DNA of 64,000 nt from an uncultured Verrucomicrobiae bacterium (GTDB lineage: Bacteria; Verrucomicrobiota; Verrucomicrobiia; Limisphaerales; J093), in assembly GCA_937946835.1 (NCBI GenBank), contig CALFAV010000003.1, forward strand, positions 45,718-109,717, read 5' to 3'. Below the pieces are notes generated by a model. The model was not told where the DNA came from. It saw nothing but the letters and a program-made list of their open reading frames with translations, and ran no database searches. Within the stretch, counting starts at the first letter, position 1. Each line of letters opens with the position of its first letter. A program made the translations under genes and the position numbers. Below, in pieces: positions 1 through 64,000 of the stretch.

Positions 1-1
1 G

Positions 2-1207
2 AATCCGGAACCGGTCAAACGCCCCCCCCGCATCGAGTGGCTGATGTGGGCGGCCGTGCTGGGCCTGATGATTCTGGGCGCGTTGTTCGTGGCCAGCGCC
101 ACGCTCAGCCGCGAAAGCGCGGGGCTGGCCTGGTACCAGCGGGGCTTTGTGCGCCAGTTGTTCTGGTACGCGCTGGGCGGCGGGTTGGCGGTGCTGGTCT
201 GCCTGTGGGATTACCGCCGGCTCTCCCGCTGGGCGATGCCCGGCTACTGGCTGGCCGTTCTGTTGTTGGTGGCCGTGCTGGTCCCCGGCATCGGCAGCAC
301 CCAGGGCTGGGGCGCCCGCCGCTGGATTGATCTGGGCCCGGTGCAATTCCAGCCGTCGGAATTCGCCAAGCTCGCCTTCGTGCTGGCGCTGGCCGGTTTC
401 CTGAGCCGCCCGGCCGCCGAACTGGCCCGCCCGGAAAACTTCTTCAAGGCCCTGGGCCTGTGCCTGCTGCCGTTTGGGTTGATCCTGCGCGAGCCCGACC
501 TGGGCTCGGCGCTGGTGTTTCTGCCGGTGGGGTTGGCCATGATGTACGTGGCGGGAGTCCCCGGCCGCTATTTGGCGCGGCTGGGCATGGGCGCCGCCGG
601 GCTTGGGGCGCTGCTGGTGGTGGACCTGCTCTGGGCGCCGGCGCACTGGCAGTTGGTCAAACTGGAACCCTACCAGCAGCGGCGGCTGCTGGTTTATTTC
701 GGCAAGGATTTCGTCCCGCCCGGGGCCACCGGGGCGGAACGGGCGCGGGCGTTGCAGCAGTACCGCGACGCCGTGCACAACGTGGAACAAGCGCTCATCT
801 CCGTGGGCTCCGGCGGGCTTACGGGCAAGGGCTGGCGCCGGGGCACGCAAAACGCCCTCGGCTACCTGCCCCGCGCGGTGGCGCACAACGACTTCATCTT
901 CTCCGTGATTGCCGAGGAGAGTGGATTTGTCGGCAGCGCGGGCGTGCTCGCGCTGTACGCCGCGATCCTGTTCACCGGGATCCAAATCGCCGGCCGGGCC
1001 CGGGACCGCCTGGGCCAACTGCTGGCCGTGGGCGTGGTGACCCTGTTCTTCACCCACGTCTTCGTCAACATCGGCATGAACATCCGGCTGATGCCCGTGA
1101 CCGGCATCCCCCTGCCGCTGCTCAGTTACGGCGGCACCTCGGTGGTATGTTCGCTGGTCGCGCTCGGCCTGTTGCAAAACCTCCAACTCCATCGCGAGAC
1201 CCCCTGA
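2..1207 (+). CDS. rodA: Rod shape-determining protein RodA / FtsW-type SEDS glycosyltransferase, 5' end outside the window
   Basis: Multi-TM SEDS protein; GWGARRWIDLGPVQFQPSEFAKLA and GMNIRLMPVTGIPLPLLSYGGTS motifs; the frame is open upstream of the ATG at 44 to the window edge. Confidence 0.9.
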   Translation, partial: NPEPVKRPPRIEWLMWAAVLGLMILGALFVASATLSRESAGLAWYQRGFVRQLFWYALGGGLAVLVCLWDYRRLSRWAMPGYWLAVLLLVAVLVPGIGSTQGWGARRWIDLGPVQFQPSEFAKLAFVLALAGFLSRPAAELARPENFFKALGLCLLPFGLILREPDLGSALVFLPVGLAMMYVAGVPGRYLARLGMGAAGLGALLVVDLLWAPAHWQLVKLEPYQQRRLLVYFGKDFVPPGATGAERARALQQYRDAVHNVEQALISVGSGGLTGKGWRRGTQNALGYLPRAVAHNDFIFSVIAEESGFVGSAGVLALYAAILFTGIQIAGRARDRLGQLLAVGVVTLFFTHVFVNIGMNIRLMPVTGIPLPLLSYGGTSVVCSLVALGLLQNLQLHRETP

Positions 1208-1209
1208 CC

Positions 1210-3186
1210 ATGTCCGATCGCAGTTTCTCCAGTCGTCGCCGCGCCGGGCAGCGGTTCCGCCCCGGTCGTGGTCAAACCTTCAAACCCGAACGCCCCGCCG
1301 GGGAGGCGCGGGCCGAGGCCCTCGGCGAAAAAACCGGCGAGGAGACCGTCTTTGACTTCCAACGCCACGAACGCGAAATCCAGCGCGCGGAAAATCAGGC
1401 GGCCGGCCTGCCGCCCGACGCTTCCGAGGCGCTCGCCGCCCCGGCTGACCTCGAAAAGCGCGGCTTCCGCACCCCGCCGTCTGAGGAACCGGCCGAAGCT
1501 CCGGCCGCCGAGGCCGCCCCCCCGACGCCCGCGGCCGAGCCCGCCCCCGCGCCGGCCCCGGGGCTCATGGACACGCTCAAGGCCGCCGCCCAGCGCGTGC
1601 TCCAACGGGTCACCAAGCTGGTGACCAACAAAAGCTCGCCCCGCAAGGAAATCATCATCAACGCCGAATCCCTCGAAACCCGCGTGGCCCTGCTCGAGGA
1701 AGGGCGCCTGGAGGAATTCACCATCGAGCGCACCGGCGAGGAGCGGCTGGTGGGCAGCATCTTCAAGGGCAAGGTCCGCAACCTCGAAGACGGCCTCAAG
1801 GCCGCGTTCGTGGACATCGGCTTCGAGAAAAACGCCTTCCTGCACTACTGGGACATCGTGCCGGCCAGTTTCGACAGCAACGTGGAGCTGGTCGAGCGCG
1901 AGGACCGCCGCCGCCGCGAGCGGCCCAAGATCACCCAGAAGGACATCCCCCGCCTTTACCCCCCGGGCACCGACATCGTGGTGCAGGTCAGCAAGGGCCC
2001 CATCGGCACCAAGGGACCGCGGGTGACCACCAATCTGGCCATCCCCGGCCGGTTCCTGGTCCTGCTGCCCAACTCCGACCAGTGCGGCATCTCCCGCAAG
2101 ATCGAGGACCCCGCCGAGCGGCAGCGCCTGAAACAGATCGTGCGCAAGCTCACCCTGCCCGAGGGCATGGGTGTGATCATTCGCACCGCCGGCGAGGGCC
2201 AGCAGGCGCGGTACTTCGTGCGCGACCTGGCCCTCCTGCTCGAGGAATGGAAGGCGGTGCAGGAAAAAATCAACACCCAGCCCGCCCCGTGCTGCGTGTT
2301 CCGCGAGCCGGACCTCATCGAGCGCACCGTGCGCGACTTCCTGACCGATGACGTCGAGCGCATCGTGGTGGATCATTACCCCAGTTACGAACGCATCCGG
2401 GACACCATCGCCCGGATTTCCAAGCGCTCGGCCAGCCGGGTGAAGTTCTACAACGAATCCCAGCCGGTCTTTGACCGCTTCGGCATCACCCGCCAGCTCC
2501 AGACCGCCTTCGCCCGCCAGGTGCCGCTCAAAAGCGGCGGCTACATCGTGGTGGACGAGACCGAGGCGCTGGTGGCCATTGACGTCAACACCGGCCGCCA
2601 CAAGAGCGGCAAGGACCCCGAGTCCACCATCACCAAGGTCAACCTCGAGGCCTGCGAGGAGATCTGCCGCCAACTGCGCCTGCGCAACATGGGCGGCCTG
2701 ATCGTGCTGGACTTCATTGACATGCGCTCCGGCCGGGATCGCCAGCTCGTGTACCAGCGCATGAAGGAGCTGCTCAAACGCGACCGCGCCCGCACCCACA
2801 TCCTGCCCATCTCGCCGCTGGGGCTGATGGAGATGACCCGCCAGCGCCACACCGAGAGCGTCCAGGAATCGGTCTATGACGACTGCCCGTACTGCAAGGG
2901 CCGCGGGGTGGTCAAGAGCACCCTCACCATGAGCGCGGAAATCCAGCGCAAACTGGCGGAAATCCTCAAAAGCCGGCCCCGCGATGAATCGGACTTCCAG
3001 CTCCGGGTGGTCGTGCACCCCAGCGTGCTCGAGCGCCTCCGCAACGAGGACCAGCAACTGATCATTGACCTCGAAAAACGCTACTTCGGCAAACTGAGCT
3101 TCCGCGGCGAACCCACCTTCCACGCCGAGCAATTCAAGGTCTTCAACGCCCTGACCAACGAGGAACTGGCCAGCGTGGGCGGGTAG
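1210..3186 (+). CDS. rng: Rne/Rng family ribonuclease (RNase E/G)
   Basis: ATG at 1210, 2 nt after the rodA stop; VAIDVNTGRHKSGKD, LIVLDFIDMRSGRDR and CPYCKGRG motifs; low-complexity basic/Pro-rich N-terminus. Confidence 0.93.
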   Translation: MSDRSFSSRRRAGQRFRPGRGQTFKPERPAGEARAEALGEKTGEETVFDFQRHEREIQRAENQAAGLPPDASEALAAPADLEKRGFRTPPSEEPAEAPAAEAAPPTPAAEPAPAPAPGLMDTLKAAAQRVLQRVTKLVTNKSSPRKEIIINAESLETRVALLEEGRLEEFTIERTGEERLVGSIFKGKVRNLEDGLKAAFVDIGFEKNAFLHYWDIVPASFDSNVELVEREDRRRRERPKITQKDIPRLYPPGTDIVVQVSKGPIGTKGPRVTTNLAIPGRFLVLLPNSDQCGISRKIEDPAERQRLKQIVRKLTLPEGMGVIIRTAGEGQQARYFVRDLALLLEEWKAVQEKINTQPAPCCVFREPDLIERTVRDFLTDDVERIVVDHYPSYERIRDTIARISKRSASRVKFYNESQPVFDRFGITRQLQTAFARQVPLKSGGYIVVDETEALVAIDVNTGRHKSGKDPESTITKVNLEACEEICRQLRLRNMGGLIVLDFIDMRSGRDRQLVYQRMKELLKRDRARTHILPISPLGLMEMTRQRHTESVQESVYDDCPYCKGRGVVKSTLTMSAEIQRKLAEILKSRPRDESDFQLRVVVHPSVLERLRNEDQQLIIDLEKRYFGKLSFRGEPTFHAEQFKVFNALTNEELASVGG

Positions 3187-3296
3187 GGCGTCCCGCTCCC
3201 CGGGCCGCTGAAGGGGCCGGTGGGGGGCGGCTTCGGCCCCCGCGGAAATATGTTTGCCGGGCCCCGTGCCGGTTTGGGAAGGTGCGGCCGCTGCCC

Positions 3297-5030
3297 ATGA
3301 AACGTGTTTGCCTGCTCTGGTCCGCCGTGCTGCTCGGCGGAATTGGCCCTGTCCCCCTTTTCCCCCTCGGGCGCGGCGCGGCCGCCCCGGAGACCCCCTC
3401 GGACCTGCGCGCCATTCCCGCCGAGGACCTGGAAAAAATCCGCGCCGCCCTGCCCGACCGCGCCCCGGCCCCGCCGGCGAAACCCCGGCGGTTGCTGCTC
3501 TTTGTCCGCAACGTCGGCTACGGGGGCCATCCCTCGGCCGAGTACGCCAACCACGCCTTCACGCTGCTGGGCGAGAAGACCGGGGCCTTCCAGGCGGTGG
3601 TCCGGCGCGATCCGGAAGTGTTCCGCCGGGAAAGTCTCCGGCAGTTCGACGCCGTCTTCATCAACAACTGCGTCGGCAATCTCTTCACCGATCCGGAGCG
3701 GCGGCAGAATCTGGTCGAGTTTGTCACCGGCGGCGGCGGGCTGTTGGGCGTGCACGGCACCACGGTCGCCTTCACCCATTGGCCCGGGGCGGTCGAGGAC
3801 TGGCCGGAGTTTGGCCAGATGATCGGCGCGCGCGGCGCCGCCCACCGCGAGAGCACCGAGCACGTGTTCATCAAGCTCGATGAGCCGGACCACCCGCTCA
3901 ACGCGGTGTTCGGCGGGCAGGGCTGGGACTACCGCGACGAATTCTTCCGCGTGGGGGAGCCGTACTCGCGGCGGCGCGTGCGGGTGCTGTTCAGCATTGA
4001 TACCGCCAGGACCGACCTGCAGCAGGGCCGGGGCTTCGGGCAACTCGAACGCGCCGACCACGATTTTGCCCTGGCCTGGGTGCGCCGTTACGGCCGCGGG
4101 CGCACCTTTTACTGCACCATCGCCCACAACCCGTACGTGTTTTGGGACCGACGGATGCTCGCGTTTTACCTGGGAGCCATTCAGTTCGCGCTGGGCGACC
4201 TGCCGGCACCCACCACGGCCAGCGCCTGGCTCACCCCGGCCCTGCGCGCCCAGGAGCGACTCGGTTGGCGGCTGGGCATCGAGGCCTACACCTTCCACCG
4301 CGCCACGTTCTTCGAGACGGTGGACCGCGCGGCCAAACTGGGCGTGCCGTTTGTTGGCGGCCTGAGCTTCCAGAAGGTCAGCGCGGACCTCCCCAAGAAC
4401 TTCGAGCCGGGCCTCAGTGACGAGGAGTTGCGCGCCATCCGGCTCAAGCTGGCCGACGCCGGTGTGCACCTCCTGACCTTTTACCTGCACGACATCCCCG
4501 GCGACGAGGCCGGCGCCCGGCGGGTGTTCGAGTTCGCCCGCAAGCTGGGCCTCGAGACCTTCATGACCGAGCCGAAACTCGAGGCGCTCGACACCCTCGA
4601 GCGTCTTGCCGAGGAGTACGGGGTGAATGTCGCCCTGCACAACCACGACCCGAAAGCCTCGCCGCATTACTGGAGTCCGGACGCCATCCTGAAGGTCTGC
4701 GCCGGTCGCAGCCCGCGCCTGGGGGCGGCGGCGGATGTCGGCTACTGGCTGCGCGCGGGCGTGGACCCGGTTGAGGGCCTTCGCAAGCTGGGCCCGCGTC
4801 TGATCACCCTGCAATTGCACGACCTGAACGAAATTTCCCCGCAGGGCACGGATGTGCCGTGGGGCACGGGCCGGGGGCGGACCGGGGACATTTTGCGCGA
4901 AATCCAAAGGCTGGGACTGCGCCCCACCATGATCGGCCTGGAGTACTCGAAGGACTTTGACCGGAACGAGGACGCCGTGGCCGCCTGCGTGGCCTGGTTC
5001 AACCAGTTCGTCGTGCAACTGGCCCCATGA
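3297..5030 (+). CDS. Secreted ThuA-domain protein fused to a sugar phosphate isomerase/epimerase (xylose isomerase-like TIM barrel)
   Basis: Signal peptide; ThuA-like GGGGLLGVHGTTVAFTHWP and TFYCTIAHNPYVFWD, then TIM-barrel LHNHDPKASPHYW...LITLQLHDLNE...IGLEYSKDFD. Confidence 0.85.
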   Translation: MKRVCLLWSAVLLGGIGPVPLFPLGRGAAAPETPSDLRAIPAEDLEKIRAALPDRAPAPPAKPRRLLLFVRNVGYGGHPSAEYANHAFTLLGEKTGAFQAVVRRDPEVFRRESLRQFDAVFINNCVGNLFTDPERRQNLVEFVTGGGGLLGVHGTTVAFTHWPGAVEDWPEFGQMIGARGAAHRESTEHVFIKLDEPDHPLNAVFGGQGWDYRDEFFRVGEPYSRRRVRVLFSIDTARTDLQQGRGFGQLERADHDFALAWVRRYGRGRTFYCTIAHNPYVFWDRRMLAFYLGAIQFALGDLPAPTTASAWLTPALRAQERLGWRLGIEAYTFHRATFFETVDRAAKLGVPFVGGLSFQKVSADLPKNFEPGLSDEELRAIRLKLADAGVHLLTFYLHDIPGDEAGARRVFEFARKLGLETFMTEPKLEALDTLERLAEEYGVNVALHNHDPKASPHYWSPDAILKVCAGRSPRLGAAADVGYWLRAGVDPVEGLRKLGPRLITLQLHDLNEISPQGTDVPWGTGRGRTGDILREIQRLGLRPTMIGLEYSKDFDRNEDAVAACVAWFNQFVVQLAP

Positions 5031-5761
5031 GCGCGGCTCCGTTCGATCGCCCCGCATCCGAAAATCTGGCCCGGGCCTTTGCGGCCCTGGCCCGGTATGA
5101 CCGCGGCTCGGATCGAGGCGCGTTGTGGCCGCTGGATGCGGCGGTGGCGGCCGCCACGGGGGACCCGGCGTTACGGGCCGAACTGGAGGCGGGACTCGTG
5201 CGCTGTTTGCGCAGCCCGGCTTCGGCCGTGGCCAAGGAGTATGCCTGCGAGAAACTGGCGATGATTGGCGGGCCGGCGTCGGTGGAAGCCCTGGCCGCGT
5301 TGCTGGCCGAACCGGACCTGTCCCATGCCGCGTCCGGTGCCCTGCGCGCCATTCCCGGGGCGGAGGCCGCGCGCGCCCTGCGCCGCGGTTTGAAGACGCT
5401 GGCCGGTCTGCCACTGGTAGGGGTCATCACCGCCCTGGGCGGACGCCGGGATGCTGCCAGCGGGGAGGCGTTGACCGGACTTTTGTCCCACGCGGACGTG
5501 CGGGTGGTGTCCGCGGCGGTCTGGGCCCTGGGCGCGATTGGAACACCGTCGGCCGGTCGGGCTCTGCGCCAACTCCTGCCGGGGGCGCCCGCCGCCCTGC
5601 TGCCCGAGCTGACGGAGGCGTGCCTGGTCTGTGCGGGGCACCTCAGCGAGGTCCGGGAGTCCCGAGCCGCCCGGACCCTGCTGGATGCCCTGTTGACCGC
5701 CGGTCCGCCGCCCCACGCGCGCGCTGCGGCTCTGCGCCTGCTGGCCTCGCTCCCTTCGTGA
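5027..5761 (+). CDS. HEAT-repeat domain protein
   Basis: ATGA overlap with previous stop; repeated helical Ala/Leu units (SVEALAALLAEPDLSHAASGALRAI, VRVVSAAVWALGAIG). Confidence 0.75.
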   Translation: MSAAPFDRPASENLARAFAALARYDRGSDRGALWPLDAAVAAATGDPALRAELEAGLVRCLRSPASAVAKEYACEKLAMIGGPASVEALAALLAEPDLSHAASGALRAIPGAEAARALRRGLKTLAGLPLVGVITALGGRRDAASGEALTGLLSHADVRVVSAAVWALGAIGTPSAGRALRQLLPGAPAALLPELTEACLVCAGHLSEVRESRAARTLLDALLTAGPPPHARAAALRLLASLPS

Positions 5762-5939
5762 CCGCGGCTTGGTGATCCCGGCACCGGGTGCGGCTGGCGC
5801 GTAACCGGGCCTGCCAAGACCGGCTTCGCTTGTGCCGCACGGTAGGCGGCAAGCCGCGGGCCGTAAAAAGTTGAAACGTCCGTTGCAACCCCGGTCCCGG
5901 GGGTTAGAATGGCGGCGCAGAAAGGAACACCAAAACGTT

Positions 5940-6911
5940 ATGCAGACCGCTCTTCGAGTGACCCTTCTGATAACCCTGTGCACCGCACTTCAGGCCGCCG
6001 ATCCCGCCGCGCTGCGGGAGAAGGCCCGGCTGTTTTTCGAGCCGCTGCCCGAGAAAATGCCCGGCTCCGAACAGGACACCCCGGCCCGGATCGAATTGGG
6101 CAAAAAACTCTATTTCGACAACCGCCTTTCGGTCAACGATTCCCAGTCCTGCAACACCTGCCACGACCTCACCGGCAACAAGGCGGGCGTGGACAACGAA
6201 CCCACCTCGCCGGGCGCCCTGGGCAAGCGGGGCGACCGCAACTCGCCCACCACGCTCAACGCCGGCTTTCACTTCGCCCAGTTCTGGGATGGGCGCGCCA
6301 AGGACCTCAAGGAGCAGGCCAAGGGGCCGATTCTCAATCCGGTCGAAATGGCCATGCCGGACGAGGCCGCGGTGGAGAAAAAGTTGCGGGCCATCCCCGA
6401 GTACCGCGAGGGGTTTGCCCGGGCCTTCCCGGGCCAGAGCGAACCCATCACCTACGACAACCTGGCCGAGGCCATTGCCGCCTTTGAGCGCACGCTCATC
6501 ACCCGCGACCGGTTTGACGACTTCCTCAGGGGCGACGACCGGGCTTTGACCGCCCAGGAACTCAAAGGCTTGGACCTGTTCCTGACCGTGGGGTGCACCA
6601 CCTGCCACAACGGACCGGTGATCGGCGGCAACAGTTACCAGAAAGTGGGGCTGATCCACCCGTACGAGACGCCCGACCTGGGTCGGTTCGCCGTCACCAA
6701 GGAGGAAGGCGACGAGCACAAGTTCAAGGTGCCCAGCCTGCGCAACGTGGCCCTCACCGCCCCGTATTTCCACAACGGCAAGGAAACCAACCTCAAGGAC
6801 ACGGTGATCAAGATGGCCTACATCCAGTTGGACCGGAAACTCACCTCCGAGGAAGCCGACGCGATCGTGGCCTGGTTGCGGAGCCTGACCGACAAGGCCC
6901 GGGCGAAGTAG
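5940..6911 (+). CDS. Di-heme cytochrome c peroxidase (CcpA/MauG family)
   Basis: Signal peptide; two CXXCH motifs (CNTCHD, CTTCHNG); FHNGKETNLKDTV. Confidence 0.92.
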   Translation: MQTALRVTLLITLCTALQAADPAALREKARLFFEPLPEKMPGSEQDTPARIELGKKLYFDNRLSVNDSQSCNTCHDLTGNKAGVDNEPTSPGALGKRGDRNSPTTLNAGFHFAQFWDGRAKDLKEQAKGPILNPVEMAMPDEAAVEKKLRAIPEYREGFARAFPGQSEPITYDNLAEAIAAFERTLITRDRFDDFLRGDDRALTAQELKGLDLFLTVGCTTCHNGPVIGGNSYQKVGLIHPYETPDLGRFAVTKEEGDEHKFKVPSLRNVALTAPYFHNGKETNLKDTVIKMAYIQLDRKLTSEEADAIVAWLRSLTDKARAK

Positions 6912-6985
6912 GCCGCCCCCAGCCAAGGGTGTCCCCCGCCCTGCCCTGGCGAAGCGCGGGGGGCCGCTTTCCACCGGCCCCCAAC

Positions 6986-9157
6986 TCAGGGCACGGCCTT
7001 CGCGTGGTAAAAACGCCGGTCCCAACCGGGAGCCATCGGGTCTTCGATTACCCACGCCACGCCCCCGCCCACGTTGGTCAGCACCGTCCAGGCGACCAGG
7101 TCGGGCGACGTCAGCACCGCGTATTCCCAACCCGGCGGCCCGGTTAACACAAGGTGAAACGGCCCGCCCGGGGCGGCGAACCCCACCGCCTTCAGCCGGG
7201 TCGGTGGCGACCCGCCGGATTCGTCCACGCCGCCCGGCCGCGGGCCGTACGCGGGAGGCGGGGCGCCGCGCTCGCGCGCGCCCAGGTCCGGCGCCGCGCC
7301 CTGGTAATGGTCATTGAGATTGGGCAGGCGCAGCCCGGCGTCCAGCGCCCGGCTGTTGGTCCGCAGGTCCAGGGGGACGACCGCCATCTTCTGCGCGGGG
7401 TCGGCCGGAATCTGCATGGCCGCCTCGAAAACCGGCCAGGGCACGACCCGGCCGTGCACCTCCACTCCCTGGCGGGCCGCCGCGCTCAGCGAGGCATAGC
7501 GCACGTTGCCGATCTTGAACACCCCGCTGCCGGGGCTGTAGCCGTCGTAGTCCAGGTCACAGTTGATCGCCTCGGAGGTCCAGTCGGCCACCTGGGACGC
7601 CGTGCCGACGAAGAGGTTGTTGCGGAAGAGAAAATCCTTCACCGGGACCCCGGACCACACGACCAACGCCACGCCGGGGCGAACCGAGGTGTTGTGCAGG
7701 AGCAGCCCGCCACTGGGGGCGTTGTGCAGTTTGAACGGGGTGTACTGGGTGTTGAGAATCTCGTTCCGCCACACGTAGCACGGCCCGCCATACACCGGCT
7801 GGAGGCTGATGCCGACCCGGGTGTTGGTGATGCGGTTGCGGAAGCAACGGGTGTTCCGCTCCGAGTAATCCAGTTCAATCCCGTCGTCGGTGGCCTCCTC
7901 GATTTCGTTGCCGTAAAAGTCAATCGCCACCGCCGGCCGACCGGCGACCGAGAGGCCGTCCCCGTACCGTGCTATCCGGTTGTGGCAAACCACGTGGCCG
8001 GTGCCCAACACCTGGATGCCCTCCCGGGGCTCGATCACCCCCGGCGGCACCGGCCAGGTGCTCGGCCCTTCCAGAAGGTTGTCCGCGATATAAAAATCGC
8101 GCGCCGGCCCCACCGTGCACCGGATGGCTTCCTCCAGCCCGATCAACCGGCAGCGCCGAATCACCAGACCGGTGGCTTGATGGCCGCGGATGCCCTCCCG
8201 CGCGTGGCGCAACGTCAATTCTTCGAGGAACACGTGGCTCGAGCCGGACACGTCCAGCAATGTGCCCGAGCCGGCGCCCTCCAGGATCACTTCGTCCCGG
8301 GCCAGCCCGCGCACCACGATGGGGTGGGCCGGGTCGGCCTGCTGGCGCAGATAAAAGGTGGTGCCGCGATGAATCCCCGGCTCCAGCAACAGCAGGTCGC
8401 CCGGGCGGCACGCGGCCAAAGCGGCGGCCAGTTGGCCCGGAGCCACCCGCACCTCCCGCAGCCCGGCCGGCGCTCTCGGTACCGGACGCGTGCGGGCCCG
8501 GAGCGTCTGCGTGACCGAACCCCCGTCCGGGTCGTTCACGCTCACTTCCACCTCGTAGGTGGTGTCCGGCACCAGATCGAACAGCGACCCGGCAAAGGCC
8601 CGCGCCACACTCCCGGCCGGGAGGTCGGGCACATGGGCCGGGCGAATGCGCCACAAGGGCAGTCCCTCCGTCCAGGCCGCATCCCCGGCGCCGGCCCGGC
8701 GGAAACGAATCCGGGCCGTGGCATTCTCGTTGTCGTCGCCGGTGTACGGCCAGTGCACCCCCAGGCAGATCACCGTGGGCGGTTCCGGCACGGCCGTGCC
8801 GGGGTGAATCGCCAACTCCGGCGACTGGCTGCAAAGAACCCGGCCAAGGCTGAACAGTGCGAGGGTGGTGAGGCACGGGGCTTTCAGGAAAAGTGGCCCT
8901 GAGTGCCGGCGGCAGAACGCCTTGGTGTTTGGGCCGCGATCCGGGCGCAGGGGCTTTGCCCGGCGAATCAGCCGCGGCGGCCGCTCGGGTGGAAGGAATC
9001 CCGCTTCCCAGCCGGGCAGCCGCAGGCTGGCACCGTTCGATCCGGTCAGGCGCTGCGGCGCCGGGCTCGGCGCGTTGTTTCCGAAAGCCGGCGGGTCGTG
9101 GGTGCGGGCGCCCAACGGGCCCGCCCGGCCCGCGGCCGAGGTCCACGATTGGGCCAT
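6986..9157 (-). CDS. Right-handed parallel beta-helix repeat protein (start uncertain)
   Basis: Pectate-lyase-like repeats (VFLEELTLRHAREGIRGHQATGLVIRRCRLIG...); the first ~100 residues of the ORF look non-coding and a signal-like segment LTTLALFSLGRVLCSQ lies further in. Confidence 0.75.
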   Translation of the reverse strand: MAQSWTSAAGRAGPLGARTHDPPAFGNNAPSPAPQRLTGSNGASLRLPGWEAGFLPPERPPRLIRRAKPLRPDRGPNTKAFCRRHSGPLFLKAPCLTTLALFSLGRVLCSQSPELAIHPGTAVPEPPTVICLGVHWPYTGDDNENATARIRFRRAGAGDAAWTEGLPLWRIRPAHVPDLPAGSVARAFAGSLFDLVPDTTYEVEVSVNDPDGGSVTQTLRARTRPVPRAPAGLREVRVAPGQLAAALAACRPGDLLLLEPGIHRGTTFYLRQQADPAHPIVVRGLARDEVILEGAGSGTLLDVSGSSHVFLEELTLRHAREGIRGHQATGLVIRRCRLIGLEEAIRCTVGPARDFYIADNLLEGPSTWPVPPGVIEPREGIQVLGTGHVVCHNRIARYGDGLSVAGRPAVAIDFYGNEIEEATDDGIELDYSERNTRCFRNRITNTRVGISLQPVYGGPCYVWRNEILNTQYTPFKLHNAPSGGLLLHNTSVRPGVALVVWSGVPVKDFLFRNNLFVGTASQVADWTSEAINCDLDYDGYSPGSGVFKIGNVRYASLSAAARQGVEVHGRVVPWPVFEAAMQIPADPAQKMAVVPLDLRTNSRALDAGLRLPNLNDHYQGAAPDLGARERGAPPPAYGPRPGGVDESGGSPPTRLKAVGFAAPGGPFHLVLTGPPGWEYAVLTSPDLVAWTVLTNVGGGVAWVIEDPMAPGWDRRFYHAKAVP

Positions 9158-9242
9158 GAATTCAGTCAAGGCCGCCGCTCCGCCCGGCTCAAGTCCATTC
9201 CGACGCTCCTGTGGCCCCGAGCACCGCCGGGCCGGGGCCGCG

Positions 9243-10001
9243 TCACTCCCCCCCACACGCGCGGACAAAGTCGCGGAACAACGCCCGGAAGCGCGGCTGG
9301 CGCGGCGCGAGCCGCTCGGGATGAAACTGCACGGACACCAGCCAGGGCAACGCTCCGGCGTGCGCCGGCGCCAGTTCCAGCGCCTCGATCACCCCGTCCG
9401 TGCTCCGGGCCGTGACCGCGAACAATTCCGCCACCTGGTCCACGGCCTGATGGTGGGTGCTGTTGACGCCGACCCGCGTGGCCCGCAGCAGGCGCGCGAG
9501 CCGCGAGCCGGGTTCCACCTGAATCTCATGCACCGGCTCGTCTTTGCGGTCGAGGCGGCGGTGCCGCAGGCCGTTGGGACGCTGGGTGGGCAGGTCCACG
9601 ATCAGCGTGCCGCCGAAGGCGACGTTGAGCAGTTGCTGCCCCCGGCAGATGGCCAGAAGCGGTTTCCGCTGGCGGAACACCTCGCGCAGACAGAGCAGCT
9701 CGAAGGCGTCCCGCTCCGGCTCCACGTGCCTGACCGTGGCGCGCAGGCGGGCGGGCAGGTCCGGCGCATACAACTCCGGCTGCAGGTCTTCGCCCCCGGT
9801 GAGCAGCACGCCGTCGCAGCGCGCCACCGCCTCCGCGACGTACCCGGACTCCGGCAGGCACGCCGCCACCACCGGCAGACCGCCGGCGGCGCGGACCGCG
9901 GCGAGGTAGGGCTGGGACAAGTTGATGGAGGCGTCGGCGAACTCCGTCCCGCGCGCCTGGGTCGCGGGCGTGACCAGGATCAGGGGCCGGACTTTCCTCA
10001 T
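9243..10001 (-). CDS. Gamma-glutamyl-gamma-aminobutyrate hydrolase family protein (class I glutamine amidotransferase-like)
   Basis: LLTGGEDLQPELY, LAICRGQQLLNVAFGGTLIVDLP, NSTHHQAV motifs. Confidence 0.88.
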   Translation of the reverse strand: MRKVRPLILVTPATQARGTEFADASINLSQPYLAAVRAAGGLPVVAACLPESGYVAEAVARCDGVLLTGGEDLQPELYAPDLPARLRATVRHVEPERDAFELLCLREVFRQRKPLLAICRGQQLLNVAFGGTLIVDLPTQRPNGLRHRRLDRKDEPVHEIQVEPGSRLARLLRATRVGVNSTHHQAVDQVAELFAVTARSTDGVIEALELAPAHAGALPWLVSVQFHPERLAPRQPRFRALFRDFVRACGGE

Positions 10002-10102
10002 GGGCGCCACCACCGCGCAGTCTGGAGGATTTTCCACGCGGTGCAAACTCGGGATGGCCACTTGGGCTTGAATCCGGCCCCGGCTCCGGTTGACATCGGG
10101 GC

Positions 10103-12916
10103 ATGAACACTGCGTGCCGCGCCGCTTTCTACCTCGGGTTCCGTGTCGTGGTCCTGGGCGGGGCCCTCCTGGGCCGGGCTGCCGCCGCGGCCGACTCGAT
10201 CCCCCTGCCGGAGCATCCCCGCCCCGACTTCGAGCGCGCCGCCTGGATGAATCTAAACGGCACCTGGGAGTTTCGCTTCGACCCGGACAACGCCGGCGAG
10301 CGGGAAAACTGGGCCGGGGCGGCGGACGCGCCGTTCCCCGAGCGCATCCTCGTGCCGTTCCCTTGGGGCTCGCCGCTCTCGGGCGTGTCGAACCGGGCCG
10401 ACCTGGCCTGGTATCGCCGGGCGATCACCGTGCCCGAGGCGTGGCGCGGGCAGCGGGTGTTCCTGGTGGTGGGCGCGTGTGACTGGCTGACGCGGGGCTG
10501 GCTGGACGGCCAGGCGCTCGGGGAGCATCGTGGCGGCTACACGCCGTTCGAGTTCGAGTTGACCCCGCACGTGAAGTGGGGCACCGAGCAGCGGCTGGTC
10601 CTGCGCGTGGACGACTCGAAGCACCCCTTCAAGCTCGAGGGCAAACAGGGTTACGGCGAGGCCAAGGGCCTCTGGCAAACCGTGTATCTGGAGGCCCGCC
10701 CGGTCACGCACCTGACCGCCGTGCGGTTCACCCCCGAGGTGGACCGTGGCCGGGTGCAGGTGGCCGCCACGTTCAGCGACGCGGCTCCGGCCGGTGCCGA
10801 ACTGCGTCTGCGTTTCAAGACCGGCGACGTGCCCGAGGTCCGGCAGGCGGTTGCCGCCGGCTCGCGCGAAGCCGTGTTCGCGGTATCCCTGCCGCAACCC
10901 CGGCGGTGGTCGCTGGAAGACCCGTTCCTGTACGAGGTCGAGGCGGTGTTGGCCGCCAGCGGCGCGGAGGACCGCGTGGGCACGTACTTCGGCTTCCGCT
11001 CGATCAGCGTGGTGGACCTGCCGGGCACGGACTTCCCGTACGTCGCCCTCAACGGCCGGCCGGTGTACCTCCAGATGACCCTGGACCAGTCCTACCACCC
11101 GGAGGGCTTCTACACGTTTCCGAGCGACGCCTTCATGCGCGACGAAATCCTGCGCTCGCGCCGGCTGGGGCTGAACGCGAATCGCTTTCACGTGAAGATT
11201 GACGTGCCCCGCAAGCTGTACTGGGCCGACCGCCTGGGCCTGCTGGTCATGGCCGACGTGCCGAACAGTTGGGGCGAGCCGGACGCCGAGATGCGCCGCG
11301 AGATCGAGCACGCCCTGCGCGGCATGATCGCCCGCGACTTCAACCACCCGTCCATCTTCGCCTGGGTGCCGTTCAACGAGACCTGGGGTCTGTTCACCCG
11401 GCAGGGCGACCGGCGCGTGTACCTGCCCGAGACCCAGGCGTGGGTCGCCTCGATCTACCGGCTGGCCAAGCAACTGGACCCCACCCGGCTGGTCGAGGAC
11501 AACTCGCCCTGCAACCACGACCACGTCGAGACGGACCTCAACTCCTGGCACGCCTACCTGCCCGGCTGGGCCTGGCGCGAGCACCTGGACCAGGTCACGC
11601 GCGACACCTTTCCCGGCTCGACGTGGAACTTCATCGGCGGCCGCAAGCAGGCCCGCCAGCCGTTGCTCAACAGCGAGTGCGGCAACGTCTGGGGCTACGA
11701 GGGCAGTACCGGCGACGTGGACTGGTCCTGGGACTACCACATCATGATGAACGAATTCCGCCGCCACCCGAAGATCTGCGGCTGGCTCTACACCGAGCAC
11801 CACGACGTCATCAACGAGTGGAACGGCTACTACCGCTACGATCGCTCCGACAAATTCACCGGCCTCGAGGAGCTTTACCCCGGCATGAGCCTGCGCGACC
11901 TGCACGCGCCGTTTTACCTCTCCACCGGCAGCGACCTGTGCCGCGACGCCAAACCGGGCGAGACCGTGCGTGTGCCGCTGTTCGCCTCGTTCATGACCGA
12001 CACCGCCCCGGCGGCGAAACTGGTGATCCGCTCCGAACTGGTCGCCTGGGATACCCTGGGCCGCCAGCGCCAGTACAACCGCGGCGGCGCCGAGATGCCG
12101 TTCCATCCCTGGCTGAACACCGAACTGCCCCCGCTCAAGGTGCCGATGCCGCCGGTGCCCGGCGTGGCCGTGCTCCGGCTCGCGCTCGAGACGCCCGACG
12201 GCCGGGTGCTGCACCGCAACTTCACCACCTTCCGCGTGAGCGACGGCCCGGCGCCGCGCGACGAGACGATCAAGACCGACGCCGGCAGCGTGCGCGTGGT
12301 CCGCTTCGCCCCCGCCAGCTTCCGCGACGCCCGATGGTCGCTCAAGCAGTGGACCGTGCTCGACGGCCTCAAGGTCAACGGCGCCGGCCACGGCTACTTC
12401 GAGTACCGCGTACCCTGGCCGGCCGGGCTGGACCCGGCCCGGGTGGCCGGAGCCACGTTCCTCCTGGAGGCCTCGGCCAAGGAACTCTTCGCCAAGGACC
12501 GCGAAGGCTCGACCTTCAAGGACGTGGATTACATGCGCGGCGAGGGCGCCGCCCACCGCAGCCAGAACCCGAACTCCTATCCGATGACCGACACCGAGCC
12601 GTTCCCCAGCGCGGTGCGCATCCGGGTCAACGGCGTGGCCGCGGGGGTGTTCGACCTGCCCGACGACCCCGCCGACCACCGCGGCATCCTGTCCTGGCAC
12701 GCCCAGCTTCGGGACAAGCGGCTGCGCGAGGCCGGCTCCTACGGTTACCTGGTCAGTGCCACGGTGCCGCCGGCCGCGCTGGCCGCGGCGGCGCAGGCGA
12801 GGGAGTGGGTCATCCGGCTGGAAGTGGACGAGGCCCTGCCCGGCGGCCTGGCCATTTACGGCGAGCGCTTCGGGCGTTACCCGGTCGAACCGACGCTGAT
12901 TTTCAACCTGAAGTAA
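10103..12916 (+). CDS. Glycoside hydrolase family 2 protein (beta-galactosidase/glucuronidase-like)
   Basis: Signal peptide; GH2 sandwich, TIM-barrel (FAWVPFNETWG, GWLYTEHHDVINEW) and C-terminal domains. Confidence 0.9.
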   Translation: MNTACRAAFYLGFRVVVLGGALLGRAAAAADSIPLPEHPRPDFERAAWMNLNGTWEFRFDPDNAGERENWAGAADAPFPERILVPFPWGSPLSGVSNRADLAWYRRAITVPEAWRGQRVFLVVGACDWLTRGWLDGQALGEHRGGYTPFEFELTPHVKWGTEQRLVLRVDDSKHPFKLEGKQGYGEAKGLWQTVYLEARPVTHLTAVRFTPEVDRGRVQVAATFSDAAPAGAELRLRFKTGDVPEVRQAVAAGSREAVFAVSLPQPRRWSLEDPFLYEVEAVLAASGAEDRVGTYFGFRSISVVDLPGTDFPYVALNGRPVYLQMTLDQSYHPEGFYTFPSDAFMRDEILRSRRLGLNANRFHVKIDVPRKLYWADRLGLLVMADVPNSWGEPDAEMRREIEHALRGMIARDFNHPSIFAWVPFNETWGLFTRQGDRRVYLPETQAWVASIYRLAKQLDPTRLVEDNSPCNHDHVETDLNSWHAYLPGWAWREHLDQVTRDTFPGSTWNFIGGRKQARQPLLNSECGNVWGYEGSTGDVDWSWDYHIMMNEFRRHPKICGWLYTEHHDVINEWNGYYRYDRSDKFTGLEELYPGMSLRDLHAPFYLSTGSDLCRDAKPGETVRVPLFASFMTDTAPAAKLVIRSELVAWDTLGRQRQYNRGGAEMPFHPWLNTELPPLKVPMPPVPGVAVLRLALETPDGRVLHRNFTTFRVSDGPAPRDETIKTDAGSVRVVRFAPASFRDARWSLKQWTVLDGLKVNGAGHGYFEYRVPWPAGLDPARVAGATFLLEASAKELFAKDREGSTFKDVDYMRGEGAAHRSQNPNSYPMTDTEPFPSAVRIRVNGVAAGVFDLPDDPADHRGILSWHAQLRDKRLREAGSYGYLVSATVPPAALAAAAQAREWVIRLEVDEALPGGLAIYGERFGRYPVEPTLIFNLK

Positions 12917-12960
12917 ACGCCCCGCGGAGCCGCCCCGGCTCGGGTCCGGGCCGTCCGGCG

Positions 12961-13974
12961 TCACGGTTCCCGCGCCTCGAGGATGGCCAGGCTCTTGAGC
13001 AGGTCCAGCGCGCGGGCCAACACGGGATCGGTCACACGTGGCCCTTCGGCAGGTTCGGGTCGGCGCGAGCGCGCGGCCGCACTCCCCGGGCCTTCGCGGT
13101 GCATGCGCACCAGGTCCGCCTCGGTGAGCCGCGCCACCCGCGCGCCCGGGCCGGCGCTCGCGGGCTGGTAAAAGGGGTCTTCGATGAAGCGGCGTTCGTC
13201 CGCGTCCGCGATTTCGACGCGGATGTCCGGGGCGAGTCCCGAAAAGCTCAGCGGGCGTGCGCCGGGGCCGACCCTGACCGCCGCCACGGCCAGGCGCAGG
13301 TGCTGACCGGTGCTGAGCGGGAACTCGCGATAGACGGCCGCCTCGCCCGCCGTGGGCCGGCCCAACAGCAGGGCCAGGCGCAATTCATGCAGCGCAGCCG
13401 CCAGGGCCTCGGCGGCGCCGCGCGTTTCGCGGTTCACCAGCACCGCCAGCCGCCAGGGCAGCGCGTTGGTCTTGGCCGTGGCGGTGTGCCGTGTGGTCCC
13501 CCATTCGATCAGCGGCCGGGGCTCGGCCACAAACAGGTCGGCGACCGCCGCGGCGGCCTCGAGGTCCTCACCGCCGGCGAAGCGCAGGTCCAGGACCACG
13601 CCCTGGAGCTCTGCCGACGCGCGCCAGCTTTCCAGCGTGGTCCGGACGGCCTCCGCCAGGCCGGCCGCCACCCGGCCCACGCGCAGGCAGGCCAGGCTGT
13701 TTTCAAACACATTGGTGCGCGCCAGCAGGGGCGGCGGCGGCTCCGTCGGGGCGGTTTCCGGGGGAAGGTTGGTAACCAGGAACACCCGCGGTTGGAGCCG
13801 GTCCAGCAGGCCGTGAACCGCTGCGGCGTTGAGTTCGGCCTCGGTCGCGCCGACCAGGTGGGCGCGGAGCAGACCCAGGACCTCCTCCAGGGGGGGCGCA
13901 TCGGCGGGGCGGGCGGGCGCGAGCAGCAGGCCGCCGCCCAGGCCCAGCAACAACACACACAGGGCGCGTGTCAT
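12961..13974 (-). CDS. S41 (CtpA-like) peptidase-family protein, catalytic Ser and Lys apparently absent
   Basis: GVVLDLRFAGGEDLEAAAAVADLF and RLAVLVNRETRGAAEALAAALHELRLALLLGRPTAGEAAVYREF align to the S41 core. Confidence 0.75.
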   Translation of the reverse strand: MTRALCVLLLGLGGGLLLAPARPADAPPLEEVLGLLRAHLVGATEAELNAAAVHGLLDRLQPRVFLVTNLPPETAPTEPPPPLLARTNVFENSLACLRVGRVAAGLAEAVRTTLESWRASAELQGVVLDLRFAGGEDLEAAAAVADLFVAEPRPLIEWGTTRHTATAKTNALPWRLAVLVNRETRGAAEALAAALHELRLALLLGRPTAGEAAVYREFPLSTGQHLRLAVAAVRVGPGARPLSFSGLAPDIRVEIADADERRFIEDPFYQPASAGPGARVARLTEADLVRMHREGPGSAAARSRRPEPAEGPRVTDPVLARALDLLKSLAILEAREP

Positions 13975-14054
13975 GGCCCGGCACGCTACCACGGCTCCGG
14001 GCGCGGACGCGAATTTTCTTTGCCCGGCTGCGCCGGCTTCGCATCTTTTACGGC

Positions 14055-14579
14055 ATGGGGACGCGACGCAAGGCGCGCGAGTGCGCCATGCAATTTCTGT
14101 TTCAGTACGACCTGAACCCGGCCGCGGACCTGGACGAGGCGTTGGAACGGTTCTGGGAGGCGCAGCGGGCACGGGAACAGGAGGCCGCCGCAGCGGGCGC
14201 GGCCAAGCCTGCCGAAGGGGCACTGCCTCCGCCCACGGCCGCGGAATCGGCGGTGCGGCTGTTTGCCGATCCGTTGATCCGCGGCACCCTCGAACACCGG
14301 GACGAGCTGGACGAGCGGATTCGGAAACACGCCAAAAACTGGTCGCTGCACCGCATGGCGGTGGTGGACCGCAACCTGCTCCGGCTGGCCGCCTACGAAA
14401 TGCTCTACCGCGAGGACATCCCGCCGGTGGTCAGTATCAATGAGGCGGTGGACATCGCCAAAAAGTACTCGACCGATGACAGCGGCAAGTTTGTGAACGG
14501 CATCCTCGACAGCCTGCGCAAGGAAATCCTGCGTCCCGCCCGGCACGCCGGTTCCCCCTCCGGTTCTCCCCGCCCGTGA
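14055..14579 (+). CDS. nusB: Transcription antitermination factor NusB
   Basis: RRKARECAMQFLFQYD...LAAYEMLYREDIPPVVSINEAVDIAKKYSTDDSGKFVNGILD. Confidence 0.95.
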   Translation: MGTRRKARECAMQFLFQYDLNPAADLDEALERFWEAQRAREQEAAAAGAAKPAEGALPPPTAAESAVRLFADPLIRGTLEHRDELDERIRKHAKNWSLHRMAVVDRNLLRLAAYEMLYREDIPPVVSINEAVDIAKKYSTDDSGKFVNGILDSLRKEILRPARHAGSPSGSPRP

Positions 14580-15409
14580 TGTTCGCCGACCTGCACCTCC
14601 ACACGCACTTCTCCGACGGCACCTGGACGCCGGAGGCGCTCGCCGCCGAAGCCCGGCGCCTGGGGCTGGGGGCGCTGGCGCTGACCGACCACGACACCGT
14701 GGAAGGCTGCGCCCGCGCCGCCGCCGCGTGCGCCCAGCACGGGCTGGAGTTCGTGCCCGGCACCGAGTTGACCGCCGAGCACGAGGGCCACGAGGTGCAC
14801 ATCCTGGGGTACTTCCTCGAGACCACGCACCCCGACCTGCTGCGGGAATTGACCCGCTTCCAACAGGCGCGCCAGGAGCGCATCCGCGAAATGGTGGCGC
14901 GCCTGAACCGCCAGGGGGTGGGGCTGCGCCCGGAGGCGGTCTTCGCGCTGGCCAACTGCCGCTCCCCCGGCCGCCCGCACGTGGCCCGGGCCCTGGTGCA
15001 GCACGGCTATTGCGGCTCGTCGGACGAGGCCTTCGAGCGCTTCCTCAAAAAGCATCGGCCGGCCTGGGTACCCAAGTGCAAAATCTCCGCCCGCCGGGCC
15101 ATCGAGCTGATCCACGCCGCCGGCGGCCTGGCGGTGATGGCCCACCCCGGGCTGAACCATCACGACGCGCTCATCCCGATCCTGGTGGAGGGCGGGTTGG
15201 ACGGGATCGAGTGCTGGCACACAAAACACACTCCGGCCCAGACAGCGCGGTACCTCGAACTGGCGCGGCACCACCGGTTGTTGGTAACCGGCGGCTCGGA
15301 TTGCCACGGCACCAGCAAGGGGCAGCCCGTGCTGGGGCAGGTGCGGCTGGCCTGGGAACATTACCTGCGGCTCAAGCAGGCCCCGCGACCGGCCGCCACT
15401 CCCACCTGA
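14579..15409 (+). CDS. PHP domain-containing phosphoesterase (GTG at 14576 or ATG at 14579)
   Basis: MFADLHLHTHFSDGTWTPEAL, ALTDHDTVEG, MAHPGLNHHD, GGSDCHG. Confidence 0.93.
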   Translation: MFADLHLHTHFSDGTWTPEALAAEARRLGLGALALTDHDTVEGCARAAAACAQHGLEFVPGTELTAEHEGHEVHILGYFLETTHPDLLRELTRFQQARQERIREMVARLNRQGVGLRPEAVFALANCRSPGRPHVARALVQHGYCGSSDEAFERFLKKHRPAWVPKCKISARRAIELIHAAGGLAVMAHPGLNHHDALIPILVEGGLDGIECWHTKHTPAQTARYLELARHHRLLVTGGSDCHGTSKGQPVLGQVRLAWEHYLRLKQAPRPAATPT

Positions 15410-15416
15410 GTTTCTC

Positions 15417-16346
15417 ATGAGCTTCTTCCAACGCCTCAAGGCCGGTCTGGCCAAAACCCAGCACCGGCTCGTCCACGAAATTCGGCGCATTGTCACCCGC
15501 TCCCCGCGGCTGACCGGGGCCACGCTCGAGGAACTCGAGGCCGCGTTGCTGGGCGCCGACCTGGGGCTGCCGATGACCCGGCGAATCGTGGACGCGGTCA
15601 AAACGGCCTACGAAACCCGGGGCCGCGACGGCCCGGACGTCTTCGCCATCGCGCGCGCGCAAATCGAGCAGGCGCTCACGCCCGCCGAGACCCCGCTGGG
15701 GCGCGCGTCCGCCGGCCTCACGGTGGTGTCCGTGGTTGGGGTCAACGGCACCGGCAAAACCACCACCTGCGCCAAGCTCGCCCACTACGTGCAGGGCCGC
15801 GGCGCCGCGGCGATGCTGGCCGCGTGCGACACCTTCCGCGCCGCGGCCATCGAGCAGCTCCAGCTCTGGGGCCGGCGGCTGGGCGTGCCGGTGATCGCCG
15901 CCGCCTACCAGGCCGACCCCGCCGCCGTGGCCCACGACGCCATTGCCGCTGCGCAGGCGCGGGGGGCGGATTACCTGTTCGTGGACACGGCCGGCCGGTT
16001 GCACACCAAGAGCAACCTCATGAAGGAGCTCCAGAAAATCCACCGGGTCATGGACAAAAAACTGCCCGGGGCGCCGCACGAGGTGTTCCTGGTGCTGGAC
16101 GCCACCACGGGCATGAACGCGCTGGCCCAGGCGCGCGAGTTCCACCGGGCCGTGCCCCTGACCGGTCTGGTGGTCACCAAGCTGGACGGCACCAGCAAGG
16201 GCGGGATGGTCGTGGCGATCCAACAGGAGTTGGGCCTGCCGGTCCGGTTCATCGGCGTGGGCGAGCAGGCCGAGGACCTGCAGCCCTTCGACCCGCGCCA
16301 GTTCGCCGAGGCGCTGTTTGGCACTCCGGAACCGGCCGTGGCCTGA
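15417..16346 (+). CDS. ftsY: Signal recognition particle receptor FtsY (short form)
   Basis: GVNGTGKTTTCAKLA, AACDTFRAAAIEQLQLW, FVDTAGRLHTKSNLM, TKLDGTSKGG. Confidence 0.96.
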   Translation: MSFFQRLKAGLAKTQHRLVHEIRRIVTRSPRLTGATLEELEAALLGADLGLPMTRRIVDAVKTAYETRGRDGPDVFAIARAQIEQALTPAETPLGRASAGLTVVSVVGVNGTGKTTTCAKLAHYVQGRGAAAMLAACDTFRAAAIEQLQLWGRRLGVPVIAAAYQADPAAVAHDAIAAAQARGADYLFVDTAGRLHTKSNLMKELQKIHRVMDKKLPGAPHEVFLVLDATTGMNALAQAREFHRAVPLTGLVVTKLDGTSKGGMVVAIQQELGLPVRFIGVGEQAEDLQPFDPRQFAEALFGTPEPAVA

Positions 16347-16426
16347 ACCGCCCGCGCCCGGCCCCCGGCCCGTGTCGTGCCCGGAACGGAATGGCCTTGT
16401 GCGGGCCGGCAGGTTAGACTTCGGTC

Positions 16427-17815
16427 ATGCCAGAAAAGCAGCTTTCGGAGATCCCCCGCGCCCTGCGTGAGCAGTACGAGAAGGGCCGGCTGGCCTACGA
16501 GCGGAACAACCTCGACTACGCCATCACCCTCCTGACCCGGCTGCTGGAATTGGAGCCGGGGTTTTACGCCGCCCGGGAGGCGCTGCGCGCCGCCCAGTTC
16601 AAGCGCGGCAAGGCCGGGGGGTTGTTCCGCAAGGTCCTGGGCGCCGCGCCCAAGCTGGTCCAGGCCCGGCTGGCCCTGCGCAAAAACCCGCTCGAGGCGT
16701 TGCCGCTGCTGGAGGATGTCCTGAACTCCGACCCGCAAAACCTCGAGGCTCACAAGCTGCTGGCGGAGGCCGCCCTGGCCGCCGATCTGCCCCGCACCGC
16801 CCAGCTTTCCCTGGAAATCGCCTACAAGCAGGCCCCGCACGACCGCCACGTGGCCCTGCCCCTGGCGCGCCTGTTGGCCGCCGCCGGCCAGGGCGCCAAG
16901 GCCGAGGCCATCGTCACCGCCCTGGCTGCCGCACATCCGCAGGACCCGGAGATCGCCCAGGCCGTCAAGGACGTGGCCGCCAACCGCACCCTGGTCGAAG
17001 GCGGCTACGCCGCGCTCGAGGACGGCCAGGGCTCTTATCGGGACATCCTCAGGGACGAGAAAGAGGCCGTGGCCCTCGAGCAGGAAAAACGCGATCACAA
17101 GGACGCCTCCGCGGCGGCGCAACTCCTGGCCGAATACCGGGCCCGCCTGGAAAAAGAGCCGGGCAACCTGCGGCTGGTGCGCGCCCTGGCCGAGTTGTAC
17201 GCGGAGCAAAACCGCTTCGACGAAGCCCTTGAATGCTACGCCCGGCTGCAGGCCGCCGAGACCGGCGATCCCACCCTCGAGCGGGCCATCGCCCAGGTGC
17301 GTGAGCGCCGGCTCGACTTTTTGATCGCCCAACTCGACCCGGCCGTGCCCGAGCAGGCCGCCCGCCGCGAGGCGTTGCTGCGCGAAAAACGGGAGTTCCA
17401 ACTCGCCGCCGCCCGGGCCCGGGTGGAGAAGTACCCGCACGACCTGCAGCTCCGCTACGAGCTGGGCGTGCTCTACTTCGAGCTGGGCCGACTGACCGAG
17501 GCCATCCAGGAATTCCAGAAGGCCCAGAACAACCCCCACATCCGCATCCAGGCGCTGTACCACCTGGGCCAGTGCTTTGCCCAACGCCGCATGTACGACC
17601 TGGCCGCCCGCACCTTCGAGAACGCCATTCGCGAAAAACCCCTCCTCGACGAGGAAAAAAAGACCCTGATCTACGCCCTGGGCTGCGCGCTGGAAGCGAT
17701 GGGCAAAAAGGCCGAGGCCATCGCGCAGTTCAAACTCATCTACGAGGCCGACATCGGCTTCAAGGACGTGGCCGCGCGCGTGGACGCTTACTACAACTCC
17801 GCGCCGTCACCCTAA
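16427..17815 (+). CDS. Tetratricopeptide repeat protein
   Basis: Multiple TPR-like helical pairs (LRLVRALAELYAEQNRFDEALECYARL..., LRYELGVLYFELGRLTEAIQEFQKAQ). Confidence 0.88.
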   Translation: MPEKQLSEIPRALREQYEKGRLAYERNNLDYAITLLTRLLELEPGFYAAREALRAAQFKRGKAGGLFRKVLGAAPKLVQARLALRKNPLEALPLLEDVLNSDPQNLEAHKLLAEAALAADLPRTAQLSLEIAYKQAPHDRHVALPLARLLAAAGQGAKAEAIVTALAAAHPQDPEIAQAVKDVAANRTLVEGGYAALEDGQGSYRDILRDEKEAVALEQEKRDHKDASAAAQLLAEYRARLEKEPGNLRLVRALAELYAEQNRFDEALECYARLQAAETGDPTLERAIAQVRERRLDFLIAQLDPAVPEQAARREALLREKREFQLAAARARVEKYPHDLQLRYELGVLYFELGRLTEAIQEFQKAQNNPHIRIQALYHLGQCFAQRRMYDLAARTFENAIREKPLLDEEKKTLIYALGCALEAMGKKAEAIAQFKLIYEADIGFKDVAARVDAYYNSAPSP

Positions 17816-17874
17816 AACCACTGGCCGGCGGCCAAACCGGGCGCGGCCCCGCCCCGACCAAAGCTCCGACCCGG

Positions 17875-18780
17875 CTACGGCGCCCCGGGCCCCCCGGCGG
17901 CGGTCGCCAGCGCCTCGGCCAGTTCGGCCGGGCTCCAGGCGTTGCCGTCAAACTGGCGGAAAATGCGACCCTGCGGGTCCAGCACCACGGTGCGCAGGTT
18001 GTGGGAAAAACCGCCTCCCTCCCGGCTGATCATCAGGTCCAGTCGCGGGGCCAGACGCGCGAGCGTGGCGGGCGCGGCCACGGCGAAGAGCCAGCGGTCC
18101 GGATTCTCGCCCCGGTAGGCGCGGGCGTAGCGGGCCAGCACGGCGGGGCGGTCGAACTCCGCGTCAAACGACACGCACAGGAACTGCCAGTTGGTCGGCG
18201 CGCCGGTCCGGGCCAGGAGGAGGTCGCGCGCGTCGCGAAAATGCGCGTTCATCCGCGGGCAGTAATCGGGCAGCGGACAGCGCGTGAAAAAGAACGTGAA
18301 GGCCACGGCCCGCCCGCGGAAGTCGGACAGGCGCACCGTGCGCCCGTGTTCGTCCAGGAATTCCGCGTCCGGCACCGGATCGCCCGGCTTCAGCTCCGGC
18401 GCGGCTTCGGGCACGAACAACGGCGTCGCCGCGGCCGCGACGGTTTGCGCCCGGCCCACCCGGCGGATGCCATCAATCCAGTGCGTCTCCGCACTGGCGT
18501 GGAGGCGGAAGGTGATTTCATCGCCCACCTGGATGCCCGCCAGTTCGGCCGGGTCGCGCACGTTCAACTCCATCGTCATTTTCGGCATGTAGCCCGGGAT
18601 TTCCTCATGGCGGATGACGGCCGTGCGGTGGTCGGCGGCGATTTGCCGCACCACGCCGCGCGTGTCGAAGCTCCGGAGGCCCTCATTCGGAGTGGCCGTG
18701 GTTGGCGGGGCGGGCGAGCGGCCGCAGCCCGCGGCCAGCCCCACCACCAGACCGCTCAGACAGAACAGACGGATTCGCAT
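17875..18780 (-). CDS. Lipoprotein with N-terminal CusF-like copper-binding domain and C-terminal SCO1/SenC domain
   Basis: Lipobox LAAGC; IPGYMPKMTMELNV (CusF-like); FFFTRCPLPDYCPRMNAHF and VVLDPQGRIFRQFDG (SCO1-like). Confidence 0.85.
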   Translation of the reverse strand: MRIRLFCLSGLVVGLAAGCGRSPAPPTTATPNEGLRSFDTRGVVRQIAADHRTAVIRHEEIPGYMPKMTMELNVRDPAELAGIQVGDEITFRLHASAETHWIDGIRRVGRAQTVAAAATPLFVPEAAPELKPGDPVPDAEFLDEHGRTVRLSDFRGRAVAFTFFFTRCPLPDYCPRMNAHFRDARDLLLARTGAPTNWQFLCVSFDAEFDRPAVLARYARAYRGENPDRWLFAVAAPATLARLAPRLDLMISREGGGFSHNLRTVVLDPQGRIFRQFDGNAWSPAELAEALATAAGGPGAP

Positions 18781-18782
18781 GA

Positions 18783-19481
18783 TCAAACACCGGATTCGTG
18801 ACGCAGCCGTTCCAGCGCGGCCAGGACCCGGGCGACCGCGCCGGGCCGCAGCCCGTGGATCAGCTCGCGCACCCGCCCGGTGCGGTCCACCACCGCCAGA
18901 TGGTCGAGGTTGACGAAGCCGCCGGGAATGAGCGTTTCCAATTCGGGCGCGCGGGACAGAAAACTGGTTTCGATGAGCCGATAGACCTCCGCCTTTTCGC
19001 CGGTCAGGAAAAGCCAGCGGTCCGGGTCGGCCCGGTACCGCGCGGCAAAACGCGCCAGCGTCTCGGGAGTGTCGGTGCGCGGGTCCACGGTCAGCGAAAC
19101 CAACCGGACATCCTCCGCGCCGGCCAACGCCTGTTGCAGCTCGGCCATCCGGTCATTGACCGCCCGGCAGCTCAGTGAGCAACTGGTGAACAGGAAACTG
19201 ACCACCAGGAGGCGGCCGCGCAGTTCGTCGCGCGAGACGGTGCGGCCGGAGCGCTCGGTCAGCGTGAAGTCCACCAACGCGCGTGCCCCGAGCGGCGCGG
19301 CACCGGCCCGGCCGGTCCCGCGTCGGCCCGTCCACCAGCCCAGGCCGGCCGCGACGGCGGCCAGGACCAGCCCGGCGCCCAGCGTACCCAACCATTCGCG
19401 GCGGGTCAGCCGCGGGTCTCCGGCGCACTGCGGGGCCTCAGCGGCGGGCGGATTTGGGCGGCTTGACGGGGCGGGCGGCAT
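18783..19481 (-). CDS. SCO1/SenC family protein with twin-arginine-like signal
   Basis: TRREWLGTLGAGLVLAAVA; SFLFTSCSLSCRAVNDRM (CxxxC); VSLTVDPRTDTPE. Confidence 0.85.
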   Translation of the reverse strand: MPPAPSSRPNPPAAEAPQCAGDPRLTRREWLGTLGAGLVLAAVAAGLGWWTGRRGTGRAGAAPLGARALVDFTLTERSGRTVSRDELRGRLLVVSFLFTSCSLSCRAVNDRMAELQQALAGAEDVRLVSLTVDPRTDTPETLARFAARYRADPDRWLFLTGEKAEVYRLIETSFLSRAPELETLIPGGFVNLDHLAVVDRTGRVRELIHGLRPGAVARVLAALERLRHESGV

Positions 19482-19767
19482 AGCCGGCTTCGGCAATGAC
19501 CTTTTGCAGGTTTTGTAGTGAGACCCGGTTGGTGTCGTGGACCACCCGGGCGAGTTGGTTGGTGAAGCCAACCTCCGCGTGCACCACACCCGGGGTCTGT
19601 TTGAGTTCGATGGTGAGGCCGCGGGCGCAGCCCTCGCAGTGCATCCCGGAAATGGCCAGCCAGTTGGTGGCGTTGGCGGTGGGCGGCGGTGGGGACGGCT
19701 CGGCGGCCCGCAGGGCGGCCGGTAGCCACAGGGGCAAACAGGCCAGGAGACTTAATGGGATTTTCAT
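19438..19767 (-). CDS. Secreted heavy-metal-associated (HMA) domain protein
   Basis: Signal peptide; ISGMHCEGCARGLTIELKQTPGVVHAEV (MxCxxC fold). Confidence 0.88.
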   Translation of the reverse strand: MKIPLSLLACLPLWLPAALRAAEPSPPPPTANATNWLAISGMHCEGCARGLTIELKQTPGVVHAEVGFTNQLARVVHDTNRVSLQNLQKVIAEAGYAARPVKPPKSARR

Positions 19768-19812
19768 GGGGTTCACGAGTTGGAGGTAGAGTTGGGAATG
19801 GTTGGAACGGTT

Positions 19813-20487
19813 TCAGGGTTGAAGCGGATGCCAGAGGTCAACGCCCCGGGATGGGTCGTACACGGCCCGCAGGGGGCGCGCCTCGACGTGGCCGTCCACG
19901 AAGACGTAATTGGCTCGGCCGCCGTGCCGGTCCGCCGCCAGGTCCACGGCCTCTTCGGGGCCGGACCAGAAGTTCGGCATGATGTGGTCGGCGGTGGAGG
20001 CGTTTTCGGCAAACAGGAGGGTGGTGCTCGGGCGCGGGACGGCCGTGGTGCGGCGCCAGGTTTGCGGCTTGCCGCGGTAGTCATCCTCGGGCCCCAGCTC
20101 GAAGTACACGTTCAGGCCGTAGCTCCAGGTCCGTCGGCGCCGGTCCGCGGCGCAGTGGTAGAGCGTCTCCAACAGGTTGGTCCAGGTGTCGGACGCCGCG
20201 CCCAGGTAGGGTGCCAGGGCCGGTCCCCAGGGCCGTTGCCCGTGCGTGAAGGCGGAGTGCTGGCTGCGCGGGAATTCGTCGCCGTGGTCATCGGCGTACA
20301 ACGCGGTCGCCAGACCCAATTGCCGCATCTGGCCGGCACAACTCACGGCCCGGGCCAGCGCCTTGCCCCGACCCAGCGACGGCAGCAACAGCCCGGCCAG
20401 CAGGGCGATGATGGCGATGACCACCAGCAATTCGATCAGGGTAAAGCCACCCGCGTCGCCCGGGGAGGCCCGCCTCCCGGACGACAC
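19813..20487 (-). CDS. Type II secretion pseudopilin-like protein (prepilin N-terminal methylation motif)
   Basis: GTG at 20487; GDAGGFTLIELLVVIAIIALLAGLLLPSLGRGKALARAVSC and C-terminal ADRHGGRANYVFVDGHVEARPL. Confidence 0.85.
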   Translation of the reverse strand: MSSGRRASPGDAGGFTLIELLVVIAIIALLAGLLLPSLGRGKALARAVSCAGQMRQLGLATALYADDHGDEFPRSQHSAFTHGQRPWGPALAPYLGAASDTWTNLLETLYHCAADRRRRTWSYGLNVYFELGPEDDYRGKPQTWRRTTAVPRPSTTLLFAENASTADHIMPNFWSGPEEAVDLAADRHGGRANYVFVDGHVEARPLRAVYDPSRGVDLWHPLQP

Positions 20488-20510
20488 GGGCGGTTGATGA
20501 GGAAGCCGGC

Positions 20511-21323
20511 TCACTGCGGCGGCCGCATTCGGAAGTATTTGGTGGCCGCGGCCGGCTCGAGGAGCACGGTGGGCCGGCCGTTGATGAGCACGGGCGCGAC
20601 GTTCACCGAGGTCCACTCGGCGGCCGGCAGGCTGGCAGCTTCTTCCAGCACCCAGCTCGTTGCCTCGGGCGGCCAGGCGATGACCACCTTTTTGGCGATG
20701 TCCAGGACCGGTCGCCCGTCCGGGACATTGGTGAAGCGGAACTCGAACGGTCCGGTGCCGGAATGGGGGATTTCCTGACCGGTCGTCGTGTCCACCAGAT
20801 AGGCTTCGAAGACCGCCGTATAGGAGTTGGTGCCCGGCGGTGCGGTGACGGCCGGGTGGAACATCATGCCGTTCCAGGCGAGCGCAGCCGGCGATCCGGC
20901 CGTGCCGAAGATCGGTTCCCAGCGCTTGGGTTCGGAGCCGGAATACCGGTAAAAGCTCAACTCGGGATCGCCGGAGAGCTTGCGCAGCCAGATGGTCGTG
21001 TTGGGCGGCAGGGGGTCGGAGCCCGTACCCATGACGAAGCCGTAACGGCGGCTGAAGGCCAGACCCTTGCGGCTCGGGTCCAGGTCGTCGAACCACGGAT
21101 CGGCCGGGTCGAAGCGGTCACCGGGATGACTGACCAGCAGCGGGGTCAGTTGCGGCACCTCGGTCGGCATCATGACGTGCAGATGTCCGTGGTGCGCGTG
21201 ATACTCGATCATGGGCATGACCATGCCGCCCTGCATGGGCACGGTGGTCAGGGTGGCGGCCAGAGCGGCCGCCGGCGCGAGGGTCATCCCCCCCACGCCA
21301 AGGAGGCGATTGATTTTCAACAT
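20511..21323 (-). CDS. Uncharacterised secreted His/Met-rich protein
   Basis: Signal-like N-terminus; MPMIEYHAHHGHLHVMMP; C-terminal KYFRMR-type module; lies inside the copper gene cluster. Confidence 0.65.
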   Translation of the reverse strand: MLKINRLLGVGGMTLAPAAALAATLTTVPMQGGMVMPMIEYHAHHGHLHVMMPTEVPQLTPLLVSHPGDRFDPADPWFDDLDPSRKGLAFSRRYGFVMGTGSDPLPPNTTIWLRKLSGDPELSFYRYSGSEPKRWEPIFGTAGSPAALAWNGMMFHPAVTAPPGTNSYTAVFEAYLVDTTTGQEIPHSGTGPFEFRFTNVPDGRPVLDIAKKVVIAWPPEATSWVLEEAASLPAAEWTSVNVAPVLINGRPTVLLEPAAATKYFRMRPPQ

Positions 21324-21551
21324 GAGCGTCAAAACACGGTTCACAGCTTGAAGTGGATCGTTTCCCCGGGTGCGGTTCCCACTCGGGACTCCGGCCCGCC
21401 GCGGCACACCGGTGCCACGGCGTCACCCGGAACCGGAAATTGAATCAGCAAACGGATCGAAGAACGCGAAGGGTCCGCGGGTATGAAGGAGCTCGGTCCT
21501 TTGCCCCAAATGAATCGGGACCTCGAACCGGCTTGACGGGGATCGCGTCGC

Positions 21552-21935
21552 TCAGGCGGTGAAGAATCGTGGACGCGGCTTGGGCGGCGGGTCGGCGCGG
21601 CGGGAGAAGTGGACGGGGCCGGAAGTTACCGGCTCGGACGGCTGCCAGAAATTCAACTCGAGCGGAGACCAGACAAGGGCCGGATCCAGTTTGCCACCCG
21701 ACTTGAGGGCTTTGGGGCTCTGTTCACGCTCTTCGGCCCGGCCTTTTTCAATGGCCTTGCACAGCGGACAGGGGTGCTGGCCGTCGAAGGTGCGGCTGAT
21801 GCCTTCTCGCACTCCGACCTGGGCCGAGTACGCCACGATCATGCCCGTCCAGGCGACGGTTTGGAGCACGGCCCAGTGCAGGCCCAGCGACAGGACCAGC
21901 AGAACCGCGGCAACCCATTTCACGGCGCGACGCAC
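21552..21935 (-). CDS. Small membrane-anchored protein with CPLC motif
   Basis: GTG at 21935; one TM segment followed by TFDGQHPCPLCKAIEKGRAEE. Confidence 0.65.
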   Translation of the reverse strand: MRRAVKWVAAVLLVLSLGLHWAVLQTVAWTGMIVAYSAQVGVREGISRTFDGQHPCPLCKAIEKGRAEEREQSPKALKSGGKLDPALVWSPLELNFWQPSEPVTSGPVHFSRRADPPPKPRPRFFTA

Positions 21936-22059
21936 AGGGTCGCAGTCTAGGAAGCAAACGGCGCGTGTCAAAGGTCCAGCCCGGCTTTGCCACGGACCGG
22001 TCGGCCGCTCGCCCGGTCCCGGCGTTGCAATCCCGTCCGCGCGCCCCCAAGCTCCGGGC

Positions 22060-22896
22060 ATGGCCGAGACCGCTCCCCGGCTGCTGCTGCTCATCCCGGC
22101 CCACAACGAGGAGCAGCGCATCGGACCGGTGCTGCGCGAGTACGCGGAGCACTTCCGCCGGCACTACCCGGGGCCGTTCCGCATTGTGGTGGTGCTCAAC
22201 GGCTGCACCGACAACACCGAGGGCGTGGTCGGGCGGATGGCCGCCGACTTTCCGGAGGTGACCTACCTGAATTTCCCCGAGCGCATCGGCAAGGGCGGCG
22301 CGCTCATCGAGGGCCTCAAGCTGGCGCCGGAGGCGGACCTCATCGGCTACGTGGACGCCGACGGGGCGACCGGTCCGGCGGCCTTTCTCAAGCTGGTGAG
22401 CCTGGCACCGCAGGCCGACTGTGTGATCGGCTCGCGCTGGCTGCCCGGGGCGGTGCTGCACCAGCGCCAAACCTGGCTGCGCCGGCTCTTCAGCCGTGCC
22501 TTTCACCTCATCGTGCAGGTCCTCCTGCGCCTGAACATCAAGGACACGCAGTGCCCGGCCAAGGTGCTGCACCGGGCGGCGGTCGAGGCGGTGCATGACG
22601 CGCTGCAGATCGCCGACCTGGCCTTTGACGTGAACCTGTTGTACGTGCTGAAGCGACGGGGGTTTCGCATCCTCGAGGTGCCCATCGAGTGGACCGACAA
22701 GCTCGGCTCGAAGGTCACCCAGAGCCTGCTGCGCTCCTCGCTGGTGATGTTTCTCTCGGTGGTGCGGCTGCGGCTGGTGTATTCGCCGTTTTACCGCTGG
22801 TTGGAGCCGCTGCGGCCGTTGGAGACCTGGCTGTACCTCAGACTCAAGGCCCCGCCACCGCGTGCGACGGCCCCCGCCCGTTCACGGGTGGAATAG
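22060..22896 (+). CDS. Family 2 glycosyltransferase (dolichyl-phosphate beta-glucosyltransferase-like)
   Basis: LLLIPAHNEEQRIGPVLREY, VVLNGCTDNTEG, IGYVDADGATGP, CVIGSRWLPG. Confidence 0.92.
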   Translation: MAETAPRLLLLIPAHNEEQRIGPVLREYAEHFRRHYPGPFRIVVVLNGCTDNTEGVVGRMAADFPEVTYLNFPERIGKGGALIEGLKLAPEADLIGYVDADGATGPAAFLKLVSLAPQADCVIGSRWLPGAVLHQRQTWLRRLFSRAFHLIVQVLLRLNIKDTQCPAKVLHRAAVEAVHDALQIADLAFDVNLLYVLKRRGFRILEVPIEWTDKLGSKVTQSLLRSSLVMFLSVVRLRLVYSPFYRWLEPLRPLETWLYLRLKAPPPRATAPARSRVE

Positions 22897-22921
22897 GGGG
22901 CCAGCGTGCCCCCTCTTCAGC

Positions 22922-24355
22922 TCAGCCTTCCGCCACGTACACGTTCTTCAGTTCCGTGAACCCTTCCAGCGCGGCCAGGCCCAGGTCCCGGCCCAGGCCG
23001 CTGTGCTTGAACCCCCCGAAGGGCGCCTCCACATGCACGCTGTTGTGGCAGTTCACGCTCAACACCCCGCTCTGCACGGCCCGGCTCACGCGCAGGGCCC
23101 GGTTCAAATTGGTCGTCCAGATCGAGCCGCTCAACCCGTAGGGCGAGGCATTCACGTCGCGAAGCATCTCGGTCTCGTCGTCGAAGGCGGTGACGGCCAC
23201 GACCGGCCCGAAGATCTCCTCGCGCCAGCATCGGTCTTCCCGGCCCACGTCCAGCAACACCGTCGGCTCCAGGAAATAGCCCCGGGGCCACGGCCGGCCG
23301 CCCCCGCAGGCAAACCGGCTGCCGCGGGCGCGGGCGTCGGCCAGGTACGCCTCGACCGCCGCCCGCTGGGCCGCCGAGACCAGCGGACCGAGTTGCGTTT
23401 CCTCCCGGGCCGGGTCGCCCACCACCAGCTTGCGGGTGGCGGCGACGAAGCGCTCGACAAACGGCTCGAAGATGGGCCGCTCCACGTACACGCGGCTGCG
23501 CGCGCAGCAATCCTGCCCGGTGTTGGCAAACACACTCAGCGGCGAGGTGTCCGCCGCCCGCTCCCAGTCGGCATCGGCAAAGACGATGTTCGGGGACTTG
23601 CCACCCAGTTCGAGCGAGACCCGTTTGAGGTCGCGCGCCGCCAGGGCCATGATGCGCCGACCGATCTCGGTCGAGCCGGTGAACGAGACCTTGCGAATGA
23701 GCGGGTGGGTGACCAGCGCGTCCCCGAGGGCGGCGCCGCTGCCGGGCAGGACCTGGAGCACGCCGGGCGGCAGACCGGCCGCGGTGGCCAGCTCCCCCAG
23801 CTTGAGGGCGGTGAGGGGCGCGAGCGTGGCGGGCTTGAGCACCACGCAATTGCCGGCGGCCAGTGCGGGCGCGGCCTTCCAGCAGGCGATGGGGAACGGG
23901 AAATTCCACGGCACGATGCAGGCGACCACCCCCAGCGGCTGGCGCAGGGTGAAGTCAAACCCGCCCCGGGCCACCGGGAGCGTCTGGCCGCCGAACTTGG
24001 TCACCGCGCCGGCGTAGTACTCGAAGCAGCGCGCGCCCAACCCGGCCTCGTCGCGGGCGTCGGTGATGGGCTTGCCGATCTGGAGCATTTCCAGCCGGGC
24101 GATCTCCTCCCGGTGCTCGCGCAGCGTGCGGGCGACAGCGTGCAGGAGGGCCTCGCGTTTGCCCGGGGCAAGGTCGCGCCAGCCGCCCTCCCAGGCGCGC
24201 TGGGCGGATTCGATGGCGGCGCGAACATCGGCCACATCCGCGGCGGCGACTTCGGTGAAGACTTCCTCGGTGGCGGGGTTGATCAGGGGCGTGCGGCGGC
24301 CGGAGGCGGCGTCGCGCCAGGCGCCGTCCACAAAGAGCCGGTGGGGCGGGTTCAT
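22922..24355 (-). CDS. Aldehyde dehydrogenase family protein
   Basis: ACIVPWNFPFPIACWKAAPALAAGN, FTGSTEIGRRI, LELGGKSPNIVFADAD, NTGQDCCARSRV. Confidence 0.96.
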   Translation of the reverse strand: MNPPHRLFVDGAWRDAASGRRTPLINPATEEVFTEVAAADVADVRAAIESAQRAWEGGWRDLAPGKREALLHAVARTLREHREEIARLEMLQIGKPITDARDEAGLGARCFEYYAGAVTKFGGQTLPVARGGFDFTLRQPLGVVACIVPWNFPFPIACWKAAPALAAGNCVVLKPATLAPLTALKLGELATAAGLPPGVLQVLPGSGAALGDALVTHPLIRKVSFTGSTEIGRRIMALAARDLKRVSLELGGKSPNIVFADADWERAADTSPLSVFANTGQDCCARSRVYVERPIFEPFVERFVAATRKLVVGDPAREETQLGPLVSAAQRAAVEAYLADARARGSRFACGGGRPWPRGYFLEPTVLLDVGREDRCWREEIFGPVVAVTAFDDETEMLRDVNASPYGLSGSIWTTNLNRALRVSRAVQSGVLSVNCHNSVHVEAPFGGFKHSGLGRDLGLAALEGFTELKNVYVAEG

Positions 24356-24433
24356 GCTGGCGGGCAGTTGACGCAGCGGCCACCGCGACGGCAAGGGGAA
24401 AGACAATCCCTCGCCGCCCCGGCAGCCAGCCCC

Positions 24434-27400
24434 CTAGGGCCCGCTCTTGCGCAGCCGGTAAAAGCGGACCGGAGCGGAGAGCTTCACGTTCACCTGGACC
24501 TCGGAGCCGAGGATGAGTTTGGGGTTGGGCACCGGCTGCCAGAGGTCGCCGCCCAGGTCTTCGGTGAACTCGAGGTCGTACTCGGCCGCCAGGGCGGGCC
24601 AGACCAGGGTGAGGCGGTTACCCTCCCGTCGGCCCTCCAGCCACGGCCGGTCATAGACCGGAATTTCCAGGCGGTTTAACAGGGCGGGATTGTCCGGGTT
24701 GGCGGCGGGGGAGCGTACCGCCGCCTGGCTGACCAGGGTGCCGACGCGGTTGGGCCGCACCAGCACGGAGAGGACGGCCGAATTGCCCGGCGGCATGGCG
24801 CCCATGTTGCACACCACGCCGGGCGGGGCGAGCACGGCATCGCCGCCGACGAACTCGGCGTCCAAGAGGTCGGCGTTGAGCGAGAACGCCACCAGCATCT
24901 GCACCCGCGGGGCGGTGATCGGGCCGCGATTGGTCACGACCACGGTGACGACGAACTGGTTGCTCAACAGCAGGGCGGGCGGTGCCGGCCCGTGCGTTAC
25001 CAGCAGGTCCGCCTCCTCGAACACGCGGACCTCCAGGGCGGCCCGGTGGTCGTCCGGGGTGGGGTCGAAGGTGTCGGCGGTCAGCTCGGCCGCGTGCGTG
25101 TACGGTCCGGGTTGCGCGGCGCGCACGGCAAAGTCCGCCCACACCAGGGCCCCGGGCGGGAGGCTTTCGAACCCGGCCGCGAACCCCGTGGCGGTGGGGG
25201 ACCATTCGCCGACCGAGCCTTCCAGACGCGTCAATTCCGTGCCCGGGGGCTGGAGGTAGGCGATGCGGACCCCGGTCGCGGTGTGCGGGCCGTGGTTGGT
25301 CACCGCCAGCAACAGCCCCAGCTCCCGTCCCACCACCAGCGAATCGGCGTCGCTGAGCAACACGAGTTGAACATCCGCCGCCGGTCGCGCCTGGAGCACG
25401 GCGGCGGCGCGGTTGTCGGCGGGGGTCGGGTCCGGTTCGACCGCCCGGGCTTCGGCCTCGAGCGAGACCGGGCCCTCCACTTCCGGCACGAGCGTGAGGG
25501 CGACGCTGGTGGTTGCGCCCGCTGCCAGTTCTTCGAGGCGCACCGTCCAGTGGGTGGCGGTGATCTCCAAGTTGCCGGGGCCGGCGTCCAGCTCCGCCAG
25601 CCGGGCCCCGGCGGGGACGGTGCCCGTGATCTGCACCTGCGTGGCGGGGTGGGGCCCGCGGTTGGTAACCGTCACTTGGGCGATGAACGGCCCGCCCAAC
25701 ACCACTGGGGAGGGGGGCGTGCGCAGCGTCAGGCTCAGGTCCGCGGCAAGGGTGATTTCGCTGACCGCCGCGGCGGCGTTGTCTTCGGGGCGGGGGTCCG
25801 GTTCGGCCATCGCCACGGTGGCGAAGTTGGTCAGGGCGCCGACCGCCAGGGGGCGCAGGGCGAGGTCGAGGACGGCTTGAGCACCCGGGGGGAGATCGCC
25901 GGGTTCGTACACCACTTCCCGGTCCTCCAGACCGGCGGTGCCGGGCTCGGCCCGGAGGTCGAGCAGTTCGGTCTGATCCGGCAGGGGATCGGACAAACGG
26001 ACGGCCGTGGCCGGAATCAGGCCGGCATTGCTGATCACCAGCCGGTACCGCAGCGGCAGGTCGCGCAGCGCGGGCTGGTCCAGCGCGGTCTTGGTCAGGC
26101 GCAGGTCGGCGGCGGGCAAAACTTCCAACGTCACTTCGGCGCGGTTGTCCTCCGGGGCTTCATCCAGTGCGGCCGAGGCGGTGCGGGCGACCACGGTCTG
26201 GTTACCCGGGGAGGTGAAGCGCACTTGCAAGGTGGCCACCGCTTCCGCGCCCGGATCCAGAGGCCCAAAGGCCAGGACCAGGTCCCCGCCGTTGGTGTGG
26301 ACCGCGGCCGGGGGCAGGCTTTCCAGGCTCACCAACTCCACGTCCGGCGGCAGGGTGTTGGTGAGCCAGAGGCCGGTAACGGCCTGCGGGCCGCGGTTGG
26401 TCACGGCGATTTCCAGCCGGACCACCTGACTCCAGAGCGGGGTTTCCGGGGAAGCGCTCAAGCGCACGGCCAGGTCGGCCAGGTCGAACACCTCCACGGT
26501 GGTTTCCACCCGGTTGTCATCCGGGTCGAGGTCGTTCTCGCGCGCGGCGGCAGTGGCGCGGAGGAGGGTTGTGCCGCCGACCCGGGGAGTAACGGTGAGT
26601 TGCCAACGGGCTTCGTGCTCGGGGGGCAGTTCGTCCAGACGCCAGAGCAGTTGGCCGTCCGTCGCCTCGATTTCGCCGGCGTCGGCCGTGGATTCAACCA
26701 CCTCGAAATGGGCGGGGAGCGGATGCGTAACCCCGATCTGCGTGGCCGGCTCGGGGCCTTGATTGACCAGCACAAAAGTGTAGGTGGTCGGGGCGTCGCG
26801 CCGCACCGGGCTTGGGGGGCCTTCCAGGTGCAGGGTCAGATTGGCGGCCGGGCGGACTGCAATCGCAGTCTGGGCGGTGTTGTCCGAGAGGTCGGGGTCG
26901 GCCTCGGCCGCTGCGGCCCGGACCAGGTGGGTGAAGTCGCCCAGTTGCAACGGGAGCCACTCGGTCGTCAAGGCGGCCGCCCCACCGGGGGGCAGCTCCT
27001 CGATTAGCCAAACCCAGCCGCCGGGCCGCGCCTCCCAGATGCCCAGCGCGGTGGTGGCTTGGCGGAACTCCAGTTCCGCCGGTGCCTCCCCGGTCACCAT
27101 GACCGAGCGGGCCGCCTCCGGGCCGCGGTTGGTCACGGTGACCTCCAGTTGGACCGGAAAGCCCGGACTGGCCCGCAGGGATGCTGGTTGGACGGTCACG
27201 GCGAGGAGGGCGGTGGCCGGCACCGTGAGCAGGGTTTCGCAGGAGTTGTCGGCCGGCGCCAGATCGGGTTCGGCGGCGCTCAGGTGTAAGCCGAGGGCGA
27301 GGGGGCCGGACTGAGCGGGCTGCAGCTCGAACTCCACGGGCACGGCGCCGTCCACGGCCAGTTCGCCCAGCGACACAAGCACTTCATCGCCGTGCTGCTC

Positions 27401-30400
27401 CCAGGCGCCCTGGCCGGGGTTCACGCTCAGCAGGTTTACCGCGGGCGGGAGCAGGGCCCGGAGCACGGCGGCGGTGGCCGGGTAGGGTCCGCGGTTGCGG
27501 GCGGTGGCCGTCACGCGAAAGCGCTGGCCCACTGCGGGGGATTCCGGGGCGCTCACACAGTCCAGGAACAGGTCCGCGTCCGGTTCGATGACGCCGGCCA
27601 GTTCGAACAAGTTGTCCTCCGGGGTCAGGTCCGGTTGTTCCGCCAGGATGCTGACCTGGTTGGTGAACCCACCCGGAACGGAAGCGCGCAGGTGCAGCGT
27701 GACCGTGGCCGCCTCGCCGGCCGCCAGGTCGGTCAACTCGCAGGACAGGTGTTCCGCTTCGACTTCGCAACCCTCGTCCAACCCTGCGACCGCGAGCAGT
27801 TCCAGGTTGGGCGGCAATCCACTGCTCAACCGCACGCCGGTGGCCGCCAAGGGACCCCGGTTGGTCACGGTGATGACCAGGGGAAACTCGCGGCCGGGGA
27901 CCAGCGGCGGCGGGGCAAGGCGCTGACTCACGGCCAGGTCCACCGCGGGCACTCCGGTCACGGTCACTTCGCCTTCGTTGTTGGCCGGGTTCAAATCCGG
28001 CTGGTCGGCGATGACGCCGGCCCGGACCGCGAGCGCGCCGATCTGTTGCACGGCCAACCGCACCTGGCCGGTGGCGACGCCTTCGACCGGCAGGTCTTCC
28101 AGCAGCCAAAGGGGTCCCGCGGGGCCGGACGCGACCGTGCCCGAGGAAACCGTGGCTTCCAGCACGACCAGACCTTCGGACAGGACCAAGTGGGTCCGAA
28201 TCCCCGTGGCGGGGTGCGGACCGGCGTTGGTAAGCGTGAGGCTCAACCACGTCTGGCGGGTCAGCAACACCGCGGCCGGCTCGAGGGCCAGTTCCAACCC
28301 GAGATCCGCAGGGGGTTCCACCGTGAAGGCAAATTCCCGCTCGTTGTCGTCGGGCGCCGGGTCCACTTCAAAAGCCCCCACCGTGGCCCGGCCGGTGACC
28401 GGGCCGGGGGCGGCCGCTTCAAACTCGAGGGTGATCGTGGCGGTGGCGCCGGGAGCCAGTTCACCCAGCTCGGCGGTGAGTTGCCCCTCCACCCACTGAA
28501 CCGTGCCCTGGCTGGCGGTGGCCTCCCGCAAGGTCAGCCCCGTCGGCACGGGGTGAGAAAGCACCACGGCGGTGGCCGCCGCGGGACCGCGATTGGTGAC
28601 CACCAGTTCATACCGGGCGGGCCGCTCGGGCGTCAGCCGTCCCCCCGGGGCCACGAAGTCCAGAGCCAGGTCGGCCACGGGGCGGACCTCGACCGTGACG
28701 GTTGCCGCGTTGTCCTCCGGCGTGGCCTCAAATTCGAAGGCGCCGGCGGTGGCGTGGTTGGTCAACACGCCGATCGCCTCGGCCTGGAAGGCCAAGGCCA
28801 GGTGTGTTGCGGCCCCGGGCGCCAGCGTCTCCACCGCCCAGGTCATCTCCCCGTCGCCCGGGGTCACCTCGCCCGTGGCAGGTTGCACGCCCGCCGGCGT
28901 TTGCCCGGGGCTGAACCGAATCTGCACCCGGACGGCGCTGGCCGGCACGGCGCTGCGGTTGGTCAGTTGCAGGATGTTCGTAAAAGTCCCGCCCAGCGCC
29001 ACGGGGCCGGACGCGGGCAGCCAGTTCAAGCCCAGGTCGGTGACCGCGCGCACTTCCGCCGTGGCGAGCGCTGTGTTGTTGCCGGGGTCGGGGTCCGGTT
29101 CGTTTGCCGTCACCGTGGCGGCAAGGGTCCAGGGGCCGGGAGCCTCGGGCACCAGTGAGAGTTCCAGGACTGCCGTGCCCTCGACCGGCAAATCTCCCAG
29201 CGCCGCGCGGAAGGTTTCCTGTTCGAGGGTCCACTCTCCCCGGCTCAGCGCGGCGGACACGAGCGTGGTTTGCGCCGGGAGCGGGGTGGTGACCATCACC
29301 CCGCCGGCGGGGTAGGGCCCGGCGTTGGTCACGGTCAGGACCACGCTCAAAGGCTGGCCCACAGGAACCGGCACGCCGGAGGTCTGAGCGAGCAGTGCCA
29401 GGTCGGCGGTGGGCAGGACCGCGAGCGGGACCTCGAGCTGGTTGTTGGCGAAGTCCAGTTCCCGAATTCCGGCCGAGGCATTCGCCCGCAGCGGGAAGGT
29501 TCCCGGCGTCGCCGCCCGGAGCGTGAGGCGAACCGAGGCCCCGGCAGAGACGGGCAGGAGACCGATGGCGGCGATCACGACCTGGCGTTGCACTGAAACA
29601 CTGCCCTGACTGCCGGTCGCCTCGAGCAGTTCCAGCCCCTCCGGCAGGGTGGCGGTCAACAAAATGCCCGGTGCGTCGTTCGGTCCCGGATTGGTGACGG
29701 TGAGGGTGAGGACAAACGGCTGGTCATGCCGGAGCACCGGTGGTGACAGCGCGTGGTTCAGGGCCAGGTCGGTGCTGGGCGGCTGGACCTCGAGGGTCAC
29801 CGTGCCGGGTTCGCTCACCGCGTAGCCGTCGCTCACGCGGTAGGTAAACGAGTCAGGTCCCGCATAGCCGGCGGCGGGGGTGTAACGCACCCGGCCGGTG
29901 GCGGGGTCCAACTCGGTGAGCGTGCCGTGGGCGGGCGGGTCGAGCACTTCGTAGGTCAGCGGATCGGCATCCGGGTCGCTACCCGGCAGGTCCAGCCAGG
30001 TGGGGTGTTCGAACCAGATGTTCGGGTGAGCGGACCCGGCCAGGGGGGCGCGGTTGAAAAAATCGCAGACGTAACCGGCCTGGGCGTAACGCACCTCCAA
30101 TTCCCAGCACAGCAGCGTGCCCACATCCTCGGCGCTGGTGTCGGTGACCACCAGTTGCCATTCCCCGGCCAGCGGGCGTTGGGTCAATCCGGCCAATGGC
30201 TGGTGGGGGCGGAAGGTGCCGGCAAACGGAGCGGCGCCCTGGTTGAGGGAAAGCTCTGCGGCATCGTCAAACCGGGTCCACTCGACCGCGGAACCGCACG
30301 CGCCCCGGCCGAGGTTCTGGCCGAAGTGCAACAGCGGGGGGAGGAGCACCACACCCGCGCCGTCCGGGGCGCGCAGCTTGACTTCCAGGTCGTCCAGCCA

Positions 30401-33067
30401 GGTGTGGTCCAGCCGGACGGCGGCCCGGACCTCGAGCACGGTGCCGGTCACGGCGACCGGGATCGCCGAGACGGTGGCGGTCAGGTCGGGCAACGGCCGG
30501 GGGGTGTCGGGTGCGGGGAAAACAGCCGAGGTCACATTGGTCACTTCCAGGCGGCCGACCACCCGCGTGAAGTGGTTGGTGTAGCGGACCCCGTCGAAGG
30601 CGGTGATGTGGGCAAAGCGAAGCACCTCGCCACAGGGGGTGTGTTTGCTGATCCGGTAGGCCAGGCGGGTGAGATTGGTCCCGCGGTCCCCGGGGAGCAG
30701 GTCGGGATAAGCCGATTCGGCCTGGAGCAGTTGGACCCAGGGCGAATCGGTGGTCAGGCGGGCGGTCAGGTTGGTGACGCCAGGGCCTTCGGTGACCCGC
30801 AGAGCGAGTTGTTCCTCGATTTCCTCGCCCGGGTCCGGGAAACCGTTGCCGTTGCCGCCAATGGTGTCGTTGGCCGGGCCGGGTTCCAGGCTCAGCACCG
30901 GAGTGTTGGGCAGGCCCGTTTCGGGGGAGAACACCAGGGCAAACATCTGAGAGGTGCCCAGGGGCAACTGATTCCCCGCCACCATCACCGTCCACTGCCC
31001 CGGTTCCGGGGCCATGTCCACAACGACCTGTTCGATGTTGTTGACGTGGTCCGGTCGGTCCCGCAGGGCGGGGGCGGCGGGGTTGTTTGGGTCCAGGGTC
31101 CAGGGGTAATGCCGGCGGCCGGTGGGGTCGGTCACGACCAGGTCCAGGTCGTTGACCAGGGTGACGGCGGCGTTTTGCAGGGCGGGGGCGTCATCCCAAA
31201 CCAGGGTCAGCTTCACCCGGGCGGTGCCCGGCGGCACGGTGAGGCTGTAAACGGCGTTGTCGCCGGGCCCCACCCGACCCAGCAGCCAGCCGCCACGGCG
31301 CAACTGGTCCACCGCCGCGCGCACCCGGACCCGCCCGTACCCGGAGGCGTAGTCCGGACCGGGCTGATACCAGTCGGTCGCGTCGTTCAGGTCTTCGGCG
31401 GTGTGGACCAGCAGCCCTTTCACCAGTGCGGGCAGAGGCGTCTGGCCGTTGAAGCGATGCCGGTAATCTTCGATCAGCAGCGCGAGGGCGCCGGACACCG
31501 CCGGGGCGGCCATCGAAGTGCCCACCAATACGTCGTAGGGGCCGTCCGGGACCGTGGATTTGATCCCGCCATCGCCTCCCACTTCATCGCCGGGGGCCAC
31601 CAGCTCCGGCTTGACCCGGCCGTCATCGGTGGGCCCCCAGGCACTGAAGGTGGTCATCGAATTGTCGTCCGAGTGGATGGCGCCCACGGAGAGCACGTTC
31701 TTGGCGGTGGCCGGCACCCCGATGGTGCGGTAGCCGTCCGGGGAGGGGCAGTCGTTGAAGACCCCGTGGCCGCGCGAGTTGCCCACGGCGAAGACCACGT
31801 GGTAGGGCGCGCCGTACAGACCGGTGACCAGGCGGTCGTAGTTGGGGGCGTCGCCGGCGTAGTCGCCCAGCAGGTGGCAGTTGCCGAAAAATTCACTGAC
31901 CGTGATCCCCCAGGAGTTTTGGGAAATAACCGCGTGGTGGTTTTCCCGGGCGAAGCGGTGTTCCTCGATCACCGGGCCGGTGTTCACGTCATAGCTCACC
32001 AGGGTTGCTCCCGGCGCCACACCGCGCCATTGCCGCGGCAGTCCTCCGGCGCTTTCGCTGGCGGCGCCGGACCCGGCCAGGGTGCCGGCCACGTGGGTGG
32101 CGTGGCGGTTGCGCGGCTGGGACACGCTGGCCTCACCCCGCACCACGCGTCCGGCCAGGTCCGGGTGGTCAATGTCCACCCAACCGCCGTCCCAGATGCC
32201 CACCACCACCCCCGCGCCCGTCAGCTCGTAGGGCGGGGCTTCGACTTCGGGCACCTGGAGATTGGTGCGCAGGCCGTCGTTGAACAGCGCCACCGGCGGG
32301 GGGATTTCCTCCACCCAACGCACCGGGTCCAGTTCGGCCAGGGCGGCGACGGCCCCGGGGGCGACGCGAATCTCCACTTCCCCGGTGTCCGGCGACTCTC
32401 GCACCCATTCCCCTCCGGCCGCTTGCAGGGCGGCGCGGAGTTGGGGAAGCGGCACATCCTCGAACGGCCAGACGCGCAATCGCACCCGGCCGTCCGGCTC
32501 CACGGCCCAGCGGCCCGGAGTGCCGGCCCGCAACGTGTCACTGAGCTTGTCCTCCGGGTACACCGCCCCCAACCACCGCACGCCCCCTGCCGCGGCGGCG
32601 GCCAGGTCCGCTCCGGGGCTGACCGCCGCGAAGTAGGCCTGCTCGGGCACGTAGCCCAACAACCGGATGCCGGCCTGCTCCAGGCGCGCGCGGGTGGCTG
32701 CTTCCGGGGCGCGGTCCAACTGCACCAACACATGCACGGTCTCGCCGTCAGGCCGGGTGGCCCGGGCTGCGGCCAGGTTTTGCGCCAACTCTCCCGCCCC
32801 GGCAAAGGCGCCGGATTTCAAGCGCACCGGGCGCACCCGCAAGCCGGGCGCCGCAAGTCGCTGGCCGGGGGCCGGCTCCAACCACGGGATGCGTTCAGGG
32901 CGTGCGGGGGTGGGCTCCACCGGCAGTGCCTGCGGACTGACAAGCCCCACCAACCCCAGCCAGACCGGTACGAGCCGATGTCCGACCGGGGCGCGGGAAA
33001 GAAGGAGGAAGAAACGAAGCAACCAAGTCGAGCCGGAACGCGGGGCGGCGAACCAATCGGCGTGCAT
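24434..33067 (-). CDS. Giant (2877 aa) S8 subtilisin-like serine protease with P/Homo-B-like domain, cadherin/Ig-like domain and ~14 DUF11-type repeats
   Basis: Catalytic motifs VVGIWDGGWVDIDHPDL, RNRHATHVAGT, GTSMAAPAVSGA; P-domain-like LDDLEVKLRAPDG...PLAGEWQLVVTD; repeats ADLxL...VTVTNRGPxxATxVxLxxxLP. Confidence 0.93.
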   Translation of the reverse strand: MHADWFAAPRSGSTWLLRFFLLLSRAPVGHRLVPVWLGLVGLVSPQALPVEPTPARPERIPWLEPAPGQRLAAPGLRVRPVRLKSGAFAGAGELAQNLAAARATRPDGETVHVLVQLDRAPEAATRARLEQAGIRLLGYVPEQAYFAAVSPGADLAAAAAGGVRWLGAVYPEDKLSDTLRAGTPGRWAVEPDGRVRLRVWPFEDVPLPQLRAALQAAGGEWVRESPDTGEVEIRVAPGAVAALAELDPVRWVEEIPPPVALFNDGLRTNLQVPEVEAPPYELTGAGVVVGIWDGGWVDIDHPDLAGRVVRGEASVSQPRNRHATHVAGTLAGSGAASESAGGLPRQWRGVAPGATLVSYDVNTGPVIEEHRFARENHHAVISQNSWGITVSEFFGNCHLLGDYAGDAPNYDRLVTGLYGAPYHVVFAVGNSRGHGVFNDCPSPDGYRTIGVPATAKNVLSVGAIHSDDNSMTTFSAWGPTDDGRVKPELVAPGDEVGGDGGIKSTVPDGPYDVLVGTSMAAPAVSGALALLIEDYRHRFNGQTPLPALVKGLLVHTAEDLNDATDWYQPGPDYASGYGRVRVRAAVDQLRRGGWLLGRVGPGDNAVYSLTVPPGTARVKLTLVWDDAPALQNAAVTLVNDLDLVVTDPTGRRHYPWTLDPNNPAAPALRDRPDHVNNIEQVVVDMAPEPGQWTVMVAGNQLPLGTSQMFALVFSPETGLPNTPVLSLEPGPANDTIGGNGNGFPDPGEEIEEQLALRVTEGPGVTNLTARLTTDSPWVQLLQAESAYPDLLPGDRGTNLTRLAYRISKHTPCGEVLRFAHITAFDGVRYTNHFTRVVGRLEVTNVTSAVFPAPDTPRPLPDLTATVSAIPVAVTGTVLEVRAAVRLDHTWLDDLEVKLRAPDGAGVVLLPPLLHFGQNLGRGACGSAVEWTRFDDAAELSLNQGAAPFAGTFRPHQPLAGLTQRPLAGEWQLVVTDTSAEDVGTLLCWELEVRYAQAGYVCDFFNRAPLAGSAHPNIWFEHPTWLDLPGSDPDADPLTYEVLDPPAHGTLTELDPATGRVRYTPAAGYAGPDSFTYRVSDGYAVSEPGTVTLEVQPPSTDLALNHALSPPVLRHDQPFVLTLTVTNPGPNDAPGILLTATLPEGLELLEATGSQGSVSVQRQVVIAAIGLLPVSAGASVRLTLRAATPGTFPLRANASAGIRELDFANNQLEVPLAVLPTADLALLAQTSGVPVPVGQPLSVVLTVTNAGPYPAGGVMVTTPLPAQTTLVSAALSRGEWTLEQETFRAALGDLPVEGTAVLELSLVPEAPGPWTLAATVTANEPDPDPGNNTALATAEVRAVTDLGLNWLPASGPVALGGTFTNILQLTNRSAVPASAVRVQIRFSPGQTPAGVQPATGEVTPGDGEMTWAVETLAPGAATHLALAFQAEAIGVLTNHATAGAFEFEATPEDNAATVTVEVRPVADLALDFVAPGGRLTPERPARYELVVTNRGPAAATAVVLSHPVPTGLTLREATASQGTVQWVEGQLTAELGELAPGATATITLEFEAAAPGPVTGRATVGAFEVDPAPDDNEREFAFTVEPPADLGLELALEPAAVLLTRQTWLSLTLTNAGPHPATGIRTHLVLSEGLVVLEATVSSGTVASGPAGPLWLLEDLPVEGVATGQVRLAVQQIGALAVRAGVIADQPDLNPANNEGEVTVTGVPAVDLAVSQRLAPPPLVPGREFPLVITVTNRGPLAATGVRLSSGLPPNLELLAVAGLDEGCEVEAEHLSCELTDLAAGEAATVTLHLRASVPGGFTNQVSILAEQPDLTPEDNLFELAGVIEPDADLFLDCVSAPESPAVGQRFRVTATARNRGPYPATAAVLRALLPPAVNLLSVNPGQGAWEQHGDEVLVSLGELAVDGAVPVEFELQPAQSGPLALGLHLSAAEPDLAPADNSCETLLTVPATALLAVTVQPASLRASPGFPVQLEVTVTNRGPEAARSVMVTGEAPAELEFRQATTALGIWEARPGGWVWLIEELPPGGAAALTTEWLPLQLGDFTHLVRAAAAEADPDLSDNTAQTAIAVRPAANLTLHLEGPPSPVRRDAPTTYTFVLVNQGPEPATQIGVTHPLPAHFEVVESTADAGEIEATDGQLLWRLDELPPEHEARWQLTVTPRVGGTTLLRATAAARENDLDPDDNRVETTVEVFDLADLAVRLSASPETPLWSQVVRLEIAVTNRGPQAVTGLWLTNTLPPDVELVSLESLPPAAVHTNGGDLVLAFGPLDPGAEAVATLQVRFTSPGNQTVVARTASAALDEAPEDNRAEVTLEVLPAADLRLTKTALDQPALRDLPLRYRLVISNAGLIPATAVRLSDPLPDQTELLDLRAEPGTAGLEDREVVYEPGDLPPGAQAVLDLALRPLAVGALTNFATVAMAEPDPRPEDNAAAAVSEITLAADLSLTLRTPPSPVVLGGPFIAQVTVTNRGPHPATQVQITGTVPAGARLAELDAGPGNLEITATHWTVRLEELAAGATTSVALTLVPEVEGPVSLEAEARAVEPDPTPADNRAAAVLQARPAADVQLVLLSDADSLVVGRELGLLLAVTNHGPHTATGVRIAYLQPPGTELTRLEGSVGEWSPTATGFAAGFESLPPGALVWADFAVRAAQPGPYTHAAELTADTFDPTPDDHRAALEVRVFEEADLLVTHGPAPPALLLSNQFVVTVVVTNRGPITAPRVQMLVAFSLNADLLDAEFVGGDAVLAPPGVVCNMGAMPPGNSAVLSVLVRPNRVGTLVSQAAVRSPAANPDNPALLNRLEIPVYDRPWLEGRREGNRLTLVWPALAAEYDLEFTEDLGGDLWQPVPNPKLILGSEVQVNVKLSAPVRFYRLRKSGP
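24690..29790 (-). repeat. About 14 tandem DUF11-type protein repeats (~120 aa, ~360 bp each) within the giant protease gene
   Basis: Recurring starts such as TDLALNHALSP, ADLALLAQTSG, TDLGLNWLPA, ADLALDFVAPG, ADLGLELALEP, VDLAVSQRLAP through ADLLVTHGPAP, each followed by (V/T)TNRGP-type segments. Confidence 0.85.
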
Positions 33068-33146
33068 ATGGTCGAATAGTTAGCAGACTTTGGGCCGAAA
33101 GCGAAACGCGTCCCGGATCGCAAAGATGTTTTCAAAGCCGCCCGGC

Positions 33147-33158
33147 CGGTTATAACCG
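33147..33158. promoter_or_regulatory. 12-bp perfect palindrome CGGTTATAACCG between divergent genes (candidate operator/-10 region)
   Basis: Seen directly; lies between the giant protease gene (-) and the TRAP permease gene (+). Confidence 0.3.
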
Positions 33159-33252
33159 CCGCACTGAGGCCCGGTTCTGGCCGAGACGCGACGCCGTACG
33201 CCTGCCCGGTGCGGAAGCCGATCGCAAGCCGGTCTGCCGGGCCAAAGCCGTC

Positions 33253-35154
33253 ATGAACACCAATCCGTCCGACCCAAAAGCGGGAGTTCCGGAACTTGCG
33301 CGCCCGGCGTGGCTGCTTTTTTTACGCCGCAGCGAGGAGGGCCTGCTGGTGCTGGCGCTGGCCCTGATGGTGTTGCTGCCGGCGGCGGAGGTCCTGCTCC
33401 GCAAACTGGCCGGCCGCGGCATTCCCGCTTCGGCGCCGCTGGTGCAACACTTGGTGCTGGTGGTGGGCATGTTGGGCGGTGCACTGGCCGCGCGGGAGGG
33501 CCGACTGTTGTCCATCTCGACCCTGACCTATTTTCTCAAAGGCCGGGCTTTGGCCGCGGCGCAGGCCTTCAGCAGCGGGGTGGCGGCGGCCATCAGCGCG
33601 TTTCTTTGCCTGGCCAGCATCGAGTACGTGGCGGCGACGCGGCCGTTGGGCAAAATCCTCGCCTACGGCATTCCGGTGTGGACCGTTCAATCGGTGCTGG
33701 TGCTGGGGTTCGGTCTGATTGCCCTGCGGTTGGTCTGGCTGGGGGGGCGGAGCTGGCGCGGGCGGGCGGTGGTCCTGGGACTGGCCCTGGTCCTGGTCGC
33801 GATTTTCAAAGGGTTGCCAGTGCTGGCCGAGCGGGCAGGTGGGGCGGGTTTTTCGCCGGAGTTGCTGCGCTGGCCGGCCCTGGCGGTGCTGCTGGCCGCC
33901 ATCCTGGCCGGCGCACCGATCTTCGCGGCACTGGGCGGCGCGGCCCTGATTTTTTTCTGGACCGGGGGCGAGACGGTGGCGGCGATCCCGCTCAATCACT
34001 ACCGGCTGACCATCAATCCCACCCTGCCGAGCATTCCGTTGTTCACCCTGGCCGGTTACTTCCTGGCCGAGGGGGGCGCGGCCCGGCGGTTTGTCCGGTT
34101 GTTTGACGCCTGGTTTGGCCACGTGCGGGGCGGGGCGGCGATTGTGACGGTGGTGGTGTGCGCGTTTTTCACCTCGTTCACCGGGGCGTCCGGGGTGACC
34201 ATCCTGGCGCTGGGCGGGTTGCTGCTGCCGGTGCTGCTGGGAGCCGGCTACCGGGAGCGCACCGCGGTGGGGTTGTTGACCGGTTCGGGATCGCTGGGGC
34301 TGTTGTTCCCGCCGTGTCTGCCGCCGATTTTGTACGCGATCGTGGCCAGCACCAGCGCCAACGCCGGCATCCGGATCGAGGAGATTTTCCAGGCGGGCCT
34401 GGTGCCCGGCCTGCTGCTGGTGGGCCTGACGGGTTGGTGGGCACTGCGCCACGGTCCCCGGCAGCCGGGGCCCGCCCGGCGTTTCGAGTGCGGCGCGGCG
34501 TGGACGGCTTTTCGGGAGACGTTCTGGGAGCTGCTGGTCCCGGTGGTGGCGCTGACGTTGTTGTTTTCCGGCCTGGCCACGCCGGTGGAGGCGGCGGCGG
34601 TCACGGCCCTGTATGCCTTCGTGGTGGAAACCTTCATTTACCGCGATCTGCGGCTGTTCCGGGACGTGCCGCGGGTGATCACCGAATGCGCGCTGCTGGT
34701 GGGCGGTGTGCTCCTGATCCTGGGGGTGGCGCTGGGCTTCACGCACTACCTGATTGACGCCCAGGTGCCGGACCGGGCGGTGGCGTGGGCCACCGCCACC
34801 CTCAAGTCCCGGTACACTTTTCTGCTGGCGGTGAATCTGTTTCTGCTGGTGGTGGGGTGTCTGATGGACATTTACTCGGCCATCGTGGTGGTGGTGCCCC
34901 TGCTGGTGCCCATCGCCACGGCCTTCGGCATCGAGCCGCTGCATCTGGGGATCATTTTCCTGGCCAACCTCGAGCTGGGCTACCTCACCCCACCGGTGGG
35001 CATGAACCTGTTCCTGGCCTCCTACCGCTTCAACAAGCCGGTGCCCGAAATCGTGCGCGCCTCGCTGGGGGTGCTGGGCGCGCGGGCGGTCGGCGTGCTG
35101 CTCATCACCTACGTGCCGCCGCTGAGCACCTGGTTGCCCCAGTGGTTGAAATGA
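33253..35154 (+). CDS. TRAP transporter fused small/large permease (DctQ-DctM)
   Basis: N-terminal 4-TM DctQ-like block; DctM motifs (IPLFTLAGYFLAEGG, TGSGSLGLLFPPCLPPILYAI, LGYLTPPVGMNLFLASYRF). Confidence 0.9.
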   Translation: MNTNPSDPKAGVPELARPAWLLFLRRSEEGLLVLALALMVLLPAAEVLLRKLAGRGIPASAPLVQHLVLVVGMLGGALAAREGRLLSISTLTYFLKGRALAAAQAFSSGVAAAISAFLCLASIEYVAATRPLGKILAYGIPVWTVQSVLVLGFGLIALRLVWLGGRSWRGRAVVLGLALVLVAIFKGLPVLAERAGGAGFSPELLRWPALAVLLAAILAGAPIFAALGGAALIFFWTGGETVAAIPLNHYRLTINPTLPSIPLFTLAGYFLAEGGAARRFVRLFDAWFGHVRGGAAIVTVVVCAFFTSFTGASGVTILALGGLLLPVLLGAGYRERTAVGLLTGSGSLGLLFPPCLPPILYAIVASTSANAGIRIEEIFQAGLVPGLLLVGLTGWWALRHGPRQPGPARRFECGAAWTAFRETFWELLVPVVALTLLFSGLATPVEAAAVTALYAFVVETFIYRDLRLFRDVPRVITECALLVGGVLLILGVALGFTHYLIDAQVPDRAVAWATATLKSRYTFLLAVNLFLLVVGCLMDIYSAIVVVVPLLVPIATAFGIEPLHLGIIFLANLELGYLTPPVGMNLFLASYRFNKPVPEIVRASLGVLGARAVGVLLITYVPPLSTWLPQWLK

Positions 35155-35297
35155 GCAGTCGCCCGCCCAACTCGACGGGGGCTGCCTGGGAGGAGTCGCC
35201 ACGGGTTACTGGGGTCGTAACAGCCACCGCCGATCAGCCCACGCACCGGGGCCGGCCGGTTTTGCAGAACTCCCGCCCGCGGGGTGGGGGGCGGTGG

Positions 35298-36911
35298 TCA
35301 ACGCAACCGAAACAACTGGTATCCGCCGACCAGCGCCCGCCGTTCCCCGGCCGCTTCCAACCGCGCGGCCAACTCCGCCGGGGCGCCGGGCGGCAACAGC
35401 ACCCGGTGCACCTGCTCCCTTTCCAGCGCGGCCAGCGCTTCCTCCGCGGACACCCGCCCGGCCATGAGGGCGTCATACCAATCCCGCCGCCTCGCGTAAT
35501 CGGGAGTGAGAAACCAGTGCCCCACCATCACCCGGTGGGCCGACCAGGCCGGTAGCATCGTACCCAGATGCGGCGAGGTGAACACGTGCCCCGCCGGCTC
35601 CCGTGCCAGGGTGAGCACCGCCTCCAACACCGGCCCGGGATACGCGCGGGTCAGCGCCAGGCGGGTGCTGCGCCACGTCACCGCCGGGGCGGATTGAAAA
35701 GCCAGGGCCACGACCAGCGCGGCGCCGAACTGCCGGCGCAGTGGCGCGGTCTCCTCCTCGAACACCCGCAGCAGCCGGTCCAACGCCGGTGCGGCCAGCA
35801 ACCCCAACGGCAGGGGCAACAGGTACACGAAGTGATAACCGCTGGTCCAGGGCGAGCTGTGCAACAACGCGGCCGCCCCCACCCAGACCAGCAACTCGCG
35901 CGTCCCCGGCAGCCCCGTCCGCCAACGCTCGCGGAGACCTCGGACCGCCAGGGCTCCCTGGGCCCCCAGCCCCAGCGGATACCACCACACCCCCAGCCCG
36001 TGCGGGCCGAAAAACCGGCGCGCCGTGGCGTGGAAGACCGGGTCCTGGTTCTGCCAAAGTGAAAAGCCGGCCAACACCGCCCCGGCCGCGCCCAACGCCC
36101 CGGCCAGCCGCATCGCAACGGGGCGTTCCGCCCGGCTCATGAACCGGACCAGCACCACCCCGGCTCCGATGGCCAGCACTCCCAGCCCGGAGTAGGGGTG
36201 CACCAGGTACGTGACCACCGTCCAGATCGCGGCCCGCACGGCCCCGGGCCGGTTGAGGGCCGGGCGCAGCATCGGCCGCAACGCCAGCATCACCAGGGTC
36301 AGTCCCGCCACCCAGAGCGGATTGTAAAACCCGGCGAAAACGTTCCAGCCGTAATCGTCCGACAGGGCCACGAGCAGCGAGTGTTGCCAACGCGCCGGCC
36401 ACCAGGAAAACGTGGCGTGGAACAGAATTTCCAGGCCCCCGGCAAAAGCCACCAACCCGGCCGCCAGCCGGCGCTGGCGCGGCTCGGGCACAAAGTCCCC
36501 GGCAAAGCGCCAGAACACCGCGAAAAAGGCAAAGACCAACGGCACGCGGGCCAGCTCGAAGGCCGTAAACGGGTTCAGTCCGGTGAGCCGGCACCCCCAG
36601 CCCAGCAGACTGAACAGGGGCAAAAAGTAGCGGCCGTCCTGGGGGAGCGTGGTGTGCGGGTTGACCAGAAACCAGTCGCCGGTTTCGAGCGCCTGCCGGA
36701 TGAACCCGACGTAAGCAAAGCCGTCAATCGGGTTGTAGCCAAAGGGCGGGTAGAACGAATCCGGCGGTGGTGGGACCAGTCGCGTGGCCAGAAACGGGAT
36801 CGCCCGCAGCACCGCCACGCCCAGCGGGATCAGCCAGTACGCGGCGGGTGGTCCGACGGGCGGGTCCGAGGCCAAGGGTCGGGGTTCGCTCACGGGCACG
36901 GGCGGGGCCAT
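35298..36911 (-). CDS. Polytopic integral membrane protein, possibly glycosyltransferase-like
   Basis: Long ORF with many hydrophobic segments and an early Asp/Gly-rich loop; no decisive motif. Confidence 0.65.
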   Translation of the reverse strand: MAPPVPVSEPRPLASDPPVGPPAAYWLIPLGVAVLRAIPFLATRLVPPPPDSFYPPFGYNPIDGFAYVGFIRQALETGDWFLVNPHTTLPQDGRYFLPLFSLLGWGCRLTGLNPFTAFELARVPLVFAFFAVFWRFAGDFVPEPRQRRLAAGLVAFAGGLEILFHATFSWWPARWQHSLLVALSDDYGWNVFAGFYNPLWVAGLTLVMLALRPMLRPALNRPGAVRAAIWTVVTYLVHPYSGLGVLAIGAGVVLVRFMSRAERPVAMRLAGALGAAGAVLAGFSLWQNQDPVFHATARRFFGPHGLGVWWYPLGLGAQGALAVRGLRERWRTGLPGTRELLVWVGAAALLHSSPWTSGYHFVYLLPLPLGLLAAPALDRLLRVFEEETAPLRRQFGAALVVALAFQSAPAVTWRSTRLALTRAYPGPVLEAVLTLAREPAGHVFTSPHLGTMLPAWSAHRVMVGHWFLTPDYARRRDWYDALMAGRVSAEEALAALEREQVHRVLLPPGAPAELAARLEAAGERRALVGGYQLFRLR

Positions 36912-36926
36912 TCCCGGACCGGCGGC

Positions 36927-38264
36927 TCAGAGCGTCCATCCCGGCCGGTACTCATAGTGCAGGTAACGATTGGCCTCGGGCTCGTTGGGAATGCGGAGAT
37001 TCACCGGGTCCCACTCCAACGGCGTCCCGCCATGCCGCACCGCGACCATTCCCAGCAGCACCGCCTCGGTCAACGGCCCGGCGAAGTCGAAGTTCGAAGC
37101 CGTGGGCGAACCGGTTTTGCAGGCCCGGATGAACTCCTCGTAATGCCCGGGGGAACGCGGCAGCGTGGGAGCCGGCCGGCGGTACTCCCGGTGGCGGGCC
37201 TCCGGGATCAGACGCGGCCGCTCCCCACCCCAGCCCTCGACCAGCATCTTCCCGCGCTCGCCCACGAACAGGATGCCGTCCTCCGGGTCCAGCTCGCGCT
37301 CCGGCTCCAGTTCGGGCGGCCGGGGCGGCAACAGGCCGCCGTCGTACCAGTGCACCGTGACCGGCGGCAGGTTCCCGCGGGCGGCAAATTCGTAGTGCAC
37401 CAGGCAGGCGAGCGGCACGCTCTCCGGGTACACCGGGGTGGAGCTGGCATGGACCCGCAACGGCGGGCCGAGCTTCAGCGCGTCGAACACCGGCGCCAGG
37501 TTGTGAATGCCCATGTCGCCCAGCCCGCCGGAGCCGAAATCCCACCAGCCGCGCCAGCGGAACGGCACGTAGGCGGGGTGATACGGCCGCCACGGCGCCG
37601 GGCCCAACCACAGGTCCCAGTCCAGCGTGTCCGGCACGGGCGGCGTGTCCGAGGGCCGCTCCACTCCCTGCGCCCACCACAGGGGCAACCTGCCGCGATG
37701 GGTCGGGCGATCGGACCACACGTGGACCTCGCGCACGGGGCCGATGGCGCCGTCGGCCAGCCACTCCTTGATGAGGCGATTGCCCTCGAAGGCCATGCCC
37801 TGGTTGCCCATTTGCGTGGCCACTTTGGCCTCGCGCGCCGCGCGGGCCACCTGGCGCGCCTCAACCACGGTGCGGGTGAGCGGCTTTTCACAGTACACGT
37901 GCCTGCCGCGCTGGAGGGCCGCCATCGTCGCCACGGCGTGGGTGTGGTCCGGCGTCGCCACGATCACCGCGTCCACGCCCTTTTCCCGGTCCAGCATCCG
38001 ACGAAAGTCCCGGTACCGCGCGGCGCGCGGATACCGGGCGAACGGGGCGGCGGCGCGCGCCTCGTCCACGTCGCACAACGCGACGATGTTTTCGCCCTGA
38101 AACCCCTCGAGGTCGTCCGCGCCGCGTCCCCCCGCCCCGATGGCCGCCACGTTGAGCCGGTCGTTGGCGCCCCAAACCCGGGCCGGGATCACCATCGGCA
38201 CGACCGTGGCCGCCAGGGCGCGACGCAAAAAGGCGCGGCGCGTGCCGCACAACGGTGCTTGCAT
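36927..38264 (-). CDS. Gfo/Idh/MocA family oxidoreductase with Tat-type signal
   Basis: TRRAFLRRALAATVV; LNVAAIGAGGRGADDLEGF; VEPLYCEKPL-type region HVYCEKPLTRTVVEAR. Confidence 0.93.
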   Translation of the reverse strand: MQAPLCGTRRAFLRRALAATVVPMVIPARVWGANDRLNVAAIGAGGRGADDLEGFQGENIVALCDVDEARAAAPFARYPRAARYRDFRRMLDREKGVDAVIVATPDHTHAVATMAALQRGRHVYCEKPLTRTVVEARQVARAAREAKVATQMGNQGMAFEGNRLIKEWLADGAIGPVREVHVWSDRPTHRGRLPLWWAQGVERPSDTPPVPDTLDWDLWLGPAPWRPYHPAYVPFRWRGWWDFGSGGLGDMGIHNLAPVFDALKLGPPLRVHASSTPVYPESVPLACLVHYEFAARGNLPPVTVHWYDGGLLPPRPPELEPERELDPEDGILFVGERGKMLVEGWGGERPRLIPEARHREYRRPAPTLPRSPGHYEEFIRACKTGSPTASNFDFAGPLTEAVLLGMVAVRHGGTPLEWDPVNLRIPNEPEANRYLHYEYRPGWTL

Positions 38265-38347
38265 GAACCGGGGGTACCATGCCCGGCCCGCGGATTCAAC
38301 GGCGGGGAAATGGCGCAAAGGGCGCGGCGCGGCGCGCGCCGGGGTGA

Positions 38348-39754
38348 TCACCGGCCCGCGGGTTCGGGGGAAGACTCCGGTTCGGGGAGGCAGGCGCCGA
38401 TGGCCCGTTCCAGCCGGGCCAGCGCCACGGCGTATTCACGGCGCGCGCGCACATCGGTGGTGCGGGCCTCGGTGAGCGCGGTCTGGGCGCTGAGCACGTC
38501 CAGTTGCGTGCCGGTGCCGGCGTCGGCCCGGGCGCGCGCCAGGCGCAGGGCCTCTTCGGCCTGCTCGACCACTTTTTTCTGCGACTCCATGACCTCCCAG
38601 GCCTCGACCAGACTCGAGTAGGCCGTGCGCACTTCCAGCTCGATGCGGCGCGCCAGGTCGTCGGCCTCGATCAGCGACTTTTCGTACCGGGCCTGCGCCT
38701 CGGCCACCTTGCCGCGGGTGAGCGCGCCGTCGAAGAGGTTCCAGGTGGCCTGCACGCCCACCTCCCAGCCGTGGACCGTTTCGTCCAGGTCGCGGCTGAA
38801 GTTGGATTTGCGGGCGCCGTAACCGGCGTAGCCCTGCACCCGCGGCAGGTAGCCCGCGCGGGCGCCGAGCACGTCCTCGCGGCGCAATTGTTCGGCCAGG
38901 CGGGTGGCGATCAGTTCCGGGCGGTGGGCCAGCGCACGCGCGAGGGCCTCGGGCACGCCCAGCTCGAAGCGGGGCGCGTCCAGCGTGCCGCTCAACCGCA
39001 GGGGAATGTCCTCCCAAATGTCCCCGGGCACCCGGTAGCCGAGCAGGTGCACCAACTGGTTCTTGGCGATGCGATGGGCGTTGCGCGCCCGCGAGACCCG
39101 GGGCCGGGCGTTGGCCAGCTCGACCTCCGCGCGCAGGACGTTGAAGCGCGGCACGGTGCCGGCGTTGAACCGCCGTTGGTTGTCCTCGAGCTCCTTCTGC
39201 AGCAGCTCGACCGCGGCCTCGCTGACCACGATTTCCTTCTCGGCCAGCAGGACGTTGTAGTAGGCCACGCGGACCTCGGTGACCACGTCCGCCAGCACGG
39301 CGTGGTGCCGGGCCAGGGCCTGCTCGCGCACCAGGCGGGCCGAGCGCAGAGACGAAGCCAGCCGGCCGCCCTCGAAGAGGGTCTGGACCAGGCGCACCCC
39401 GGCGGACCAGCGCTGGTTGCCGGGATCAATCACCGGCGCGCCGGCGGGGAAGATCGGGTTGGGCGGCAACTCCAGGCGCTCCACCGCCCGGTCCTCGGTC
39501 AGGGCATAGTCCCCGCTGGCCAGCACCTTGGGGAGCGCCACGGCGCGGGTTTGAATGCTCAGCCCGTGCGCCGCCTCCAGCTCCTGCCGGCTCTGCTGCA
39601 CGGCGGCGTTTTGTTGCAGCGCGATGTCCAGACACTCGGCCAGCGACAACGGCCGCGCCGGCCAGGGCAGGGCCGGAGGTGCCGGTTCGGCCGCCCGGGC
39701 GAGGGCGACGCTCAGACACAAAAGGGAGCACCCGAAAACGAGAGTTGAGTTCAT
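38348..39754 (-). CDS. TolC family outer-membrane efflux protein
   Basis: Signal peptide; LSLAECLDIALQQNAAVQQSRQELEAAHG; long coiled-coil hairpins. Confidence 0.92.
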   Translation of the reverse strand: MNSTLVFGCSLLCLSVALARAAEPAPPALPWPARPLSLAECLDIALQQNAAVQQSRQELEAAHGLSIQTRAVALPKVLASGDYALTEDRAVERLELPPNPIFPAGAPVIDPGNQRWSAGVRLVQTLFEGGRLASSLRSARLVREQALARHHAVLADVVTEVRVAYYNVLLAEKEIVVSEAAVELLQKELEDNQRRFNAGTVPRFNVLRAEVELANARPRVSRARNAHRIAKNQLVHLLGYRVPGDIWEDIPLRLSGTLDAPRFELGVPEALARALAHRPELIATRLAEQLRREDVLGARAGYLPRVQGYAGYGARKSNFSRDLDETVHGWEVGVQATWNLFDGALTRGKVAEAQARYEKSLIEADDLARRIELEVRTAYSSLVEAWEVMESQKKVVEQAEEALRLARARADAGTGTQLDVLSAQTALTEARTTDVRARREYAVALARLERAIGACLPEPESSPEPAGR

Positions 39755-40509
39755 GATCGGTGGGGGAAATCCGGGGCGGCAACCGCCGGGCGCGGACCCC
39801 GACGACGGGAGCGGGTTCGGCCGGCCGGAACCGGCGCGCGACGGGCCGCGGTCCCCACCGGCCGACGCGCCAGTTCCTTCAGGGCGGCCAGGGAAAAGCG
39901 GGTGATGTGCTCGGTCAGCGGCTCCACGGCCGCGGGACCCTGCGGCAGGTGCGGGAGCAGGCGGGAGACCACCGCGCGGCAGTGGAAGTAGAAGAAACAC
40001 TGGCTGACGATGCTCAGCCCGCAAAAGCCCAGGGTTTGTTCGTCCCGATCCGGCCCCAGGAAGGCCACGATGATGGAGCGGACCTGGTCGGCCAGCGGTT
40101 GGATGTGTTCGCGCACCATGACCTCCAGGCACGGGGTGGGCTCGGTCAACTCCCGCGCGACCAACCGGCCCAGCCAGGCGTGCGGGCCGGGCTCCAGCAG
40201 CCGGCCCAGCACGCTGCGCACAAAGGCCCGGAGGCGCGTCTCCGGAGCGGCCTCCGGGCCCAGCCCCATGTCGAAGGGCAGGCGGCGGTTGGCCTCGGCC
40301 ACCAGGTGGCGCAGGACCTCGAGGTAAAGCTGCGGCTTGTCGCCGAAGTGGTAGTGCACCGCGGCCACGTTGGTGCCGGCCCGCCGGCAGATGGCCCGGA
40401 TGGTGGCGTCGTGATAGCCCGCCTCCGCAAACTCGGCCGCGGCGGCCTGCAGCAGGGCCGTGCGGGTGTCGGCCGCGTCGGGCGCGGGAGAGGCGGAGGT
40501 CGAACGCAT
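39751..40509 (-). CDS. TetR/AcrR family regulator with CecR-type C-terminal domain
   Basis: TRTALLQAAAAEFAEAGYHDATIRAICRRAGTNVAAVHYHFGDKPQLYLEVL; 4-nt overlap with tolC. Confidence 0.92.
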   Translation of the reverse strand: MRSTSASPAPDAADTRTALLQAAAAEFAEAGYHDATIRAICRRAGTNVAAVHYHFGDKPQLYLEVLRHLVAEANRRLPFDMGLGPEAAPETRLRAFVRSVLGRLLEPGPHAWLGRLVARELTEPTPCLEVMVREHIQPLADQVRSIIVAFLGPDRDEQTLGFCGLSIVSQCFFYFHCRAVVSRLLPHLPQGPAAVEPLTEHITRFSLAALKELARRPVGTAARRAPVPAGRTRSRRRGPRPAVAAPDFPHRS

Positions 40510-40541
40510 GTTTGAAGCGCATGTTTCAAACAAACGTTTGA
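40510..40541. promoter_or_regulatory. Candidate TetR operator: three alternating half-sites GTTTGAA-N8-TTCAAAC-N4-GTTTGA
   Basis: Inverted repeats 40510-40516/40525-40531 (7 bp) and 40526-40531/40536-40541 (6 bp) next to the tetR start and upstream of hlyD. Confidence 0.6.
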
Positions 40542-40594
40542 CACGTCAAGCGCCTTTTGCTCCACTGGGCGCGCGCCCGACCGGGCGCCCAGGC

Positions 40595-41599
40595 ATGAAG
40601 ACTCCGGTGCTGCATCCGGCCCGTCCCGCCCCGGGCCGATTCCCGCGGGGCATCCTCCGCGGAGGCCTCGGGTTGCTGGTCCTGCTGAGCGCCGCCTGCC
40701 GCCAGCCCGCTCCTTCCGGCTACCAGGGCTACCTTGAGGCCGAGTTCCTCTACCTCGCCGCCCCGCTGGGTGGCCGGCTGGAGCGGCTGGCGGTGACCCG
40801 CGGCCAGGAGGTGCGGGCGGGGGACCGGCTCTTCGAGCTGGACCCGGTGGCCGAGGCCGCCGCGGTGGAGGAAGCCGCCCGACGCCAGGCACAGGCCCGG
40901 GCCCGGCTGGACAACCTCCGCAAGGGCCGCCGCCCCAGTGAAATCGCCGCCCTCGAGGCGCAACTGGCCCGGGCGGAGGCCCACCAGCGCTGGACGGAGG
41001 CCGAGCTGGCCCGCCGCCAGCAGTTGCGGGCGCAGGAGGTGATTTCCGCCGCCGAACTGGACCTGGCCCGGGCGCAGCGCGACGCGGATGCCGCGCAGGT
41101 CGAAGCGCTCCGCGCCGAGTTGGAGACCGCCCGCCTGGGCGCGCGCGAGGATGAAATCCGCGCCGCCGAAGCCGAAGTGGCCGCCGCGCAGGCGGCCCTC
41201 GAGCGCGCGCGCTGGGCCCTGGAGCAAAAGCGCCAGAGCGCCCCCGCGGCCGGGCGGGTGCACGACACGTTGTTCCGCGAGGGCGAGTTTGTCCCGGCGG
41301 GCCAGCCGGTGGTGGTGCTGCTGCCGCCGGCGCAGCTCAAGGCGCGGTTTTTCGTGCCCGAGCCGGAGGTGGCCGGGTTGACCCTCGGGGCGATGGTGTG
41401 GCTGCACGCCGACGGCTGGTCAGAACCGGTGTCGGCCACGATCAGCTACGTGGCCGCGCAGGCCGAGTACACCCCGCCGGTGATCTACAGCCGGGAGAAC
41501 CGGGCCAAACTGGTCTTTATGGTCGAGGCCCGGCCGGACCCGGCCCGCGCCGCGGCGTTGCGGCCCGGACAGCCGGTGGAGGTGAGGACCCACCCGTGA
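40595..41599 (+). CDS. HlyD family secretion periplasmic adaptor (YbhG-like)
   Basis: Lipobox-like LSAAC; GGRLERLAVTRGQEVRAGDRLFELDP; coiled-coil; C-terminal beta-barrel. Confidence 0.9.
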   Translation: MKTPVLHPARPAPGRFPRGILRGGLGLLVLLSAACRQPAPSGYQGYLEAEFLYLAAPLGGRLERLAVTRGQEVRAGDRLFELDPVAEAAAVEEAARRQAQARARLDNLRKGRRPSEIAALEAQLARAEAHQRWTEAELARRQQLRAQEVISAAELDLARAQRDADAAQVEALRAELETARLGAREDEIRAAEAEVAAAQAALERARWALEQKRQSAPAAGRVHDTLFREGEFVPAGQPVVVLLPPAQLKARFFVPEPEVAGLTLGAMVWLHADGWSEPVSATISYVAAQAEYTPPVIYSRENRAKLVFMVEARPDPARAAALRPGQPVEVRTHP

Positions 41600-41620
41600 A
41601 GCCCGCGCTCCCCCGAGTGC

Positions 41621-41648
41621 GAGGGCCGAGGGCCGGGGGCCGAAAGCC
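41621..41648. repeat. Heptamer array GAGGGCC GAGGGCC GGGGGCC GAAAGCC
   Basis: Four consecutive 7-bp units in the gap between hlyD and the ABC ATPase. Confidence 0.5.
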
Positions 41649-41735
41649 TGGTCGGGCCAGCGGCGCGGGGAGGCCGGAGCGCCCGCCGGAGTTCCCGGTC
41701 GGCAAAGCTCCGGTGGACCTCCGGAACGCGAAGTC

Positions 41736-42662
41736 GTGAACCCCGAGTGGGCCATTGACGTGCGCGGCATCACCAAGCGGTTTGGCCGGCGCACGGTGGT
41801 CAACAACGTCGCCCTGCAGGTGCGGCGGGGGGAGATTTACGGTTTTCTCGGCCCCAACGGCAGCGGCAAGACCACGTTCCTGCGGATGCTCTGCGGGTTG
41901 CTCACGCCCGACGCGGGCAGCGGCACCTGCCTGGGGTTGGACATTCGCACCCGGAGCGCGGCGATCAAGGAGCGGGTGGGTTATCTGACCCAGCGGTTCA
42001 GTTTTTACGAGGACCTCAGCCTCGAGGAGAACCTTGATTTTGTGGCGCGGCTTTACGGGGTGCCGCGCCGGCGCGCGGCGGTGGTGCGGAGCCTGGAGAC
42101 CCTGGGTCTGACAGCGCGGCGCCGGCAACTGGCGGGGGAGTTGTCCGGGGGGTGGAAGCAACGGCTGGCGCTGGCGGCCTGCCTGATTCACCAGCCGGAG
42201 CTGTTGCTGCTGGATGAACCGACCGCCGGGGTGGACCCGAAGGCGCGGCGCGACTTCTGGGAGGAACTTCACCGCCTGGCCGCGGCGGGCATCACCGTGC
42301 TCATCACCACGCATTACATGGACGAGGCCGAGCGGTGCCACCGCCTGGCCTACATCGCTTACGGAAACCTGCTCGCCCACGGGCCGGTGGCCGAGGTGGT
42401 GCGGGCGGCGGGACTGAGCACCTGGGAGGTGAGCGGGCCGGACCTGTGGTCCCTGGCCGAGACCCTGCGCCGGCAGCCGGGGGTCGAGCAGGTGGTGCCG
42501 TTTGGCAGCACCCTGCACGTGAGCGGGCGGGATGCCGCCCAACTGGAGGCGGTGGCGGCGCGCTGGGGGGAGGGGGCTTGGACCTGGCAGCGGATCAAGC
42601 CGGGGTTGGAGGACGTGTTCATCAGCCTGACGGAGACCGCCCGGGACAACTGGGGACCATGA
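41736..42662 (+). CDS. ABC transporter ATP-binding protein (YbhF-like)
   Basis: GTG start; FLGPNGSGKTTFLRML, LSGGWKQRLALAACLIHQPELLLLDEPTAGVDPKARR. Confidence 0.95.
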   Translation: MNPEWAIDVRGITKRFGRRTVVNNVALQVRRGEIYGFLGPNGSGKTTFLRMLCGLLTPDAGSGTCLGLDIRTRSAAIKERVGYLTQRFSFYEDLSLEENLDFVARLYGVPRRRAAVVRSLETLGLTARRRQLAGELSGGWKQRLALAACLIHQPELLLLDEPTAGVDPKARRDFWEELHRLAAAGITVLITTHYMDEAERCHRLAYIAYGNLLAHGPVAEVVRAAGLSTWEVSGPDLWSLAETLRRQPGVEQVVPFGSTLHVSGRDAAQLEAVAARWGEGAWTWQRIKPGLEDVFISLTETARDNWGP

Positions 42663-43798
42663 GCCGATTTGCCTTTCATCCCCGCCGGTTTTGGGCCGTG
42701 GTGGTCAAGGAGTTCATCCAGATGCGCCGCGACCGGCTCACGTTTGCGATGATGGTGGGCATCCCGCTGCTCCAACTGATCCTCTTCGGGTTCGCCATCA
42801 ATCTGAACCCGAAGCATCTGCCCACCGCGGTGCTGGCCGCGGACCCCGGCCCGTTTGCCCGCACGTTGCTCTGGGCGTTGCGCACCAGTGACTACTTCGC
42901 CGTGACCCGGGTGGTGGACACCGAGGCGGAGTTGCGCGCCCTGCTGGAGCGCGGGGAGGTGCAGTTCGGGGTGAGCATCCCGGTGGATTTTGCCCGCCGG
43001 CTCCTGCGCGGGGAACGCCCCAGCCTGTTGCTGGAGGCCGACGCCACCGACCCGGCGGCCACCGGCTATGCCCTCTCGGCCCTGAACACGCTGGTGGCGA
43101 CGGTGTTTGACCGGGACCTGAAAGGGCTTCCGCCCGGGCTGCGGGCCACGCCCGGGCCGGTGGAGGTGCGGGTGCACCGGCTCTACAACCCGGACATCAT
43201 CACCCAGTACAACGTGGTGCCGGGGCTGCTGGGTGTGGTGCTCACCATGACGATGGTCATCATCACCGCCCTGGCCATCACTCGGGAACGCGAGCGCGGC
43301 ACGATGGAGAACCTGCTGTCCACGCCGGTGCGGCCGGCGGAAGTGATGCTGGGCAAGCTGGTGCCGTACATCCTGGTCGGCTACGTGCAGGTGGGGCTGA
43401 TTCTACTGGCGGCGCGGGTCTTCTTTGGCGTGCCGATGGTGGGCAGCGTGCCGCTGTTGCTGGGGGCGATGCTGGTGTTCATCCTCGCCAACCTGGCGAT
43501 GGGCATTACCTTCTCCACCCTGGCGCGCAACCAGCTCCAGGCCGTGCAAATGGCCTTCTTTTTCTTTCTGCCAAACATCCTGCTCAGCGGGTTCATGTTC
43601 CCGTTCCGCGGCATGCCCGACTGGGCGCAGGTCCTGGGCGAGGTGTTGCCCCTGACACATTTCCTGCGCATCGTGCGGGGCATTCTGCTCAAGGGCAACG
43701 GCCCGGCCCAGATCGCCCCGGAACTCTGGCCCATCGCCCTGTTCATGGTCGTGATGCTCACCCTCGCCATCAAACGCTACCGGCAGACGCTGGATTGA
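42659..43798 (+). CDS. ABC-2 type transporter permease (YbhR/YbhS-like)
   Basis: ATGA overlap with ATPase; VVKEFIQMRRDRLTFAMMVGIPLLQLILFGFAINLNP; NILLSGFMFPFRGMPDWAQ. Confidence 0.94.
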   Translation: MSRFAFHPRRFWAVVVKEFIQMRRDRLTFAMMVGIPLLQLILFGFAINLNPKHLPTAVLAADPGPFARTLLWALRTSDYFAVTRVVDTEAELRALLERGEVQFGVSIPVDFARRLLRGERPSLLLEADATDPAATGYALSALNTLVATVFDRDLKGLPPGLRATPGPVEVRVHRLYNPDIITQYNVVPGLLGVVLTMTMVIITALAITRERERGTMENLLSTPVRPAEVMLGKLVPYILVGYVQVGLILLAARVFFGVPMVGSVPLLLGAMLVFILANLAMGITFSTLARNQLQAVQMAFFFFLPNILLSGFMFPFRGMPDWAQVLGEVLPLTHFLRIVRGILLKGNGPAQIAPELWPIALFMVVMLTLAIKRYRQTLD

Positions 43799-43823
43799 GG
43801 AGGAAGCCGTGGACGCGTACCGC

Positions 43824-44174
43824 TTATCGCAGGGGCAGGAATTCGACGTGGTTGCACCAGTCCCGCGGGTCTGTGGCCTGCGCCAGCAGCACCAGGTCAG
43901 CGATGCACTGTTGCAGCGAGATTCGCAAGGGATGCGCGTAAATCAACCCGGCAAACGGTTCTCCCGTCTGCTGGCGCTGAGCCGCCTCGGCCAGCAAATC
44001 CGTGTCGTGGGTGAACAGGACGCGGTTCAAAGCGCGCGCGCGGTTCAACAACTGAGCGTCCGACAAACGCGCGCTGCCATCCGCTTGGGCGGTCAGCGCG
44101 TCCACACCCCGCACACGCAACGCCTCGGTGATGGCCCTGCGAACGTGGACGTCCATATAAAGGGCCACGCTCAC
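43824..44174 (-). CDS. DUF5615-like PIN-type protein (putative toxin)
   Basis: YMDVHVRRAITEALRVRGVDALTAQADG...VLFTHDTDLLAEA. Confidence 0.8.
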   Translation of the reverse strand: MSVALYMDVHVRRAITEALRVRGVDALTAQADGSARLSDAQLLNRARALNRVLFTHDTDLLAEAAQRQQTGEPFAGLIYAHPLRISLQQCIADLVLLAQATDPRDWCNHVEFLPLR

Positions 44175-44485
44175 CTCAGCAATCCCCGAACACGCAACTT
44201 GCGTCGGAGGGGCGACTCCTGGCGGTGCGCCGTCCGAGCGTCCCAGTCCTCAAGTTCGGCCGCGAGGACGCGGTCAAAATGCTCCTGATGGTCGTAGTAG
44301 TAGGCCAGCGCGGCATGAATCTGGGCCAGGGTCAAATGCGGAAACTGACAACACAACTCCTCCGGACTTGAGCCATGTGCCAACCAGTCCCGCACCACTT
44401 CGATTACCTTGACATTGGTATCGTCAATCCAGGCCCGCCCTTCGGCATCGGTACAAATGTGATTGACCGCTTCCAGAACCGACAT
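44171..44485 (-). CDS. DUF433 domain protein (putative antitoxin)
   Basis: WIDDTNVKVIEVVRDWLAHGSSPEELCCQFPHLTLAQIHAALAYYYDH; 4-nt overlap with the DUF5615 gene. Confidence 0.85.
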   Translation of the reverse strand: MSVLEAVNHICTDAEGRAWIDDTNVKVIEVVRDWLAHGSSPEELCCQFPHLTLAQIHAALAYYYDHQEHFDRVLAAELEDWDARTAHRQESPLRRKLRVRGLLR

Positions 44486-44745
44486 GGGAAAACGCTAAAG
44501 CCTTCGTTGACCACGGGCAAGGACCAACGCCGGCAATCCCTCCTCCCGGCGGTTGTGCTCAAGCCCGGGTACGCCCAAGCGCTGGCGCGATCCGCGCTGC
44601 AAACCGCGGCACACCGCCGTTCTCCCCCCGGTGCCGTACCCCCAGCGATCCGGTTGCAGCCGCCGGCCCGGGCTTTGCCGGGCCGTCCCGAGTTACCCGG
44701 TGACACTGTCCTGCCCCAGGGCCAAAGCTCCGGAGTTTTGACGAC

Positions 44746-45111
44746 ATGGAACTGGTTTTTACGGTTTCCCAACAGGCGGACGGCGGTTATGTGGCCGAAG
44801 GTGCGTCCCCTGTCTGCATCACGCAAGCGGACATCCGGGAAGAATTGCGAACCTGCGTCAATGAAGCCGCGCGCGCCAGGTTTCATGGCCCGGATGTGCC
44901 CGCGCGCGTCCGCCTCCATCGGGTCCGACACGAAGTGTTTGATCCGGAACGAAACTTCTTCGGGATTGCTGCGGGCGAGACCGGATCCGGGGTTTCCGCC
45001 GGGACTATGGGCACCTGGAAGTGCCCCGGATCGGCTCGCCCATCATTTTCCAGACCCGGGTTTCCCGGAGCCACTGCATGGCCGTCCCCGAGCACACCCC
45101 TTTGCGATTGA
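44746..45111 (+). CDS. HicB-like antitoxin-family protein; 3' part reads into degraded sequence
   Basis: MELVFTVSQQADGGYVAEGAS...CITQADIREELRTCVNEAARARF...RVRLHRVRHEVF; family-like portion ends near 44944. Confidence 0.6.
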   Translation: MELVFTVSQQADGGYVAEGASPVCITQADIREELRTCVNEAARARFHGPDVPARVRLHRVRHEVFDPERNFFGIAAGETGSGVSAGTMGTWKCPGSARPSFSRPGFPGATAWPSPSTPLCD

Positions 45112-45205
45112 GCAGCCTGAATTCCAATTCCACTTTGCGTGCAAGGGCCGGGACAGAAGGGCGGCCGAAAGCGGACATTCTGAAACGGTTACGGTTTCGC
45201 TGGTC
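44935..45205 (+). pseudogene. Degenerate HicA-type toxin gene (frameshifted, Met start lost)
   Basis: Frame 1 IRNETSSGLLRARP, shifting to IRGFRRDYGHLEVPRIGSPIIFQTRVSRSHCMAVPEHTPLRLSSLN, then ADILKRLRF; resembles HicA ...GSH..V P.H.PLR.GTL... Confidence 0.45.
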
Positions 45206-45307
45206 GGCGCAGTCCGTCCCTTTCCCCGCGCGCTTCAGCAGCGGCTCTGCCCCGGCCACGAACCTGGTGCCGGAGATCGCTCCCGGTTCCTTTGGGCCCT
45301 TCTTGGC

Positions 45308-46387
45308 GTGTGGTTTCTAACCACCGCCTGCCAGCGCCCGCCCCCGCCGCCGCCCCCGCCGGTGGTGCGGGTGGAACCGGCCCGGCCCTGGCACGAGGCC
45401 GAGCCGGACGCCGTGCAGACCTACATCGGCCTGGTCCGGGCCGAAAACGAGACCGAACTCGGCTTCAAGGTCGGCGGCATCCTCGAACAGATCGGCCCCG
45501 AGCCGGGCCGCCACTGGGGCGAGGGCGACCGTTTCGACAAGGACCAGGTGCTGGCCCAACTGGTGCAGGTGGACTTCCTGGCCGAGCGCGACTCGGCCGC
45601 CGCGCGCCGCGACCTGGCCGAAAGCCGCCTGGCCCGCGCCGAACAACTGCACCGCGAGGGCGCCATCTCGCCCCAGGAATACGACACGCTCAAAGCCGCG
45701 CGAGATGAGGCCGTGGCGGCCTTTGAACGCGCCCGACAGGCGTGGCTGGACTCGACCCTGCGGGCGCCCTTTGCCGGCCACGTGCTGGCGCGGCTGGCCA
45801 ACGCCGGCGAAACCGTGCTACCCGGCCGCCCGGTGTTGCGCATCGCCGACCTGGGTGTGATGTCCGTGGAACTGGGCGTGCCGGATCGGTTGGTGGGGCA
45901 GATCCGCCCCGGGCAGCGGCTCCCGCTGACCGTGCACACGCTCGAGGACCGGCGCTTCGAGGGCGAGGTGGCCGAGGTGGGCGTGGCCGCCAAGGAAGGT
46001 TCCCGCCTGTTCAAGGTGGTGCTCAAGGTGCCCAACCCCGAACGCCGGCTCCGCTCCGGCATGACCGCCTCCGTCAGCCTGGCGCCCCCGCGGGAGGCCC
46101 GCGGGGACGCGGTGCTGGTGCGCCTGTCCGCCCTGGTGGGGCGTCGCGCGGGTCCGATCCCCACCCCGGACCAACCGCCCCTGGCAGTGTTTGTGGTGGA
46201 TGAGCAGGGCCTCGCCCGGGAGCGGGCGGTACGCACCGACGAAATCATCCGCAGCTCGGTGGTCATCACCGAGGGGGTACGCCCCGGCGAGCGCGTGGTC
46301 GTGGTGGGCGCCGCTCAGCTCTACGACGGCGCGCGCGTGGACGCGCGGCCGCTGTCGGACAACGCCACCGCCCCCTCCGCGCCATGA
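45308..46387 (+). CDS. RND efflux periplasmic adaptor lipoprotein (start uncertain)
   Basis: FLTTACQRPPPPPPPP lipobox-like; GGILEQIGPEPGRHWGEGDRFDKDQVLAQLVQVDF; 45308 GTG is the nearest canonical in-frame start but lies inside the apparent signal peptide. Confidence 0.8.
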   Translation: MWFLTTACQRPPPPPPPPVVRVEPARPWHEAEPDAVQTYIGLVRAENETELGFKVGGILEQIGPEPGRHWGEGDRFDKDQVLAQLVQVDFLAERDSAAARRDLAESRLARAEQLHREGAISPQEYDTLKAARDEAVAAFERARQAWLDSTLRAPFAGHVLARLANAGETVLPGRPVLRIADLGVMSVELGVPDRLVGQIRPGQRLPLTVHTLEDRRFEGEVAEVGVAAKEGSRLFKVVLKVPNPERRLRSGMTASVSLAPPREARGDAVLVRLSALVGRRAGPIPTPDQPPLAVFVVDEQGLARERAVRTDEIIRSSVVITEGVRPGERVVVVGAAQLYDGARVDARPLSDNATAPSAP

Positions 46388-49300
46388 ACCCCTCCGCTCC
46401 CCCGCCCGAAGCCCTCCACGGCGGACTGGCCCGCTACTTTGTCGAGCACCGCGAGGTGGGCTGGCTGGTGTTGGTGCTGGTGCTGCTGTGGGGGGCGTTC
46501 GCCTACACCCGGCTGCCCCAGCAGGAAGACCCCGAAATCCCGGAGCGCCGCGCGGTGCTGGTCACGCCCTTCCCCGGTGCCGGCGCCGCCAAGGTCGAGT
46601 CCCTGGTTACGCAAAAGCTCGAGGAAAAACTCAACGAGCTGGAATGCGTCGAGGAACTCAAGTCCCAGTCGCGGCTGGGGGTTTCGATCCTCTACATCAC
46701 CCAACGCCCGGCCCGCAAAGCCGTGGTGGACCAGCAATGGGATCGCATTCGGGCCAAGGTGGCGGAGGTGCGCCTGCCCGCGGGCTGCGGCGCGCCCGCG
46801 CTGGACACCGATTTCGGCAAGACCGTGACCCTGCTCTTTGCCCTGACCAGCCCGCCGGCCGCGGAGGGGGAAGTGGCCGCGCGCGCGGCCCTGGTGCGGC
46901 AACGCCTGGAGCGGCTGCGCGCGGGCACGCCGGCCCGGGACCGCGCCGCGGTGGGGGCGTTTTTCCCGCCGGACTTCGATACCGAGCACCTGGGACGCTT
47001 CCAGGGCCGGTTTGTTGAAGCCTTGCTGGCCGCCGGGCTGGCCACCGCCCCGCCGCGACTGGAGCGCGGCGCCTCCTGGCTGTTGGCCGACTTTCCCACC
47101 GCCGCCGGCCGGGCCGAACTGGAGGCATTTCTGAGCCGGTTCCGGCGCCAGGTGGCCGGCAGCGACGGCGAGTTGCATCCGGACTTCGGCGGTCCGTTCG
47201 TGCTGATGGGCGGGGACGACGACGCGACGGTGCTCGAGGCGGTGCGCCGCACCACGCCGCCGCGTTACGCCTATCGGGAGCTGGAGCGGGCGGCCGAGGC
47301 GTTGCGGGACGAGTTGAAGCAGGTGCCCAGCGTGGGGCGGGTGCGGCTGCTGGGCAACGTGCCGGAGGTGGTTTATCTGCTGTACTCGCTGCTCAATGTC
47401 GAGGGCTACCGTCTGGACCCGGCGCTGGTCATCCAGGCCATCGCCACCCGCAACGCCATCATCCCGGGCGGGGTGCTGCGCACCGAGGGCCAGAGTTTCC
47501 CGGTGCAGTTGACCGGGGAGTTCGGCACGCCGGACCCGGTCGAGGGCCGGCGCCGCTTCGCCGAGGACCTGCGCCAGACGGTGATCGGCGTGGCCGGCCC
47601 GCGCGGTCTGGAGGCATGGAGCCGCGCCACCGCCGGCGGCGGCCTGCCGGTGTACCTGCGCGACCTGTTCGAGGTGCGGCCGGGCTACGAAAACCCGGTC
47701 AGTTTTCAGGTGGACGTGCTGCACCGCGAGCGTCCCGAGCAGCCTCTGACGCCGCGCCGGGCGGTGCTCCTGGCCGTGGAGATGAAGTCCGGGCACATCA
47801 TCGGGCGCTTTGACCGGGAGGTGCAGGCGGCGGTGGAGGCCTTTCAACGGACCGGGCCGCCGCGCCTGCCCGAAGGGGTCGAGGTGCAGCGGCTTTCCGA
47901 CCAACCCGCCGCGGTGGCGCAGCGCATCGGCCTGTTCACGCGGTGCTTCTTCGAGGCCGTGGCGGTGGTGGTGCTGGTGGCCCTGTGGTTCATGGACGGG
48001 CGGTCGGCGTTGGTGGTGGCGGCGGCCATTCCCCTGACCCTGGCGCTAACCCTCATCGGCATGGACCTGCTGGGCGTGCCGTTGCACCAAATCTCCATCG
48101 CCTCGCTGATCCTCGCGCTGGGCATGTTGGTGGACGACCCGGTCGTGGCCTCCGACGGCATCAACCGGGAGCTGGCCCAGGGCCGGCCCCGCGGCGTGGC
48201 GGCGTGGCTGGGGCCTTTCAAGCTGCGCCGCGCCATCCTTTACGCCACGGTCATCAACATCGCCGCGTTCCTGCCGCTGGCCGGGCTGCCGGGCGACAAG
48301 GGGGCGTTCATCTGGGCGTTGCCGGCGGTGGTGACCCTGGCGCTGGTGGCCTCGCGCCTGGTCTCCATGACCTTCGTGCCACTGCTGGGCTACTACCTGC
48401 TGTGCGGGCAGCAGAGTTGGGAGGCCGGCCCCACCGTGCGCGCCTTCCCGCTGTTCCGGCCGGTGGACCGGGCGCTGGCGGCGTTGCTGCCCCGCTACCG
48501 CCGGGCGCTGGAGCGGGCGTTGGAGCGCCCCGGCCGCGTGTTGCTCACGGCCTACGGGGTGCTGGCGCTGAGCCTGGGGTTGGCGCCGTTTCTCGGACAG
48601 CAGTTCTTCCCGCCGGCCGAGCGGAATCAGTTGCTGGTGGACATCGAACTGCCCGGGTCCGCCTCGATCGTGCAGACCCGCGAGGTGTGCCGGGAAGTGA
48701 TGCGGGTGCTGGCCGAGCAGCCGGAAATCCGCAGTGCGGCGGTGTTTTCCGGCGGCACCGCGCCGCAGGTCTATTACAACCTCAGCCCGCGCGAGCCGGC
48801 GCCGTTCCTCGGCCAGGTGCTGCTCAACACCTGGCGGGCGGAGCAGGTGCCCGCGCTGTTGCCCCGGCTCCGGGAGCGCCTGGACCGGACCATCGCCGGA
48901 GCCCGGTGCGTGGTGCGGCAGTTCGAGCAGGGACCGCCGGTCGAGGCGCCCATCCAGGTTCGCCTGACCGGACCGGACCCCGACACGCTCCGCGGGTTGG
49001 CCGACCGGGTGGCGGCGGCGTTGCGGGCGGCCGGGGGATACCAGGTACACGACGACCTGGGCCGGCGGGTGCCCACACTGCAAATTGACATTGACCAGGA
49101 GCGCGCCAATTCGCTGGGCATCAGCAACGCCCGCATCGGCGAGCTCGCCCAGTCGGCTTTTCTGGGATTGCGGGTCACGGAACTGCGGGACGGCGATCAC
49201 CTCATCCCGGTCGTCATCCGGCTCCGGGCCGAGGACCGCAACGAGGCGGACAAGATTCGCACGCTGTACGTCCGCTCGGGGCGGGACGAACTGGTTCCGC

Positions 49301-50007
49301 TGGACAGCATTGCCCGGCTGCGCCTGAACCCGGAGTACGCCACTCTGCCCCATTTCAACCAACTCCGCGCCGTCACCGTCAAGGCCTACGCTCCGGCGGG
49401 TGAATTGGCCTCGCGGGTGTTGAATCGCGCCCGCGCCGACCTGCGGGCCCTGCCGCTCCCGGCGGGGTACCGCCTGGAACTGGCCGGCGAGGACCAGGAA
49501 TTGCGCCGGAGCCGCGCGGAGATGGGCGTGGTGATGGCGGTGTCGCTGGCCCTGATCACGCTGGCGCTGGTGATGCAGTTTCGGTCGGTCACCAAGGCGC
49601 TGGTGGTGCTGCTGACCGTGCCGCTGGGGCTGATCGGGTCGCTGGTGGGGTTGACGCTCTTCCAGGCGCCGCTGGGCTTCATGGCCCTGCTGGGCATGGT
49701 GAGCCTGGCCGGGGTGATCGTCAGCCACATCATCGTGCTGAACGATTTCCTCGAGGAAGCGCGCGCCGAGGGCCTGGAACTGAAGGCCGCGCTGGTGCGC
49801 GCGGGCCTGGTGCGGCTGCGCGCCGTGCTGGTAACCGTGCTGGCCACGGTGGGCGGGCTGATACCGCTGACCCTGGCCGGCGGGGAACTGTGGCGCCCGC
49901 TGACCGCCGTGCACATCTTCGGCCTGCTGCTGGCCACCGGGCTGACCCTGGGGGTGATGCCCACCCTCTATTCCGTGTTTGCCACGCGGCTGCGTCTGAT
50001 TCGATAA
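46384..50007 (+). CDS. Efflux RND transporter permease subunit (AcrB-type)
   Basis: ATGA overlap; GWLVLVLVLLWGAFAYTRLPQQEDPEIPERRAVLVTPFPGA; IALILALGMLVDDPVVASDGI-type TM4; SLAGVIVSHIIVLNDFLEEARAEG. Confidence 0.94.
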   Translation: MNPSAPPPEALHGGLARYFVEHREVGWLVLVLVLLWGAFAYTRLPQQEDPEIPERRAVLVTPFPGAGAAKVESLVTQKLEEKLNELECVEELKSQSRLGVSILYITQRPARKAVVDQQWDRIRAKVAEVRLPAGCGAPALDTDFGKTVTLLFALTSPPAAEGEVAARAALVRQRLERLRAGTPARDRAAVGAFFPPDFDTEHLGRFQGRFVEALLAAGLATAPPRLERGASWLLADFPTAAGRAELEAFLSRFRRQVAGSDGELHPDFGGPFVLMGGDDDATVLEAVRRTTPPRYAYRELERAAEALRDELKQVPSVGRVRLLGNVPEVVYLLYSLLNVEGYRLDPALVIQAIATRNAIIPGGVLRTEGQSFPVQLTGEFGTPDPVEGRRRFAEDLRQTVIGVAGPRGLEAWSRATAGGGLPVYLRDLFEVRPGYENPVSFQVDVLHRERPEQPLTPRRAVLLAVEMKSGHIIGRFDREVQAAVEAFQRTGPPRLPEGVEVQRLSDQPAAVAQRIGLFTRCFFEAVAVVVLVALWFMDGRSALVVAAAIPLTLALTLIGMDLLGVPLHQISIASLILALGMLVDDPVVASDGINRELAQGRPRGVAAWLGPFKLRRAILYATVINIAAFLPLAGLPGDKGAFIWALPAVVTLALVASRLVSMTFVPLLGYYLLCGQQSWEAGPTVRAFPLFRPVDRALAALLPRYRRALERALERPGRVLLTAYGVLALSLGLAPFLGQQFFPPAERNQLLVDIELPGSASIVQTREVCREVMRVLAEQPEIRSAAVFSGGTAPQVYYNLSPREPAPFLGQVLLNTWRAEQVPALLPRLRERLDRTIAGARCVVRQFEQGPPVEAPIQVRLTGPDPDTLRGLADRVAAALRAAGGYQVHDDLGRRVPTLQIDIDQERANSLGISNARIGELAQSAFLGLRVTELRDGDHLIPVVIRLRAEDRNEADKIRTLYVRSGRDELVPLDSIARLRLNPEYATLPHFNQLRAVTVKAYAPAGELASRVLNRARADLRALPLPAGYRLELAGEDQELRRSRAEMGVVMAVSLALITLALVMQFRSVTKALVVLLTVPLGLIGSLVGLTLFQAPLGFMALLGMVSLAGVIVSHIIVLNDFLEEARAEGLELKAALVRAGLVRLRAVLVTVLATVGGLIPLTLAGGELWRPLTAVHIFGLLLATGLTLGVMPTLYSVFATRLRLIR

Positions 50008-50041
50008 CTTCCCCGCCGCGCCGCCCGGCCGTGGCTGCCCG

Positions 50042-50626
50042 ATGTCCCGCCGGAATTGCAACCGTCAAGTCCCCGCCCGCGCCCGCTGGTGGCTGGGCGG
50101 AGGTCTGCTGCTTGCCGCCACCCTGGGGGCGCTGGGATGGTGGGCAGAAACCCGCCGCGCGCATCGCTACGACGGCCTCATCCGCAGCGTGGCGTTGCGC
50201 TACGAGGTGGACCCGGCGCTGGTCAAGGCGGTGATCCGGCGCGAGAGTCATTTCCGCCCCCATGCCCGCGGCGCGGCGGGTGAGCTGGGGCTGATGCAGG
50301 TGACCGATGCCGCGGCCCAGGAGTGGGCGGAGAGCGCCGGGGTGTATCCGCTGCCCGAGACCCACCTGCTGAACCCGGTCACCAACGTGCTCGCCGGCAC
50401 CTGGTATCTGGCCAAACTGCTGCGCCGCTACGCGCAGACCGACCGTCCGGAGGTGTTTGCCCTGGCCGATTACAACGCCGGCCGGGGGAATGTCCTGAAG
50501 TGGGCGCGCGCTGCGGCGGCCACCAACAGCGCCACCTTCCACGAGGCGATCGGCTTTGCCTCCACCCGGGCCTACGTCACCGCCGTGCTGGCCCACCGGG
50601 AGCATTACCGGCGGGACTTCCGGTAA
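50042..50626 (+). CDS. Lytic transglycosylase (SLT domain), membrane-anchored
   Basis: VDPALVKAVIRRESHFRPHARGAAGELGLMQVTDAAAQEW...ADYNAGRGNVLKW. Confidence 0.93.
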   Translation: MSRRNCNRQVPARARWWLGGGLLLAATLGALGWWAETRRAHRYDGLIRSVALRYEVDPALVKAVIRRESHFRPHARGAAGELGLMQVTDAAAQEWAESAGVYPLPETHLLNPVTNVLAGTWYLAKLLRRYAQTDRPEVFALADYNAGRGNVLKWARAAAATNSATFHEAIGFASTRAYVTAVLAHREHYRRDFR

Positions 50627-50707
50627 CCCCTGCCCCGAGGCGCCGGCCGTCAGTCAATCCCAGCATCCGCGCCCGCGTCGTGACCGGCGTTTGCCCGGCG
50701 CGGACGC

Positions 50708-51103
50708 TCAGCGAAAAATGGACTGCCGGCTCAGGAAACCAGCCACCGTGGCCTCGCCCCGCCGCTCGATCTGTTCCCGGTCAAAGACCTCGACCGGCGC
50801 GACGGTTTCCGGGAAGCGCCGCAGCACCACCCGTTGCTTGAGGTGCGAGCCGGTGATCTCCCGGGGCGCCACGTCGGTTGACCGGGTTTTCTTGACCTTG
50901 GCCTTCTGGGAGGCGCGGGTTTTCGATGCAGTCTCGACCCTGGTCTTGCTGCCGCAGGTCAAACAGCTCTTCGCAGCCTCGGACTGCGCAGGCGCGGTTT
51001 CCGTGCCGGCGCGCAACGCCGACAGGTTCAGGGCCAGCCCCAGGAGCAGGGCGAGCAGGGCCGCCGGCCGGGCCGGGAGGGCTGAAGCAAATCTGGTTTT
51101 CAT
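50708..51103 (-). CDS. Small secreted protein with TonB-receptor plug-like C-terminus
   Basis: Signal peptide; CLTCGSK; PREITGSHLKQRVVLRRFPETVAPVEVFDREQIERRGEATVAGFLSRQSIF. Confidence 0.65.
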   Translation of the reverse strand: MKTRFASALPARPAALLALLLGLALNLSALRAGTETAPAQSEAAKSCLTCGSKTRVETASKTRASQKAKVKKTRSTDVAPREITGSHLKQRVVLRRFPETVAPVEVFDREQIERRGEATVAGFLSRQSIFR

Positions 51104-51200
51104 GGGGCACAATATGTCCGGGAAGCCCGGGCCGGGCAAGTGCTCGGGGGGTGCACGCGTCGGGCGAGCCTTCGGCCCGCGCTGCCGACGGCGGGTTGGT

Positions 51201-51938
51201 CTAGCGCGCCCGGGCAGCCACGGCCGCCAGGGCGGCAGCCTCTGCTTCAAGCAGGGCTGCGTGCAGGACCTCCGGCTCGTCCGGGGCGGTGCGTAATCGG
51301 GCCAGCAGGTCGGTCTTTTGGGCCAGCAGACACAGGTGGGCCAGGGTGCGCAGATGCAGGGCCTCCTCGCGGCAGCCCAGCAGGAAAAACAGGTCCGTGG
51401 GCCGGCCGTCCGGGGCGCCGAAGTGGATGGGCTGCACCGTGCGGCCCAACGCCAGCCACGAGGTGACAAACAGGTCGGGCTGGGGACTGCGCGGATGCAG
51501 GAAGGCCACCCCACCCGGCACGGCGGTGGGGCAGAGCGCCTCGCGGGCTTCAAGGGTTTCCACCAGCGCCCGGGCGTCACAAACCACCCCGGCGCGCTCG
51601 GCCAGGGCCACCATTTCCCGCAGCACCGAGGCGCGGGTTTTGGCCGCCAGGGCCGGGGCGATCAATTCGGGTGAAATCAACTCGGCCAGGCGCACCCCCG
51701 GCGCGGGCCTACCCCTGGTGGGGAGGTCCCCGGCGTGCGCCAAAGTGGCCAGCTCGCTCGCCCCCGCTTCGAGGATTCGCCGGGACGCCCAGGCGTCAAT
51801 TTCAACCAGGCGAAAGACCAACCGGCCTCCGCGCCGCTCGCAGGGGATTTGCCCGTCGCGAACCAGGCGATCCAGCTCCGCCCGGCTCAGGTGCAGATAC
51901 CGGGCGGCTTCGTCGGCGTTCAAAACGCGGTGGGGCAT
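51201..51938 (-). CDS. Excisionase-type HTH DNA-binding domain fused to PTS EIIA (PtsN-like) domain
   Basis: LNADEAARYLHLSRAELDRLVRDGQIPCERRGGRLVFRLVEIDAW; EIIA PGGVAFLHPRSPQPDLFVTSWLALGRTVQPIHFGAPDGRPTDLFFLL with candidate phospho-His. Confidence 0.85.
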   Translation of the reverse strand: MPHRVLNADEAARYLHLSRAELDRLVRDGQIPCERRGGRLVFRLVEIDAWASRRILEAGASELATLAHAGDLPTRGRPAPGVRLAELISPELIAPALAAKTRASVLREMVALAERAGVVCDARALVETLEAREALCPTAVPGGVAFLHPRSPQPDLFVTSWLALGRTVQPIHFGAPDGRPTDLFFLLGCREEALHLRTLAHLCLLAQKTDLLARLRTAPDEPEVLHAALLEAEAAALAAVAARAR

Positions 51939-51981
51939 AACCGGAAAGGCGACCCGGCCATGGGCCCGGGCCGAACCGCCC

Positions 51982-54711
51982 TCAGTCGTCGTCCTCGACC
52001 AGGGAGACCGCCCAGGCGGGGAAGGGCGCGGCACTGCCCTTGACCGCGTGCCAGAGGATGCGGTTGAGCACGCCCTCCGGGCAGGCATCCACCCGCTTGA
52101 AGTTCAGCCGGGCCGAGGTCAGCGCGTGTTTCCGGAGCAGGGGGTCGGCAAGGGCCTTTGGGTCGGGGTTCATCTCGTCCAGCGGCACCTGGTTGGGCAC
52201 GGCCACGTAGGGTGTGTAATCCGGCGCGTCGGTGAAACAGTCGAACATGGGCGTGGCGGCGGCATCGAACTGGTTCATCGGCGGCAGGCCGAGGATTTGT
52301 TCGATGGTGCGCAGCACGCTCACGGTGTTGTACTGGGTGCCCACCACCGCCCGGCGCTTGGCCCACGGGCTGATGACGAAGGCGGTGGTGCGATAGCCGC
52401 TGACGTGGTCCCAACCGTTCTGAGGGTCGTCTTCGATGCCGAAGATGACCATCTCCCTCCAAAACCGGCTGTGACTGAGCGCCTGGACGATCTGGCCGAA
52501 GGCCAGGTCGTTGTCCGCCACGCACGCGGCGGGCGTGGGCGCGCCGCGGCTGGTGCCGCTGGTGTGGTCGTTGGGCAGGCAGATGAGGACCAGTTGGGGC
52601 ATCCGGCCCTCGCGTTCCCACGCGGCGATCTGGTTGGTGATGTAGCGGGCGCGCCACACGTCGGGCACTTCCATGATCCAACCGACGTAGTTGGTGGGGG
52701 TGAAGGGGCGAATGCTTTCAATGCTCGGCTGGCTGGCGATGCGCACCTCGCCGCGGCCGTGCAGGAACTCCTCCCAGTAGTCGCGCCAGGTCGGCTCGCC
52801 CTTGCGTTTGGGATCGGTCCAGCCGCAGGTGGGCATGGCAAACTCGCCGAAGTTCCAGATCGAAACGCCGTGCTTGACGGCGTTGTCCCAGATGAAACCC
52901 GCGGGCGAGTAGGCCAGGGCGTCGTCTTCGTCCTCGCCCATGCCGTCCGGGTAACTGCGCGGCCAGCCGGCAAAGGACTTTTCAAGGTAATCCGTGCCGA
53001 TGGCGGTGGTACTCCACTGGTGGCCGTCGGCGCTGAGGATGCCGGCGCAGTAGGTGTTGTCCAGGAGGACAAACTCGCGGGCCAGCTTGTGTTGGTTGGG
53101 CGTCACACGCTCGCCGAAAATGCACAACGAGGGGTCGCCCCGGCCCTCGGGCATGTCGCCCAAGATCTGGTCGTAGGTGCGGTTTTCCTTGATCACGTAC
53201 ACCACGTGCTTGATCGGGCTGGGCTCGCCGATGCGCTCGGGCACCGGGCGCGGCGGTTGGCCCGGGCGGGGCGGGAGCAGCGTCTCGGCGATGCGCTCGC
53301 GGCGGTAGTTGTCATAAACCATTTGGGAAAGCCGCGGCAGTTCGGACGTCTTTGGCAGCGGCACCAGCGAGACCGAGCCGAAGTAATGATGGGTGTTGAA
53401 GCCCCGGGCATCCGGTCCGGCACCGGCGGCCCGGTAGGGCCGGGGCTCGACCGGATGGCCCTTGATATTGGCCACGCACAGTTGCTTGCGGCCCGCGTCA
53501 AAGACCACCGCGCCGGGAAACCACCCCACGGGAATCAGCCCCTGGAGCTTCGAGGCCCGGCCGCGCGGCGCGAACCGGATCACCGCGATGGCGTTCTGCG
53601 TGCCGTTGGCCACGTAGAGCGTGCGGCCGTCCGGCGCAAAGCTCAGGGCGTTGGGCTGCGCGCCGAACAACTCCGCCGGGCTGGCCTTGGCCCAGATGGT
53701 TTCGACCACGCGGTCGGTGCGGGTGTCAATGACGCTGAGGTGGTCCGAACCCGCGTTGGCGCAGACCAGCCAGCGCCGGTTCGGCGACAACGCCAGCGCG
53801 CTGGCGTGCAGGCCGGTGAGAATCTCGGCCGTCGGATTGCGGCCCGCGGCCTTGGGACTCAGGTCCAGGACCGTCACCGACCCCTCGCTCGCGATGTGGC
53901 GCACCGGGTCCACGCGCACTACGGTGCCCCGGCCGGCCGGACCGGTGAGGTCGCCCGGGCCGGGTCGGCGGCCGCCCCAGTTGCTGACGTAGGCCTTGTC
54001 GCCCACCAGCACCACGTCGTACGGCGCCACGCCCACGTCGAAGGTCCGCAGCACCCGGCCGGTTTCCGCATCCAGTTCGAGCAGGCGGTTGGACAGGTTG
54101 CCGCACACGTAGAGGCGGCGGCCGTCCGGCGAGAGCGCCAGGCCGGCGGGGATTTCCTCCTTGCGGCGGGGCGCGTTGGCCGGGGGCAACGGCAGCGAGT
54201 GGGACGGGTGAACCGTGCCGTCGGCCGCGACCGTGAAGACCTTGATCGAGCCGTTGACGTTGCTCAGGTAAATGCGCCGGCCGTCGCGCGAAAAAATCAG
54301 GCCGGTGTAACTGACCTGACCCTTGGTGTCCGGCTGGAGGATGTTGGCGGAGGGCGCCGCGGGCTGCGGCTCGGTGGCCTGCTCGGAGGGCAAGGTCACG
54401 CGCTGGCGAATTGTGCCGTCGGCCGGGTCCAGAATGAGCAACTCACTGGTCTTGCCCGACACGGCCAGCCGGCGGCCGTCCGGGGAGAGGGCCAGGGCCT
54501 GCGGCCGCAATCCGCCCAGGTCCACCTGCCGGCCGGCCGGGGTCAACACCTGGTGCACCGGCAGCACCGTGCGGCCCCCGGGGGTGCGGCCGACCCGCTC
54601 GGTGTCGGGGGCTCGGGCGGCCAGAGCCGAAAGGGCGAAAGCGGCAACCACCGCCGCCGTGCCGACAGGTCCGGGAAGTGGAAAACGGGAACAAAAGCTT
54701 TCGAGGTGCAT
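51982..54711 (-). CDS. YncE/YVTN beta-propeller protein fused to alkaline phosphatase/phosphoesterase domain
   Basis: LALSPDGRRLYVCGNLSNRLLELDAETG repeats; KHVVYVIKENRTYDQILGDMPEGRGDPSLC; ILSADGHQWSTTAIGTDYLE. Confidence 0.92.
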   Translation of the reverse strand: MHLESFCSRFPLPGPVGTAAVVAAFALSALAARAPDTERVGRTPGGRTVLPVHQVLTPAGRQVDLGGLRPQALALSPDGRRLAVSGKTSELLILDPADGTIRQRVTLPSEQATEPQPAAPSANILQPDTKGQVSYTGLIFSRDGRRIYLSNVNGSIKVFTVAADGTVHPSHSLPLPPANAPRRKEEIPAGLALSPDGRRLYVCGNLSNRLLELDAETGRVLRTFDVGVAPYDVVLVGDKAYVSNWGGRRPGPGDLTGPAGRGTVVRVDPVRHIASEGSVTVLDLSPKAAGRNPTAEILTGLHASALALSPNRRWLVCANAGSDHLSVIDTRTDRVVETIWAKASPAELFGAQPNALSFAPDGRTLYVANGTQNAIAVIRFAPRGRASKLQGLIPVGWFPGAVVFDAGRKQLCVANIKGHPVEPRPYRAAGAGPDARGFNTHHYFGSVSLVPLPKTSELPRLSQMVYDNYRRERIAETLLPPRPGQPPRPVPERIGEPSPIKHVVYVIKENRTYDQILGDMPEGRGDPSLCIFGERVTPNQHKLAREFVLLDNTYCAGILSADGHQWSTTAIGTDYLEKSFAGWPRSYPDGMGEDEDDALAYSPAGFIWDNAVKHGVSIWNFGEFAMPTCGWTDPKRKGEPTWRDYWEEFLHGRGEVRIASQPSIESIRPFTPTNYVGWIMEVPDVWRARYITNQIAAWEREGRMPQLVLICLPNDHTSGTSRGAPTPAACVADNDLAFGQIVQALSHSRFWREMVIFGIEDDPQNGWDHVSGYRTTAFVISPWAKRRAVVGTQYNTVSVLRTIEQILGLPPMNQFDAAATPMFDCFTDAPDYTPYVAVPNQVPLDEMNPDPKALADPLLRKHALTSARLNFKRVDACPEGVLNRILWHAVKGSAAPFPAWAVSLVEDDD

Positions 54712-54824
54712 CTGAGGCGGGAGTCTGACCGCCCCCGGCCGCCCCCGGCAAGCCCGGCCCGGTGATTTTTCTGTGAACCTCGGAGCAACGCCACCGGGGA
54801 GCTGGGGTTCCGTCACCGGCCTGT

Positions 54825-55340
54825 TCAAAGCCCGAGCCGGCTCAACTCGCGATCCAGCGCGGCCTGAAAGGCGGGGATGTCCCCGGCCGGCGGCCGGTAA
54901 CCCGGTTCCGGTGGAACCACCCCCAACCGGCCCATTTCATCGAAGTACCACTGCGCCTTTTTGCCGTCACTGAACTGCACCTGGCCGCTGGCCAGGGTGC
55001 CGGGGCGGGAAAGTTGGTCCACGGTGACGCTGACCTGGCCGGGTGCCGGCCGGGGCGGGGCGGCCGGAGCCGGCTCTTTTGGTGAGGTGCCCTTCCCCTT
55101 CTGGGGTGTTGGAGCCGGGGCCCGGGCGTCGGCGGCGAGGGTTTTGGGCAACTCAGGGGCGACCGACGGTTCCCGGTCTTTGGGCAACACGTCCAGCTCG
55201 CTGACGGCCAGCTTGAGCTCCAGGTAGGTCAGGTGCACCCCCAGTTCGCCGGCGAGGCGCTTTTGAATCTCGGCCAGGGACAGGCCCTGTTGCAGCCAGG
55301 TGCGGAGGGTCTGTTTTTGCGGCTCGGTCAACATCGTCAT
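54825..55340 (-). CDS. Conserved hypothetical soluble protein
   Basis: 171-aa ORF; helical N-terminus, Pro/Ala linker, C-terminal AQWYFDEMGRLGVVPPEPGYRPPAGDIPAFQAALDRELSRLGL. Confidence 0.65.
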   Translation of the reverse strand: MTMLTEPQKQTLRTWLQQGLSLAEIQKRLAGELGVHLTYLELKLAVSELDVLPKDREPSVAPELPKTLAADARAPAPTPQKGKGTSPKEPAPAAPPRPAPGQVSVTVDQLSRPGTLASGQVQFSDGKKAQWYFDEMGRLGVVPPEPGYRPPAGDIPAFQAALDRELSRLGL

Positions 55341-55556
55341 GAACGGCTATTCGGCGCGAAGCGTCCGCCGGCTTCAATCTTTTTTCCGGGCGGGAACGCG
55401 GGGCGGGGCAAGGGACGAGATGACCCCACGCCCGGAGCAGGTCCGGTCGGCAACCGCGGCCGGCTTCTCGGGAAGGGTGGGCGCGCCCGGCCGGTGCGGG
55501 GGCGGGGAATTGGCTTGGCGGTTGGCGCCGGCTCGGCACAAGCTCCGGCCTCAACC

Positions 55557-56939
55557 ATGAGCGAACATCCCGTGGTATCACCGCCTGCGGGCGGGGAGTA
55601 CGAGCGCGAGCCGGTGCCGGAGCGGGCGCTCAAGGGGCCCAGCGCGTTTTGGGGCATGTACGCCGGCGAGCACACCGCCGGCACGGAGTTCATGATCGGC
55701 CCGCTGTTCGTGGCCTGGGGCGCGAGCGCTTTCGACCTCATCTTCGGCCTGTTGCTGGGCAATTTGCTGGCGGTGCTCACCTGGCGGTTTCTCACCGCCG
55801 AGATCGCCACCCGGCGGCGCCTGACCCTCTACTACCAGCTCGAACGCATCACCGGCCGGAACCTGGTCACGCTGTACAATTTCTTCAACGGCGTGCTGTT
55901 CTGTTTCCTGGCGGGGGCGATGGTCACGGTCTCCGCCACCGCGGTGGGGGTGCCGTTTGAAGGACGGGTACGGATGCCGTCGTTTGGCGACACCTGGCCC
56001 CCCGGCGTTGCCTGGGTGCTGGTGTGTCTGGGGCTGGGCGCGGCGATGACTTTCGTGGCGGCGCGCGGTTACGGGTTCGTGGCCCGGGTCGGGCACGTGG
56101 CCGCGCCCTGGATGTTTCTGGTGTTTGTGGCCTGCGGCGTGGTGATGCTGGCGAAGCTGGGCACGACCAACCTGTTTGCCGTCATCCAGCCCCCGGCCCA
56201 CACCCCGGCGAAGATCGGCTTTTGGGGCGTGGTGTGTTTTGCCTGGTTTTGCAACGCGGCCATGCACCTGGGCATGGCGGACCTGAGCATCTTCCGCTTC
56301 GCGCGCAAACCCGCCTACGGCTGGGCCTCCGCCGCCGGCATGTACCTCGGCCATTACATCGCCTGGATCTGTGCCGCGCTGCTGCTGGTGTACTGGGTGC
56401 GCGAACGCGGGGCCGACCCCGTCAAGGGAGTGCCCCCCGGGCCGATGGTGTGGGACGCGGTGGGCTGGGCCGGGCTGATCTGCGTGGTCATCGCCGGCTG
56501 GACCACGGCCAATCCCACGATTTACCGCGCCGGGCTGGCCTTCCAAGGCATGGCTCCGAGGCTGTCGCGCGTGACCGCCACGCTCGTTGCCGGCACGGTC
56601 TGCACGCTGGCCGGCATTTTCCCGGCGGTGGCGATGAAGCTGCTGGATTTTGTGGGCCTGTACGGAACCATCCTCTGCCCGGTGGGCGCGGTGATCGTGG
56701 TGGACCATTTCCTTGCCCGGCGCGTCGGCCTCCCGGCCGAGTACGCGGTGCGGACGGGAACCGGCTTCAACCCGGCCGTGCTGCTGGCCTGGGCGCTGCC
56801 CGTGCTCGGGGCGTTGTACTTTTACCGCGTGCACGGGGTGAACTCGTTTTTCCTGCCGCTGCCCACCTGGCTGGCCTGCGGGGCCTTGTACGTGGTCTTC
56901 AGCAAAATGTGGCATCGGACCGCTCCCGCCGTCGCATGA
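55557..56939 (+). CDS. NCS1-type purine/cytosine permease-like transporter
   Basis: 12-TM-like; FWGMYAGEHTAGTEFMIGPLFVAWGAS; ISRTTAN-type TTANPTIYRAGLAFQG. Confidence 0.8.
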   Translation: MSEHPVVSPPAGGEYEREPVPERALKGPSAFWGMYAGEHTAGTEFMIGPLFVAWGASAFDLIFGLLLGNLLAVLTWRFLTAEIATRRRLTLYYQLERITGRNLVTLYNFFNGVLFCFLAGAMVTVSATAVGVPFEGRVRMPSFGDTWPPGVAWVLVCLGLGAAMTFVAARGYGFVARVGHVAAPWMFLVFVACGVVMLAKLGTTNLFAVIQPPAHTPAKIGFWGVVCFAWFCNAAMHLGMADLSIFRFARKPAYGWASAAGMYLGHYIAWICAALLLVYWVRERGADPVKGVPPGPMVWDAVGWAGLICVVIAGWTTANPTIYRAGLAFQGMAPRLSRVTATLVAGTVCTLAGIFPAVAMKLLDFVGLYGTILCPVGAVIVVDHFLARRVGLPAEYAVRTGTGFNPAVLLAWALPVLGALYFYRVHGVNSFFLPLPTWLACGALYVVFSKMWHRTAPAVA

Positions 56940-57109
56940 AGCCGCTCGCCAAACCGCTCGCCCTGCTGGCACTGGCCGGCACGCTCCTGCCGCCGGTGTT
57001 GTACCTGTTTCGGCTCATGAGCGAAGGGCCGATGAAACTGACGCTGCTCGTGGCGGCGCTCGTCTGGTTTGCCGCCGCGCCCTTCTGGTTGAAGGGCGGC
57101 GAACACTGA
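56936..57109 (+). CDS. Small membrane protein (two TM segments)
   Basis: ATGA overlap with the permease gene; MKPLAKPLALLALAGTLLPPVLYLFRLMSEGPMKLTLLVAALVWFAAAPFWLKGGEH. Confidence 0.6.
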   Translation: MKPLAKPLALLALAGTLLPPVLYLFRLMSEGPMKLTLLVAALVWFAAAPFWLKGGEH

Positions 57110-57113
57110 GCCG

Positions 57114-57860
57114 GTGGTTCCACACCCGCCCGCCGTGAAGATCACCCTGTTTGTGCCGTGTTTCGTGGACGCCCTGCACCCGCAGGTCGCCATCGCGGTG
57201 GTGCGCATCCTGGAGCGTCTCGGACACACCCTGGAGGTGGCCGAAGACCTGAACTGCTGCGGTCAGCCGGCCTTCAACTCGGGGTGCTGGGCCGAGGCCC
57301 GCCCGGTGGCCGCGCGGGTGCTGGCGCGCTTGGCGGGCGCGGAGGTGGTGGTCGTGCCCAGCGGCTCCTGCGGGGCGATGCTGCGGCGGTTTTACCCGGA
57401 GTTGTTGGCCGGCACGGCGCTGGAACCGGCCGCCCGGGCCCTGGCGGCGAAGGTCTTCGAGTTTGCGGAGTTCCTCGTGGACCGGCTGGGGGTGACCGAG
57501 CTGGGCGCGCGCTTCCCGCACCGGGTCACCTACCACGACGGCTGCCACAGCCTGCGCGAAATGCACATTCACCGCGCCCCGCGCGCGCTCCTGGCGCGGG
57601 TGCGCGACCTGGAACTGGTGGAAATGCCGCAGGTGGTCTGCTGCGGCTTCGGCGGCACCTTTGCGGTCAAGTTCCCGATGATCTCGACGGCGATGGGCGA
57701 GGTGAAACTGGCCGGGGCGCGTGCCACCGGCGCCGAGTACCTCGTGTCGTGCGATTCCAGTTGCCTGATGCACCTGCAGGGGCTGATTGACCGGCAGCGG
57801 CTGCCGTTGAAGACGATTCACCTGGCGGAGATTTTGGCGGGTGACAAGGCCGGAGGCTGA
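57114..57860 (+). CDS. lutA: Lactate utilization protein A (LutA; Fe-S oxidoreductase, CCG domains); GTG at 57114 or 57135
   Basis: ITLFVPCFVDALHPQVAIAVVRILERLGH; DLNCCGQPAFNSG; YHDGCHSLREM; VCCGFGGTFAVKFP. Confidence 0.93.
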   Translation: MVPHPPAVKITLFVPCFVDALHPQVAIAVVRILERLGHTLEVAEDLNCCGQPAFNSGCWAEARPVAARVLARLAGAEVVVVPSGSCGAMLRRFYPELLAGTALEPAARALAAKVFEFAEFLVDRLGVTELGARFPHRVTYHDGCHSLREMHIHRAPRALLARVRDLELVEMPQVVCCGFGGTFAVKFPMISTAMGEVKLAGARATGAEYLVSCDSSCLMHLQGLIDRQRLPLKTIHLAEILAGDKAGG

Positions 57861-57887
57861 CGGCGGTTTGGAGAAAGCTGATGTCGA

Positions 57888-57915
57888 GATGCCAGATGCC
57901 AGAGGCCAGAGGCCG
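57888..57915. repeat. Left heptamer array GATGCCA GATGCCA GAGGCCA GAGGCCG
   Basis: Four consecutive 7-bp units; reverse complement of GATGCCA is TGGCATC, the unit of the right array. Confidence 0.8.
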
Positions 57916-58003
57916 GTTTGTCGGACCGGGGTGACCGCCCGCACGGTTGACCGTGCCCGGGGCAGCCCGGAGCAGGTTTGGCGTGTTCCATCAAGTTGGA
58001 CAC

Positions 58004-58468
58004 ATGAATGACGCAGACGCCTTGAAATACGCCCTCCCGCCCGAAACGGCAGAGGACGCGGGCTGGGTTTTGCACGAAGGTGCGACCCCCTTGAGCTATC
58101 GCGAACTGCGGGTTTGGAAACTCGCCCGGGAGTTGAGCATCGAAATCCATCGCCTGACTTTGGAGAAACTGCCCCGGTTTGAACATTACGAGGTCGGCAG
58201 TCAAATCCGGCGGGCCGCCAAGTCCATTCGGGCCAACATTGTCGAAGGCTTCGGGCGCCGCCGCTACAAACTGGAATTTCTCAAGCACCTCACCTACGCC
58301 GAAGCCTCCTGTGACGAAACCCTGGACCATTTGGACACCTTGTTTGAAACCGGCTCGTTGGCCGACCGGGCCGTTGACGACGCGCTGCGGACCCGCCTGA
58401 CCGAACCGGGGCGAGCCTTGAACCGTTTCGTGCAAGCCGTGGAAAGAGAACATGCAAGCTCCCGCTAA
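58004..58468 (+). CDS. Four-helix-bundle protein (23S rRNA intervening-sequence protein family)
   Basis: LRVWKLARELSIEIHRLTLEKLPRFEHYEVGSQIRRAAKSIRANIVEGFGRRRYKLEFLKHLTYAEASCDETLDHLD. Confidence 0.93.
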   Translation: MNDADALKYALPPETAEDAGWVLHEGATPLSYRELRVWKLARELSIEIHRLTLEKLPRFEHYEVGSQIRRAAKSIRANIVEGFGRRRYKLEFLKHLTYAEASCDETLDHLDTLFETGSLADRAVDDALRTRLTEPGRALNRFVQAVEREHASSR

Positions 58469-58530
58469 TCCCCCTCCGGGCCGAAGTGCGGGAACACTCG
58501 CGCGCACGACGCCTCAGCCGGGCCGGTGTC

Positions 58531-58565
58531 TGGCATCCGGCATCCGGCATCCGGCATCCGCCTCC
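58531..58565. repeat. Right heptamer array TGGCATC CGGCATC CGGCATC CGGCATC CGCCTCC, inverted relative to the left array
   Basis: Four clear units plus one degenerate 7-bp unit immediately upstream of lutB. Confidence 0.8.
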
Positions 58566-58573
58566 GCCATCCC

Positions 58574-59968
58574 ATGACCACGCCCGCCGAGCAATTCAAG
58601 TCCGCCGCCCGCCGGCTCACCCGCGACCTGGTCCACCGCGAGCGCATCCAGACCGCGCTGGGCAAGTACGAGGTCAAGCGCGACGAGATGAAGGCGCGCT
58701 TCCAGGCTTGGGAGGGCGCGCGGGCCGCCGCCGCCGCGATCAAAGCCGGGGCCCTCCGGCACCTGGACCGGCACCTGGAAGACTTCGTGGCCCGGCTCGA
58801 GGCCCGCGGCACCCGGGTGCACTGGGCCGGCACGGCCGAGCAGGCCTGCCAAATCATCGTGGACCTCTGCCGGGAACGCGGGGCGAAAACCGTTGTCAAG
58901 TCCAAGGCCATGACCGCCGAGGAAATCCACCTCAACGAGGCGCTTGCGCACGCCGGGTTCGAGGTGGTCGAGTCCGACCTGGGCGAGTTCATTGTCCAGC
59001 TCCGCGGCGAGCCGCCCTACCACATCGTCTTCCCGGCCATGCACCTGACGCGGGGCGAAATCCGCGAGGTCTTCGCGCGCAAGCTGGGTGACGCGCCCTC
59101 GGACGACCCCGAGCAGTTGACCCTGGTCGCCCGCCGCGTGCTCCGGCGGAAGTACCTCGAAGCGGACGTGGGCATCACCGGCGCCAACTTCGCCGTGGCC
59201 GAGACCGGCATGATCTCGGTGACCGAAAACGAGGGCAACGCCCGGCTCACCGCCGCGCTGCCGCGCACGATGATCACCCTGGTGGGCATTGAGAAGGTGG
59301 TGCCGCGGCTGGCCGACCTGGCATTGCTCCTGCCGATGCTGGCCACGGCGGGCGCCGGCCAGCTCCTCTCCGGCTACAACACGCTCTACGGCGGGCCGCG
59401 CCAGCCCGGGGAGGCGGACGGGCCGGAGGAATTCCACGTGGTGCTGCTGGACAACCATCGCACCACGCTGCTGGCCGACGCCGAGCAGCGCGACGCCCTG
59501 CGCTGCATCCGCTGCGGTGCCTGCCTGAACGTGTGTCCGATCTTCCGCAACGTGGGCGGCCAGGCCTACGGCACGACCTACCCCGGCCCGATCGGGTCGG
59601 TCATCACCCCGCACCTGCGCGGGCTGCGGGAGTGGCAGCATCTGCCGTTCGCCTCCACGCTCTGCGGCGCCTGCACCGAGGTCTGTCCGGTGCAGATTGA
59701 CCTACACCACCACCTGCTCCAACTCCGGCGCCACGCGCGGGCACAGCGACCGGTGTGGTGGGAGCGGCTGGCGTTTCGGGTCTTCGCCGCCGTGGTGAAT
59801 TCGCCCCGGCTGTGGCGGGCGGTGCTGGCCCTGGGCCGGCTCGGGCAGAAGTTCCACGGCGCGGTGCAGGCCACCCGCCTGGACCCGGCCCGCGCGTGGA
59901 CGCAATCCCGCGAGGCGCCGCGGCTGGCCCCGCAGAGTTTCAAGCAGTGGTGGCGGCAGCGCGCCTGA
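58574..59968 (+). CDS. lutB: Lactate utilization protein B (LutB; LUD domain, 4Fe-4S ferredoxin)
   Basis: TVVKSKAMTAEEIHLN; GMISVTENEGNARL; CIRCGACLNVCPIFRNVGGQAYG; CGACTEVCPVQIDLHHHL. Confidence 0.95.
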   Translation: MTTPAEQFKSAARRLTRDLVHRERIQTALGKYEVKRDEMKARFQAWEGARAAAAAIKAGALRHLDRHLEDFVARLEARGTRVHWAGTAEQACQIIVDLCRERGAKTVVKSKAMTAEEIHLNEALAHAGFEVVESDLGEFIVQLRGEPPYHIVFPAMHLTRGEIREVFARKLGDAPSDDPEQLTLVARRVLRRKYLEADVGITGANFAVAETGMISVTENEGNARLTAALPRTMITLVGIEKVVPRLADLALLLPMLATAGAGQLLSGYNTLYGGPRQPGEADGPEEFHVVLLDNHRTTLLADAEQRDALRCIRCGACLNVCPIFRNVGGQAYGTTYPGPIGSVITPHLRGLREWQHLPFASTLCGACTEVCPVQIDLHHHLLQLRRHARAQRPVWWERLAFRVFAAVVNSPRLWRAVLALGRLGQKFHGAVQATRLDPARAWTQSREAPRLAPQSFKQWWRQRA

Positions 59969-60016
59969 CCGGGGAAGTGCCCCCGGCCCGGCTCCGCCGC
60001 CCAGGGTTGGACAGAT

Positions 60017-60676
60017 ATGATGAACGCACGCGATGCCATCCTGGGCCGCATCCGCGAGGCCCTGCGGGTGCCGGCGCCCCGGTCGGAACCGGCCGCCGCG
60101 CCGGCGGATTTCACCGCCTTGTTGCCGCGCGTGGGCGCGACCTTCGCCGAGCAGGTGGCCGCCTTTGCCACCGCATCCCGGGAGTTGCGCACCGAGTTTC
60201 ATTGGGTGGAGGACGAGGTCGCCGCGCGGGCTGAATTGGAACGCCTGCGCGAGACCGCCGGCTGGCGGCGCGTGGCGGCGCATCGCGGCGCGCAGGTGGC
60301 ACCCCTGGTCGAGGCGCTCGGCCTGCCGGTGCTCTGGACCGACGGCGGCTACGATCGGCGGGAGCTGGAGCGCTGTGATGCGGGGCTGACCCAGTGCGAC
60401 GCGCTGGTGGCGCAGACCGGCAGCGTGGTCGTCACCAGCGCCAGCGCGGGCGGGCGGGTGTTGTCCGTGCTGCCGCCGCACCACGTGGTGCTGGCGCGGC
60501 GCGAGCAACTGGTGCCGGACCTGCCCGCCGCCTTCCACCTGCTCCGGGAAAAGTACGGCGCAAATTACCCGAGCATGATCTCGTTCATCACCGGCCCCAG
60601 CCGCACCGGGGACATCGAGCGCATCCTCGTGCTGGGCGCCCACGGGCCCCGGCGATTGACGGTGTTGTGCTGGTGA
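60017..60676 (+). CDS. lutC: Lactate utilization protein C (LutC; LUD domain)
   Basis: NARDAILGRIREALR; ISFITGPSRTGDIERILVLGAHGPRRLTVL. Confidence 0.92.
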   Translation: MMNARDAILGRIREALRVPAPRSEPAAAPADFTALLPRVGATFAEQVAAFATASRELRTEFHWVEDEVAARAELERLRETAGWRRVAAHRGAQVAPLVEALGLPVLWTDGGYDRRELERCDAGLTQCDALVAQTGSVVVTSASAGGRVLSVLPPHHVVLARREQLVPDLPAAFHLLREKYGANYPSMISFITGPSRTGDIERILVLGAHGPRRLTVLCW

Positions 60677-60714
60677 GGCGGCCCTGGGCGCGGGTCGGCC
60701 GCGGGTGGGCGGGT

Positions 60715-60813
60715 GGCGGGTGCCGCGGGGGAGTTGGCGCGGGCTGTGGAGGGCGGTTTTTCCGGGACTTCGGCCTGCGGAAGTTGCGCGACCGGTCGCG
60801 CAGAGAAAACACC
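60715..60813. repeat. 99-nt direct repeat, copy 1 (contains palindrome TGCGCGACCGGTCGCGCA at 60785-60802)
   Basis: Appears identical to 63902-64000 by direct reading. Confidence 0.92.
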
Positions 60814-60882
60814 GTGGCCCGCGCCGCCGCCGTTCCATTTGCGGCTTGGCGTTCCCGCCCCGCGCCGGTACGTTGCCCGCCC

Positions 60883-61512
60883 ATGAAAAGCACCTTGTTG
60901 GGTTTGGTGTCCCTGGCCCTGGCCGGCAGCCTGACGCGGGCCGCGGACGCGGAGGAGGGCTTTGTTCCCCTCATGGACGGCAAGACCTTCAACGGTTGGA
61001 AACCCGCGGCGGAAAATCCGGGCACCTGGAAGATCGAGGACGGCGCCTTCGTGGCGGCCGGGCCGCGCTGCCATTTGTTCTACGTGGGCGACGAGCAACC
61101 GTTCCGGAACTTCCACCTCAAGGTGGAGGTGATGACCACCCCGGGGTCCAACGGCGGCATTTATTTCCACACCAAATACCAGGAGCGGGACTGGCCCCGG
61201 GCCGGCTTCGAGTCCCAGGTCAACGTCTCGCACAGCGACTGGATCAAGACCGGCAGCCTCTACGGCATCGTCAACACCGGGCTGGCCGCTTGTGAGGACA
61301 ACCGGTGGTGGCTCCAGGAAATCATCGTCCAGGGCCGGCAGGTCACGGTGAAGGTGGACGGCAAGATCGTGCTGCAATACACCGAGCCGCTGGGGGCGCT
61401 GCCCAATCCGGATTTCACCCGCAAGCTGGGCGAAGGCACCTTTGCCCTCCAGGCCCACGACCCCAAGAGCGTGGTCCGCTATCGGAACCTCCGCGTCAAG
61501 CGTCTGGACTGA
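60883..61512 (+). CDS. DUF1080 (3-keto-disaccharide hydrolase-like) secreted protein
   Basis: Signal peptide; FVPLMDGKTFNGWKPA...DGAFVAAG...NGGIYFHTKYQERDWPRAGFESQV. Confidence 0.93.
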   Translation: MKSTLLGLVSLALAGSLTRAADAEEGFVPLMDGKTFNGWKPAAENPGTWKIEDGAFVAAGPRCHLFYVGDEQPFRNFHLKVEVMTTPGSNGGIYFHTKYQERDWPRAGFESQVNVSHSDWIKTGSLYGIVNTGLAACEDNRWWLQEIIVQGRQVTVKVDGKIVLQYTEPLGALPNPDFTRKLGEGTFALQAHDPKSVVRYRNLRVKRLD

Positions 61513-61651
61513 GCGGGGCCGGACCCGGTGGGACACGCACCCGGCCGGTTCCGGGCGGGGGTTGACTGGGCAGGGATCCGACCCCGGAAAAAAGCGGCGG
61601 GGAGTTGAGGGTTTCTGGGGGCGGCCCAAGTCCGTCCTGCCTGTCTGACGA

Positions 61652-61813
61652 ATGAAACCGAAGCGGTCCACCGCACCTCCGCACTGGCTCAATGGGACGG
61701 TGCTGGGGATCGGGCTGGCGTCGTTGTTCAGCGACTGGTCGCATGAGATCGCCACGACGGTGATGCCGGCCTTCCTGGCAACACTGGGCGTGGCGGCGGC
61801 GTGGCTGGGGCTG
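61652..61813 (+). pseudogene. Truncated MFS transporter, N-terminal ~54 residues only
   Basis: HWLNGTVLGIGLASLFSDWSHEIATTVMPAFLATLGVAAAWLGL then abrupt change of sequence character. Confidence 0.75.
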
Positions 61814-62102
61814 CCGCTGGTGCGGAAACAGTATCAGACGTTGTTTGCGCCGATAAACGCCAGTGGAACTCGTCGCTTTACAGCCGCCGGTCGCTTTGTT
61901 ACCCCCCGCACATGGCGAAAGCGAAACCCAACGAATCCGCCCGGGACGTTGAGGGAAAGCCCGCTGTTGTAGCGCGGGCCGGAGTGTGGCCGGCATCATT
62001 CCAGCGCTTCGGCCAAGTCCGCACCCTCGGCCAAACGCGCGATCCCGCCATCGTGGGACAGTGAAGTCTGCTTTCGCGGCTTGGCTGGACGGAAAGGCGG
62101 AC

Positions 62103-62810
62103 ATGAATGGCTTGCTGGTTAGGGTCGGCATTGATTCGACGGACGGTCGCTGGAACGCGCCGATGCGACTGGCATCAAACGAGTTTGCCTATGTCACCAT
62201 CACCGAGACCAAGCCGCTGCGTCCGGGTATGAGCCGCCGTTACGACGAGTTCGTTCCGGTGGTGGAACGCTTCGGGGAGCAGTTGCCGCCGGAATTGATC
62301 GGCTTACCCACGCATCTTGATCCTGATTTTGATTGGCTCACCTACGGCGACCAAGGTCAGCGGGGAAAGTGCATCACCTCATTGTTGACTGCTGATGACT
62401 TGCTGGTGTTCTTTGCGGCTTTCCGACCGGTGGACGGTCCGTCGCGCCCGCTCATCTACGCGCTCGTCGGTTTGTTTGTGGTTGCAGAAATTGTCCCGGC
62501 CAAGTCTGTCCCCAACTCGCGCTGGGCGGAGAACGCGCACACGCGCCGCGTGCCTGGCGACGGGGACATTGTCGTGCGCGCAAAACGCGGCGTGTCAGGC
62601 CGATTGCGCCGTTGCATTCCCATCGGCGGACGGCGTGCTGGTGTTTATCGTGTGCGCCACGACCTGCTGGATGCGTGGGGCGGCCTCGACATCAAGAATG
62701 GCTACATTCAACGAAGCGTGAGGCTGCCCGCCTTTCGGAACACCGCGAAATTCTATCGCTGGTTTCTCGCTCAAAAGCCGGAACTGGTAGCGGAAAACAA
62801 TCCTTCATGA
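62103..62810 (+). CDS. Nmad3-like putative nucleotide-modification-associated protein
   Basis: LLVRVGIDSTDGRWNAPM...HLDPDFDWLTYGDQGQRGKCITSLLTADDLLVFFAAFRP...LIYALVGLFVV; family recalled from motif, not searched. Confidence 0.55.
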   Translation: MNGLLVRVGIDSTDGRWNAPMRLASNEFAYVTITETKPLRPGMSRRYDEFVPVVERFGEQLPPELIGLPTHLDPDFDWLTYGDQGQRGKCITSLLTADDLLVFFAAFRPVDGPSRPLIYALVGLFVVAEIVPAKSVPNSRWAENAHTRRVPGDGDIVVRAKRGVSGRLRRCIPIGGRRAGVYRVRHDLLDAWGGLDIKNGYIQRSVRLPAFRNTAKFYRWFLAQKPELVAENNPS

Positions 62811-63460
62811 GGGGTAAACTTTTCATCGTTATGCTGCGTCGGCCGGGCCGGAACGATCCCCGTCCCGACCCGTACTGGGAGTTCGGCAGTTTCGGCATCA
62901 CCGGTTGTCACCGGAAGAACCTGCTTCATCCTGAGCACACTCAGATTCGCGACGGCGACCGCTTGGCCTTTGTGCAAGGCGGGCATCTTGGCCTTCGGCT
63001 GTTGCTGATTACACCGCCAATCAAACGGATTTTTCATCCGGGCGGAAACCCGATGGGCTGCGTGGAGGTGCGCTGGGATCCGGGCCGAAGGCCATTCCGT
63101 TACGTCTGCGCCCCGTCGCTCCAGGGGTCGCCTACAGCGGGCAGTGTGGCTTTGTCCCCTCAATTGGCGCAATGTCTAAATCACATAAAGCGCCCAACTC
63201 TTGACGCGAAGTTTGCCAGTCGTTTCCGCGCCTGCAGCAGCCCCCTCGGTTCCACAATCGCAAAAGAATTGGAAGCCGGGTTTAATGAAGCCGTCAAACG
63301 CGCGAAAAAATCCGATTTCATCGTTCGATACGAACAAGCTCTTCCCTGGTGTGATGCTCCAGGCTCGGCCAGCGAGCGGAAGCGCGATTATCAGCGGAGA
63401 TTGCGGGAGTTGATGAACTCGAACAGTGCTGCGCCGCTGAAGCGAAAGTCCTGCAAATGA
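62807..63460 (+). CDS. Uncharacterised protein translationally coupled to the Nmad-like gene
   Basis: ATGA overlap; KLFIVMLRRPGRNDPRPDPYWEFGSFGITGCHRKNLLHP...IRDGDRLAFVQGG. Confidence 0.65.
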   Translation: MRGKLFIVMLRRPGRNDPRPDPYWEFGSFGITGCHRKNLLHPEHTQIRDGDRLAFVQGGHLGLRLLLITPPIKRIFHPGGNPMGCVEVRWDPGRRPFRYVCAPSLQGSPTAGSVALSPQLAQCLNHIKRPTLDAKFASRFRACSSPLGSTIAKELEAGFNEAVKRAKKSDFIVRYEQALPWCDAPGSASERKRDYQRRLRELMNSNSAAPLKRKSCK

Positions 63461-63601
63461 GCACCGACGTCTGCGACGAAGATCCACTCGTCAAGCACGC
63501 AGCCATCCGGATATGCGCGCAGCTTGATCATGGTCGGGCGGCAGTTATACCTGACCACTGTCGGCTATTCGCAATTCACAGCGCGTAACAGCCGCCGCCA
63601 T

Positions 63602-63901
63602 CCAACCGAACGTCGGTGCGGGTAAAGCGCCCACGCTTTTGCCGGTTGCTCCGGCGTCCTCGGACGACTTGAACAAGCAGCACGAGTTGGAGCAGTTCCT
63701 GACGCTCCAGCCAATCGCGGAGTTCAGGGCATCGCTGTTCGAGATTTGCCGGGGCGAAGTGCATCTGCTCGGTGCCGGGGCTGGCGCGGGCGCGCTGTCC
63801 GCCACGCTGATCGGGCGGTGGTGTCGCGAGCTGCACAGGCCCAGGCGGATTTCTGTCACGGCTTACGAAATGGACGCCGCGCAGATTTACAAGCCGGGCT
63901 C
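63602..63901 (+). pseudogene. Truncated N-terminal part of a DNA (adenine) methyltransferase-like protein
   Basis: LNKQHELEQFLTLQPIAEFRASLFEICRGEVHLLGAGAGAGALSATLIGRWCRELHRPRRISVTAYEMD (SAM motif I and acidic motif II); no ATG; runs into the 99-nt repeat. Confidence 0.5.
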
Positions 63902-64000
63902 GGCGGGTGCCGCGGGGGAGTTGGCGCGGGCTGTGGAGGGCGGTTTTTCCGGGACTTCGGCCTGCGGAAGTTGCGCGACCGGTCGCGCAGAGAAAACACC
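63902..64000. repeat. 99-nt direct repeat, copy 2, reaches the window end
   Basis: Appears identical to 60715-60813; extent beyond the window unknown. Confidence 0.92.

Follow-up and report, generated by a model that had tools for sequence, protein, structure and literature searches.

Gene content at the end of contig C3

The analysed window comprises 64,000 nucleotides from an uncultured Verrucomicrobiae bacterium whose assembly consists of 88 contigs (3.455 Mb), and its position 64000 is the terminus of contig C3 (109,717 bp). The final portion of the window contains two direct copies of a 99-nt sequence, the first lying between lutC and an intact DUF1080 gene and the second closing the contig, and the DUF1080 gene is followed by an island composed, in this order, of (i) a truncated MFS transporter gene, (ii) an intact Nmad3 gene with its partner open reading frame (ORF), (iii) an hsdR stub, and (iv) a methyltransferase stub (Table 1). 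The island displays a G+C content of 60%, compared with 68% for the genome, and only ~2% of same-size blocks are as low. A preliminary description of the region had referred to broken genes and nucleotide-modification-like ORFs, in agreement with the Nmad3 protein scoring above the Pfam gathering threshold (66.8 bits versus a cut-off of 27, E 3e-18) and with the truncation of the MFS, hsdR and methyltransferase pieces.

Table 1. Features at the right end of the window, with window coordinates
Feature	Coordinates	Strand	Remarks
Repeat copy 1	60715..60813	+	Interior 99-mer, lutC-DUF1080 intergenic; probable graph node entered by the contig end; unique apart from the contig end
DUF1080 / 3-keto-disaccharide hydrolase (PF06439), intact	60883..61512	+	E 6e-38
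MFS transporter, first 54 codons	61652..61813	+	Homology to relatives stops at 61813 (J1)
Stretch left of the Nmad3 module	61814..62072	.	No match in relatives
Nmad3-domain protein (PF18754), intact	62103..62810	+	Pairwise dN/dS 0.12-0.15
Conserved partner ORF, 217 aa	62807..63460	+	ATGA-coupled to Nmad3, whose stop overlaps the ORF start; no family match in Pfam, NCBIfam, PHROGs or PADLOC
hsdR 5'-end-like stub (MSTDVCDEDPLVKHAAI...)	63457..63521	+	Homology with what follows this module in G268
Type II-like DNA methyltransferase, N-terminal piece	63585..63887	+	Start codon absent (GTA); dN/dS 0.53, measured against the G007 homologue
14-nt filler (J2)	63888..63901	.	No match to the methyltransferase or to the bases preceding 60715
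Repeat copy 2	63902..64000	+	Last 99 bases of C3; probable MEGAHIT-type k=99 terminal overlap

The MFS frame stops near 61813 after about 54 residues, as originally described, and homology to relatives is lost at the same place, the alignments ending at 61809-61813; past the break, the intact homologues read WLGL-IEGVSDGLSSFAK. The rest of the gene is found nowhere else in the assembly. No rival continuation is visible in the assembly at this point, which makes junction J1 probably real.

The Nmad3 module and the restriction remnants

The Nmad3 gene and its partner occur together in five of the 292 genomes of the order, this one included, with the partner always adjoining Nmad3. The partner ORF displays pairwise dN/dS values of 0.24-0.32 and invariant stretches that include WEFGSFG and GDRLAFVQGG (the protein is seen in the window and at loci L145, L146, L147 and L196). 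Its profile finds no relative among solved structures (best E 0.62), no copy is detected in plasmids or in genome_contigs, and a single-sequence fold model, with a pLDDT of 39, is uninformative. Type I restriction genes lie close to the pair in three of the four other genomes, comprising hsdR in G121 and G087 and hsdM in G268. The locus resembles the Nmad3 accessory genes found close to type I restriction-modification loci, the same two-gene module standing beside hsdM, hsdS or hsdR in these three genomes, but differs from them in that its restriction genes are reduced to stubs.

Short hsdR 5'-end-like stretches (MPHAYTEDQLVEQPAIG...) flank the Nmad3 module on both sides in G268 (L146, G268:C62), a layout that would fit insertion of the module at the beginning of hsdR, and a similar stretch lies to the left of the module in G121 (L145, G121:C107).

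The methyltransferase piece corresponds to the first 101 codons of the gene (PADLOC, E 1.2e-14) and carries the motif LLGAGAGAG where the relative has LLDAGAGAG; its remainder is absent from the rest of the genome, and no relatives are detected in viral contigs. The frame had been reported to run straight into the second repeat copy, and it does enter this copy, but methyltransferase homology ends at 63887 and gives way to 14 nucleotides that match neither side. The closest relative, L049 (G007:C401, 3020-3388), is also a short N-terminal piece, of 122 aa, and in G007 this piece is followed by an 870-aa methyltransferase-like ORF. Apart from the methyltransferase piece in G007, the island is found in none of the 13 other genomes of the family. 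The sequence between the repeat copies looks genuine, and the region between the junctions is best read as a small, decayed, horizontally acquired restriction-modification island of an ordinary kind.

The repeat and the terminal overlaps of the assembly

Sequence comparison confirms that the two copies are 100% identical across all 99 nt, as first noticed, and chance is excluded, since the expectation for exact 99-mer pairs in 8 kb is ~1e-48. The identity does not extend upstream, where T precedes copy 1 (60714), C precedes copy 2 (63901), and the flanking sequences are unrelated. The second copy had been described as reaching the edge of the window; the contig itself stops at this edge, so that nothing follows, and the copy constitutes the terminal 99 bases of C3 (109619-109717). 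The contig end thus re-enters its own interior 3187 bases upstream. No other contig of the bin starts or ends in the copy-1 region, and none carries a near-identical stretch of 60600-64000.

The length of the repeat is one k of the series 21, 29, 39, 59, 79, 99, 119, 141 given as the k list in a study of assembler breakpoints (the COBRA paper, PMC10914622), according to which MEGAHIT contigs bear end sequences of length maxK; the same study cautions that joins through such end sequences may be illegitimate. Exact overlaps with the rest of the retrieved sequence were sought at 154 of the 176 contig termini of the assembly, covering all 88 starts and part of the ends. The commonest overlap at these termini is 141 nt, with 20 end-to-end matches forming 10 reciprocal junctions, followed on the k series by two cases of 119 nt and two of 99 nt, the latter comprising the C3 repeat and the end of C13, which lies inside C60. 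The C13 case (G000:C60:143-241, exact over 99 nt) provides an independent control within the same assembly. Among the 12 sub-maximal overlaps of 60-140 nt, four fall on 79, 99 or 119 (P ~7e-4 if lengths are uniform). Lengths off the k series are also present (123, 118, 115, 113, 98, 84 and 62), for which local extension of contig ends is a likely source.

The C3 repeat shares with the published maxK overlap an exact match at a contig end and a length contained in the k list, but differs from it in that the contig overlaps its own interior and does so at an intermediate k (99) instead of the final one (141). The published rule covers the largest k, and the 119- and 99-nt cases suggest that intermediate values may mark contig ends in the same manner.

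Origin of the 99-nt repeat

The preliminary description had named a mis-join as the first thing to exclude, and this alternative is now the favoured one: we read the 99-nt direct repeat as a trace left by multi-k de Bruijn assembly of the MEGAHIT type and not as a biological repeat, with a probability of roughly 0.88. On this reading the length of the repeat is set by the assembler and records only a k=99 path from 63901 to 60715; 99 nt is therefore silent on the extent, or even the reality, of any biological repeat. At k=99, the path out of the island at 63901 would have led into the 99-mer at 60715, a node also entered from lutC, and the contig would then have ended at this shared node, retaining the k=99 bases. 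At k=119 and then at k=141, the link from lutC to DUF1080 would have been joined through and the 63901 link would not, the outcome being a dead end that carries a 99-nt overlap. Such an order of events inside the assembler suggests that the 63901 path, not joined at larger k as the lutC path was, had the weaker support. The assembler reading is further supported by copy 2 finishing on the very last base of the contig, by the lack of any further contig terminus around copy 1, and by the content and truncations of the island being independently backed by relatives. Four considerations run counter to it, namely (i) a de Bruijn join requires some read or local-assembly sequence in which 63901 is followed by the 99-mer, making a true adjacency in some cells possible, (ii) the 14-nt filler at 63888-63901 resembles an evolved junction more than a chimeric read, (iii) some of the terminal overlaps have lengths outside the k series, and (iv) the published rule applies to the largest k.

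The main competing explanation is a real duplication, in which a further copy of the 60715 region, or of a longer stretch, follows the right end of the island and is cut off by the contig end after k=99 bases. Any true repeat of at least 99 nt would display the same 99-nt overlap, and the filler, together with the mosaic of gene pieces, suggests a real rearrangement; nevertheless, we regard a duplication, which might be real but weakly covered, as unlikely. If a second copy led on to an intact MFS gene, the path would fork at 61813 and the contig would be interrupted, yet it is continuous there, and an overlap of 99 instead of 141 nt points to support weaker than that of the lutC link. The recombination model proposed earlier, with a duplicated lutC/DUF1080/MFS flank, finds no backing in the bin, which contains neither a partner contig nor the MFS remainder. 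Likewise, the second DUF1080 gene and intact MFS gene predicted to follow copy 2 are unsupported, C3 ending at 64000. DUF1080 directly followed by an intact MFS gene was also looked for in relatives and is absent, the two genes lying on different contigs in every relative that has both; this lack of adjacency argues against the duplication as well. We accordingly give only a small chance to a true join at 63901, with the lutC-DUF1080 intergenic region recently duplicated in direct orientation on the flanks of a decaying restriction island that carries the Nmad3 module; if this were so, the island would have come or moved together with a copied piece of chromosomal flank.

The exact return of the contig end to a point 3187 bases upstream would also fit a circular or tandem unit (60715-63901), with the contig as a lollipop re-entering itself. 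This geometry is accounted for by the k=99 length without such a unit, the loop contains a DUF1080 gene of ordinary chromosomal type but lacks any recognised gene for mobility or replication, and no exit branch is seen, all of which makes the circular or tandem form very improbable. A dispersed intergenic repeat or the end of a mobile element, to which the position of the copy between genes might point, is rejected at the sensitivity of the search and retains a negligible probability: wide dispersal of the 99-mer, together with immediate divergence past 64000, had been put forward as an outcome incompatible with a recombination origin, and the whole assembly contains only these two copies, one of them being the contig end. 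In addition, a search for RNA structures or known RNA elements across 60600-64000 gives no Rfam match, and relatives match the genes only, with nothing beyond.

The assembly signature favoured here implies that multi-k short-read assembly can leave, where a contig stops, a perfect direct repeat that mimics a recombination scar, and repeats that touch a contig end and whose length appears in the k list of the assembler should be set aside ahead of any biological reading.

Upstream of the repeat, a gene for a four-helix protein of the 23S rRNA-intervening-sequence type (PF05635, E 3e-25) occupies positions 57947-58468, between the lutA-like and lutB genes and within a local dip in G+C content.
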